In this document: piece by piece, positions 1 to 40,114 of the stretch
How the letters are laid out: every line of letters starts with the position of its first letter
Position numbering within the stretch: position 1 is the stretch's first letter
DNA from: a virus
Virus record (IMG/VR): IMGVR_UViG_3300045967_000017
Span: 1 to 40,114 of that record
Direction: 5' to 3' (one strand)
Length of the DNA: 40,114 nucleotides
Notes under the pieces: generated by a model
What the model saw: only the letters and a program-made list of their open reading frames with translations
What the model was told of the DNA's origin: nothing
The model's database searches: none
Translations under genes and position numbers: made by a program

Positions 1-376
1 CACCGCCGGAACCACCGCCAGCGATGACATGAACAACATTATCGCTGCTGTTCCAGTCGCTAAGAGATGTCCATGTCTGGCCGCTGGCCGATGTTGAGGT
101 CAAAACGACAGTTGTCTTGGTGCCTCCTCCACCACCACCAGCAGTGGATTTGCCTCTTGGCGGGATCACACCGGGAAGCATGGCTTCCCAAATCCATTCC
201 GGCTCCTTTATCGGGAACCATCGACGCAGTTCCATCAGGGAGGCTTCGCGCCAGTCCTTCGGCAACTGGAACTGATCATACTCGACGTGGTCGGTGGCGT
301 AGCTCTTGCCGAAATGAACACGCTCCAGCGGCGTCGGCTGGATAATGGCGGGCGGTGGAAGGTCGAGCAGGAACAT
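1..376 (-). CDS. Glycine-rich virion protein, N-terminal part (cut by window start)
   Basis: This is the first 125 codons of the glycine-rich protein that is complete at 39056-40075. The ATG at 376-374 overlaps the TGA of the collagen-like fibre gene (TGATG). The translation matches the right-end copy except for three residues: His for Arg in the ATD(H/R)VEY stretch, Met for Tyr in ASL(M/Y)EL, and Thr for Ile just after the first glycine run. The remaining nucleotide differences are silent. If the ends are joined, this is the same gene, not a second one. Its function is unknown; see the entry for the complete copy. Confidence 0.85.
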   Translation of the reverse strand, partial: MFLLDLPPPAIIQPTPLERVHFGKSYATDHVEYDQFQLPKDWREASLMELRRWFPIKEPEWIWEAMLPGVIPPRGKSTAGGGGGGTKTTVVLTSTSASGQTWTSLSDWNSSDNVVHVIAGGGSGG

Positions 377-415
377 CAGGTCGTCCTTCTGAAAACGCCA
401 GTGATCCAGATTTTG
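1..415. repeat. Imperfect terminal direct repeat, left copy
   Basis: These bases align without gaps to 39700-40114, the last bases of the window. By hand I count ten mismatches, at 120, 209, 221, 224, 233, 234, 235, 242, 245 and 288, so about 97.6 % identity. The match begins at the first base of the window and ends at its last base. This is what overlapping ends of a circular or terminally redundant molecule look like. The clustered mismatches suggest two variants in the sequenced population, but a real gene duplication is not excluded. Confidence 0.9.
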
Positions 416-3400
416 GTCGAGGACTGCACCCAGTAGGCGATGGCGACAGTCTCGGTCGTGGTGATCGTGATCGGGAAGGCCTCGACGCCGGTCGCAGGCA
501 CCCATGCCGAAGCCAGCGCCAGAGTCCGCGACGAAGTGGTCGCCGTGAACAGCAGCATTCCTGTCTGGCCGATCTTGGTGTTCGTCGGCGCGCCCAGAGT
601 CCGGTTGCCCGCGAGAGCCAAGGGAGCATTGGATGCGCCACCGAAATTGAATCCCGTCGACATATCGACCGCAATGGTCGTTGCATCGGTCAGGACTCCC
701 AGCTCGGCTGCACTCCATACAGCGGCGGCGCTGAGCAGCTTGCTTGCTGTCGCCGCCCGATATTCCGCTGCCGTGGCAATCGCAGCGGTCGCCATCTTGG
801 CGTAGGTGATCAGACCATCGCCGATCATGCCAATGGTGAGAGCGCCAAAACCAAGGGCATCGCCAACACGACGCAGGAAGGTGTCGTTGGCGGCGGCGGC
901 TATATCGGCTCTTGAACCGGCGCTGTTAGCCGACCGGCCAAGTATGGAAACTGCCGCGCCGCTTGCCGCCGTGACACGGGCATCGGCAGCAGAGTTGAAG
1001 TCGCTGATGGTTGAGGAAAGCTGCGTCCCGGTGTGGGTGGCGCGGTCGCGCAGGTTGGCATCAGTGTCGTTAGACGTCGCGCCGGTCGCGATGCCACCAA
1101 GCTTGGTGTCATCAGCAGCCGTGAACACATGGTTCGTCGTACCGTCGACAACCGTATCGGCGCTTTGGGTACCAGTGTGATTGGCTCTGGCGAAGGCATC
1201 GCTATTGACGTTTGTCGGATCGTAGACAGACTTTACCATGTCGCCGGATCCTGCCCCGGCGCTATAACCCTGTGATTTCACCCATGCAGTAGTGGCAATC
1301 GATGTGCTGTTGTCTGATCCAGAAACGGTCGGGGCAGTTGGAGTTCCGGCGAATGCAGGGCTGTCCGCGAATACCGCCGCACCGGTTCCCGTCTCGTCCG
1401 AGAGAAGCGCCCGCAAGCCCGCGCTATCGGAGAAGGACGAGCCGCCAGCCGGATCATTCTTCCAGCCACGAACGCCACTGCCATCGGTGCCATAGACCTT
1501 GTTGGTGCCGGGGGACGCAGTGTCGTTGACGAGGTTGAGCGTCCTGTCTGCGGAGAGGTTTCCGCCGCCGGTCAGCGAATGCTGCGTCGAGACGTTGCGG
1601 GTAGTGTTGACCTTATCGCCATCGAGTTCGTTGATCGCGGCCTGCACATCGGTCGCGGCCACTCCGCCAGCCGGTGTGTTGCCGATATTGCTGCCGCCAG
1701 CGCCTGCGAACAACGCGGCACCTGTGCCAACTTCATCGGTAAGCAGTCCGCGAAGGTTGGCGCTATTCGGAGTCCCGACGAAGGTATCAAAACCGCTGGC
1801 GCGTGTGATCGCTGCCCATGATGTCAGGTTGGCGTTCGCAGCCTGATAGAGCGAGTTGAGCGCGGTCTTGAGGGTTGACCACAGCCACTTAGTCTTGGCG
1901 TTGCTGGCGGCGCTATCGAATCCGGCAATCTGGTCGGCATCGACGATGCTAGCCTTGGTGGCATAGGCGGTGTTTCCGGTGGCAGTAGCGATGCCGCCCG
2001 TCACGAATGCAGTTGTCGCTATACTGGTGTCATTGTCGCCAGCGGTCGCAGTCGGCGCGGTCGGATTGCCGGTGAGCGCCGGACTGTCGGCGAACACAGA
2101 AGCACCAGTTCCCGTCTCGTCGGTCAGCAGAGCGCGAAGATTGGACGAGGTTGGGTTGGCGACAAAGGCATCGAAGCCTGTGGCTCTGGTGATCGCCGCC
2201 CATGAGGTCAACGTCGCATTGGTTACCTGATAGAGCGTGTCGAAATAGGTCTTGAGCGTGGCTTTCACATTCGCCCAAGTGACCTTCTTGCCAGCATTGC
2301 CTGCCGCGCTGTCGGAGAGCGGCATCGTGTCAGCATCGATCGGAGTCGCCTTGGCGGTGAATCCGGTGATAGCCGAGCCGACTGCGGTGGCGAAGTCCGA
2401 GATCGTAGACGCGATCTGTGTTCCGGTGTGGTTTGCCCTCGCCAGCAGCGTGGCATCGGACGAGTTCGCGGTCGCGCCCGTTGCGATCCCGGCGAGCTTG
2501 GTCTTTTCGGTCGCGGTGTAGGCCTTGTTGGTAGTGCCATCGGTGATCGTGTCGGCGGATTGTGTTCCGGTATGGTTGGCGCGATTGAGCAGGGTCGCAT
2601 CGGACGAGTTCGCAGTTGCACCGGTCGCGATGCCGGTCAGCTTGGTATCCTTTGCGGTCGTGAAGCTGGCCGTGGTCGCCTGCAGCACGGAACTAAACGC
2701 CTGCACGGTGACGCCGATTGCGGCAGAGATCCTTGCATCGGCGGCGGCAGCGAAGTTGCTGATGGTCGAGGCAAGCTGACTGCCGTGATGGTTCGCACGG
2801 TCAAAGGCATCGCCATTGACCAGAGTCGGATCGTAGACCGCCTTGGTCATGTCGCCGACGCCAGTGGCGGCACCTTCGATGGCGATCAGGACTCGAGCAC
2901 CGTCCGTCAAGGCTGCGCCGGAAGTGTCGAACGGCGTGACCGGTACTTCGTAGTAAATGCCATCATCGACCGGCGTTCCGGTGATGTCGTAAGCCGTGAA
3001 TTTGGTCGCATCGTCCTTGTCTTGGACGAGCACCTGACCGCCGTCATCGAGCATCAGTTTCAGGAGAGTGGAAGCATCGACCCCGGTCGCCGAAATGTTG
3101 TGAATCCACATCTTGGTGGCGAGGTCCGGATTCGCATTATCGAACCGCACCTGTCCGCTGGCAGGCGGCTCGGTCGTGGTATTGCGATATGTCCACTCGC
3201 CGGTTCCAAACGTACCGCTGCTGCTGCCGCCAACCGAATGGATGATCGGATTTGCAGGATCCGTGTCGTCAACCGTGATGTTCGATCCGGCCACGATCGA
3301 TTGAACAACGCCATCGGCACCAGCCGGTCCTTCCGGTCCTGCGGGGCCGGGAACCGTGCTATCAGCGCCTGCCGGTCCTGCCGGTCCTTCCGGTCCTTCC

Positions 3401-3738
3401 GGTCCTTCCGGACCAGTTTCACCGGCTGGACCCTGTGGACCCTGTGGACCAGGAACAATGCTATCTGCTCCAGCCGGTCCTTCCGGTCCTGCGGGGCCGG
3501 GAACCGTGCTGGCCGCTCCTGTCGGACCCTGCGGTCCTTGTGGACCCGCTGGCCCTTGCGGTCCTGTAGGACCGGGAACGCTGCTGTCCGCGCCAGTTGG
3601 CCCTACCGGACCCGCTGGTCCCTGCGGACCCTGTGGACCCGGAGGTCCGGGCGGACCCGCGCCGCCGAGACCGGCGACCTCCACAACGACAGGAACCGGG
3701 GGAGGTGCGACCACATCGATGACAACGATATCGTTCAC
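376..3738 (-). CDS. Collagen-like phage fibre protein (1120 aa)
   Basis: A large virion fibre. Residues about 28-142 are Gly-Pro-X collagen-like repeats ([20 protein letters not shown] and similar), which are known to trimerise in phage fibres. The rest is repetitive, low in cysteine, and built from modules such as [26 protein letters not shown] and ANHTGTQ, each present several times. The C-terminus ([10 protein letters not shown]) resembles the end of the second fibre at 26474-27454 (YITSVLRRG). The ATG overlaps the stop of the upstream gene (ATGA), and its own TGA overlaps the next start (TGATG), so it is translationally coupled. It lies between head-tail connector and head closure genes, an unusual place for a tail fibre. 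It could be a head fibre or a receptor-binding tail fibre. Confidence 0.8.
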
Positions 3739-4079
3739 GGAGATGATCCTGTGATGTCAGGGATGACGGTCACCCTGCCCGCGAGGACGGTCGAGACGTC
3801 ATCGTTCGGATAGGTTAGCTGCAAGTCCCAGGCAGCGTTGCTTCGTGGCAGGCTGTTGCTCGCGTCTGCAGTCAGCAGGGCATTGATGATGTTCGGGGTC
3901 TCGATCTCGCACTCGATCGTTGCGATCTTGCAGCCGCCCGACTTGTCCCGGATTTCGGCGTCCACGACCACGCCAGACAGATCGACCGGCTCGGTCTTTT
4001 CCACATCCGCCCAGAGCAGGAACTTCCATCGGTTGGTGTCGCCCCGGTAGATCGTCAGGGAATGTTGGCCGGGAAGCAT
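3735..4079 (-). CDS. Small structural protein, BppU N-terminus-like
   Basis: 114 residues. The pattern of a short beta-rich domain ([15 protein letters not shown] near the start, then [14 protein letters not shown], then WDLQLTYPN) resembles the N-terminal attachment domain of baseplate or upper fibre proteins (BppU type). I recognise it by pattern only. I chose the ATG at 4079 rather than the GTG at 4085 because GAGG lies 8 bases before the ATG and only 2 before the GTG. It sits directly before the collagen-like fibre and overlaps it by four bases. It may therefore be the adaptor that anchors that fibre to the virion. That role is inference. Confidence 0.6.
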
Positions 4080-4095
4080 CGCCACATCCTCTGCC

Positions 4096-4401
4096 CTATG
4101 CCAGCGCCGGATCGCGAAGACGATGCAGGATGGCCGTCACCTCTGGCGCCAGATAACCAAGCGCAACCTGGCTGTCCTCCTCTCCGATATTGCGATCGTC
4201 GTATAGTTTCGACAGCACCATCAGCGTTGCGGCCTCGACGATCGCACCGTGCACACTGTCGATCGCAGTCCAATCGGATGGTTTCTTGATGTAGTCGAGC
4301 ACGATCGCCGAGGCGTGTGCGATCCTGCGCTCGATGTCGGCGTCGTCGTCGGTGTGATCGACACGCAGATGCGCCTTGGCAACGTCGAGGGTGATCGTCA
4401 T
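4096..4401 (-). CDS. Head-tail connector protein (HK97 gp6-like)
   Basis: 101 residues, the usual size for the adaptor ring that binds the portal and lengthens the head-tail connector. The N-terminal part, MTITLDVAKAHLRVDHTDDD, is typical: a short hydrophobic start followed by AKxHLRVD. After it comes an alpha-helical domain with ERRIAHASAIVLDYI and a long helix ending in the LYDDRN region. The ATG at 4401 overlaps the TGA of the collagen-like gene upstream (ATGA). The position soon after the portal gene is normal for a connector. The matching head closure protein lies far downstream at 38697-39056, because two fibre-like genes are inserted between them. Confidence 0.8.
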   Translation of the reverse strand: MTITLDVAKAHLRVDHTDDDADIERRIAHASAIVLDYIKKPSDWTAIDSVHGAIVEAATLMVLSKLYDDRNIGEEDSQVALGYLAPEVTAILHRLRDPALA

Positions 4402-5003
4402 TTGGTGGCACTCCTTCCGTCGCGGCCGCGTTTGACCGCCAGCCTCCATCCGGCGCTGGTCTCCGGCTTGTCGGCGGTTGCCTGCTGGGCGATCCACAAC
4501 GAGCCGCCGAACGACACTGCATCGCCGCGCTCGTATTCCTGCTCGGCCCGGTAGACGCCGCGGTCGAGTACGATCGGCAGGCAGACCGGAAATTCTTTCA
4601 CCCTGTCGCTTTGCGTGAAGCGGAACGTCACCTGGCGCTCACCGTCGTAGTCGACGACAAGGTCGTCGAAGCCGAACCCGTCCAAGCCATCCCTGCCAGG
4701 ATCTCCGGGCCTGCCGGGATCTCCGTCGCGGCCGACCACCAGGCCGAGCGTCTGCAGGCTGCCATCGGACAGCGTGATGACGAGCTCGCCGGCACGGTTG
4801 ATCATGGCGGCAGCGAGGCCGATGCCGTCCCTGCCAGGATCTCCGGGCCTGCCGGGCTCGCCAGGCTGGCCTGGATCGCCCTTGTCGCCTTTCTGGGGCT
4901 GCCGGTCCTCCAGCGCCTTCACACGCGCCCCAAGGGCCGCCAGCGGCACCGAAACGGCATCCAGCAGGCGATCGACCATCGCGGCCATGTCAAGCTGTGG
5001 CAT
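4398..5003 (-). CDS. Collagen-like structural protein with carbohydrate-binding-like C-terminus
   Basis: 201 residues. A short helical N-terminus (DRLLDAVSVPLAALGARVKALEDR) precedes two collagen-like blocks, GDKGDPGQPGEPGRPGDPG near residue 37 and GDPGRPGDPGRDG near residue 91. They are separated by a beta-rich segment, NRAGELVITLSDGSLQTLG. The C-terminal 50 residues (YERGDAVSFGGSLWIAQ, then KPETSAGWRLAVKRGRDG) look like the CBM5/12-type fold common in phage appendages: Y-x-x-GD-x-V followed by a tryptophan-rich end. The start at 5003 overlaps the portal gene by 14 bases. Lying next to the portal, it is a candidate head decoration or appendage protein that contacts cell-surface glycans. That role is inferred. 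Confidence 0.7.
   Translation of the reverse strand: MPQLDMAAMVDRLLDAVSVPLAALGARVKALEDRQPQKGDKGDPGQPGEPGRPGDPGRDGIGLAAAMINRAGELVITLSDGSLQTLGLVVGRDGDPGRPGDPGRDGLDGFGFDDLVVDYDGERQVTFRFTQSDRVKEFPVCLPIVLDRGVYRAEQEYERGDAVSFGGSLWIAQQATADKPETSAGWRLAVKRGRDGRSATK
4690..4856. repeat. Direct repeat inside collagen-like coding sequence
   Basis: A 29-base identical sequence occurs at 4690-4718 and at 4828-4856. Both copies encode the same run of Gly-Pro-Arg/Asp collagen-like residues in the protein at 4398-5003. They could allow deletion or expansion of the segment between them by slippage or recombination. Confidence 0.8.
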
Positions 5004-6405
5004 CGCCCATCCATCCTTCCGCCACGCGCTGCTCGAGCCGCGCCATGAAAGTCTTGGTCGGATCCGGCTCCTCATCTTGCGGCGGCCCGTCCTCATCTGG
5101 CTCGTCGGGTTCGGCCGGCTTCGGCGCCGGATTGGCCGGGGCGAACGGGTCCGCCTTCTGGTCGCGCTTGGCAAGCGCGGCGAGCGAGTAGTTCTGTTGC
5201 TGCAGGTACGGCGACGCGCCTCCATTGACCGGCGGAAGGTTGAGCCGACGCCTTGCCTCGTTGGGCGCCATGATGCCTGCTCCGACCGCATCGGACAGCG
5301 ATTTCACGTGTGTCGCCGTGTCCAGGCGCAGGAGATCGTCAAGGTCGAACTCGGTGCCGTAGGGCGCCGGCAGCTCGAGCCCCTCGTCGAGGCACATCTC
5401 GATCGCCTCGATGAAGATCTGCAGGCATTGCGAATAGTACTGCTGGTCAAGCGCCTCGACATTGTTGGCGGTCGGCATGGGTCCGAGGCCAAGCTTGTAG
5501 GGCGGTACGCCGAACGCCGCGCAAATCGCCTCGGCGGCGCCCTTCTGCTGCTCGACTACCTGCGCATCGGTCGCCTTGACCGCCAGCGGCTCGAATTTCA
5601 GGCCATCGGCCAGCACCGCCACCGATCCGGCATTGGCGCCGCCGAAATTCTCCTGCCATCGCGATTTCATCCTGGCGACGGCGTCGTCGGCCATCGCGCC
5701 CGGCGCGGTCAGGATACCGCCCGGCATCGCCCGGTTGCCGAAAAACTGCGTCTCGTTCTTCTGGATCGACAGCCCCTGCAGCGCCGGTCCGCCGGCCGCG
5801 TACATCTTCGAGAGCCCGATCAGCGGATGGTAGAACGTGTCCTGGCGGTCGTGGATGATTTCCCGGGCAGGCGCCACGACATTGTCGTTGCCGGAAAGGC
5901 CGGCCAGGTCGTCGCGCCGCAGCTCGTAGTAGACATCGCCATTCGGCGCCACCAGGACCGTCACATGGGCGGGATCCAGCACATGCAGCCTCACCACCAC
6001 GCCGCGCTGGTCGCGCTGCTTCAGCACATAGGCGTTGCCGTGGATGAGCTTCGACTGCACCCAGGAGGCGACGAACTGGATCCGGTTCTGGTAGCCATTC
6101 GGCTTTCTGAGCACTGGGCTGAAAGCCGGGCTGTCCGCCTCGCTCCAGATGCCATTTTCGTCCTGGCTGACCAGCCGCAGCCGGCATTTTGACACGTCGG
6201 AGGATATGAGATCGATGCAGCGGAAGACTGGCCAGAACGACAGCCAGTCCTCGATGCGGATCTCGTCGTTCCTCTGCCAGGCGCCGGCATAATGGTCGTG
6301 CACGATGACTGGCCACCAGCCACCACGGGCGTTGTCCCACGCCGTGACAGGATGCAGCGTCTCGCGCCGCGCCGCCTTGGTGATCGACAGGCCGAAGATC
6401 TTCAT
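4990..6405 (-). CDS. Portal protein (HK97 family)
   Basis: 471 residues, normal for HK97-type portals, which form the dodecameric ring at the DNA entry vertex and the motor docking site. Typical features are WPVFRCIDLISSDVSKC in the N-terminal wing, LIHGNAYVLKQRD in the core, a NETQFFGNRAMPGGIL segment, and VPPYKLGL followed by NNVEALDQQYY before the C-terminal crown. The last 60 residues are proline- and acid-rich and probably disordered. The ATG at 6405 overlaps the stop of the small gene upstream (ATGA). Here the portal follows the capsid gene rather than preceding it, a change from the usual order of terminase, portal, protease, capsid. Confidence 0.95.
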   Translation of the reverse strand: MKIFGLSITKAARRETLHPVTAWDNARGGWWPVIVHDHYAGAWQRNDEIRIEDWLSFWPVFRCIDLISSDVSKCRLRLVSQDENGIWSEADSPAFSPVLRKPNGYQNRIQFVASWVQSKLIHGNAYVLKQRDQRGVVVRLHVLDPAHVTVLVAPNGDVYYELRRDDLAGLSGNDNVVAPAREIIHDRQDTFYHPLIGLSKMYAAGGPALQGLSIQKNETQFFGNRAMPGGILTAPGAMADDAVARMKSRWQENFGGANAGSVAVLADGLKFEPLAVKATDAQVVEQQKGAAEAICAAFGVPPYKLGLGPMPTANNVEALDQQYYSQCLQIFIEAIEMCLDEGLELPAPYGTEFDLDDLLRLDTATHVKSLSDAVGAGIMAPNEARRRLNLPPVNGGASPYLQQQNYSLAALAKRDQKADPFAPANPAPKPAEPDEPDEDGPPQDEEPDPTKTFMARLEQRVAEGWMGDATA

Positions 6406-6638
6406 TCGTCCCCGGCCTCGAGCTTGCGGGTCTTGTAGGTCTTGGCCTTGGGTTTGGGCCTATCCCCGGCCTCGGCCTTCGCCGGCTTCCTCGCCGGCTT
6501 CGGAGTTTCGGTCGCCCGCTCGGCCTGGCGGGTGGCGATGAGGGTGCGCGCGTAGCGTTCGTCGAGTTCGAAGGCCTCGCCGGCTTTCAGCGCCTTGCCG
6601 CCGATTCTGATGGGAGCTCTTGCAATCAGCGATGCCAT
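6402..6638 (-). CDS. Small head-module protein of unknown function (78 aa)
   Basis: 78 residues. The N-terminal half, IRIGGKALKAGEAFELDERYARTLIATRQAER, is a recognisable pattern of small proteins encoded beside capsid and portal genes in many phages; no activity is known to me. The C-terminal half is lysine-, proline- and alanine-rich and probably disordered. The gene lies between the capsid gene, after the hairpin at 6667-6694, and the portal, with which it shares an ATGA overlap. It could be a head accessory or connector-associated protein. I cannot assign more. Confidence 0.75.
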   Translation of the reverse strand: MASLIARAPIRIGGKALKAGEAFELDERYARTLIATRQAERATETPKPARKPAKAEAGDRPKPKAKTYKTRKLEAGDE

Positions 6639-6658
6639 TTGCCGCGTCTCCTTCCCTT

Positions 6659-6694
6659 CGAAAAGAGGCGGCCCGCTGTAGGTGACGGGCCGCC
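6659..6694 (-). terminator. Hairpin after capsid gene, possible partial terminator
   Basis: Perfect 9-base arms, GGCGGCCCG at 6667-6675 and CGGGCCGCC at 6686-6694, with a 10-base loop. Read on the minus strand, the hairpin is followed by CTCTTTTC. It starts about 15 bases after the capsid stop codon. It could be a leaky terminator or a 3' stabiliser that raises capsid mRNA above that of the downstream genes. Confidence 0.55.
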
Positions 6695-6709
6695 CAGGTG
6701 GCGGTCCCC

Positions 6710-8062
6710 CTACGGCGTAACCACGCCGGTGTAGTTGGCGCCGGTGATGTAGGCGACAGCGGTATCGACCACCCGCCGCCAGGTGATCATCCGCTCGGCG
6801 CGGATGCCCACGCAGTTGTTCTGCCAGAGATTGAACGTCGCGGTGCTCGGATCAGCAGGAGCGTCGTTCATCTCGAGCGTCGCCTCGCGCGAGATCGAGA
6901 TCGAGACGCCGCCATCGTCGGCGATCATGATCCGGCTTGCGTCGATGATAGCCAGGATGCCTGCCGGAACTGCGTTGGAGATGACCGCCGGCACGCCGAG
7001 TATGTTGCCGGCATCGGCGCCCGTCGGGCTGAGATTCGGGAATTCAGCCTGACCGAGCGGATTTTTCAGCATGGCAAGCTGCATTCCGATCGTCTTCGTC
7101 GTGATGAAGACCGGCGTTTCGAAATCCGCCGCGGCGATCAGCAGCGCCTGGATGTCGGCGTTGGCGTCCTCCGATGCCGTTCCCGACGACGGAATGCCGA
7201 CCACGCCGTTGAGGATGGATCCCGGTCGCACGCCGGCCGCCGCCGCGATCGCCGGATCGATGAAGTTCTGATCGAGGAACTTGGTGATCACCTTGACCAG
7301 GTTGGAACGCACCTCGGTCTCGGCATTCGGCCGCGAGAACCTGACCAGTTCCTCCGACAGCACCACGATGCCGGCGACCTTGTTGACGCCCAGCGTCACC
7401 TCGCCGAATTTCATTTCACCGACCGGCTTGGCCTTGGCCTCACCGACCCACTTGACCAGGCTGTCCTGCAGCACGGTGACCAACCTGGTGTTGAACGGCA
7501 CGTATCTGAGGCCGGGAACGCGGCCGATGATCGTGGCCGGCCGGATAAGATCGAGGATCTCGTCGGCCATCGTCTGGTATTCGACCAGCGGCTTCGCCCA
7601 GTCGGCATCGGTCGTCGTGCCGGCGGTCACCGCCGCCTTCAGTGCAATCTCGACCTCAGGCGTCGAATTGTGCCACCGCTTGGCGATCTCGGCTGCCTGC
7701 ATCACGTTGCCCTGTGCCGCCGCATACGCCATCACGTAGCGGGTGAAGGCGGTGCCCTTGGGCAGGGTCTGCTTGAGCACGATGGCGCTGGCGCCGCTGC
7801 GGACTACCGCCGCCTCTTCCGGCGTTTTTGCTCCGCTCACCGGCGTGGCCCTGGCCTTGTTGAGCTTCTCGACCGCCTGCATGCGGGCGAGATCGGCGTC
7901 GACCGCCTTCAGCTCGTCCTCGAGCGTGTCGAATTCCTCCTGCTCCGCGGCGTCGGTCGAGCGGCCGTCCTCGGCCGTTTTCTGCATGATTTCCGTCATC
8001 CTTGCCGCCTTGGCGGCGCGGGTCGCTTCCAGCGAAGCGATCTGTTCGGCGAGCGTCTTCAT
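6710..8062 (-). CDS. Major capsid protein from internal start (nested in protease-capsid fusion)
   Basis: The ATG at 8062-8060, codon 184 of the fused frame, is preceded by AAAGGAGGG at 8078-8070 with 7 bases between. This is one of the best ribosome binding sequences in the window. Initiation here would give a 450-residue capsid protein with its delta-like coiled coil but without the protease. The head needs about 415 capsid copies and few protease copies, so a nested start fits the known stoichiometry. Nested starts are known in lambda C/Nu3. That both products are made is inferred; the motif and start are visible. Confidence 0.65.
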   Translation of the reverse strand: MKTLAEQIASLEATRAAKAARMTEIMQKTAEDGRSTDAAEQEEFDTLEDELKAVDADLARMQAVEKLNKARATPVSGAKTPEEAAVVRSGASAIVLKQTLPKGTAFTRYVMAYAAAQGNVMQAAEIAKRWHNSTPEVEIALKAAVTAGTTTDADWAKPLVEYQTMADEILDLIRPATIIGRVPGLRYVPFNTRLVTVLQDSLVKWVGEAKAKPVGEMKFGEVTLGVNKVAGIVVLSEELVRFSRPNAETEVRSNLVKVITKFLDQNFIDPAIAAAAGVRPGSILNGVVGIPSSGTASEDANADIQALLIAAADFETPVFITTKTIGMQLAMLKNPLGQAEFPNLSPTGADAGNILGVPAVISNAVPAGILAIIDASRIMIADDGGVSISISREATLEMNDAPADPSTATFNLWQNNCVGIRAERMITWRRVVDTAVAYITGANYTGVVTP

Positions 8063-8611
8063 GGCGCTGCCCTCCTTTCGTCGGGTTGCGCCCGTGACGC
8101 CGGGCAGGGTCTTGACGGAGCGCAGTCCCTGGCCGGTCGCGGCCCGCTGCGCTTCGTCGATGGATTTGATAGAGGTGATGCTGGCGTCCTGGTTGGCCGC
8201 GACGGTTACCGCCGACAGCTCCAGCCATTCCCAGCTCTTGAAGCGGGTGCCGCCCCAAGGGTTCTTCGCGTCGATCGCTTCACTTTCCAGCGCACGGAAC
8301 CCGATCGACAGGCCGCGCACCAGCTTCGACTTGATATAGCGCCAGGCCTTGTCGATCCCCTCGTCGACGCCCTTGACCACCGTAGCGGCGATCTCGATGC
8401 CGTCTTTCGACACCTTGGCTTCGGTGACGTGGCCGATCGGCTGGCGGCTGTCATGCTGGTAAAGCAGCGGCAGCGGCAGCGCGAACTTCACGCCCTCAGG
8501 CTCGACGATGTCCTCCATGCGGTCGGGCGAAGGCGTCGAGGCGATGCCGCGGATCTCGCGTTTGTCCTCGTCGACCGACTTGATGTCGAGAACGGCATAG
8601 GCGCGGTTCAT
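6710..8611 (-). CDS. Prohead protease fused to HK97-fold major capsid protein
   Basis: 633 residues in one frame. Residues 1-180 match the S78/U35 prohead protease family: LYQHDSRQPIGHV (His53), VRGLSIGF (Ser102) and ELSAVTVAAN near 131-140. From about residue 184 a coiled-coil segment (EQIASLEATRAAKAARM) resembles the scaffolding delta domain. The HK97-fold capsid follows, with ITKFLDQNFIDPAI, VFITTKTIGMQLAMLK and an end in ERMITWRRVVDTAVAYI. In HK97 phages the protease digests the delta domains during head maturation. The start at 8611 forms ATGA with the terminase stop. A strong internal ribosome site at codon 184 suggests that capsid is also made separately (see 6710-8062). Confidence 0.92.
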   Translation of the reverse strand: MNRAYAVLDIKSVDEDKREIRGIASTPSPDRMEDIVEPEGVKFALPLPLLYQHDSRQPIGHVTEAKVSKDGIEIAATVVKGVDEGIDKAWRYIKSKLVRGLSIGFRALESEAIDAKNPWGGTRFKSWEWLELSAVTVAANQDASITSIKSIDEAQRAATGQGLRSVKTLPGVTGATRRKEGSAMKTLAEQIASLEATRAAKAARMTEIMQKTAEDGRSTDAAEQEEFDTLEDELKAVDADLARMQAVEKLNKARATPVSGAKTPEEAAVVRSGASAIVLKQTLPKGTAFTRYVMAYAAAQGNVMQAAEIAKRWHNSTPEVEIALKAAVTAGTTTDADWAKPLVEYQTMADEILDLIRPATIIGRVPGLRYVPFNTRLVTVLQDSLVKWVGEAKAKPVGEMKFGEVTLGVNKVAGIVVLSEELVRFSRPNAETEVRSNLVKVITKFLDQNFIDPAIAAAAGVRPGSILNGVVGIPSSGTASEDANADIQALLIAAADFETPVFITTKTIGMQLAMLKNPLGQAEFPNLSPTGADAGNILGVPAVISNAVPAGILAIIDASRIMIADDGGVSISISREATLEMNDAPADPSTATFNLWQNNCVGIRAERMITWRRVVDTAVAYITGANYTGVVTP

Positions 8612-10299
8612 GGCTGGCCTCCCACAAAAAACAGCTGCCCCTTCGGCACGTGCATCGGCTGCGGGTTGCGGCCGGCCAGCATCATGGCGTCGAACAAGGC
8701 GACCAGCGGATCGATCTTGGCCTTGCCGGCGGCCTGCTTGGTGATCAGCACGGCATTGCCGCGCTGCTCGGCCTTGGCGTTGCCGACGCACCACGCCATC
8801 AGCCGGGATCCGGCGTGCCACAGCGTGCCGTCCTTCAACGCCCGCTCGGAGGACCACACCGCGCCGGTGAGCCGGTATCCCTGGCTGATGCCGATCACCT
8901 GGCCCTCGCCGATGCCGTTCAGCGCCAGTTCGTTGACCAGGTCGGAAATGCCGTGTAGGTCGACGCCGACCGCCGCCTTTTCGGGCAGCAGCTCGGCTTC
9001 CTTCAGCCTGGCGACGATGGCCGCGACCTCCTCGATGTCCTGCGTCGGCCGCTCGCAGATCACCAGGTCGCCATCGGCGGCGAAGTCCTCCAGCCGCTGC
9101 GCGGTGTCGCGGCGCCGCTCGAGAACGTCGGTATGCGCCCACGCGCGCGACCACAGCAGCCAGTCGCGGGTCGTCCGGTCGCGGCCGAGCACCGCCAGGC
9201 CGAGCAGATCGTCGAGGCCGCCGCCGTCAATGCCGACCACCGCGACGTCGCAGCGTTCGATCAGGCTATCCAGCGTGATCGACGGATCGGCGGCATCTTC
9301 CCAATAGTCCGCGCCGGCCCAGCGGTCGTCGTGCAGCGCCAGGCCGATCTCGACGTTGAGGTGCTGCGAGGCCCAGCGCCGCTCCTCCTCCTCGCCCTTC
9401 TCCTGCGCGGTCGCCCAGTCGGCGACCAGCCGGTCGAGCGTTATCGACTTGCCGAGGTTCGGCAGCACCATCGGCCAGTGGCGCGGATCCTGCCATTCGG
9501 CCGACCGCTGCATCGATTCCGGGAACTCGTAGAGCACCGGCAGCATGCGGCCGTCCTTGACGCGTCCGTCACGAACGCCGCGCGCATAGCCGAGCTCGGC
9601 CCGGAACACGCCCGCCGGCGGCTGGTCGGACTGCGTCGAGATGAAGATCAGGAAGGCTTCCGGGTTGGCGATCACGCCGCCGCGGATCTGGCCGATGACG
9701 CGGCCGGCGAACGCCATCGTCGACATCAGGTGCAGCTCGTCGACCAGCACGCCGGCCGGCTTGGCGCCGGTCATCACCTTGAGGTCGAAGGTCTTCACCT
9801 TCAGCCTGGCCTTGGTCTTGCGGTCGAGGATGGTCTTGATGTGCTCCTGCACGAGGAAGCGTTTCGGCAGGTAGCCTTCCGGATCCGCGTCGATCATGCC
9901 GGCCGCCTGCTGGAAGGCGAGGTCGGCGACTTCCTGCGTCGGCCCGACCAGGATGAATTCCGCGCGCGGCCGCCTGTTCATCAACAGCGCCGTCACCATG
10001 ATCGCCGCGCCGCCGGTGGTCTTGGAGTTCTTCTTCGGCACCAGCGCGAACACTTCCGGCACCTGGCGGTTGCCGTTCTCGTCGAGCGAGCCGAACACCG
10101 CGCGGACGATATCGCGCTGCCACTGCCCGGCCGCATCGGCGAGCGCCGGCCGTCCCGGCACGTCAGGCAGCCTAAGCTTGCCGAAGATCCCGAGCGCCCG
10201 CTCGCCTTCGGCATCGTCGAGAGGTAGATCGGGAAGCAGCGAGCGCCCCTGCCGCAAGCGTGCGTCCCAGTCCGGGCAGGTGAAGCTCCAGCCGCTCAT
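8608..10299 (-). CDS. Terminase large subunit (HK97 type)
   Basis: 563 residues. This is the ATPase and nuclease that packages DNA into proheads. The variant Walker A is in ALVPKKNSKTT near residues 88-98, the usual HK97-like form lacking the classical GKT. Walker B is GVLVDELHL. The C-terminal nuclease domain starts at VVGIDGGGLDDLLGLAVLG (RNase H-like fold). I chose the ATG at 10299 because it forms ATGA with the small subunit stop; an in-frame ATG at 10317 is possible. It is followed directly by the protease-capsid gene, also through ATGA. With the HNH gene upstream, this suggests a cos-type packaging system. Confidence 0.95.
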   Translation of the reverse strand: MSGWSFTCPDWDARLRQGRSLLPDLPLDDAEGERALGIFGKLRLPDVPGRPALADAAGQWQRDIVRAVFGSLDENGNRQVPEVFALVPKKNSKTTGGAAIMVTALLMNRRPRAEFILVGPTQEVADLAFQQAAGMIDADPEGYLPKRFLVQEHIKTILDRKTKARLKVKTFDLKVMTGAKPAGVLVDELHLMSTMAFAGRVIGQIRGGVIANPEAFLIFISTQSDQPPAGVFRAELGYARGVRDGRVKDGRMLPVLYEFPESMQRSAEWQDPRHWPMVLPNLGKSITLDRLVADWATAQEKGEEEERRWASQHLNVEIGLALHDDRWAGADYWEDAADPSITLDSLIERCDVAVVGIDGGGLDDLLGLAVLGRDRTTRDWLLWSRAWAHTDVLERRRDTAQRLEDFAADGDLVICERPTQDIEEVAAIVARLKEAELLPEKAAVGVDLHGISDLVNELALNGIGEGQVIGISQGYRLTGAVWSSERALKDGTLWHAGSRLMAWCVGNAKAEQRGNAVLITKQAAGKAKIDPLVALFDAMMLAGRNPQPMHVPKGQLFFVGGQP

Positions 10300-10574
10300 T
10301 GCACCAGGACCCCCCACTCGGTCTCCTGGTGCGCGGTCTGCGCCTCGAGATTGGCTGCCGCCTTCTTGCCCGGTTTGTCGGCGGTCGCCTTGGCCGTCGA
10401 TGCCTGGTAGCCGTAGCGAAGCACCGCCATTGCCATGGCGTCGCGGCGCCGTGCGGTGACGGTGCTGTCGTTGATGACGTGCATTGCATATTCGAGCGCG
10501 GTCTCGAAATGAGGCCTTGCCTCGTGCTTCCGCGGCCGACCGCGGCCTCTAGGCTTTTTTTCCTCAGTCACCAC
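10296..10574 (-). CDS. Terminase small subunit (putative)
   Basis: About 92 residues from the GTG at 10574. It has a basic N-terminus, KKPRGRGRPRK, suited to DNA contact, and a helical segment FETALEYAMHVINDSTVTARRRDAMAMAVLRYGY typical of small terminases. The small subunit recognises the packaging site and recruits the large ATPase. The start is uncertain: GGAG lies 10 bases before the GTG, while an in-frame ATG at 10679 would add 35 residues of unlikely composition reaching into a palindrome. The four-base overlap with the large subunit and the position next to an HNH gene support the call. Confidence 0.75.
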   Translation of the reverse strand: MVTEEKKPRGRGRPRKHEARPHFETALEYAMHVINDSTVTARRRDAMAMAVLRYGYQASTAKATADKPGKKAAANLEAQTAHQETEWGVLVQ

Positions 10575-10705
10575 GGAAAAAATTCTCCGAATGGCTGCGG
10601 GGCCGACTGACGGCCGATGCCCCGTTTCGGGACATATACGCCCCCCCGGGCCCCTCGTCAGCAATATTGTTGCTGACAACAGTCAGATTGGGCAGGAATG
10701 TTGCG
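10575..10705. other. Intergenic region with palindrome and GC block, candidate cos site
   Basis: The gap between the HNH and small terminase genes. It holds a perfect inverted repeat, arms GTCAGCAA at 10657-10664 and TTGCTGAC at 10670-10677, and a run of C followed by GGGCCCC at 10641-10654. Cohesive-end sites of HNH-associated HK97-type phages usually lie just before the small terminase gene, so this is the best place for cos. No consensus proves it. The palindrome could instead be a regulatory site. Confidence 0.45.
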
Positions 10706-11068
10706 CTATGGCGTTGGATTGTTGCGCATTGCCTGCTCGGCCGCCTGCTTGGCGCTGTCATGGCAGGGCTTGCACAAAGTCTGGAAGGGACCGGCCCAGA
10801 ACCGCCGTTCGTCGCCACGGTGCGGCTCGACGTGGTCGCACACCAGCTGCGAGGTGTCGGCGATCACGTGATGGCAGATCGCACAGGTGAACAGGTCGCG
10901 GACCAGGACGGACCAGCGCAGCTGGCGCCAGCGCCTCGATGTGTACCATTCCTGCGAGGGCTGCGTCGTCTTGCGGTAGCTGGCTTCCGCCTGCCGGTCG
11001 CCGGGCGCAAAGCCGATGCGCGGCGCAAGGGCGGCAAGCCTTGGCTTAAGGTTGCTTAGTCTCGCCAT
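10706..11068 (-). CDS. HNH endonuclease of the packaging module
   Basis: 120 residues, normal for the family. The zinc-binding and catalytic pattern is visible: Cys62-x2-Cys65 (CAIC), Cys77-Asp78-His79 (CDHVEPH), and Cys99-x2-Cys102-His103 (CKPCH). HNH proteins encoded beside the terminase genes of HK97-like cos phages cooperate with the large terminase in cutting DNA at cos. The conserved position directly upstream of the small and large subunits fits that role rather than homing. The start at 11068 overlaps the end of the endolysin gene by 23 bases. Confidence 0.92.
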   Translation of the reverse strand: MARLSNLKPRLAALAPRIGFAPGDRQAEASYRKTTQPSQEWYTSRRWRQLRWSVLVRDLFTCAICHHVIADTSQLVCDHVEPHRGDERRFWAGPFQTLCKPCHDSAKQAAEQAMRNNPTP

Positions 11069-11771
11069 TGACCATCACCGTGACCTTGACGCCAGGGCTG
11101 GCGATCACGCTGACCAGCACCTCGCCCGCTTCTGGTTCCGGTGCAGGCTCCGGTACAGGCTCCCCTGCAGGACCGAACCAGGTGATAAGGTTCTCAATTG
11201 AACCATTCCAGCGGTTGCCATCGACCCGGGCAGAGATCCCGCTCACCTCGGCCTGGTCGGTGTATTGCCACAGCGACCAGACTGCCCAGGTGCCTTTCGG
11301 CCAGGAGGGCGCTGCAGCGCTCGTGTATTGGGCGATCCACAGCGAGGTGTTGTCGGCCAGGATGTCGCTGAGGCGATCGCCGAGCTGGTCCTTGATCAGA
11401 TGGCCGGAATAGATGCTGATCTGGAGATCGGGGCGGCAGTCGAGCAGATATTCGACGGCGTCCTCGAGATCGGACAGCGAGACGCCGGGATCCTCATGGT
11501 CGAGCACCATGCGCTCGCCGGGCAGCGGGTCGACCACCGAGAGGTAGAAGTCCATCTGCTCGTCGATCGAGCCTGGGCGCAAGAAATGATAGGTCGCGGT
11601 CTTCAGCCCGGCTTCGTGCGCCGCCACGCCGCGGCTGTAAAGCGTGTCATCCTGGTAGCTGGTGCCTTCGGTCGCCTTGAGGATGACGCCGACCGTGCCG
11701 CCTTTCTTGAGCGCGGCCCAGTCGGGCTCCGGATTGTGGTGAGAAATATCAATCACTATCGGGTTAGCCAT
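11046..11771 (-). CDS. Endolysin, GH25 family muramidase
   Basis: 241 residues. GH25 lysozymes cut the beta-1,4 bond between N-acetylmuramic acid and N-acetylglucosamine in peptidoglycan. The N-terminus, VIDISHHNPEPDW, carries the conserved Asp8. The Asp-x-Glu catalytic pair is Asp91 and Glu93 in VLDHEDPG, and SLWIAQYT and WSLWQYTD follow as in the family. There is no signal peptide, so release would need a holin. The C-terminal 50 residues contain a proline-rich linker (PVPEPAPEPE) and a small beta segment that may help binding. It lies upstream of the packaging genes, far from the membrane protein genes at 24.6-25.3 kb. Confidence 0.93.
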   Translation of the reverse strand: MANPIVIDISHHNPEPDWAALKKGGTVGVILKATEGTSYQDDTLYSRGVAAHEAGLKTATYHFLRPGSIDEQMDFYLSVVDPLPGERMVLDHEDPGVSLSDLEDAVEYLLDCRPDLQISIYSGHLIKDQLGDRLSDILADNTSLWIAQYTSAAAPSWPKGTWAVWSLWQYTDQAEVSGISARVDGNRWNGSIENLITWFGPAGEPVPEPAPEPEAGEVLVSVIASPGVKVTVMVNGETKQP

Positions 11772-11772
11772 C

Positions 11773-12078
11773 TCAGACGTCCCGCAATGTCGCCAGCGCC
11801 GCTAGCACGCGCTCACGCTTGGCCTTCCGGCGCGCATGGGTGGTGTCGAGCTCGCGCAGCTTGTCCTCGCGCTCGTCGACCAGGGCCTGCGCCCGCTGGT
11901 CGAAGTCCGCCAGCAGCGCGAAACGCTCGGCCTGGTAGGTGCGCTCGGCCTCCTCCAGTTCCTTGCGCCGGCGGCGGTAGAGGCCTTCGCCGCCGCTGAT
12001 GATGGCCTCGATCTCGGCTGAGGCGCCGACGAGGCGCGGAGCGTTCAGGGCGGACAGTTTTTCGGCTGGTTGGGTCAT
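11773..12078 (-). CDS. Coiled-coil protein of unknown function (101 aa)
   Basis: 101 residues, mostly one long charged helix with heptad character from about residue 30 to 95 (RRRRKELEEAERTYQ, LVDEREDKLREL, RRKAKRERVLAAL). No catalytic motif, signal peptide or membrane segment. A good ribosome site, AAGGAG, lies about 6 bases before the ATG. It is the first gene after the structured gap at 12079-12274 and ends one base before the endolysin start. It probably opens the late operon. A scaffolding, regulatory or lysis-timing role would all be guesses. Confidence 0.7.
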   Translation of the reverse strand: MTQPAEKLSALNAPRLVGASAEIEAIISGGEGLYRRRRKELEEAERTYQAERFALLADFDQRAQALVDEREDKLRELDTTHARRKAKRERVLAALATLRDV

Positions 12079-12274
12079 TTTCGCTCTCCTTTTCCGGGCT
12101 CAGGTTTTCACGTGAAACGACACATCATCAGGGCACGTCGGGCAGGAGCCAAGCATTTAGACGTATGGGGGAATCCGGACTCATTGTGTGCGCGTGTCCG
12201 CGCGTATGAATCAAGAATCCCCCATACGTGGAAAAGGGGCGGAAGTGCCCAACGTGCCCTGACATTGTTTTCAT
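12079..12274. other. Intergenic region with nested inverted repeats
   Basis: No gene seen in 196 bases. It holds a perfect palindrome TTTCACGTGAAA at 12106-12117. An outer inverted repeat has 11-base arms, TCAGGGCACGT at 12128-12138 and its complement at 12252-12262. An inner one has 12-base arms, ACGTATGGGGGA at 12161-12172 and its complement at 12218-12229. The region separates the primase-helicase gene from the late genes. It is a candidate for the late promoter region, the replication origin, or a structured RNA leader. Confidence 0.75.
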
Positions 12275-13651
12275 TCATAAATTTAGCTCGTCCTTTGGCG
12301 GCCGATGTTCCTTGAATCTCATCCCCAGGTAGCCGCGCACTCCATCCCGCTTGTGCTGGTTGAAACCCTTGCGGCGGTTGATAGCGACGACGAACTGCTT
12401 GCGCGTGCCGATCTTCTCGCCGGTGTTCTTGCAGAACAGCGACCATTCGCCGAAAAGAGCCTGGCGGCTCAGGAAGGCCTTCTCATCGGCCGGCGCGAAG
12501 TCGATCGTTTCCTCGATCCAGCCGCCGAGCACGTCCTCGCCCTCGAGATATTCCTCGGTGGCGTCCATCACGGCCGGCGGCGGCTGCAGGCCCATCGCGG
12601 ACCAGTGGCGGGCGCCCTCGATCATCCAGGCCAGGATGCCAGGCCATTCGAGCCTGAGTAGCTGCTCGAGCCCGAAGATGCGCTCGCTGGCCGGAATCCT
12701 CACCGTGAAGGGGATGATCTGCATCCGGCGCCGCCAGGCCTCGTCGACGCCCTTGAGCTCAGGCTTATGGTTGCCCGAAACCATCAGCTTGAGCACCGGC
12801 CTGTATTCGAAGAAATCCATGCGCATGAAACGCGCCGAGATGGTTTCGCCGCCGGTCAGCGTCTTGATCCGCGTCTCGTCCCATCTGCGGCCTTCCGCGG
12901 TTTCGGACGCCACCACCAGCCTGGCGCCCTGCAGGTTGGCGAGCTCGGTCGGGTGGCGATCGTTGCCGGTCTGCGAGAAGGCGTCGATCGCCGCGGTCTT
13001 CGCATAGTCGCCCATGACGCCGGAAATGGTGTTGACGAAGGTCGTCTTGCCGTTGCCGCCGGGGCCGTAGAGGAAGAACAGGCACTGCTCCTGCGTCGAG
13101 CCGGTAAGGCAATAGCCGCAGACCCGCTGAAGATAGTCGACCAGGGCGGCATCGCCGGCCGTCACCTTTTCGAGGAACTCGATCCACAGCGGGCAATCGC
13201 CGGACGGCTTCACGGTCGTGGACTTGGTCAGGTAGTCGCCGGGAATCGCCATCCGGCTGAAGCGGTCGTCGTCGAGCTGGTGCACCTCGCCGCGGCAGTT
13301 GAGCGCCATCGGGTCATGGTCCCATTGGTCGACGACGGCCGCCAGGATCGGATCGGAGCGCGCCAGCGACACGATCGCGTTGACGGTCCTGGCCGACAGG
13401 ATCTTGGCTTTCATGGTCTTCGAGGCGGCGATCGAGTCTTCGCGGCAGAGCGCGCGGGATTCCGAATAGACGCGCATCAGTTCGTCGCGCACCCACATCT
13501 CGCCGTCGTAGATCATCCAGCGGTTCCAGTCCGAGACGTATCGGAAGAACGACGAATGGCGCCGTGCGAACTCCAGCGCCAGCGCCTCGTCGGTATGTTC
13601 CTTGACCTCTGGTGAGGCTGCTGTCGCATCGCGTGGCGTCTCATCCTTCAC
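12275..13651 (-). CDS. D5/P4-type primase-helicase (SF3 ATPase)
   Basis: 458 residues. The C-terminal superfamily 3 helicase is clear: Walker A GPGGNGKTT at 196-204, Walker B-like RLVVASE at 244-250, sensor-like SGNHKP at 292-297, and the D5 family pattern FRYVSDWNRWMIYDG near the N-terminus. These enzymes unwind phage DNA at replication start. No primase active-site domain is visible, so this may be the helicase part only. I chose the GTG at 13651 because it forms GTGA with the stop of the preceding gene; an ATG further upstream in frame would add residues of shadow-like composition. It is the last clear replication gene before the late region. Confidence 0.88.
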   Translation of the reverse strand: MKDETPRDATAASPEVKEHTDEALALEFARRHSSFFRYVSDWNRWMIYDGEMWVRDELMRVYSESRALCREDSIAASKTMKAKILSARTVNAIVSLARSDPILAAVVDQWDHDPMALNCRGEVHQLDDDRFSRMAIPGDYLTKSTTVKPSGDCPLWIEFLEKVTAGDAALVDYLQRVCGYCLTGSTQEQCLFFLYGPGGNGKTTFVNTISGVMGDYAKTAAIDAFSQTGNDRHPTELANLQGARLVVASETAEGRRWDETRIKTLTGGETISARFMRMDFFEYRPVLKLMVSGNHKPELKGVDEAWRRRMQIIPFTVRIPASERIFGLEQLLRLEWPGILAWMIEGARHWSAMGLQPPPAVMDATEEYLEGEDVLGGWIEETIDFAPADEKAFLSRQALFGEWSLFCKNTGEKIGTRKQFVVAINRRKGFNQHKRDGVRGYLGMRFKEHRPPKDELNL

Positions 13652-13860
13652 CTCATCCGCCTCCGCTGCGACCGCTCGACGAGCTCGGCGTCGATCTTGC
13701 CGGTCGGTATTCCCGGCCAGTAGGGCATGTCGTGCCTTGGATGGTCCTGGTCGGCCTTGCCGCCCTTTGCCCAGTATCGCCGGGATGCCACCCGGGCATG
13801 GGCTGCGGCTTCCTGGAACCAGTCGGCCTGGGTGATGTCGTCGGGGCGTTGTGGCGTCAT
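13648..13860 (-). CDS. Small protein of unknown function (70 aa)
   Basis: 70 residues, MTPQRPDDITQADWFQEAAAH at the start, a tryptophan- and aromatic-rich middle (ASRRYWAKGG, DMPYWPGIP) and a basic end (ERSQRRRMR). No family recognised. The ATG at 13860 follows the divergent regulatory gap shared with brnT. Its stop overlaps the GTG of the primase-helicase, so the two are translationally coupled. It could be a replication accessory or loader, but only its position points there. Confidence 0.65.
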   Translation of the reverse strand: MTPQRPDDITQADWFQEAAAHARVASRRYWAKGGKADQDHPRHDMPYWPGIPTGKIDAELVERSQRRRMR

Positions 13861-13884
13861 GCCGCGCCCCGCGAAATTCTTTTC

Positions 13885-13929
13885 TGTACCCCCACAAAGA
13901 TATTGCATCCGGCGATTAATGGGGGTACA
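13885..13929. promoter_or_regulatory. Operator and promoter of the brnTA pair
   Basis: A perfect 10-base inverted repeat, TGTACCCCCA at 13885-13894 and TGGGGGTACA at 13920-13929. A possible -35 TTGCAT (13903-13908) and a weak -10 TACATA (13926-13931) are 17 bases apart, and the right arm overlaps the -10. BrnA antitoxins are known to repress their own operon. The likely transcription start is at or very near the brnT ATG, so the message may be almost leaderless. The gap is shared with the divergent gene at 13860. Confidence 0.6.
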
Positions 13930-13937
13930 TAAGTCTT

Positions 13938-14219
13938 ATGAAGATCGTGTGGGACGAAAAGAAGCGGCTGGACAACATCAGGGATCACGAAGGTTATGAC
14001 TTCGCTTCCCTCGGGAACGCCGATGGCTTCACGGCCGAGGGTGAGGCGTTCTTCACCACTGCCACGATCGTCGTTGCGAAGAAAGGAAGGCGGATGGCGA
14101 TCGGCCCGCTTGAGGGTCACACGATTGCCGTCGTCTATGCCCGGCTGGGCAGCGAGGCAATCTCGCTGGTGAGCATGCGCCGGGCCGACCGGGCTGAAAG
14201 GAGGCTTCACCATGGCTGA
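13938..14219 (+). CDS. brnT: BrnT-family toxin (ribonuclease)
   Basis: 93 residues, the usual BrnT size. Family features are visible: MKIVWDEKKRLDNIRDHEG at the start, an IGPLEGHTIAVVYAR segment, and SLVSMRRADRAERRLHH at the end. BrnT folds like RelE and cuts RNA, slowing translation until BrnA binds it. The gene overlaps brnA by 8 bases and has the expected toxin-first order. It runs against the surrounding leftward early operon, so lytic transcription would pass through it in antisense. It may stabilise the prophage or exclude other phages; both are inference. Confidence 0.85.
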   Translation: MKIVWDEKKRLDNIRDHEGYDFASLGNADGFTAEGEAFFTTATIVVAKKGRRMAIGPLEGHTIAVVYARLGSEAISLVSMRRADRAERRLHHG

Positions 14220-14550
14220 CAAACGAAAGATCAATTTGCGGGAAGTGCCCGATGACAAATGGTCGGACGCGCATGAGGCCGAGCTGCAACGGCGCATCGC
14301 CGCCAATCCCGACGACTGGTCGCCTGGCGACGACGAAAAGGTCGAGCTGAGGACGTTCGCCGAAGAGTTTCCTGCGGCCGCGGAGGAGATCGCCCGCAAG
14401 AAGCTCGGTCGGCCACCGGTGGGCGAAGCACCCAAGCGCGCCGTCAAGCTGCGTCTGGATGCCGACGTGATCGAGCGGTTCAAGGCCGGTGGCGCCGGCT
14501 GGCAGACGCGCATGAACCAGGCGCTGCGCAAGGCGGCGGGGCTGCGGTAA
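14212..14550 (+). CDS. brnA: BrnA-family antitoxin
   Basis: 112 residues. The C-terminal half carries the BrnA signature: GRPPVGEAPKRAVKLRLDADVIERFKAGGAGWQTRMNQ in outline, a ribbon-helix-helix DNA-binding domain. The N-terminal half (KINLREVPDDKWSDAHEAELQRRI) should wrap the toxin. BrnA neutralises BrnT and represses the shared promoter, most likely at the inverted repeat 13885-13929. The start overlaps the end of brnT, giving coupled translation. It ends four bases before the stop of the convergent gene at 14555. Confidence 0.88.
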   Translation: MADKRKINLREVPDDKWSDAHEAELQRRIAANPDDWSPGDDEKVELRTFAEEFPAAAEEIARKKLGRPPVGEAPKRAVKLRLDADVIERFKAGGAGWQTRMNQALRKAAGLR

Positions 14551-14554
14551 GGCG

Positions 14555-14740
14555 TCACCTTTCGCCTCCGCGCCGCTCGTCGAGCTCGAGCGCCGACACG
14601 AGCTCGTCGACCGCGTCGATCAGCTCCTGGCGCGCTTCTTGCCGCGCCTCCTTGTCGTTGGCGCGCCAGACCACGATGATCAGCCATTCCTCGAAGGCCT
14701 CGAGCGCGGCGCTCAGGATCTCTGCCTGCTCCGGTGTCAT
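14555..14740 (-). CDS. Small acidic helical protein of unknown function (61 aa)
   Basis: 61 residues, largely helical and rich in Glu and Ala (AEILSAALEAFEEWLIIVVWRAND, then ARQELIDAVDELVSALEL). No membrane segment of convincing length. The start overlaps the stop of the VRR-NUC gene (ATGA), so it belongs to the leftward early operon. It is the last gene of that operon before brnTA. No family recognised. Confidence 0.6.
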   Translation of the reverse strand: MTPEQAEILSAALEAFEEWLIIVVWRANDKEARQEARQELIDAVDELVSALELDERRGGER

Positions 14741-15168
14741 GCCGCTACCTCGATCGATCGTTTGAGCGCGCCCCAGGCCTTCAGCTGCTCGATGGCGCCG
14801 CCATAGCTGTCGACCCAGGCGGACAGGCCTCCAGCGTCCGCCAGATCGGCCAGGAACGCGTGTTGGGCGTCGGTGGGTCTTTCCCCCCGCCTCTTGAGCT
14901 CGAGCGCGTGGAGGCGGCCTGAGGGCGGCGCTACGAGCAGGAAATCGGAGACGCCCGGCCTAGTCCCCATTCTTTTCAGCCGGGCGCCAGCGCCATCCGG
15001 CCTCAGTTCCCCGTTCGGGCAGTGGAACCAGAGCCAGCCTGGTGCGAGATTGACGCGGATGGTGTCAGCGATCGCGCAATGGGTCGCGAATTCGGCGGCG
15101 GCAGGCGGCTTCGTGCCGCGCTGGCGGCGCGGATCCTTCAACAGGTCGAGTTGCCGCCAGGCGGTCAT
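14737..15168 (-). CDS. VRR-NUC domain nuclease
   Basis: 143 residues. The PD-(D/E)XK-type VRR-NUC core is visible: GTRPGVSDFLLVAPPSGRLHALELKRRGERPTDAQ in outline, giving the acid in GVSD, the ELK pair in ALELK and the trailing Gln. Phage VRR-NUC proteins are structure-specific nucleases acting on branched or flap DNA in replication and recombination. The start at 15168 was chosen because it forms ATGA with the stop of the methyltransferase gene. Residues upstream in frame have shadow composition. Confidence 0.85.
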   Translation of the reverse strand: MTAWRQLDLLKDPRRQRGTKPPAAAEFATHCAIADTIRVNLAPGWLWFHCPNGELRPDGAGARLKRMGTRPGVSDFLLVAPPSGRLHALELKRRGERPTDAQHAFLADLADAGGLSAWVDSYGGAIEQLKAWGALKRSIEVAA

Positions 15169-15854
15169 GCGGCGGCCTCGTCGACTTCGTTCCCCCAGGC
15201 ATCCCATCCTGGTCGTGGCGGCCCGCGACGGTTGAGCTCGATCTTGGGTATGGTCGGATAATATTGCTCGATCATTTCGAGGAAGCATTCCGGCTTGGCC
15301 GAATGCGAGCCGCGCGCCGCCTCGATCAGCGATGGCCATTGCGTGCCGGGAGCCGGACAGGGAATCTTGCCGCGCGTACCGATCAGCAGCAATTCATGCC
15401 GGCTTCGGTTCCAGCGGCCGAGCCCGATGCGATCTTTGCCCCAGCAGTAGTTGGACTTGTATTCGAAGCCCCAGGCATCCATGACATCGAGCGCTATGCG
15501 CAGATGCTGGTTGGTCGTCCACAACCACAGAGCGCAGTCCTGGGCGGCGATCGACGGCACGTCGCGCGCCTTGATCACCTCGATCGAGCTCGTCGGATAA
15601 TGATTGGCGGCATGGCGGTCCATGCCGGTATCTTCACCCCACACGGAATCGTGCCATTCAGGATCAGAAACGATCACGCCATAACGGCGATCGGGAAACG
15701 CCAGGATACGGCTGGCCAGTTGCCGCTCGCGATCGGCGCGCCGTTCGGCTTTCGGGTTTGCGGCAGCTTTCGCCCTGGCGAGCTTTTTGCGATGGCGTCG
15801 CACTCGCTCGGCGACAGTCATCGGACCTTTTTTGAACAGCGTCGAGCGCGACAT
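15165..15854 (-). CDS. MT-A70 family DNA adenine methyltransferase, DPEW variant
   Basis: 229 residues. MT-A70 enzymes transfer methyl from S-adenosylmethionine to adenine N6. The catalytic motif appears as Asp64-Pro65-Glu66-Trp67 (VIVSDPEWHD) instead of the usual DPPW. Later family features are ALWLWTTNQHLRIALDVMDAW, SRHELLLIGTRG, and the C-terminal GPPRPGWDAWGNE, which helps bind the cofactor. The basic N-terminus (RHRKKLARAKA) may bind DNA. It lies in the early operon with a GcrA-like regulator and two nucleases. It could protect phage DNA from host nucleases or change methylation-dependent transcription. The effect of Glu66 on activity is unknown. Confidence 0.88.
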   Translation of the reverse strand: MSRSTLFKKGPMTVAERVRRHRKKLARAKAAANPKAERRADRERQLASRILAFPDRRYGVIVSDPEWHDSVWGEDTGMDRHAANHYPTSSIEVIKARDVPSIAAQDCALWLWTTNQHLRIALDVMDAWGFEYKSNYCWGKDRIGLGRWNRSRHELLLIGTRGKIPCPAPGTQWPSLIEAARGSHSAKPECFLEMIEQYYPTIPKIELNRRGPPRPGWDAWGNEVDEAAA

Positions 15855-15884
15855 TTCGTTACGCCTCCATGTAACGAAAAGAGG

Positions 15885-16277
15885 TCATTTCAGGATGTCC
15901 CGCAGACGCAGCAGAACGACATCGAAGCGGCCACCGTCGCCGGCTCTCGATCGACGTCGACCCTGCTTGTAGGCTTCACGCGCCAGCTTTTTCAGCCGCT
16001 CGGTCGGGAACATCAGATAGCAGAGCGTTTCGCCGTCGCGCTTGAGCTCGTGCACCCAGACGCCGGCCTGCGTCGCGGCGATGCCGGATGGCCGGCCATC
16101 CTGGCGATATTCAATGCATATGTTGCCGGTTTCCTCCCATTGATGGCTTTCGCTCTTGAGCTCGATCTTGTGGATGTCGGCATGTTCAAAAATCTCGGCC
16201 AGCCGGCGCTCGTCGATCAGCGCCTGACTGAGCTGCATGTCGAACTTGTTGTCCCGGCCGAATATGATCTCGCCCAT
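15885..16277 (-). CDS. PD-(D/E)XK-like nuclease (putative)
   Basis: 130 residues. The order FGRDNKFDMQLSQALIDE, IHKIELKSESHQWEETGNICIEY and RPSGIAATQAGVWVHEL matches the layout of small phage and plasmid restriction-fold nucleases: a first acid, then E-x-K (IELKS), then a TGNICIEY strand. Such enzymes act on branched DNA or as Holliday-junction resolvases. Recognition is by pattern. AAGGA lies 6-7 bases before the ATG. It sits between the methyltransferase and a small basic protein in the leftward early operon. Confidence 0.65.
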   Translation of the reverse strand: MGEIIFGRDNKFDMQLSQALIDERRLAEIFEHADIHKIELKSESHQWEETGNICIEYRQDGRPSGIAATQAGVWVHELKRDGETLCYLMFPTERLKKLAREAYKQGRRRSRAGDGGRFDVVLLRLRDILK

Positions 16278-16365
16278 CTCGTCCTTCCGTTCTGTCGGCC
16301 GCCGCGCGCTTGGGTCATGAACCGGCTGATCGCGGCGGCCTCTCCGGGCCTCGTTGCACGGAGCT

Positions 16366-16734
16366 CTAGTCTCGAATGAATTGCCGCCTGGCCTTGCGCT
16401 CGTCGCCGCGCGATGCCGGCCGCGCGAGATCCCGCCGCGTCTCGGCGATCGCCGCCTCGAGGCGAACGATCAGTTTTTCCGCTTCAAGGTCGGTGTAGTC
16501 GTAATTGGCGCGGTTGCGGCCGAATGCGCCGATCAGATCGAGCGCCACCAGGGCGGCCTCCATGCGCTTGCCGGAGCTCCGTAGATAACGCTCGCGGGGC
16601 GTCTCGTTCTCCGGAATTGGCGCGCGGCCGTTGCCGCGTTTCTTCCTGCTTGCCCGCTTCCTGGGCGGCGGCTGCGGCGGCGCGGCCGGCTGCTCGATGA
16701 TCTCGCCGGTCGTCGGATCGAATTCGTCTGTCAT
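16366..16734 (-). CDS. Early protein of unknown function (122 aa)
   Basis: 122 residues. The N-terminal 45 are proline-, lysine- and arginine-rich (PQPPPRKRASRKKRGNGR) and likely disordered and nucleic-acid binding. The remainder is helical (MEAALVALDLIGAFGRNR, then DLEAEKLIVRLEAAIAETRRDL). No family recognised. The ATG at 16734 overlaps the stop of the GcrA-like gene (ATGA), so the two are co-translated. It may act together with that regulator. Confidence 0.65.
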   Translation of the reverse strand: MTDEFDPTTGEIIEQPAAPPQPPPRKRASRKKRGNGRAPIPENETPRERYLRSSGKRMEAALVALDLIGAFGRNRANYDYTDLEAEKLIVRLEAAIAETRRDLARPASRGDERKARRQFIRD

Positions 16735-17192
16735 GACCATCCCTTTCCTTTTCCCGTGAAGGCCAGCGCGGCGTGGTGTTCGCAGTAGGTGTCGAGCGTC
16801 GCCGCGCCGCAGAACCGCTGACCGCCGATCACGCCCGGATCCTCCTCGACCGCAAAGCGGCATTCGAAGCGTCTGAGCTCGAGCAGCCCGACGCGGCGCA
16901 TCGCTGGCGCCGGATGGGTCGCTCGAATAATCGGCTCGGGCTCTGGCGGTGGTGGCGGCGGCCGCCGCGGCGGCGCTGGCGGCGGTGGAGCCGGTTTCCT
17001 GGCGACGGCTTTCTTTTCGGGGCGAGGCCGCGCGCTCGATCTGCGCATCATCTGCAATGTCCTGTTGCGGTGGATGATGCCGGCGATCGAGCCGCGCGTC
17101 GTCTCGAGCCTGGCGGCGATCGCGGCGCGCGTGAGTCCAGCAGCAAGCAGCCTGGCGACCGCGTCTTGCGCTTCGGGTGTCCAAATTGTCAT
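16731..17192 (-). CDS. GcrA-family transcription regulator
   Basis: 153 residues. GcrA of alphaproteobacteria binds sigma-70 RNA polymerase and activates promoters whose GANTC sites are methylated by CcrM. Here the N-terminal HTH is WTPEAQDAVARLLAAGLTRAAIAARLETTRGSIAGIIHRNR in outline (residues 4-44). A long proline-rich linker (about 60-95) follows. The C-terminal domain has the FCGxxxLDTYCEHH signature near 127-140. It is shorter in identity to cellular GcrA than the fold would allow for certainty of function, and the proline run is unusual. It lies in the first part of the leftward early operon and could reprogramme host sigma-70 transcription after infection. Confidence 0.85.
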   Translation of the reverse strand: MTIWTPEAQDAVARLLAAGLTRAAIAARLETTRGSIAGIIHRNRTLQMMRRSSARPRPEKKAVARKPAPPPPAPPRRPPPPPPEPEPIIRATHPAPAMRRVGLLELRRFECRFAVEEDPGVIGGQRFCGAATLDTYCEHHAALAFTGKGKGWS

Positions 17193-17415
17193 GCGGGCCG
17201 AGAGGCTTCCTTCCTGCGGCGTCTGGGTCGGGCCGCGCGCCTCTCGAGCAGGAAGGAAGAACGGATACTGCCGGTCAGCGGTTGAAACTGACCGGCAGTC
17301 CGTCGCCGTATCCTCCGGTACTCGAGACACACCCGGAAGAGGGCAAAAGACGCGGGCTGGCAAAACAAAGGCCCCCACGACGCCCGCCGGCGTGGTTGCC
17401 GAAGCTTCCAGCGGT
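17193..17415 (-). other. Structured leader between cro-like and gcrA-like genes
   Basis: 223 bases without a gene. It contains a perfect 12-base inverted repeat, CTTCCTTCCTGC at 17206-17217 with its complement at 17248-17259. There is also a perfect 11-12-base hairpin with arms at 17267-17278 and 17288-17299 and a 9-base loop, flanked by a further short pairing (GGATAC at 17263-17268 against GTATCC at 17308-17313). These would form in the leftward early transcript and could act as attenuator or antitermination sites. Confidence 0.7.
17362..17396 (-). terminator. Possible intrinsic terminator after cro-like gene
   Basis: On the minus strand, about 20 bases after the cro-like stop, CCACG and CGTGG pair around a GC-rich loop and are followed by GGGCCTTTGTTTTG. 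The stem is short and imperfect and the T tract is broken, so termination would be partial. Confidence 0.35.
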
Positions 17416-17676
17416 TTAGACGCCGCCGGCGGCCCTCCGCTGGACGTCGGGCTCAACAGGATAAAGATCGGGGCGAAGAACGTGGCGCGAGACGCCAGAG
17501 GCCTTCTCGATGGGAATCGCCTGGTCAGCCGGAATCATGCCGCGATACTTCCACGTGGTCACATGGCTGCGGGTCTTGCCGATCAACTCGGCAAGTCTCG
17601 TTTCGCCGCCTACAGCTTCACATGCTTTTGCGAGAGCTGCACGCCGCTCGGAGTGAACCGCTGCCTGCTCAACCAT
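17416..17676 (-). CDS. Cro/YdaS-like repressor
   Basis: 86 residues. The pattern ALAKACEAVGGETRLAELIGKTRSHVTTWKYRGMIPADQAIPIEKASGVSRHVLRPDLYP, in pieces, is that of the YdaS/Cro-like HTH family: a helix-turn-helix, then IP-x-x-A-x-x-IE and LRPDLYP. Such proteins favour the lytic state by blocking repressor transcription. I chose the ATG at 17676; a TTG at 17682 is in frame. A promoter reading this way (TTGACT, 16 bases, TATGTA at 17690-17685) would start transcription almost at the ATG. It is divergent from the CI-like gene. Confidence 0.85.
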   Translation of the reverse strand: MVEQAAVHSERRAALAKACEAVGGETRLAELIGKTRSHVTTWKYRGMIPADQAIPIEKASGVSRHVLRPDLYPVEPDVQRRAAGGV

Positions 17677-17749
17677 ATGCAAATTACATACAATTGTAGG
17701 CTATCAAGTCAATGCCAAAGTATGCAAAGTGCCGTCTACATTGGTAGGC
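17677..17749. promoter_or_regulatory. Lysis-lysogeny switch: leftward promoter and operators O1, O2
   Basis: Two TAC-N4-GTA sites: O1 at 17689-17698 (TACAATTGTA, fully palindromic) and O2 at 17737-17746. Both read GCCTAC-N3-TGTA when extended on the minus strand. The leftward promoter has -35 TTGACT (17712-17707) and -10 TATGTA (17690-17685), with O1 covering its -10 side. O2 ends four bases before the CI-like ATG, so it is placed for autoregulation. Confidence 0.7.
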
Positions 17750-18091
17750 ATGGCAACGTTCGGCGACAGAGTGCGGGAGGAGCGTGAGGCGAGGGGCTGG
17801 AGCTTGCAGCGCCTAGCCGACGAAGTTACGACCATTGCCCGGGAGACATGCCCCCGGGTGACGATCGAGAAGATCGAAGCGCGCAGCTCCAAGCATTCTA
17901 GATGGGCGCATCCGATCGCGCTGGCTCTCGGTGTCAATCCAGATTGGCTGGTCAATGGCGCCGGCCCGAAGGTCCTCAGGCGAAGCCTTGATCGCAGGAT
18001 GCAGCTGCTTCCGACGACCGACTATGATGAGCTTTACCACCAGTTCGATACGCTGATAGACGAGCGCCTGCGCAGGCGCACCGGGACATAG
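17750..18091 (+). CDS. CI-like prophage repressor, short form
   Basis: 113 residues with an N-terminal XRE-type helix-turn-helix (FGDRVREEREARGWSLQRLADEV, then RVTIEKIEARSS, and ALALGVNPDWLVNG). The C-terminal 40 residues are helical. It lacks the LexA/CI self-cleavage domain, so induction cannot follow the lambda route of RecA-stimulated autoproteolysis unless another factor is used. I chose the ATG at 17750; a GTG at 17729 would place operator O2 inside the gene. It is divergent from the Cro-like gene and precedes operators O3 and O4. The likely role is keeping both early operons silent in lysogens. Confidence 0.85.
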   Translation: MATFGDRVREEREARGWSLQRLADEVTTIARETCPRVTIEKIEARSSKHSRWAHPIALALGVNPDWLVNGAGPKVLRRSLDRRMQLLPTTDYDELYHQFDTLIDERLRRRTGT

Positions 18092-18149
18092 GCGAACCCC
18101 TCCCCTTTCGGAGCAGTGAAACTTAGATTCGCAAGCGCTCCTTAGCCGT

Positions 18150-18200
18150 TTTGCGCTTGCCTACCTTTGTATTTGACTTGCCTACGTCTGTATGAGACCA
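18150..18200 (+). promoter_or_regulatory. Rightward early promoter with operators O3, O4
   Basis: TAC-N4-GTA sites at 18162-18171 (O3) and 18183-18192 (O4), centres 21 bases apart, so on the same DNA face. Both extend to GCCTAC-N3-TGTAT, like O1 and O2. A possible promoter is TTGTAT (18168-18173), 17 bases, TATGAG (18191-18196), with O3 on the -35 and O4 on the -10. The rest of the gap 18092-18242 shows no gene. Confidence 0.65.
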
Positions 18201-18242
18201 TTAACGCTTTCGTAACAAGTCACATCAGCAGCGAGTGTGTTC

Positions 18243-18542
18243 ATGGTATCGCAGCTGAAAACGCCTTTGCGCGCACCGGTGCTGCGCTTGGCGCCCGAGC
18301 TGTTCTCCGCCGAGCTCAGCGGCTGGCTGCATTACGGTGCGCGGCCAAAAGATGCCCTCCTCCTCGCCATCCTCGAGAATGATCTGCAGCGCACCTTCGC
18401 GCTCGGCCCGACGAGCTGGCCGCTGATCCACGCCACGCTGGTCTGGCTGTTCAACTTCGCACCGCCGCTCAGCTACGGCTCGGCGGCCGCGGTCGCCGCA
18501 TGGGTGTGCCGCGGCGGCCTCTACGGAGGAAGCATGCAATGA
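18243..18542 (+). CDS. Early protein of unknown function (99 aa)
   Basis: 99 residues. The N-terminal half has LKTPLRAPVLRLAPELFSAELSGWLHYG and a helix KDALLLAILENDLQRTFAL. The C-terminal half is hydrophobic and glycine-rich (WPLIHATLVWLFNFAPP, then AAAVAAWVCRGGLYGG). No family recognised. It is the first gene after operators O3 and O4 and overlaps the exonuclease gene (AATGA), so it is coupled with the recombination genes. The start at 18243 is the ATG; a GTG two codons earlier is possible. Confidence 0.65.
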   Translation: MVSQLKTPLRAPVLRLAPELFSAELSGWLHYGARPKDALLLAILENDLQRTFALGPTSWPLIHATLVWLFNFAPPLSYGSAAAVAAWVCRGGLYGGSMQ

Positions 18543-19468
18543 CTGTCGAGCGCTATTTCGTGGAGCCGCGCACGCCGGAATGGTTCGCGCTGCGCGCTCA
18601 GGATCTCACCATGAGCGAGATCGGCGCGGTGGCCGGCGTCGATCCATACGCCACCGCCTATGAAATATGGGCGCGCAAGGCCGGGCTCGCTTCCGGCCCG
18701 GAAGAAAACGCCGCCATGCGGCTCGGCCGATGGGCGGAACCGGCGGTCGCCTGCGCGTTCAAAGAAATGCACCCGGAATGTGAGATCCGCTATCCGCTCG
18801 AGCTCTATGTGCGCGACCCGGAACACCGGCTGGGCGGCACGCCGGACGCTAGCGGCTTCGACGGCGAGAGTTATCAAATCGCTTTCGAGTTCAAGGTCAT
18901 CAGCCGCGCGTCCTTCGAAACCAACTGGTCAGGCGGCCCGCCGCTTTCCTACCAGCTGCAGACGCTCGGCAACGCCATGCTGCTCGATGCCGACTATGGC
19001 GTTCTGGCGGCCCTGGTGCTGGGCTGGCAGGATGCCGAACTGGTCGTCCACCGGGTCGAGCGCAACGGCCGCGCCGAAGCAGGCATCCGCACCATCGCGG
19101 CCCGCTTCTGGCAGGCTTTTGATGAAGGCCATGCGCCGACAGCGCCCGACTACCGGCGCGACGCCGATGTGCTGCGCCAGGTGTTCAAGCCGGATCCGGC
19201 CAAGCCTGCGCCGCTCGACCTCAGTGGCGACAACGAGATCCGCGACATTCTGGCAATGCGTGAAGCTCTCAAGACCGAGATCAAAAGTGCAGACACAGAC
19301 TGCAAAAGGCTGGACGCCGAGATCATCCACAAGCTGGCCGGATCCACCGCCGCGATCCTGCCTGGCTGGAAGATCTCCAACACGATGGCGCACCGCGATG
19401 CCTACACCGTCGAGGCGAAGGACTATCCGGTGCTGAAGGTGACGAAGGCAAAGGAGAACGCAGCATGA
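18539..19468 (+). CDS. YqaJ/lambda-type recombination exonuclease
   Basis: 309 residues. The family degrades one strand of linear duplex DNA from 5' to 3' to leave tails for an annealing protein. Visible features are RTPEWFALRAQDLTMSEIGAVAGVDPY (nick-recognition helix), AAMRLGRWAEPAVA, the catalytic DASGFDGESYQIAFEFKV (Asp and E-x-K), and a Gln in SYQLQTLGNAMLL. The size and order suit an Exo-RecT pair. The gene overlaps RecT by ATGA. It should serve phage DNA recombination and repair after infection. Confidence 0.9.
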   Translation: MTVERYFVEPRTPEWFALRAQDLTMSEIGAVAGVDPYATAYEIWARKAGLASGPEENAAMRLGRWAEPAVACAFKEMHPECEIRYPLELYVRDPEHRLGGTPDASGFDGESYQIAFEFKVISRASFETNWSGGPPLSYQLQTLGNAMLLDADYGVLAALVLGWQDAELVVHRVERNGRAEAGIRTIAARFWQAFDEGHAPTAPDYRRDADVLRQVFKPDPAKPAPLDLSGDNEIRDILAMREALKTEIKSADTDCKRLDAEIIHKLAGSTAAILPGWKISNTMAHRDAYTVEAKDYPVLKVTKAKENAA

Positions 19469-20526
19469 CCGACACCGCACTCGTTGAAAACAACAAGGTC
19501 AACCGCGAACTGGCCGACGCCATTTCAATCGGCAAGGGCGGCATCAACTTCGCCAATGCCGGCGAGGTGATGGAATTCGCCAAGATGATGGCGGCATCCG
19601 GATCCGCCGTGCCGAAACATTTGCGCGGCCAACCCGGCGCCTGCCTGGGCATCCTCGACGACGCCATCCGCCTCAACGTCAATCCCTATGCGCTGGCGCG
19701 CAAATCTTATTTCGTCAACGACCTGCTGGCCTATGAGGCGCAGGTGTTCATGGCGATCGTCAACGCGCATGCGCCGCTGAAAACCCGGCCCGATATCAAG
19801 TTCGAAGGCGAAGGCCAGGAGATGCGCGCCACCGTCACCGGCACGTTCCGCGACGGTTCGGTGCGCGAATACAAAAGCCCCAGGGTCGCTGACATCCAGC
19901 CAAAGAACAGCCCGCTGTGGAAGTCGGATCCCGGCCAGCAGCTGTCCTACTACAGCTTGCGCGGCTTCGCCCGCCGCTGGTGCCCTGAAGTGATCCTCGG
20001 CATCCATGACGTCGACGAGATGCGCGAGGCGGCCATGGTCGACATCTCGCCGAAGGAGGAAAAACCGGCCGCGCCAAAGTCGCTGGATGACTTTGCTGCC
20101 GCCGCCGAAGCAGGCCGCAAGAGCAGCCTCGACAGCTTCGCGGCGAGCGACGTATCATCCGCGCCTCCCCCTTCGACGGAATCACCGGCTGCCCCGACCC
20201 TTCCGGCTGGTGAAGGCAGCGGCGGCGAGTCTTTCCCCCAGGACAGTTCCGCCGCCGTTGCCGCCCCTACCCCCGCCCCTGGCATCCAGCAATGGGCCGA
20301 CGACGAGGTGCGCAAGGATGCCGTCAGCCGGGCCCTGGCGATCGCCAGCCGCATCGATCTCGAGCTCGCCGACCGGCTCGAGCAGCTCGACGTCATGCGG
20401 ATCGATCTGCAGGGACAGTTTCCTCATCCGTTCATCAGCACCTTGATCGAGACTTCCGCCAAGGTGGCCAGGAAGGAAACGCCGAAGGCCGCCGCGCAGA
20501 AGTATCTCACCTCGCTAAAGGAATAG
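19465..20526 (+). CDS. RecT-family single-strand annealing protein
   Basis: 353 residues. RecT proteins coat single strands and anneal them to complements. The core pattern is clear: GACLGILDDAIRLNVNPYALARKSYFVNDLLAYEAQVFMAIVN, then EGQEMRATVTGTF, LWKSDPGQQLSYYSLRGFARRWCPEVILGI, all within residues 55-185. The C-terminal region (about 200-280) is proline-, serine- and alanine-rich and likely a flexible tail for partner binding, ending in a helix that may contact the exonuclease. Coupled with the exonuclease gene by ATGA. Confidence 0.9.
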   Translation: MTDTALVENNKVNRELADAISIGKGGINFANAGEVMEFAKMMAASGSAVPKHLRGQPGACLGILDDAIRLNVNPYALARKSYFVNDLLAYEAQVFMAIVNAHAPLKTRPDIKFEGEGQEMRATVTGTFRDGSVREYKSPRVADIQPKNSPLWKSDPGQQLSYYSLRGFARRWCPEVILGIHDVDEMREAAMVDISPKEEKPAAPKSLDDFAAAAEAGRKSSLDSFAASDVSSAPPPSTESPAAPTLPAGEGSGGESFPQDSSAAVAAPTPAPGIQQWADDEVRKDAVSRALAIASRIDLELADRLEQLDVMRIDLQGQFPHPFISTLIETSAKVARKETPKAAAQKYLTSLKE

Positions 20527-20531
20527 CCGAG

Positions 20532-21119
20532 ATGGACGTCCAGCCCGTCATGCAGGACCGCGACCAGGCGCTGGCCTTGTGGAAAAAATACCAGGCGCAC
20601 TCCCTGGGCTCGACGGCGATCGACCACGAGATCGCCAGGCTGGCCAAGCTGGTGGCTGCCGGCAAGATCATGATCCGCGCGCTCGACGCGATCGTGAAGG
20701 CCGGCGCGGACGAGCAAGGCCGGCCGAAGCTGGCGATCATGCGCGCCGACCAGAAGCGCTGCTATCTCGACCTCAAGACCGATGGCTCGGCGATCATGCA
20801 CAACGAGTCGCGGACCTGGCTGCGCTCCCGCTTCGCCGCCTCGCTGCGCTTCGACTTCCCGCCAGGCACGTTCGGCACCAGTGTGAGGATGCGACGCCTC
20901 GAGGCGATCGTGCCGCACATCCCGCCCGACAAGCGGCCGAAGCGCGGCCTGCAGAACTACCACATCCTGTTCGAGGCCGAGTGGCGGCGCGAGATCCCTG
21001 TCGACCCGATGCTGCTGCGCCGGGTCGGCACCAGCGGCGACCTGTGGGTCGTCCTGCATGTCTGGGAACTGACCGACATCGAGCGCGCCGCGCTCGCCGG
21101 CCACCTGGGGCAGCAGTGA
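20532..21119 (+). CDS. Recombination-operon protein of unknown function (195 aa)
   Basis: 195 residues. A helical N-terminus (QALALWKKYQAHSLGSTAIDHEIARLAKLVAAG) is followed by a mixed domain: CYLDLKTDGSAIMHNESRTWLRSRFAAS, FDFPPGTFGTS, and LWVVLHVWELTDIERAAL near the end. No known motif recognised. It starts five bases after RecT and overlaps the next gene by GTGA. Its place in the exonuclease-RecT operon suggests a DNA-metabolism role, but the sequence itself does not show one. Confidence 0.7.
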   Translation: MDVQPVMQDRDQALALWKKYQAHSLGSTAIDHEIARLAKLVAAGKIMIRALDAIVKAGADEQGRPKLAIMRADQKRCYLDLKTDGSAIMHNESRTWLRSRFAASLRFDFPPGTFGTSVRMRRLEAIVPHIPPDKRPKRGLQNYHILFEAEWRREIPVDPMLLRRVGTSGDLWVVLHVWELTDIERAALAGHLGQQ

Positions 21120-21310
21120 TCACTGCGCGCGACAAGTTCGAATGCGCCACGCGCGAGGTCGCGCAGCGTATGCGGGTTTATTCGCGCCTGGTGGCGATCG
21201 GCAGGATGCGCGCCGAGTTTGCCGATCGCGAGATCGAATTGATGGAAGCGATCGCCGAGGACTATCGCGCCCAGGTCGAGATCGAGGAACGCGAGACGAG
21301 GCTGATATGA
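21116..21310 (+). CDS. Small helical protein of unknown function (64 aa)
   Basis: 64 residues from the GTG at 21116, which forms GTGA with the preceding stop. Charged helix with an E-rich second half (RMRAEFADREIELMEAIAEDYRAQVEIEERE). No family recognised. Likely translated only by coupling, as there is no ribosome site of its own. Confidence 0.55.
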   Translation: MITARDKFECATREVAQRMRVYSRLVAIGRMRAEFADREIELMEAIAEDYRAQVEIEERETRLI

Positions 21311-21329
21311 GATGCGCGTCCGGAGCATC

Positions 21330-21403
21330 GATGGCAGGACCGGACGGGGCTGCTAGCGCCCCGGTCGGGTCGGGGCGACGGTCCCAGGCCCGCGCCTGCC
21401 ATC
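21330..21403 (+). other. GC-rich inverted repeat with inner hairpins
   Basis: Outer arms GATGGCAGG at 21330-21338 and CCTGCCATC at 21395-21403 pair perfectly. Inside, GGGGC at 21346-21350 pairs with GCCCC at 21358-21362, and further G-C pairing is possible. No T tract follows. It fills the gap between two small genes of the rightward operon. It could be an RNA-processing site or structured RNA. Confidence 0.5.
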
Positions 21404-21423
21404 ACCTTATGGGATAGGAAGTG

Positions 21424-21651
21424 ATGAGCGTCGAGCGGTTCAACGTCGTCGTCTTCGACCGCCAAGGCTACTGGTGGTATGCCGACCGGCAGGTCAATGC
21501 CGAGCAGGCGGTCAGGTCGGCGCATCGCTGTGTGTGCCTCGCCGAGGCGGGCGGGACCGCGGCGAAGATCATCATCACCGACGATGATGATTTCACCAAT
21601 TTCCAGTGGGAGCGCGGCAAGGGCATCGTCTATCCGGAGCCCAGGCAATGA
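21424..21651 (+). CDS. Small protein of unknown function (75 aa)
   Basis: 75 residues: MSVERFNVVVFDRQGYWWYADRQ at the start, HRCVCLAEAGGTAAKIIITDDDDF in the middle. It looks like a small alpha-beta domain; the phrase VVVFDRQGYWWYAD suggests paired strands. TAGGAA lies upstream with normal spacing. Its stop overlaps the ATG of the AlpA-like gene, so it is part of that operon. No family recognised. Confidence 0.65.
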   Translation: MSVERFNVVVFDRQGYWWYADRQVNAEQAVRSAHRCVCLAEAGGTAAKIIITDDDDFTNFQWERGKGIVYPEPRQ

Positions 21652-21881
21652 CGACCATGTCGGACGCGATCGCCTATCCGCCACGCGGCCTGAGCCGCCT
21701 CGAGGCGGCGCGCTATGTCGGCGTGGGGCCGGACAAATTTGACGAGATGGTCAGCGATCGCCGGATGCCGAAGCCACGCGAGATCGATCGCCGTATCGTC
21801 TGGGATCGGGTCGAGCTCGATATCGCCTTTTCGGAACTGCCGCATCGCGGCGCCGGGAACTTCTTCGACAAGGCATCCTGA
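21648..21881 (+). CDS. AlpA/Xis-like DNA-binding protein
   Basis: 77 residues with a winged-helix type motif: GLSRLEAARYVGVGPDKFDEMVSDRRMPKPREIDRRIVWDRVELDIAF in pieces, the pattern of AlpA-like excisionases and helix_turn_helix_17 proteins. Such proteins bend DNA at attachment sites or regulate integrase. The start at 21648 forms ATGA with the stop before it. It lies just before a palindromic gap and the integrase operon, the right place for an excision factor. Its role as Xis is inferred. Confidence 0.75.
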   Translation: MTTMSDAIAYPPRGLSRLEAARYVGVGPDKFDEMVSDRRMPKPREIDRRIVWDRVELDIAFSELPHRGAGNFFDKAS

Positions 21882-21884
21882 AAC

Positions 21885-21905
21885 AAGTTGCCAGCTTGGC
21901 AACTT
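21885..21905 (+). terminator. Perfect palindromic hairpin with T-rich tail
   Basis: Arms AAGTTGCCA at 21885-21893 and TGGCAACTT at 21897-21905, three-base loop, followed by TTCTTCTT. It begins three bases after the stop of the AlpA-like gene. It may end the rightward operon. The TTGCCA element also recurs around the integrase, so it may be a protein-binding site as well. Confidence 0.5.
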
Positions 21906-21911
21906 TTCTTC

Positions 21912-21940
21912 TTGGCATTGTTGCCAAGTTGGCATATGTG
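21912..21940 (+). promoter_or_regulatory. Promoter and operator of the integrase operon
   Basis: TTGGCA (21912-21917), 17 bases, TATGTG (21935-21940). The spacer holds the palindrome TGCCAA-G-TTGGCA at 21922-21934. The layout suggests repression by a small HTH protein, possibly the one encoded next. AAAGGA lies 10-11 bases before the ATG at 21967. Confidence 0.5.
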
Positions 21941-21966
21941 TTGGTCATATGGAAAGGAACACACCA

Positions 21967-22155
21967 ATGACCAACGAAGATCTTGCCGCCGCGATGAAGG
22001 CATGGCGCGGCAAAGCCACGCAACGCGAAGCCGCTGCGCGGTTGGGCATCACGACGCGGACGCTGCAGGGCATCGAACATGGCCGCGGCATCGCCCATCC
22101 GTCGCTGCTGCTGATCGCCCTCAAGGCGGTCAAGAATCCGGAGGCAATGAAATGA
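21967..22155 (+). CDS. Small HTH protein upstream of integrase (62 aa)
   Basis: 62 residues. Almost the whole protein is one helix-turn-helix: LAAAMKAWRGKATQREAAARLGITTRTLQGIEHGRG, of XRE type. It overlaps the integrase ATG (ATGA), so the two are made together. It may repress its own promoter at the TTGCCAA palindromes just upstream, setting integrase level, or help excision. Small autoregulators before integrases are known in other phages. The specific site is inferred. Confidence 0.75.
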   Translation: MTNEDLAAAMKAWRGKATQREAAARLGITTRTLQGIEHGRGIAHPSLLLIALKAVKNPEAMK

Positions 22156-23273
22156 AGCACCCCGACTATCCAGGCGTCTCCAGTTTCAAAGACCGATACG
22201 GCAAAGACCGTTATCGCTTTCGCGATGGCGGCGGCAGGCGGGTGACCATCCCCGGCGAACCGCACTCGCCCGCTTTCGATGCTGCCTATCAGGCCGCCAT
22301 CGAAGGCCGCGCCGTGCCACAGGCCAAGATCGTACGCCATCCGCGCGCCGCCAGCCCGCACAGCCTGCTCGACTGCTGGTTCCGGGTGCGCAACCTCAAG
22401 AGCTGGTGGGACGCGCTGGATCCGCTCACGCGGGACAATTACAGCCATGAGATCGAGACGTTTCTCGACAGCAAGTCTCCCGGCGGCGGCAAGTGGGGCG
22501 ACGGTCCGGTCGAAGATTTCAAGCCGCGCCACGTCCGTGACATCATGGAAAGGCTGACGCCCTCACGCGCCCGCATCCTGATGACCGTGCTGCGCCGCAT
22601 GATGAAGGAAGCGATCCTCCAGGAGTGGATCGAATACGATCCGACCCGCGTCGGCATCGACCTGCCGAAGCGCAAGAACAAGAACGGCCACAAGGCATGG
22701 CCGCCGCACTTCTGCGCCAAGTTCGAATTGCGCTGGCCGCTCGGCACGACGGCGCGCACGGCTTATGAGCTGGCGCGCTGGATGGGCGCCAGGCGATCTG
22801 ACATCGCCCTGCTGCGCCACGACCAGATGGTCACAAAGCTGATCGACGGCGAGCGCGTGGACGGCTTCCTGTTCGTCCAGCACAAGGGCCGCAACCGTGA
22901 CGGCGCATTCGAGAAATTCCATCCGTTGAACGACATGCTCGTCGAGGCCATCGCGGCGCGACCGGCGACCGGCGACACCGTCCTCGCGAAGCCGGATGGC
23001 TCGCCCTACAACATGAGGTCGCTATCTTCGATGATGCAGCGCGATTGGGCGCCAGCGGCCGGCATCCCGGCTGGCTACACCCTGCACGGCCTGCGCAAGG
23101 CGATGGGCGGCATGCTCGCCGACGCCGGTGCGACCGCCGCCGAGTCCCGCGATGCGCTTGGCCATGCGACGTTCAAGGAAGCGGAGTTTTATGGCCGCTC
23201 GCGCGATCAGGCCAAGGCGGCGACGAACGGTATGCGCAAGGTGCTCAGGCTGGTGCGTGGCGATGAAAAGTGA
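22152..23273 (+). CDS. int: Tyrosine recombinase (phage integrase)
   Basis: 373 residues, normal length. Integrates and excises the prophage at att sites. Catalytic residues can be placed: Arg214 (MGARRSDIALL), Lys245 (VQHKGRN), His312 and Arg315 (YTLHGLRK), His338 (LGHAT) and nucleophile Tyr347 (AEFYGRS). The N-terminal part (residues 1-60) resembles an arm-binding beta domain (GVSSFKDRYGKDRYRF), and 70-165 the SAM-like core-binding domain. It overlaps the small HTH gene upstream. The next gap holds repeated TTTGCCA elements and is the likely attP. Confidence 0.93.
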   Translation: MKHPDYPGVSSFKDRYGKDRYRFRDGGGRRVTIPGEPHSPAFDAAYQAAIEGRAVPQAKIVRHPRAASPHSLLDCWFRVRNLKSWWDALDPLTRDNYSHEIETFLDSKSPGGGKWGDGPVEDFKPRHVRDIMERLTPSRARILMTVLRRMMKEAILQEWIEYDPTRVGIDLPKRKNKNGHKAWPPHFCAKFELRWPLGTTARTAYELARWMGARRSDIALLRHDQMVTKLIDGERVDGFLFVQHKGRNRDGAFEKFHPLNDMLVEAIAARPATGDTVLAKPDGSPYNMRSLSSMMQRDWAPAAGIPAGYTLHGLRKAMGGMLADAGATAAESRDALGHATFKEAEFYGRSRDQAKAATNGMRKVLRLVRGDEK

Positions 23274-23539
23274 GTTTGCCAGCATTTTGGCAAACTTTGG
23301 CAAAGTTCGGCATAACCTCTTGATATCGCAAGCGGTCGACCATCTGAGGCATAATGTTGACTGGTAGAACAATCAACCGGTTGGAGACGGGTTTGCCACA
23401 AATGTTCCGATTGCGTTCGACTAGGTTTGGCAAACTCACCCTGGCATCGCACGGCAACTCTTTGGCAGCCGGGAGCAAGCGAGGCTTGTGCCACATCACC
23501 ATCTGACGGGAAACGTGTCGGTAAAAAGGAACCATCGAA
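23274..23539. other. Intergenic region with repeated TTTGCCA elements, likely attP
   Basis: 266 bases without a gene. TTTGCCA or its complement occurs at 23275-23281, 23286-23294, 23296-23304, 23392-23398, 23425-23435 and 23461-23467. The second and third form tandem 10-base units, followed by a degenerate third unit to 23315. Clusters of arm-type sites next to int are typical of attP. The core is not visible; the gap 23316-23391 between the clusters is the natural place for it. Confidence 0.6.
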
Positions 23540-24112
23540 TTGAAGACGATGCTCATCGCGGCCGCCATCGCTGTAGCGTCCATAGTGCCGACGCACGCCA
23601 CTGCCGTAGAACCGCTGACCCAGGCTGAAATCCGCGCGCTGCCGTTTTCAAAGGCGGTAGCCTACGCGGGCGCCGTAGACGCATACTGCTTCCCGCTGCG
23701 TGAGTACAATGTCTGGTCATTGACCGAGGCGCACCAGGTGCAGATCGAGTTGCTCGGCTACGATAACAATATCTGGCACCTGATCAACGAGGCCCACTCG
23801 CATCTGAAGGGTGATCAGGCGGCTTGCGAGCGGGCGATGGTTTTTGTCGACCGCATCGTCGGGCAACTCCCAGTGCTGAAGCCACGCATGGACCTCACCC
23901 TCAAAACCGGACCAGTTGAGACGGTTGATTCCTGCCGCGCGACGGCCGATGAAGCGGAACAGTTCATGGTCAAGGCGCCTGATGTTTTCTCGGCGGAATT
24001 CTCCGTCGCCCTAGAAACGTGTTCGAGGCATATTGCCGGCAAGAACGATGCGCTCACAAAACGTATCGATGCCATATCCGCAAAGATGAACGAGCGGGTG
24101 CCGCTGGAGTAA
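23540..24112 (+). CDS. Exported protein of unknown function, possible lysogenic conversion gene
   Basis: 190 residues. The N-terminus, MKTMLIAAAIAVASIVPTHA followed by TA, is a Sec signal peptide with likely cleavage near residue 22. The mature part is helical with several cysteines (Cys50, Cys96, Cys132 region, Cys161 region). No family recognised. I chose the TTG at 23540 because AAAGGA lies about 10 bases before it; the ATG at 23549 has no such spacing. It lies outside the phage operons, after int and attP, with its own ribosome site. This is the common place for genes expressed by the prophage. A periplasmic role, such as phage exclusion or host fitness, is inference. Confidence 0.75.
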   Translation: MKTMLIAAAIAVASIVPTHATAVEPLTQAEIRALPFSKAVAYAGAVDAYCFPLREYNVWSLTEAHQVQIELLGYDNNIWHLINEAHSHLKGDQAACERAMVFVDRIVGQLPVLKPRMDLTLKTGPVETVDSCRATADEAEQFMVKAPDVFSAEFSVALETCSRHIAGKNDALTKRIDAISAKMNERVPLE

Positions 24113-24186
24113 AGAACCCGCAACGCGCAGGAGCTGGCAGCCGCCACCGGGGCCAGGGATCGCAAAATGGGAAGGCCGGTTGGACG

Positions 24187-24393
24187 ATGAACGCGCGCGA
24201 CGAACAGATCAAGCTGACGGCAACTTATATGAACGGCCTCGCGATTGCCATCGCGGCGCTCGGCGCGCTGCAGCCTTTATTCACGGATGCTTTTGCCTCT
24301 CCCTTCACCGCGGTTCGAGTGGGAATTTGCCTGTTGATCAGCATCCTCCTACATTTGTTCGGGCTGGCAATTCTCGGGAGCCTGAAGCCTTGA
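24187..24393 (+). CDS. Small membrane protein, two transmembrane segments (68 aa)
   Basis: 68 residues. Two hydrophobic stretches: about 15-32 (MNGLAIAIAALGALQPLF) and 45-65 (GICLLISILLHLFGLAILG). Both the N-terminal (ARDEQIK) and C-terminal parts are short and polar. Overlaps the next small gene by TTGA. It could be a holin-like protein or a membrane component of the conversion module. It is not in the late operon, which argues against a lysis role. Confidence 0.7.
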   Translation: MNARDEQIKLTATYMNGLAIAIAALGALQPLFTDAFASPFTAVRVGICLLISILLHLFGLAILGSLKP

Positions 24394-24506
24394 CCTGGAA
24401 CGCGCTCAACGATCTCGCACTGTTTGCACTGGCACCCATCGGGATGCTGGCCATTGCAGCTGGGCTTTATTACGCGCAGAGGCATCGCTGGTGGCCGTTC
24501 CAGTAA
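24390..24506 (+). CDS. Very small membrane protein (38 aa)
   Basis: 38 residues from the TTG at 24390, which overlaps the preceding stop (TTGA). One transmembrane segment, ALNDLALFALAPIGMLAIAAGLYYA in outline, and a basic, aromatic tail (RHRWWPF). Probably made with its neighbour and working with it as a pair. The 24507-24607 gap after it separates two convergent gene groups; I see no clear terminator there. Confidence 0.5.
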   Translation: MTWNALNDLALFALAPIGMLAIAAGLYYAQRHRWWPFQ

Positions 24507-24607
24507 ACGATAGCAGCCAAAACCTTTTCTGGCGGCCGTGGCAGCCGTGCCAAGCGGCCTCGAGCGATGGGCTGGCGGAAAGATAGCGGCGACGCCTCGA
24601 GATCGTC

Positions 24608-24934
24608 CTACGGCCGTCCTGCGGCACGCAGCGAGGGCGGCATACGATGACGATCGACGAGGCTCGGACGAACCGGGCGGACCGCGCCGCCGCCCAGGCC
24701 GAACTTGTCGATCAGCTTGAACATCTCCAGCTTCTCCTGGTGCCGGTATTCCTCGACGCGCAACAGGTAGAAGGCGGCGCCGGCGATCATGACCACGTTG
24801 AGTATGACGATCACCAGCAGCAGCGGCTGCGCCCTCAGGGCGTCGATGATGCCGGTCGCGACGACGACCGGGTTGCCGCTCGGCTGATGGACGATGACCG
24901 AGCCGGGACCTGGCGCTGGTGTCACGTCACCCAT
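24608..24934 (-). CDS. Single-span membrane protein at end of late operon, possible holin or lysis factor
   Basis: 108 residues. One strong membrane segment at about 34-55 (LLLVIVILNVVMIAGAAFYLL), followed by a charged helix (RVEEYRHQEKLEMFKLIDKFG) and a basic tail. Position at the end of the late operon, after two other small exported or membrane proteins, is where lysis genes often lie. I chose the ATG at 24934; the upstream extension in this frame overlaps other genes. It could be a holin, or anchor for a spanin. The endolysin itself is distant, at 11046-11771. Confidence 0.6.
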   Translation of the reverse strand: MGDVTPAPGPGSVIVHQPSGNPVVVATGIIDALRAQPLLLVIVILNVVMIAGAAFYLLRVEEYRHQEKLEMFKLIDKFGLGGGAVRPVRPSLVDRHRMPPSLRAAGRP

Positions 24935-25020
24935 ATCAGCCACCCCACGAAAACGATCGCCGCGACGAAGACCACATAGGCCAATACGGCGGTAAGCAGT
25001 TGTTTGGTGCGCAGCGTCAT
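24922..25020 (-). CDS. Very small membrane protein (32 aa) of the late operon
   Basis: 32 residues, MTLRTKQLLTAVLAYVVFVA followed by AIVFVGWLIWVT: almost entirely one transmembrane helix with a basic N-terminus. The ATG at 25020 overlaps the TGA of the gene upstream (ATGA), and its own end overlaps the start of the next by 13 bases. This tight coupling supports a real gene despite its size. It may be a lysis accessory or antiholin-like peptide. Confidence 0.6.
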   Translation of the reverse strand: MTLRTKQLLTAVLAYVVFVAAIVFVGWLIWVT

Positions 25021-25316
25021 CGCGTCTCGAGGCGGAGCCGCTCGATCTCACGCCGCTCGGGCTCCGGTTCCGCCTCGCACTGCTGCCCCGCCGGCCGCAT
25101 CACCGCGGTCTGCCCGATCACCTCGTCGCACCATCGTGGCTCGCGGTAGGCGGCCAAGTTGGCGATGCAGAGCACGGAGAACGGAAATGCGAAGTCGCGG
25201 CACTCAACCGGCCCCTGATCGACGCTGGGGCGTTCGGCCGGTCCCTGGTTGATGCTCTGCGCGAGCGCGCCGGATGCGCCGAGCATGAGAAACGCGACTG
25301 CCAGGAAGATGCGCAT
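25017..25316 (-). CDS. Small exported protein of the late operon (99 aa)
   Basis: 99 residues. Signal peptide MRIFLAVAFLMLGASGALAQ, with cleavage after Ala-Leu-Ala near residue 19 and no lipobox. The mature part has four cysteines (VECRDF, VLCIAN, RWCDEV, QQCEAE), consistent with two disulphides in the periplasm, and a charged end (ERREIERLRLETR). Starts 11 bases after the tail protein stop. With the two membrane genes after it, it forms a possible lysis or host-envelope cassette. It is not a typical Rz1. Confidence 0.65.
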   Translation of the reverse strand: MRIFLAVAFLMLGASGALAQSINQGPAERPSVDQGPVECRDFAFPFSVLCIANLAAYREPRWCDEVIGQTAVMRPAGQQCEAEPEPERREIERLRLETR

Positions 25317-25327
25317 TGTTGCCTCCA

Positions 25328-26473
25328 CTACTTGAACGACGCCACGGCCAGCACATTGGTAACCACGGCAGCCCAATCGGCGCTGATGGCTCGGTTAGCT
25401 TCATCGGCGGTGAACAGCTTGCTCGCCGACGACATGTAGCGGGTGCCTTCGATGTCGGACAGGCGGTCGAAATCGAGGCCGGTCCACGCTGCGGAAACAC
25501 CGCCCGAGCTGCTCACTTCCTGCGAAATGCCGACGGCAACACTTCCGGCGGTGACGTCGCAGGTGGTCGAGGAAATCCCCGTCGTGGTGTCCGAAGCATT
25601 GCCGGTGTCGATCGGCGCGATGCTGCTCAACTCCAGCCGCCATACCGCCATGCCGCAGCGATCCTTGGTGACGGGGAAGGTCGCGACGACGTTGCCGGAT
25701 GTGCCGGTAGGGATGGCGGCGATCCAGATCTCCGCTCTCGGGTTCAGCCCCGCAGGGCTGCTCACGACGCGGGTGGCGGCGACGCCGCCAATCGTCAGCG
25801 ATGTTGCCAGCTCCTGCCCCGCGCTCGCTGCAACGAGGCCGACGGCGATGTGGCGGCGGGCATCCTGCGTCCCGCCCCATGTGACGCCGGACGCCGTGAA
25901 GGTTGTGGCGTCGGTGGCAAATACATGGTGCGCCATGTCCTGCCTGGCGGCACCGCCAGGAAAATTCCAGCCATACATCTGGAGTTCGGCGCAAAGGACA
26001 TCGCGGTCGCCGCCATCGGTGTGCGTTATCCTTATCCAGATGCAATCCCAGTAAGTGGTCTTGTCGGAACTGACGATCTGGCGACCGGCGCTCTCGTTGG
26101 CGGTGTCGGTGAAGGTGATGGAGCCGAGCAGGGTGCCGCCTGCGGAGCCGCTCGGCTCCGCGCCCTGCTTGCCGTATAGCTGAATGGTAATTGAAGGATT
26201 GGAGCCTTGGATAAAACCGTTGTCGTTGGCTCCAAAGACATTGACGTAGTCGATCTGGACCGGTCGGGTCAGGGTTCTGCCCAGCCAGCCCTGGCTTGAG
26301 GGACTGACGGTAGGTTGCTCCGCGCAGTTGGCTGTCGCTTGGGAAGTAACGCCATCGAACGCATTCGATATGCCGCCACTGGCAGTCATGTTGCCGAAAT
26401 TATTACCGACGCTCGACAGCAGCGACGACGGGCCGCGCGCCGCTCCGATGGGCATGGCGATGCCGGGATGCAT
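25328..26473 (-). CDS. Tail-associated protein with discoidin-like N-terminus (381 aa)
   Basis: 381 residues. Residues 20-165 look like an F5/8 type C (discoidin) domain, a beta-sandwich found in phage appendages: ASGGISNAFDGVTSQ, VQIDYVNVFGAND, DCIWIRITHTDGGDRDVLCAELQMYGW. Such domains bind glycans. The C-terminal half is beta-rich with alternating hydrophobic stretches. The gene follows the second fibre without a gap. It is therefore a candidate receptor-binding or fibre tip protein. Recognition is by pattern. Confidence 0.65.
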   Translation of the reverse strand: MHPGIAMPIGAARGPSSLLSSVGNNFGNMTASGGISNAFDGVTSQATANCAEQPTVSPSSQGWLGRTLTRPVQIDYVNVFGANDNGFIQGSNPSITIQLYGKQGAEPSGSAGGTLLGSITFTDTANESAGRQIVSSDKTTYWDCIWIRITHTDGGDRDVLCAELQMYGWNFPGGAARQDMAHHVFATDATTFTASGVTWGGTQDARRHIAVGLVAASAGQELATSLTIGGVAATRVVSSPAGLNPRAEIWIAAIPTGTSGNVVATFPVTKDRCGMAVWRLELSSIAPIDTGNASDTTTGISSTTCDVTAGSVAVGISQEVSSSGGVSAAWTGLDFDRLSDIEGTRYMSSASKLFTADEANRAISADWAAVVTNVLAVASFK

Positions 26474-27454
26474 TCAGCCTCTCCGCAGGACCGACGTGAT
26501 GTACACGTTGCCGCCACGGCAGACGTAGGCGAGGCCGAGCAGCTGCGCCGTGGTGATCGAGTAGGGTCCGACCTCGACGCCGGTCATCAGGAGATAGGCG
26601 GCATTCAAGGTCAGCGTCCTGGTGGCGCCGGACGAGGTGAACCACATCACGCCCTTCTGGCCGTTCTTCACGTTGGTCGGCGCGGCGATCGTGCGGTTCG
26701 CGGTCAACGAAGTTTCGCTGTCGATGAAGGTGGCGAGCGACACGGTGCTGATTATGGTCGTGTCGGCGATCGTCACCGGCACGGCCGCCGCCCACAGCGC
26801 ATTGACCGAGGCCAGCTTGTTTGCCGTGTTCGCCAGATACTCGGCTGCGGTTGCGATCGCCGCCGCGAGCAGACCACCATAAGGCAGGCCGGTCAGGTTG
26901 GCGGCGTTACCTGCCGTCGGCGTACCGAGGTCGCCGTTCTGGAAATAAGCAAGCCCGGTTCCCGTCTCGTCGATCATCAGGCCGCGCAGGTTGGCGCTGG
27001 TCGGATTGTCGGCGAAGCTGTCGAAACCGGCGGCGCGCACGACTGCAGCCCACGAGGTCAGGGCGGCAGAGGCGGTCTGATAGAGGCCGCTGAATGCAGC
27101 CTTGAGGTTGGCCCATGTGATCTTCGCCACCATCCAGGCCGGCGTCGAGGCGGAATTCGCGATCGGGAACTCGTCGGCGTCGGCCAGCACGGTCTTGGCT
27201 GTCGCATCGTGGATGTCCTGGCCGATGCCGGTGGCGCTGATCGGCATCGGGATCCAGTTGTCGTTGGCGAGATTGCGCTGCTTCAAAAGACCGTTCGGCG
27301 TGATCGAGGTGTCGAGCCAGATCATGCCGGGGAACTTGTTGGTCGGCTCGACCGGGCCGCTGTTCTGCGAGACCAGGGCGGCGAGCGCCGCGTTCATGTC
27401 GGTGCGGACGCCCAGGCCGGGCGCATTGTCCAGAACCATGTCGTGCTGTGCCAT
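26474..27454 (-). CDS. Second fibre protein, paralogous to the collagen-like fibre
   Basis: 326 residues. N-terminal part QHDMVLDNAPGLGVRTDMNAALAALVSQNSGPVEPT and FPGMIWLDTSITPNGLLKQRN, in pieces, is common in phage tail fibre attachment domains. The middle holds SWAAVVRAAGFDSFADNPTSANLRG and IDETGTG, the same module seen several times in the fibre at 376-3738. The C-terminus (YITSVLRRG) is also alike. It has no collagen-like part. It lies in the tail-tip region, so it is the more likely tail fibre of the two. Shared modules would allow recombination between the genes. Confidence 0.82.
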   Translation of the reverse strand: MAQHDMVLDNAPGLGVRTDMNAALAALVSQNSGPVEPTNKFPGMIWLDTSITPNGLLKQRNLANDNWIPMPISATGIGQDIHDATAKTVLADADEFPIANSASTPAWMVAKITWANLKAAFSGLYQTASAALTSWAAVVRAAGFDSFADNPTSANLRGLMIDETGTGLAYFQNGDLGTPTAGNAANLTGLPYGGLLAAAIATAAEYLANTANKLASVNALWAAAVPVTIADTTIISTVSLATFIDSETSLTANRTIAAPTNVKNGQKGVMWFTSSGATRTLTLNAAYLLMTGVEVGPYSITTAQLLGLAYVCRGGNVYITSVLRRG

Positions 27455-27466
27455 GATCGCGCCTCC

Positions 27467-28144
27467 CTATTCGTCTTGGTGTCTGCGAGCGTGAGCAACG
27501 CGGCATTTGTCGCCGTGCGTCGCACGTTCTTCGTCGGTCCAGGTCTTCGGTCGGCGCCGTGCCATCTTTTCCCTGAACGCAGGATCGGCCCAGCGGCGTT
27601 TCATTTCGGCAGCCCGCTTGGCCTGCACTTCGGCTGAATGCTGCCTCGTTAGCTCGCGATCGCGATACACCGGATCAGACCAGTGCGCTTTCATCTTGTT
27701 ACTGCGCTTGGCAGCATAGTCGGGATCGGCGGCCATTTGCTGCGCCTGACGCTGTCGCAATCCTTCGCGCGCGTCTGGCGACGCCAATGCCTGCCGGGTG
27801 CCCTCGCGGACGCGTTCGAGCGCCGCCTTCGAGAAGCCGGCCGGACCGATGCCAGATCGTCGCTCGTTGAGGAGCGGCCCGCCGTCCTCGGCCATTCCAT
27901 GCTGAGCGATGAGGTCACGCTCAGCCTCGATCGCGGTGTGCCGATCCGGAAACTCGGCGAGCGCGACGAAGGTAACCGGGCGGCCTTCCCCAGCACGTTC
28001 CCGCATTAGCTGATAAAGTGGGTGCAGCAGCCGCCTCTCAGCGTCCCGCCGATGCAGCCACTGTCGCGATGATAGCCGTCTGGCGACGCCGACATAGATC
28101 ATCAGATCACCGTCCATGATGCCGTAAAGAGTGTGTGTACCCAT
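27467..28144 (-). CDS. GIY-YIG endonuclease with repeated DNA-binding-like tail
   Basis: 225 residues. The N-terminal domain has the GIY-YIG layout: YGIMDGDLMIYVG (residues 7-19), Arg near 22-27, the catalytic Glu in AIEAERDLI (73 or 75), and Asn93 in LLNERRSG. The tail holds repeats of the form W-x-DP-x-(F/Y)-R-(D/E) (SDPVYRDRE, ADPAFREKM), like NUMOD-type DNA-binding modules. This is the pattern of free-standing homing endonucleases. The ATG at 28144 lies 43 bases inside the end of the J-like gene. It is inserted between the tail tip gene and the second fibre, a hot spot for exchange of host-range genes. Confidence 0.85.
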   Translation of the reverse strand: MGTHTLYGIMDGDLMIYVGVARRLSSRQWLHRRDAERRLLHPLYQLMRERAGEGRPVTFVALAEFPDRHTAIEAERDLIAQHGMAEDGGPLLNERRSGIGPAGFSKAALERVREGTRQALASPDAREGLRQRQAQQMAADPDYAAKRSNKMKAHWSDPVYRDRELTRQHSAEVQAKRAAEMKRRWADPAFREKMARRRPKTWTDEERATHGDKCRVAHARRHQDE

Positions 28145-31100
28145 TGCAGCAGGCCTCCCAATCCTGCAGCGCCGAGTATATAGCCGTATCCTTGCGCGTG
28201 CCAGTCGAACGTACGGACCTTCTGCGTCACGCCGTCCGGCGAGCCGGTGATCCTGATGTCGAAATATTCCGTGGTCTTCGCGATGATCTGGACGCGATCG
28301 GCCTCCATCGCATTCTGCACCGTGACGACCACTGCCGGAGCGACGAAGAACTGGGCCCGGAACTCGACCCGCGTGTCGGCCGCCGGGTAATCGACATCCG
28401 CGCCCTCGTCGATCTTGGCTTTGAGATCGGCATTGATGCACAACGTCTCGATGCCGATGTTCTGCCCGGCCGGCGCGGTGAGCAATGCGCGAAAGCGAAA
28501 CCCCCGGCCGAAATGCTCGCCGGCGATGAAGCGCTCCCACGGCGTCCAGAGCGGGCTGGCGCCTGCAGGGTCTTCCATCGTCTCGCTGATCAGGAGCGTT
28601 ATCTCGCCCGCGTAGTTGGCCCCGGCGTTATCCCAATCTTCCCACAGGTCGCAATTGTCGAGGCGGCTGTCGATCCAATCGTCGGGGATCGCGTAGTTGA
28701 AAGCGAGAATGTCGGCCGATAGCCGGACCGAGAACGGAGCTCCGGCATCGAGCACGGTGGCGAGCTCGTAGGTTCCTTCAGAGGCCTCGCCAGGAACCAT
28801 CGCCGCGTCGTCGATCGTCAGCCAGTTTTGCGGCATCCTGATTGCGGTATCGTCGTGCGTTCCTTCCCAATCCGGATTTTCGCAGAACGTGACAAAGCGG
28901 ACATAACGCTCGTCGGGCAGCAGGGCGATGATGATCGAATATTCCTCGCTAGGAATCCCGAGGATGTCGAACGTCCGCAGGAACCACGTTCCGGCTTGGT
29001 AGCCTGCCTCGCAGGAGGTCGCGCTGCCGGGGATCGACGGGATCACGACCTGTGCAGTCTGCCAGATCGCGCCCTCGACGGTGCTGGAATGCCTGAGCTC
29101 GTAATGGCCGCCGATGATGACATCGAGCTCGGTCGCCGGCAGCCAATCGAACAGGGCAACGCTATCCACCACGTTGACGCGGAACAGTTGCGGCGCGGCC
29201 GGCTGGCTGAATCGACCGATGATCTCGATCGAGACATCGCTGGTCGGACCCTTGAAGCCGAGCATCGAGATAGGCGTAACCTTGAATTCCCAGGCATCCT
29301 CGGTGACGTCGAGGTCGATGGCGTTCTGGTCCGTCGTGATCAGGTGCCAGTTGTCCTCGGCGCGGCGGTATTGCACCTCGAACAGCGGCGAGGTCGAGAT
29401 CCAGGAGACGGTCGCCCTCACGCCGACCGAGATCGGCGAGAGCTGCTGCAGGTATTCGATGATCTCCAGGCCGGTGACGGCAGGCGGGATCCGCTGGATG
29501 GCCGAGCTGTCGGGGATCGTCAGCGCGATCTCCTGCTCGATGTAGTCCCACTTGCCGGGGAAGTGGCGCACCGCGCTCAGCTCGTACTGGTCCTGCTGGA
29601 TCTGGCGGGCGCCGAGGACGCGCCATAGCGTCGGCTCGAGCTCGTCGGTCTGGTTGATCACGAACACGGTATCCGGCAGCGGCGCGGCCGTGAATGGCGT
29701 AAGCAAGGTGCAGAACGCCCCGCTGCTGTCGACGGAGAAGATTTCTCGCGTCTGCACATCGCCCTCGCCGATGATGCAGGACAGGAACGTTCCGGACCCG
29801 CCCGCCAGGACATCGTCATCCATCGGCTGGTCGAAGACGATCACGCCGGCGGTCGATCCTGCGCCCACGCGGCCGCCGCGCCGCTTGCCAGCGATGTTGT
29901 GATCGAGAACGCGGATGATATCGCCAGGACGGCACCAGGCACTTTCCAGGCCCGTCGAGAATTGAATGGTTTCGCTCTCGTAGGCTTCGGTGTAGAGCGA
30001 CCACTTGCCGGTGCGGATGGCCTGCCCCTCGTTGGTGCAGCCGATCGCCGGGATCTCGACGCGCTGGATGCCGAACCGGCTGATCAGCTCCTGGTTCTCG
30101 ACCACCGCCAGGCGCTGCTCGCCGAGGAACTTGGGGTCGTTCCACTGCACGGTCGCCACGGTATGCCGCGCCCGGATGTCGGTGCCGGAATAGGTGAACT
30201 GCCCGTCGACCACGTTGGCGTTGGTGAACTGCATCACCGGATCGGACGGCATGTCCGCCACCGAGATCACCTGGCCGCCGCTCCAGTAGATGAAGCCGCG
30301 GAAGATCGAGGCCAGCGCCCCCAGAAGGTCGAAGGCCTCCTGGCGCTCCATGAGCTGGGCGTTGCAGGTGTATCGCCGCTGCTCGCCGCCGTTGCCGTCC
30401 GGCACGAGCTCGTCGCACCAGCGGGCGACCTTGTAGAACTCCCACTTGTTGACCATCGCAGGCGTGACGTATTCGCCGAGGCCATAGCGGTTGTTGACGA
30501 GGATGTCGTAGAGCACCCATGCCGGGTTGTTCGTCCACTCGAAGTCGAAGGTGCCATCCCAGACGCCCGTGTAGATCGCGGTATCAGGATCGTAGTTCGA
30601 TGGAATCAGGCAGAGCAGGCCATCGGTCAGGTAGCTCCGCTTCGGGATCGAGCTGAATTGCTCCGCGTCGATCATGATGCCGACCACCGCCGAATTGGTG
30701 TAGTTCACGCGGTCATCGATGATCTCCGTGTAGCTGTCCCAATAGAGATCGTTCTGGAGCTTGACGCTATCGCTGTCCTCGGTCAGCCGGGTGACGCGGA
30801 TGTCCCACGGCCCCTTGCGCGGCAGCAGGAACATGACAGACCGCTGGTAGCGCGAGTTCGTCTTGCCCTCGATCGTATATTCGCCGATGAGCTCGAAGCC
30901 GCCGCCATCGTCCTCGCACTCGACCTTGAACTTGACCTTGCTGCCTTTCACATCGCCGTCGCTCTCGATCTTCTGCAGCGATGGCGTCGAGACGGTGATG
31001 CGGCAGCGATCAACGTCCGGATTGAGGATCGTCCGGGTTTGCGGCGTGTCCTCCATCAACTGCACGGACACGGATATCTCGGACGATTGGGACTCAAAGC

Positions 31101-31380
31101 CCTTCATGATCGGCTGCGCGGGATATCCGAAGGCGAACTGGACCTGAACGTTCTCGAAATTGGAGGAGCCATCCTCCTCGTTGATCATCGCCGTGCCGTC
31201 CAGAAGGATGCCTGCCTGATTGTCGACGACGCCACGGATTGGCCCCTCGGACAGCAGATCGACCAGCTTGGCGGTCTGCCGCGACTTGAGGTTGTTTTTC
31301 TGCTCCTTGCCGCCGCCGCCGCTGTCCTTGCCGCCCCCGGCGCCGCCGATAGTGAACTGCCTGGAATCGATCCGGTTCAT
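28102..31380 (-). CDS. Tail tip / host specificity protein (lambda J-like)
   Basis: 1092 residues, close to lambda J (1132). The N-terminus, with NNLKSRQTAKLVDLLSEGPIRGVVD and GILLDGTAMI, is typical of J-like proteins, as are WDGTFDFEWTNNPAWVLYDILVNNRYGLGEY and FSVADMPSDP-like segments near 290-390. Residues 610-830 contain fibronectin-like beta domains. The last 300 residues should form the receptor-contacting tip. The ATG forms ATGA with the I-like gene before it. Together with the K, I, L and M-like proteins it builds the tail tip. Confidence 0.93.
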   Translation of the reverse strand: MNRIDSRQFTIGGAGGGKDSGGGGKEQKNNLKSRQTAKLVDLLSEGPIRGVVDNQAGILLDGTAMINEEDGSSNFENVQVQFAFGYPAQPIMKGFESQSSEISVSVQLMEDTPQTRTILNPDVDRCRITVSTPSLQKIESDGDVKGSKVKFKVECEDDGGGFELIGEYTIEGKTNSRYQRSVMFLLPRKGPWDIRVTRLTEDSDSVKLQNDLYWDSYTEIIDDRVNYTNSAVVGIMIDAEQFSSIPKRSYLTDGLLCLIPSNYDPDTAIYTGVWDGTFDFEWTNNPAWVLYDILVNNRYGLGEYVTPAMVNKWEFYKVARWCDELVPDGNGGEQRRYTCNAQLMERQEAFDLLGALASIFRGFIYWSGGQVISVADMPSDPVMQFTNANVVDGQFTYSGTDIRARHTVATVQWNDPKFLGEQRLAVVENQELISRFGIQRVEIPAIGCTNEGQAIRTGKWSLYTEAYESETIQFSTGLESAWCRPGDIIRVLDHNIAGKRRGGRVGAGSTAGVIVFDQPMDDDVLAGGSGTFLSCIIGEGDVQTREIFSVDSSGAFCTLLTPFTAAPLPDTVFVINQTDELEPTLWRVLGARQIQQDQYELSAVRHFPGKWDYIEQEIALTIPDSSAIQRIPPAVTGLEIIEYLQQLSPISVGVRATVSWISTSPLFEVQYRRAEDNWHLITTDQNAIDLDVTEDAWEFKVTPISMLGFKGPTSDVSIEIIGRFSQPAAPQLFRVNVVDSVALFDWLPATELDVIIGGHYELRHSSTVEGAIWQTAQVVIPSIPGSATSCEAGYQAGTWFLRTFDILGIPSEEYSIIIALLPDERYVRFVTFCENPDWEGTHDDTAIRMPQNWLTIDDAAMVPGEASEGTYELATVLDAGAPFSVRLSADILAFNYAIPDDWIDSRLDNCDLWEDWDNAGANYAGEITLLISETMEDPAGASPLWTPWERFIAGEHFGRGFRFRALLTAPAGQNIGIETLCINADLKAKIDEGADVDYPAADTRVEFRAQFFVAPAVVVTVQNAMEADRVQIIAKTTEYFDIRITGSPDGVTQKVRTFDWHAQGYGYILGAAGLGGLLQWVHTLFTASWTVI

Positions 31381-32252
31381 CTGTGACCGCCCCTCTGGTA
31401 GTCGTCATCCCTGGGCTGGTCATTCTCGTAGTAGTAGCCGCGGACGTAATTCCAGAAATATTCGTCGTTCGTGCCTGTTCCCTGCCACACATCGACATAT
31501 TTCAGGGTACCGCCATCGCGACTGGCGACAGTGGTCGTTCCGGCCCTCACCCAGCCGCCTGACGGATGCGTTCCATACCTGTCCGTAGTCATTGCTGGAT
31601 AACCACCGTCTGGCGGGGGAACTCCCGGCGCCGGGCTGGTGTTCGGCGTGGCCGGCGTCGGCGGCGGCACGGGCGGCGGCGCCGCGGACAGGTCGGAGCC
31701 GAGCTCCAGGCCAGCCGACACGACCACCGAACCGGCATAGACACGGCCATAGATCAGAGGCACCGCCGCTCCCTGTCCGGTCACGTTCTCCGGTCCCGTG
31801 AAGGCATAGTTCTCGTCGCGCTTGTCCTCCTTCGGCTTCTCGGGCTTCGGCGTCAGCAGGAACGAGATGCCGATCATCAGGCCGGCGAACAGCAGGCCGC
31901 CGATGATGGTCGCCGTGGTTGTCCCGGCAATCGCCGGGAACAGGGCGCCGACGAGGAGCGCGCCCAGGAACGCGCGGCCCTCGATCTGCGGGCAGAAGTG
32001 GATCTCGCGGCTGGCCGGCATGATCGCCGCCTCGTCGCCGTCGCGCCAGTCGCCATCGGCGAAGATGTAGTAATGCCCATGCTCCGCGAAGGCTGCGACG
32101 AAGCCGGGGAAGTTGGCATCGAAGGCGGCGATCGCCTCGGTCGGCGTCCGCACGGCCAGCCGGTGATGCTCCCCGAACCGCGTGGCGAGCGGCCCGTGAA
32201 GATAGACGTCGATGCAGCGATCCTTGTCGCGGGTGGTGTCGAATCCATTCAC
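31377..32252 (-). CDS. Tail assembly protein (lambda I-like)
   Basis: 291 residues. The N-terminal 90 residues, DVYLHGPLATRFGEHHRLAVRTPTEAIAAFDANFPGF in outline, match lambda I-type tail assembly proteins, followed by a hydrophobic glycine-rich stretch (AFLGALLVGALFPAIAGTTTATIIGGLLFAG, about 95-130) and ISFLLTPKPEKP. The C-terminal 100 residues, rich in Pro, Gly and Tyr, are longer than in lambda and probably flexible. Overlaps by ATGA at both ends with its K- and J-like neighbours. Needed for tip assembly and probably not retained in the virion. Confidence 0.88.
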   Translation of the reverse strand: MNGFDTTRDKDRCIDVYLHGPLATRFGEHHRLAVRTPTEAIAAFDANFPGFVAAFAEHGHYYIFADGDWRDGDEAAIMPASREIHFCPQIEGRAFLGALLVGALFPAIAGTTTATIIGGLLFAGLMIGISFLLTPKPEKPKEDKRDENYAFTGPENVTGQGAAVPLIYGRVYAGSVVVSAGLELGSDLSAAPPPVPPPTPATPNTSPAPGVPPPDGGYPAMTTDRYGTHPSGGWVRAGTTTVASRDGGTLKYVDVWQGTGTNDEYFWNYVRGYYYENDQPRDDDYQRGGHR

Positions 32253-32971
32253 GGCGGCCCACCCATGAAATCGCGGTGGCGCAGATGCAGGATCGTCGCA
32301 GACCTGTAGATGCCCCCATAGACCTCACGGACGCTCATTCGACCCATCATCTGGTGCAGCAAGATATCCGGCGCGAGAAACAGGCCGAGGTGGTTCACGA
32401 CCGGCGATCTGATCTTCATGCCGAGCACGTCGCAGTGCTGCGGTGGCGTGTCCGGCGCCAGCCGGATCATCCCGGCCTGCTCGAATTGCGTGGCGATGAT
32501 GTCGCCGCCGTTCTTCCACCACATCCACTCGCGATCGAATTCGGGCAGCAGGATGCCCGTGTACTCATGGAAACCATCACGGACCAGGCCGAAGCAGTCA
32601 TGCGAGCCCCAACCCCACGCGCGGCCGACCAGCGGTGCGCGCCAGCCGGATGGTTCGATGACCTCGAAAGCGCCGAGCGGCCAGGATACGATCAGCCACG
32701 GCAGCGCGGTCTTTTCGCACATCGCCCTATCCGCGTCCGATGGCCTGGGGCGCTGGTAAACGTGGCTGTGCACGATCGCCTCGACCTTGTGCTGCCTGGC
32801 GATCGCGACATAGCCCTTCATGTCCATCACGAAAGTGTCATGATCGGTCGCCGTGTTCTGCAGCGGGAAATAACGATCGTCGGCGATGACGCCGCAGGCC
32901 TCGAGCGGCTGGCTCTGTGCGGCATGATCGAGCGCGGCGGCGATCTGATCCTGGGATGGCTGAAAGGTCAT
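32249..32971 (-). CDS. Tail tip assembly protein with JAB and NlpC/P60 domains (lambda K-like)
   Basis: 240 residues in two domains. JAB/MPN metalloprotease-like: Glu24 (LEACGVI), His68-x-His70, Ser78 and Asp81 (VHSHVYQRPRPSDAD), a complete JAMM pattern. NlpC/P60 peptidase: Cys126 (SHDCFGLVRD) and His194 (VNHLGLFL). The same fusion is known in lambda K. The second domain may cut peptidoglycan cross-links at entry, while the first may process tail proteins. Both active sites look intact. Coupled by ATGA to the L- and I-like genes. Confidence 0.92.
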   Translation of the reverse strand: MTFQPSQDQIAAALDHAAQSQPLEACGVIADDRYFPLQNTATDHDTFVMDMKGYVAIARQHKVEAIVHSHVYQRPRPSDADRAMCEKTALPWLIVSWPLGAFEVIEPSGWRAPLVGRAWGWGSHDCFGLVRDGFHEYTGILLPEFDREWMWWKNGGDIIATQFEQAGMIRLAPDTPPQHCDVLGMKIRSPVVNHLGLFLAPDILLHQMMGRMSVREVYGGIYRSATILHLRHRDFMGGPP

Positions 32972-33663
32972 TCGTACCTCGCCAGCATCGAGGCCGGGAA
33001 GGCCGATGTCCGGAGAACGCCGAACTCACCGAAGCGCAGCTTGCACGATGTCAGCGTCTTGCCGCACCTGTCCACGCCCGGATAGATCGGGTCGGTCAGG
33101 ACCGGATCGCCGGCATAGCTGCATTCGGCCGAGCGATAGACCCACTGGCATGTGCCGGCGATAACCTGGCGGCGCGGCAGGAAGGTTCCTTCCACGTCGA
33201 ATTTCACCGCCAGTTCTAGTTCGATGAAAATTGGGTTCTCCCTCGCCTTGCGGGCGACGTAGAAGATTTCATCGACGAATGCCGTGTTCGGGTCCGCGTC
33301 CGGATTGCCATCCGGAAAATTCACCGCGTCGAGATATTTGCCGAGGGTGCGCTTGCGCGTGATCTTCGCGCCCAGGCCATCGTTTATCGATCGCAGGAAC
33401 GCTCCGACCTCGCCGCCGATATTGGTGATGCGCAGGGTCGGTCGCGGCAGCTTGCCGGTGCCGGTCATTTCAAAGCCGGCCGCCTCGATCGGGATCGGTA
33501 GATAGGTCAAGCCCTGCCATGTGATCGGAATATTTTCCGCCACGCCCGTGGTGCCAGGATGCCAGCGGATAACATTCGCGCCGCCGATCACCGTATCGTC
33601 CCACACGAACATTTCGACGATCGAAAGCGGCTTTAGCCTGCCGGTATCGGACCTGACGCCCAT
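32968..33663 (-). CDS. Minor tail protein (lambda L-like)
   Basis: 231 residues, like lambda L (232). The end holds conserved cysteines (GTCQWVYRSAECSYAG, DRCGKTLTSCKLRFGEFG), consistent with the iron-sulphur or zinc site known in L. The middle segment TGTGKLPRPTLRITNIGGEVGAFLRSIND is a standard family feature. Forms part of the tail tip between M- and K-like proteins. TGATG overlap with the M-like gene upstream. Confidence 0.9.
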   Translation of the reverse strand: MGVRSDTGRLKPLSIVEMFVWDDTVIGGANVIRWHPGTTGVAENIPITWQGLTYLPIPIEAAGFEMTGTGKLPRPTLRITNIGGEVGAFLRSINDGLGAKITRKRTLGKYLDAVNFPDGNPDADPNTAFVDEIFYVARKARENPIFIELELAVKFDVEGTFLPRRQVIAGTCQWVYRSAECSYAGDPVLTDPIYPGVDRCGKTLTSCKLRFGEFGVLRTSAFPASMLARYE

Positions 33664-34028
33664 CAGATATCCACTCCGTTCGCCTTGTAGAATTCGGCCG
33701 CGAGCGAACCCCAGAACACCGGACCCTTGCGACGGAGCTCCCAGGATACCTGCCAGGCGTCGCAGAATACCGAATAGGTGAGGCCGGTCTGCTGCTCGAG
33801 ATAGGGGAAGGCCGCCGCCTGCCTGGTTTCCAGATAGGCTACCATCGCGTTGATCACGTCAGCCTCGCGCATATCCCATAGCAGCGACCAGCGCCGGTTG
33901 AGCGGATTGATCCCGTCGAGCGTTCGCTGCTGGTAGCCGTCGCCGAATTCCGCGATCCTCAGTCGCCATTCGTCGTCGCGCTTCACCGGGATATCCGGAA
34001 TCCAACAGGAGATGCTGCCATCGAACAT
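33663..34028 (-). CDS. Minor tail protein (lambda M-like)
   Basis: 121 residues, near lambda M (109). Family pattern: RLRIAEFGDGYQQRTLDGINPLNRRWSLLWD and EQQTGLTYSVFCDAWQVSWELRRKG in pieces. M joins the tail tube end and the L protein. The ATG at 34028 overlaps the tape measure stop (TGATG). The longer in-frame extension upstream lies inside the tape measure gene and is rejected. Confidence 0.9.
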   Translation of the reverse strand: MFDGSISCWIPDIPVKRDDEWRLRIAEFGDGYQQRTLDGINPLNRRWSLLWDMREADVINAMVAYLETRQAAAFPYLEQQTGLTYSVFCDAWQVSWELRRKGPVFWGSLAAEFYKANGVDI

Positions 34029-36433
34029 CAGCCCGGCACCTTTCTGAGCAGCCCGCCCGGGCGGCTCTCGCGGATCATCTCTGCCTGGACCAGCTTCTGG
34101 ACGTTCTCGCCAAACTGCTTGGCGTTCTCGCTGTTCGCGGTAGCGAAGCCGGTCTGGCTCATGTCGATGTTGATCTTTGCATTGTCCATCGAGTAGCGGA
34201 TGCTCTGGCCGGCGGCTCCGGTCCCGGCCAACCGCCGCGCATTCGGAACGATGATCTCGCCGCGATGGGCGATGATCGGCACCTCGCCGGGCTTGAGCCC
34301 GACCATGCCGCCGCTCGCGAAGCGCGGTGCGCCCGCCCACATCATCGGCGAGAATTTCCGGCCATCGTTGCGGCCGGACAAGCCAACCGTGCCGCCGGCC
34401 TCGAACAGGCCACCGCCCAGGCCACCACCCAGGCCACCGCCCAGGCCGCCGAATAGCGAATTCATGAGCGGCTTAACGATCAGCATCTGGATGACGAGAT
34501 CGGCCATTTGTGCAGCCATACGCTGCAACATTCTGGCGAAGGCCTCGCCGGCATCCTCGCCGGCCATGAGGTCCTGCACAAAGCCCGAGATCCCGCCGCC
34601 GATGATGTTCGCCATCTGCTGGTTCAACTGCTGCGCCGCGTTGATCTGGTCCTGCGTGGTCCTGGCGACGTTCCGTTCGGCCTCGGCGATCGCGTCGGCC
34701 GCGATCTTGCGCTGCGCGTTGGCGATCGCCAGTTCGCGGATTTTGGCGATCTCTGCGTCGTAGAGCGTGATGCCCTGCTCGCGCGCCAGGTTCAGCGCCT
34801 TCTGCAGTTCCGTCTCGACCTCGATGGCGATTTTTTTCTGGTCGTCTGTGAGGCGGCTGTCAGTGTTGATCGCATTGATGCGCGACTGCAGGGTCGCCTG
34901 CGCGTCGAGCCCCATCAGATATTCTTCGAGCGCCTGGTTAGCCGCGACCTGTTGCTGGATCGTCTGTTCCAGGGCGGCTTCCTGATCGAGTAGGTTCTTG
35001 CGCTTCGTTCCGGCAAGCTGCACATGCACCTTGTCTTGCTCGTAGAGATCGCCGGACAGTTGCTCCAATTTCTCGACCTGGGTGACGGCCTGGCGCAGCG
35101 TTTCCATATCGACGCCGAAGCCGATATCCATCGCTACCGGATCGCGGCCGGGAGCGGCGACATGAAGGCCGGTTTCAGGACGCGCGGCCAGGCCGCCCTT
35201 GCCCGCCTTGTATCGTTCATAGAGGTTCTTCTGCTCGGCAAAACTGCGCGCCGCCGAGGTGATGCGCGCACTCTCGGGAAGGATGGCGAACAGTTCCGCG
35301 AATGCCTTGATCGCTTCCTCGCCGTAGCGATCAAGCTGCGCGGCGATCTCCGCCGTAAGCGCCCTCGTCTTCAAGAACCGCAATTGCTCGGCATAACCGG
35401 CACCGCGAATTTGCTGGCGTTCCATGATGCGGCCGAACGCGCCTGGCGCTGGCAGGCCGCCGCCGGCAGATACTGGCGGGCCGATGCCGCCCAACGATCG
35501 CGGTAGCTCGTCGAAGGCGCGCTGGATTTTGCGCACGGCTTCCTCGGTGCGCGCCAGCGCCGGCTGCAGGTTGTTAATGATCTCCTGGGCCAGCCTGGCG
35601 ACATCCTCGACGCCGGCATTCATCGCGGCGGTGAGCGCTTCACGGAGTCTCACCAATTCTTCCGTGCCTGTCCGGCCGGCCGCGAGTTCTTCCTGGTAGG
35701 CATCGAGCGAGGCGACCAATTCATTGCCGAGCTTGGTCTTGCCGGCCGCCTCGAGTAGCTGCGACATCTCGACGATCGAGGTCACTTGATCCTCGAGCAG
35801 CTTGTTCAGATCGACCTGGGCCTCTTTGAGTAGCGTCTGGCGATCGAGCATTTTCTGCAGCGCATTGCTGGAGCGCTCGATCTCGTCGATGTAGTCGGCC
35901 ACGCCCGGCAAGAGCTCGCTCCACCGGCTCTTGATGTCCTGCAGCAGCCGCTTGTGTGCCTCGAGCTCTTTCTTCGCCTTTTCGGCCTCTTCCTCGCTGC
36001 CGGCAAACCAGGCTGCAGCAGCCGTTGCCAGCAGACCGAACGCGACCACCGCCAGGTTGATAGGATTGATCATGCCGATCAGCGCAGCGCCCATTGTCCT
36101 GGCCCCAGCCATCAGGCCGCCGCCACCCAATTGCTGCGCGATCTGGCCCAACTGCATTTGCAGGGCGCGGATGCCCTGGCCGGCCGCCAGGCCGGAAAAT
36201 ATATCGTTTAGCTGAAACTGCAGGATGCGCGCATCGCTCGCCATCTGGCCGGCAGATTTCTGGAACGCTGTCGCGATCGGCGCAGCCTTCGCCGTCCTGC
36301 CGATATTGGAAACGGCGTTCTCCGCCGCCTTGGCCGCGCGCTCGGTCGAGCGCACCGCGGATTTGAGGGCAGCCTCGTAATCTTTCAGATTGGCGCGAAG
36401 CGCGACAGTTACGGCAGCGTCTTCTGCAGCCAT
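34028..36433 (-). CDS. Tail tape measure protein with embedded M15-like peptidase segment
   Basis: 801 residues. Sets tail length and leaves the tail at DNA entry. It has an N-terminal coiled coil (1-70), hydrophobic stretch at about 111-145 (MGAALIGMINPINLAVVAFGLLATAAAA), long helices at 145-310 and 450-640, and a glycine-rich C-terminus. Residues about 385-450 resemble an M15/VanY D,D-peptidase: ITSAARSFAEQKNLYERYKAGKGG, then His424 and Asp436 (TGLHVAAPGRDPVAMDIG). The H-to-D spacing is longer than the usual SxHxxGxAxD, and the third zinc ligand is not clear, so activity is uncertain. At this length a tail of roughly 120 nm is expected from the known rule of about 0.15 nm per residue. Confidence 0.92.
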   Translation of the reverse strand: MAAEDAAVTVALRANLKDYEAALKSAVRSTERAAKAAENAVSNIGRTAKAAPIATAFQKSAGQMASDARILQFQLNDIFSGLAAGQGIRALQMQLGQIAQQLGGGGLMAGARTMGAALIGMINPINLAVVAFGLLATAAAAWFAGSEEEAEKAKKELEAHKRLLQDIKSRWSELLPGVADYIDEIERSSNALQKMLDRQTLLKEAQVDLNKLLEDQVTSIVEMSQLLEAAGKTKLGNELVASLDAYQEELAAGRTGTEELVRLREALTAAMNAGVEDVARLAQEIINNLQPALARTEEAVRKIQRAFDELPRSLGGIGPPVSAGGGLPAPGAFGRIMERQQIRGAGYAEQLRFLKTRALTAEIAAQLDRYGEEAIKAFAELFAILPESARITSAARSFAEQKNLYERYKAGKGGLAARPETGLHVAAPGRDPVAMDIGFGVDMETLRQAVTQVEKLEQLSGDLYEQDKVHVQLAGTKRKNLLDQEAALEQTIQQQVAANQALEEYLMGLDAQATLQSRINAINTDSRLTDDQKKIAIEVETELQKALNLAREQGITLYDAEIAKIRELAIANAQRKIAADAIAEAERNVARTTQDQINAAQQLNQQMANIIGGGISGFVQDLMAGEDAGEAFARMLQRMAAQMADLVIQMLIVKPLMNSLFGGLGGGLGGGLGGGLFEAGGTVGLSGRNDGRKFSPMMWAGAPRFASGGMVGLKPGEVPIIAHRGEIIVPNARRLAGTGAAGQSIRYSMDNAKINIDMSQTGFATANSENAKQFGENVQKLVQAEMIRESRPGGLLRKVPG

Positions 36434-36434
36434 G

Positions 36435-36833
36435 TCACTTCCTCATGATCGCGTCGGTGATCGCGCGGCGCATACGCCGCCGTGCCGACGCGCGATTGGC
36501 GTGGTAGGACGGCAGCATGTAGGGCTGCGCCGCCATCTTGACCGTGCCGAACTCGAGCAGCCGCGCGACCTGATAGCGCTTGCCCTTTTCGTCCGAGAGT
36601 GTGCTGGTATCGCCGGCCGTCACCGCGATATAGAGCCCGCCCCGCTTGCCTTCCTTGACGCCGTGATGGCGGATGGAGTCGCGCACCTCGCCCTCGTCGA
36701 CCGGAACGCGCAGCCTCGCGCCAGCGACGATGCGATCGGCGCTGGCGATCATTGCCGCCTCGAGCGCGAGACGGACCCGCTTGGGTAGCTCGGTGACGAG
36801 CCGGCGGCGCATTTGCTCGATGCCTTCAACCAT
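36435..36833 (-). CDS. HK97 gp10-like head-tail or tail completion protein
   Basis: 132 residues. The family ending, ARLLEFGTVKMAAQPYMLPSYHANRASARRRMRRAI in pieces, is clear, with a helical N-terminus (EGIEQMRRRLVTELPKRVRLALEAAM). These proteins normally join heads and tails and lie before the tail tube gene. Here the gene lies after the tail chaperone and next to the tape measure, an unusual place. The start at 36833 overlaps the chaperone end by 8 bases. Confidence 0.8.
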   Translation of the reverse strand: MVEGIEQMRRRLVTELPKRVRLALEAAMIASADRIVAGARLRVPVDEGEVRDSIRHHGVKEGKRGGLYIAVTAGDTSTLSDEKGKRYQVARLLEFGTVKMAAQPYMLPSYHANRASARRRMRRAITDAIMRK

Positions 36834-37463
36834 TGGCCGGTGGGCTCCCGTTCGGTTTCTTGAACCGCGTCAGCGGTATGTTCTGTGTCTGCATCCACTC
36901 CCAGAGCTCATCCTTTTCGTCATCCGACAGCTTCGAGCCGGGCTTGTCAGCGTCCGTCTGGTGCGTCTCGATCCAGTAGTCGGTGACTGCCTGGAACTCC
37001 CACAGCGTCATTTTCTTCGCCGCGTCCGGCGAAATGCCCATCAGGACGGCTGCGCCGAAGATGGGTCCAAATCGGATCTTACCGTCGGGGAGATCGTCGA
37101 CCCGTTCCGAATCTCCCCGCCTTTTCCCGGCGGCTCGTCTTCCGCGCCGTTTAGCGCCGCCGCCAGTATCTTGACGGCCAGGATACCCAGGCCATTCTCG
37201 CCGCCCCACTCGAACGTGCGCTGCTCGACGTAGGTGCGCACCAGCCTGGATGCCGAAGTCGGATCGAGGCCGCCGCCGATCAGGCCGAGGCGGATCACGG
37301 TCGGGATATCGTCGACGCGAAACTGATTAGCGATCAGCCGCATCAACACCACGCCAGGACCGACCTCGCATTTCTCCTGCAGTTCCCTGAGCTCGCCGAT
37401 GCGAATGCAGAATTCGCGTTCGTCGCCGCCGAACTCGGCAATGACCTTGGCCGATCGGCTCAT
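36826..37463 (-). CDS. Tail assembly chaperone, -1 frameshift product (lambda GT-like)
   Basis: Joined frame of about 212 residues: the first 114 codons are those of the protein at 37041-37463, up to AAA in GGGAAAA at 37128-37122. A -1 slip then enters a frame that continues RRGDSERVDDLPDGKIRF and GPIFGAAVLMGISPDAAKKMTLWEFQAVTDYW and ends at 36826. The second part alone looks like the known phage tail chaperone C-terminal family (MTLWEFQAVTDYW). In lambda the GT product recruits tail tube protein to the tape measure. The heptamer is in the right phase (G GGA AAA), and both frames continue without a stop across it. Production by frameshifting is inferred. Confidence 0.8.
37041..37463 (-). CDS. 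Tail assembly chaperone, unshifted product (GTA gp10-like, lambda G-like)
   Basis: 140 residues. Matches the gene transfer agent gp10-like family: KVIAEFGGDEREFCIRIGELRELQEKCEVGP, then DIPTVIRLGLIGGGLDPTSASRLVRTYVEQRT. The last 27 residues after the slippery site are low in pattern, as expected for a tail that is replaced in the shifted product. I chose the ATG at 37463 because it overlaps the tail tube stop (ATGA). Together the two forms should guide tape measure and tail tube assembly. Confidence 0.85.
   Translation of the reverse strand: MSRSAKVIAEFGGDEREFCIRIGELRELQEKCEVGPGVVLMRLIANQFRVDDIPTVIRLGLIGGGLDPTSASRLVRTYVEQRTFEWGGENGLGILAVKILAAALNGAEDEPPGKGGEIRNGSTISPTVRSDLDPSSAQPS
37122..37128 (-). 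promoter_or_regulatory. Programmed -1 frameshift heptamer GGGAAAA
   Basis: Minus-strand GGGAAAA, read as G GGA AAA in the chaperone frame, fits X XXY YYZ. Lambda uses GGGAAAG in the same gene pair. No downstream pseudoknot was worked out. Confidence 0.8.
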
Positions 37464-37909
37464 GGTTCTGGCGTCCAGATTGCGGTGAGAGCGCCGTCCG
37501 ACTGTGCGCTGATCGCCAGGTTGACACGCCCGCCGGCCTCGACGGTGATCGCTTCCGACTCGACGTGCCACATGCCCTCGATCGTCTTTTTGCCGAGCCC
37601 GTCGAAAGTGATCTCGACTTTCATCGGCACCGGATCAGTGCTCATAAACGCCGCATCCCAATCCGGAAGGCTTTCGCCGGCGGCGACTCCCTCGCCGGTG
37701 ATCGCGCCCGACTGACTTGTGACATCGCGGCCGACCCAGATCGGATCGTCGGGATTTTCGCAGTCGGGAATATTCACCTCGCTTAGGTTCTTCGTCAGCG
37801 TGACGCCCTTCGTGGAAAAGCCGCACGGGGCCGAATAGACCGGCGGCACTGCGTCGTCGCCGAGCGAGATGATCATCTTGCCGAATTTTGCAGTGGTTGG
37901 CTGTGCCAT
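37460..37909 (-). CDS. Major tail tube protein
   Basis: 149 residues, TP901-1/GTA-like tail tube size. Beta-rich: MIISLGDDAVPPVYSAPCGFSTKGVTLTKNLSEVNIPDCENPDDPIW in pieces, VTSQSGAITGEGVAAGE, KVEITFDGLGKKTIEGMWHVESEAI. The N-terminal CGF and PDCENP pattern is seen in the family. Ring stacks form the tail tube around the tape measure. Lies between the tail completion and chaperone genes, the usual order. Confidence 0.88.
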   Translation of the reverse strand: MAQPTTAKFGKMIISLGDDAVPPVYSAPCGFSTKGVTLTKNLSEVNIPDCENPDDPIWVGRDVTSQSGAITGEGVAAGESLPDWDAAFMSTDPVPMKVEITFDGLGKKTIEGMWHVESEAITVEAGGRVNLAISAQSDGALTAIWTPEP

Positions 37910-37924
37910 AGTGGCGATCTCCTC

Positions 37925-38329
37925 TCATGGACTTTCGATGACAGTTTCAAGCTGGATGACGGCATGGCTGGTTAGCCCATCCGGATCGCGGACGTAGCGC
38001 GTGGTGCGATGCTCGATGAACACCAGGGCATTGGTTGGCAGCGCCAGGGGCGCGTCCTGCAGCGCCTTGCGCACGGCGTCGGCGATCTTCTTCACTTCCG
38101 GATAACCGGGAGCGCGCGACCAGCCATCAAGCTGGTGAAAGCCATTGAAGGCGAGAATGCAGTCGGCGTCGTCGCTGACCAGATCGCTCGGCCCGTAAGA
38201 GACGTAGGGAAACACGGCGTTGCCAGGAACGCTGTCGTAAACGCGATTGCCGACCAGCGCCGTCACGCCAGGATCGGCTTTCAGCCTGGTAATGATCGCA
38301 CCCTGCAGTTCGAGATCAGGATCGGCCAT
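37925..38329 (-). CDS. Tail completion protein (DUF3168)
   Basis: 134 residues. Family features: LELQGAIITRLKADPGVTALVGNRVYDSVPGNAVFPYVSYGPS at the start, then LDGWSRAPGYPEVKKIADAVRKAL and FIEHRTTRYVRDPDGLTSHAVIQLE, in pieces. DUF3168 proteins cap the tail end that meets the head. Its start overlaps the previous small gene by 14 bases, and it is followed by the tail tube gene after 15 bases. Confidence 0.9.
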   Translation of the reverse strand: MADPDLELQGAIITRLKADPGVTALVGNRVYDSVPGNAVFPYVSYGPSDLVSDDADCILAFNGFHQLDGWSRAPGYPEVKKIADAVRKALQDAPLALPTNALVFIEHRTTRYVRDPDGLTSHAVIQLETVIESP

Positions 38330-38498
38330 CGCCTTCGCCTTCCTTCACGTCTTGCGCCGCCGGCGGCTCGATCTTCGCCTCGCCCGTCAGGCCGCGCCGC
38401 GCCTTCCACCAGAGCACCCTGGCGGCCTCGGTCGCGGCCGCGCCAGGATAGCCTTCGCGCAATTTCGCCCACGCTCTGCCGCAGCCTTCACACGCCAT
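38316..38498 (-). CDS. Small protein of unknown function (60 aa)
   Basis: 60 residues with CEGCGRAW at the N-terminus, a possible but single CxxC pair. The middle is helical (AAATEAARVLWWKARRGL) and the end acidic. Overlaps its neighbours on both sides. The operon leaves no other explanation for the stretch between 38329 and 38488, which supports it. Function unknown. Confidence 0.55.
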   Translation of the reverse strand: MACEGCGRAWAKLREGYPGAAATEAARVLWWKARRGLTGEAKIEPPAAQDVKEGEGDGRS

Positions 38499-38700
38499 CG
38501 CCCGCCTCCGGAACCGGCTTGACGGAGCTCCGTAGCCGCTGCTCGATCACCTCGCGCATCTTGACGATCTTCTGCGAGCGCGGCGGGATGCGCGGCCTGG
38601 CATTCACCCGCTGGATCGCGCCAGCGAGGCGGCCGACCTTGGTGAACTGCTTCCGCGTCTGGAAAGACGCCGGCCTGGTGACGCGAGTACCGAGTCTCAT
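38488..38700 (-). CDS. Small basic protein between head closure and tail completion genes (70 aa)
   Basis: 70 residues, very basic (RVTRPASFQTRKQFTKVGRL, INPR-like turns, PPRSQKIVKMREVIEQRL). I chose the ATG at 38700 because it forms ATGA with the stop of the head closure gene. It lies where HK97 gp10-like proteins usually are, but is half the size and shows no clear likeness. It may be a degraded or replaced gp10-type protein, with the working copy now at 36435-36833. That is inference. Confidence 0.6.
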   Translation of the reverse strand: MRLGTRVTRPASFQTRKQFTKVGRLAGAIQRVNARPRIPPRSQKIVKMREVIEQRLRSSVKPVPEAGDGV

Positions 38701-39056
38701 CCTGTTGCCACTCCACTTTCGAGCAATAGATCGAGCGTGGCGCGATTGTTGTTTTCGCGAATGTCGCGGATATTGTAAGCGACGTTCCGTCTCACATCGC
38801 GCGCCTGCCAATCCGTATCGATTTGCTTGGTCTGGCTGTTCTTGCGCACCGTCACCGCCATCGGGTTGCGACTCTCGAGCCTGGCCGCCATGACCGTTTC
38901 GGAACCGCGCAGATGGATGAATTCGGCCCGGCATTGGAACTGCTCCGTCCAATCGCCCGCGACCACATTGCCATAGCCGTCGTCGACCATCTCCCGCTGA
39001 TCGAAGGCGAGGCGGTAGTAAAGGCGTCCGGCGCCGGATTGGTTGAGTTTTTCCAT
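38697..39056 (-). CDS. Head closure protein (SPP1 gp16 / HK97 head-tail joining family)
   Basis: 119 residues. Family pattern: YYRLAFDQREMVDDGYGNVVAGDWTEQFQCRAEFIHLRGSETVMAARLESRNPMAVTVR in pieces, and AYNIRDIRENNNRATLDLLLESG at the end. Forms a ring below the connector and closes the filled head. I chose the ATG at 39056, which overlaps the stop of the glycine-rich gene (TGATG); a GTG one codon earlier is possible. Confidence 0.9.
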   Translation of the reverse strand: MEKLNQSGAGRLYYRLAFDQREMVDDGYGNVVAGDWTEQFQCRAEFIHLRGSETVMAARLESRNPMAVTVRKNSQTKQIDTDWQARDVRRNVAYNIRDIRENNNRATLDLLLESGVATG

Positions 39057-40075
39057 CACGCCGACACGTTGTTAGCGATCACGATGACGCCCTGCGCTCC
39101 AGCGCCGCCAGCCTGCGAGCCGCCAGTGCTCATGCCGCCGCCGCCGCCAGCACCATATTCACCGCCGTTACCACCAGCCCCGGCTGTTGTCCTGCCGCCG
39201 CCTCCGCCGCCCGACCCTGTAGTAGTCGCGGCATCTATATCGTCTCCGTTGCCTCCTACACCGCCAGCGGTGCCGCCAAGCCCGCCCGTATTCAAGCCAC
39301 CTCTCCCACCAGCACCGCCGTAACTGACACCGCCCCTGCCGAGACCTGTCGGCCCCCCGCTACCACCACCGCCTCCGGAGCCAGTGGTGCCAGACGTGCC
39401 GCCTATCCCTCCACCGCCGCCCCCATACTGCACCGCTCCCACGCCAATGGGGTCACCGCCGCTGCCTGCCCCCGTGCCGTGCATACCACCCCCATCACCG
39501 TGATGTGCACTTACCGAAGCAACAGTCAGGGAGGAGCCGTTAAACCAAACGTCAGAGCCGTTGGTCCCGGAACCAGATCCCGGCCCCGTTCCCGCAGCAA
39601 GGAAGAATGGAATGCTGGCGCTCGCTGTCAATGCGATGTTGGTTTGCCTAGAGTAGGAGCCGCCACCGCCGCCCTGAGATTCCCCGCCATTATTGCGGCC
39701 ACCGCCGGAACCACCGCCAGCGATGACATGAACAACATTATCGCTGCTGTTCCAGTCGCTAAGAGATGTCCATGTCTGGCCGCTGGCCGATGTTGAGGTC
39801 AAAACGACAGTTGTCTTGATGCCTCCTCCACCACCACCAGCAGTGGATTTGCCTCTTGGCGGGATCACACCGGGAAGCATGGCTTCCCAAATCCATTCCG
39901 GCTCCTTGATCGGGAACCACCGGCGCAGTTCGTACAGGGATGCCTCGCGCCAGTCCTTCGGCAACTGGAACTGATCATACTCGACGCGGTCGGTGGCGTA
40001 GCTCTTGCCGAAATGAACACGCTCCAGCGGCGTCGGCTGGATAATGGCGGGCGGTGGAAGGTCGAGCAGGAACAT
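39056..40075 (-). CDS. Glycine-rich virion protein (complete copy, 339 aa)
   Basis: 339 residues. The first 75 form a compact domain (FLLDLPPPAIIQPTPLERVHFG, YDQFQLPKDWREASLYELRRWFPIKEPEWIWEAMLPG). The rest is a beta-rich, glycine-rich region, with GGGGGG blocks at about 78-85, 185-260 and 285-330, similar to polyglycine cores in phage adhesins and fibre tips. The ATG overlaps the stop of the collagen-like fibre, whose last 13 codons are present at the right end, so it follows that fibre in the operon. A role as tip or adhesin of that fibre is plausible, with the first domain as its anchor. Confidence 0.8.
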   Translation of the reverse strand: MFLLDLPPPAIIQPTPLERVHFGKSYATDRVEYDQFQLPKDWREASLYELRRWFPIKEPEWIWEAMLPGVIPPRGKSTAGGGGGGIKTTVVLTSTSASGQTWTSLSDWNSSDNVVHVIAGGGSGGGRNNGGESQGGGGGSYSRQTNIALTASASIPFFLAAGTGPGSGSGTNGSDVWFNGSSLTVASVSAHHGDGGGMHGTGAGSGGDPIGVGAVQYGGGGGGIGGTSGTTGSGGGGGSGGPTGLGRGGVSYGGAGGRGGLNTGGLGGTAGGVGGNGDDIDAATTTGSGGGGGGRTTAGAGGNGGEYGAGGGGGMSTGGSQAGGAGAQGVIVIANNVSA

Positions 40076-40114
40076 CAGGTCGTCCTTCTGAAAACGCCAG
40101 TGATCCAGATTTTG
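39700..40114. repeat. Imperfect terminal direct repeat, right copy
   Basis: Aligns to 1-415 with ten mismatches. Contains the last 13 codons of the collagen-like fibre gene and the first 125 codons of the glycine-rich gene. It ends exactly at the window end, so the two ends overlap as in a circular molecule. Confidence 0.9.

Follow-up and report, generated by a model that had tools for sequence, protein, structure and literature searches.

The stretch of viral DNA analyzed here (the window; 40,114 nucleotides, IMG/VR record IMGVR_UViG_3300045967_000017) encodes on its minus strand a GcrA-like protein of 153 amino acids and, as the third gene downstream, a methyltransferase of the MT-A70 family (Table 1), just as an earlier note on this DNA had claimed. 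The four genes from gcrA through the 123-aa and 130-aa genes to the MT-A70 gene are separated by gaps of at most 88 bp. They belong to a leftward set that starts with a Cro/YdaS-like gene facing a repressor-like gene, continues to the VRR-NUC gene and reaches, past BrnT/BrnA, a D5-type primase-helicase. No match to the product of the 123-aa gene was obtained in Pfam and PHROG searches. The BrnT/BrnA toxin-antitoxin pair (13938-14550, plus strand) runs against the direction of the early set and is near-identical in the related viral contig L004.

The earlier note placed gcrA and the methyltransferase gene in one early operon. This arrangement is plausible from the gene order, and the common strand and short intergenic distances fit as well. 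However, gcrA is preceded by a 223-bp gap with a hairpin, and a pattern scan found no sigma-70-type promoter. The leader hairpin is strong (-55.7 kcal/mol, z = -6.7 against shuffles), had no match in an Rfam search, and was present in the close relative L002 but in no other viral contig searched. Its conservation between L002 and the window was rejected as a special signal, because identity is 90-100% throughout the block that runs from cro into gcrA. An attenuator or an operator are possible functions of this element.

A weak integrase match of the gene at 21888-23273 indicates that the phage is probably temperate. Its terminase relatives are found mostly in Alphaproteobacteria, which, together with the depletion of GANTC sites described below, makes an alphaproteobacterial host with CcrM likely. 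The terminases of two records listed as a Nostoc phage (L005) and a Microcystis phage (L006) are 56-57% identical to that of the window, and GANTC is depleted in both; their true hosts may be alphaproteobacteria present in the cultures. The order of the head genes is unusual: a single open frame (6710-9154, minus strand) covers both the prohead protease and the major capsid protein, and the portal gene comes behind that of the capsid.

Table 1. Features of the gcrA-like locus and the probable origin in the window, and stand-alone GcrA domains in other viral contigs (L numbers).
Feature	Position	Strand	Basis or remark
Probable replication origin, directly following the primase-helicase gene	12113-12277		Dyad with 9-bp iterons on either side (GGGCACGTT GGGCACTTC, also in inverted orientation)
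VRR-NUC nuclease gene	14737-15282	-	PF08774, E=2.2e-5; overlaps MT-A70 3' end
MT-A70 methyltransferase gene, 229 aa	15165-15854	-	PF05063, E=1.7e-18; phrog_359 (DNA methyltransferase), E=1.1e-56
Catalytic motif (motif IV) DPEW, residues 64-67	15654-15665	-	Instead of the usual DPPW
130-aa gene	15885-16277	-	phrog_13596, E=2.3e-14
123-aa gene	16366-16737	-	Overlaps the gcrA stop; present in L002, L355, L356
gcrA-like gene, 153 aa	16731-17192	-	PF07750 (GcrA), phrog_16311, PDB profile and Foldseek matches
C-terminal sigma-interacting domain, about residues 100-145, C..C..C..H	16758-16895	-	Structural match to 5yix_B
N-terminal helix-turn-helix (HTH) DNA-binding domain, residues 1-45	17058-17192	-	Aligned to Caulobacter GcrA DNA-binding domain 5yiu
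Gap before gcrA, 223 bp	17193-17415	-	Strong inverted repeat ACTGCCGGTCAG...CTGACCGGCAGT at about 17267-17299
Cro/YdaS-like regulator gene, leads the leftward set	17416-17682	-	PF15943, E=8e-16
Divergent HTH repressor-like gene	17729-18091	+	phrog_4 (transcriptional repressor), E=2.4e-9
Stand-alone GcrA sigma-interacting domains without DNA-binding domain	L104:3308-3502, L156:351-578, L255:3909-4043, L266:2268-2396		Same gene regions as MT-A70

A Probable Phage Lineage of GcrA

The GcrA-like protein matches Pfam family PF07750 with 51.6 bits (cut-off 26.9; E=1.8e-13), and the alignment of its residues 4-147 to profile positions 3-147 spans both GcrA domains. An independent search of the whole record made the GcrA call at the same place. 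The protein also matches phrog_16311 (E=4.5e-14), which PHROGs annotates as of unknown function. When a profile of 30 phage GcrA sequences, led by the window protein, was compared with the PDB, it matched the cryo-EM structure of Caulobacter GcrA (7ye1, chain 7ye1_G; E=1.7e-44) as well as the sigma-interacting domain on its own (5yix; E=4e-18). With an AlphaFold2 model of the window protein (mean pLDDT 84.6), the top Foldseek match was the sigma-interacting domain 5yix_B (probability 0.99); 7ye1_G and 7ye2_G came next, and the Foldseek E-values were weak because the domains are short. By the domain bounds of host GcrA (PMC7403470), model and matches give a layout of N-terminal HTH, proline-rich linker and C-terminal sigma-interacting domain. 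On these profile and fold matches, the protein is a member of the GcrA family. Neither tblastn against sequenced phages nor a scan of close-relative genomes with the protein gave a match, probably because it is diverged and rich in proline.

Compared with the GcrA of Caulobacter crescentus (5yiu, 5yix, 7ye1), the window protein shares the N-terminal HTH, a disordered linker and a C-terminal domain with the C, C, C and H residues. The three HTH helices (residues 6-17, 22-29, and 33-42 of the model) are well predicted, with a pLDDT of about 95. However, the DNA-binding domain retains only 10 of the 22 positions that are invariant in 23 chromosomal GcrAs; in place of the Caulobacter sequence RNAVIGKVHRL it has RGSIAGIIHRN, one residue is deleted, and about half of the invariant residues are altered. 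The sigma-interacting domain keeps nine of the 13 chromosomal invariants, including all four C/C/C/H residues. C111, C128, C137, and H140 are invariant across the alignment of 30 phage sequences, and in a wider phage set the three cysteines remain so, the histidine nearly so (78/81), while the DNA-binding domain is variable. The window copy lacks the Trp-Pro of host GcrA (CRFA replaces CKWP), which the near relative L002 retains, and binding to sigma could therefore be weakened. In a phylogenetic tree of 85 columns, which resolved few forks, the window protein falls into a supported branch (SH-aLRT 96) of 18 rows, all from phages or prophages, apart from the 23 chromosomal copies. Given this all-phage branch and the diverged DNA-binding domain, the protein looks like a member of a long-standing phage GcrA lineage rather than a recently captured host gene.

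Phage homologues of GcrA are already known, and the window protein adds one more. Those reported, with functions that are inferred only, are gp222 of phiCbK (PMC3556154), gp5 of Atu_ph08 (PMC6630229), ORF4/5 of Brucella phage Y17 (PMC11836647), and copies in phiLM21-like prophages of S. meliloti (PMC12429752). The phiCbK homologue shares 41 residues with bacterial GcrA (PMC3556154) and that of Atu_ph08 is 89.7% identical to a bacterial protein (PMC6630229), whereas the window copy is more diverged and resides in the early region of a temperate-type phage. Profile scans of loci anchored on terminase, MT-A70, GcrA, primase or cytosine methyltransferase (best matches per scan) yielded 123 phage GcrA-family matches, of which 102 were non-redundant at 90% identity, a filter applied to this census alone. 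Both domains were found in 77 of these, the HTH alone above threshold in 18, and the sigma-interacting domain alone in seven. Four of the latter seven are encoded as small genes of their own; the products, 43-76 aa long, are likewise assigned to GcrA by Pfam and are candidate decoys for sigma-70 or GcrA. Across phage GcrAs the sigma-binding part is the constant element, and the adjacent methyltransferases are interchangeable. In another contig (L130:1-990, minus strand), a GcrA-type sigma-interacting domain opens a longer protein whose later part appears ParB-like by eye.

The MT-A70 Methyltransferase

Besides the matches listed in Table 1, the MT-A70 enzyme was recognized by the PADLOC model for type II methyltransferases (E=3.9e-44). 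Its nearest solved relative is METTL3, the fold of which was recovered by Foldseek (E=2e-13) and by a profile search of the PDB (E=3e-16). The enzyme shares the fold and the conserved sequence of the METTL3/MT-A70 family (PF05063), but it has DPEW in place of DPPW, no partner subunit was seen, and it lacks the N-terminal extension (ParB-like, DUF3102 or other) found in most phage relatives, as judged from those fully read. The DPEW motif occurs in 64 of 68 related viral MT-A70 enzymes with a readable motif, in a search and sampling pattern biased toward DPEW. As a feature common to the subfamily, it is, on this distribution, the norm of these phage enzymes and probably not a sign of decay. By its domain family, the enzyme is not a CcrM: a search of the 40-kb record, which may be incomplete, for the CcrM-type family PF01555 (N6_N4_Mtase) gave no match.

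Independent Exchange of gcrA and the Methyltransferase Gene

The closest relatives of the window phage, L002 and L004, retain GcrA and have a swapped MT-A70 gene. In L004, identity to the window is 99.4% downstream, starting at the VRR-NUC gene, and 87% upstream, starting at the 130-aa gene; between these, the MT-A70 gene reaches only 66% identity and encodes a different, DUF3102-like N-terminus. L355 keeps the flanking genes but not GcrA; in the slot of the window's MT-A70 gene it has a member of the PhiLM21_p027 methyltransferase family. L356 has neither gcrA nor a methyltransferase gene. Among the nearest relatives, gcrA and the MT-A70 gene have been gained, lost, and swapped independently of each other.

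Co-occurrence was counted in samples of viral loci, each made up of the best 80 matches of a scan with a single anchor gene (70 for GcrA), irrespective of host taxonomy and kinship and with flanks that cover varying amounts of the early region. GcrA-like genes were present in 16 of 79 MT-A70-anchored and in 21 of 80 cytosine methyltransferase-anchored loci; thus, proximity of GcrA to MT-A70 is not special. At the same time, viral contigs with phage methyltransferase genes commonly encode sigma cofactors of the GcrA family, with proportions between roughly a fifth and a quarter in these two gene-anchored samples. Within the cytosine methyltransferase sample, MT-A70 occurred in 8/21 loci with and 13/59 loci without GcrA, an association that is not significant (p=0.16). 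A primase-anchored sample contained neither GcrA nor MT-A70 and hence was uninformative as a control. Methyltransferases of the GANTC type were absent from the 79 MT-A70 loci, but this was not read as a functional exclusion, since cytosine methyltransferases were also found in 0/79 of them and the other samples gave no exclusion.

GANTC Sites and a Probable Replication Origin

The window contains 51 GANTC sites, about four-fold fewer than the 208 expected from shuffles and also below a Markov estimate of 87. This depletion resembles that of the alphaproteobacterial phages compared and is unlike the contrast regions from Lysobacter and Noviherbaspirillum. The extended motif YGAKTCK occurs only six times in the window. 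The earlier note had suggested a count of GANTC in phage promoters; the early divergent promoter region (17683-17749) contains none, in a record that is depleted throughout. According to a published survey, GcrA motifs show no positional bias in phage genomes (PMC9437464).

Four GANTC sites are clustered within 45 bp at 12171-12219, between the replication and the late genes (P about 0.001 if 51 sites are spread uniformly). All four lie within a dyad, ACGTAT...GCGCGnnnnCGCGC...ATACGT, of an element that is probably the replication origin. The same layout after the primase gene is found in L095 and L355, with iterons GGGCA.. or GGAGCACTT and one GANTC each.

Proposed Function

GcrA is a cofactor that binds domain 2 of sigma-70, and in the host it helps to open promoters beside methylated GANTC (PMC7403470). 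With the sigma-interacting domain conserved, action of the phage protein on the host sigma-70 holoenzyme, by rewiring of transcription or by competition, is a natural inference, and this part of the earlier interpretation stands. Since most of the sigma-binding part is preserved while the DNA-binding part has diverged, a cofactor that redirects the host polymerase is the simplest model. A prophage operon in Brevundimonas whose expression depends on GcrA (PMC7987155; see below) shows that phage genes do come under this kind of control. The reading that we favor, with moderate confidence, is a phage-adapted sigma-70 cofactor encoded next to an independent DNA-modification gene. What we infer about sigma binding, about retargeting and when it takes place, and about the task of the methyltransferase is as follows. 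The GcrA-like protein probably docks on host RNA polymerase, with its C-terminal domain binding domain 2 of the housekeeping sigma factor. The diverged HTH would then send the polymerase to a set of promoters, either phage middle or late promoters or promoters of the host, which need not bear the host's methylated GANTC mark; methylation, if relevant, would be supplied by host CcrM. Competition with host GcrA would be a built-in effect of such a cofactor. The MT-A70 enzyme would be a separate, exchangeable cassette for DNA modification that, most simply, shields phage DNA from host restriction. Should the protein indeed redirect host polymerase independently of methylation, GcrA function would be split into its two halves, and the contribution of the DNA-binding domain would become testable.

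Competition might also be the main role of the protein, which would occupy sigma-70 domain 2, displace host GcrA and stall or shift the host cell cycle, activating no promoters itself. The constancy of the sigma-interacting domain beside a degenerate DNA-binding domain agrees with this rather unlikely alternative, and the free-standing domains of related phages fit a decoy role. However, the window protein retains a well-predicted HTH, and the presence of both domains in 77 of the 102 phage copies points to a role for DNA binding in the majority of phages. Those free-standing domains would be direct tools to block host GcrA and may interest more than the main finding. The earlier note had gone further in linking the GcrA-like protein to the MT-A70 enzyme through methylation, a link that it flagged as inference. 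That the enzyme methylates the sites read by the GcrA-like protein is very unlikely, although both genes run in the same direction at a short distance and non-CcrM GANTC methyltransferases are encoded beside replication genes in alphaproteobacterial phages (PMC5537653). Relatives, numbers, family, and sites all speak against the MT-A70 gene (METHYLTRANSFERASE) as the partner of GcrA, and the pairing is not supported: the two genes are swapped and lost independently, they show no excess co-occurrence over the cytosine methyltransferase control, the enzyme is no CcrM, and GANTC is depleted. Moreover, L355 has a GANTC-type enzyme yet no GcrA, and the DNA-binding domain of the window protein has lost roughly half of the host GcrA invariants. 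What speaks slightly for a pair is that phiLM21-type methyltransferases are GANTC-specific (PMC5537653) and that a member of this family occupies the slot in L355. Like the window enzyme, the PhiLM21_p027 family (NPPW/Y/F) comprises m6A-type methyltransferases encoded beside the replication genes of alphaproteobacterial phages, but the former has the MT-A70 fold and the DPEW motif and represents a different family. Similarly unlikely is a complete epigenetic writer and reader of the phage's own, in which MT-A70 replaces the GANTC-type enzyme of the related phage's slot and the diverged GcrA-like protein reads its mark and steers the host polymerase, so that phage promoters are no longer tied to host CcrM. 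The MT-A70 gene has the appearance of an exchangeable cassette, not that of a partner dedicated to GcrA.

Under another scenario, the GcrA-like protein would activate the late genes via GANTC sites at 12171-12219 that are methylated by host CcrM. The cluster of four sites lies exactly in the gap before these genes, and the GcrA-dependent expression of a 26-gene structural operon of a prophage in Brevundimonas subvibrioides (PMC7987155) makes GcrA-type control of phage genes possible. However, the sites sit in an inverted repeat with 9-bp iterons, as would be expected of an origin, and a palindrome automatically doubles the GANTC count. Furthermore, none of the four clustered sites fits the extended motif. 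With only one GANTC in the more origin-like iteron and hairpin element of L095 and L355, the cluster was no longer taken for a GcrA-driven late promoter, and the scenario is improbable. GANTC clusters upstream of terminase in other phages were not used as evidence, since several of those read lie inside replication-type genes (L027, L048, L093, L139). Three such clusters in other alphaproteobacterial phages (L139:2432-2542, L048:7194-7284, L093:6741-6890) form part of repeated palindromes inside these genes and are perhaps origins where CcrM methylation could matter.
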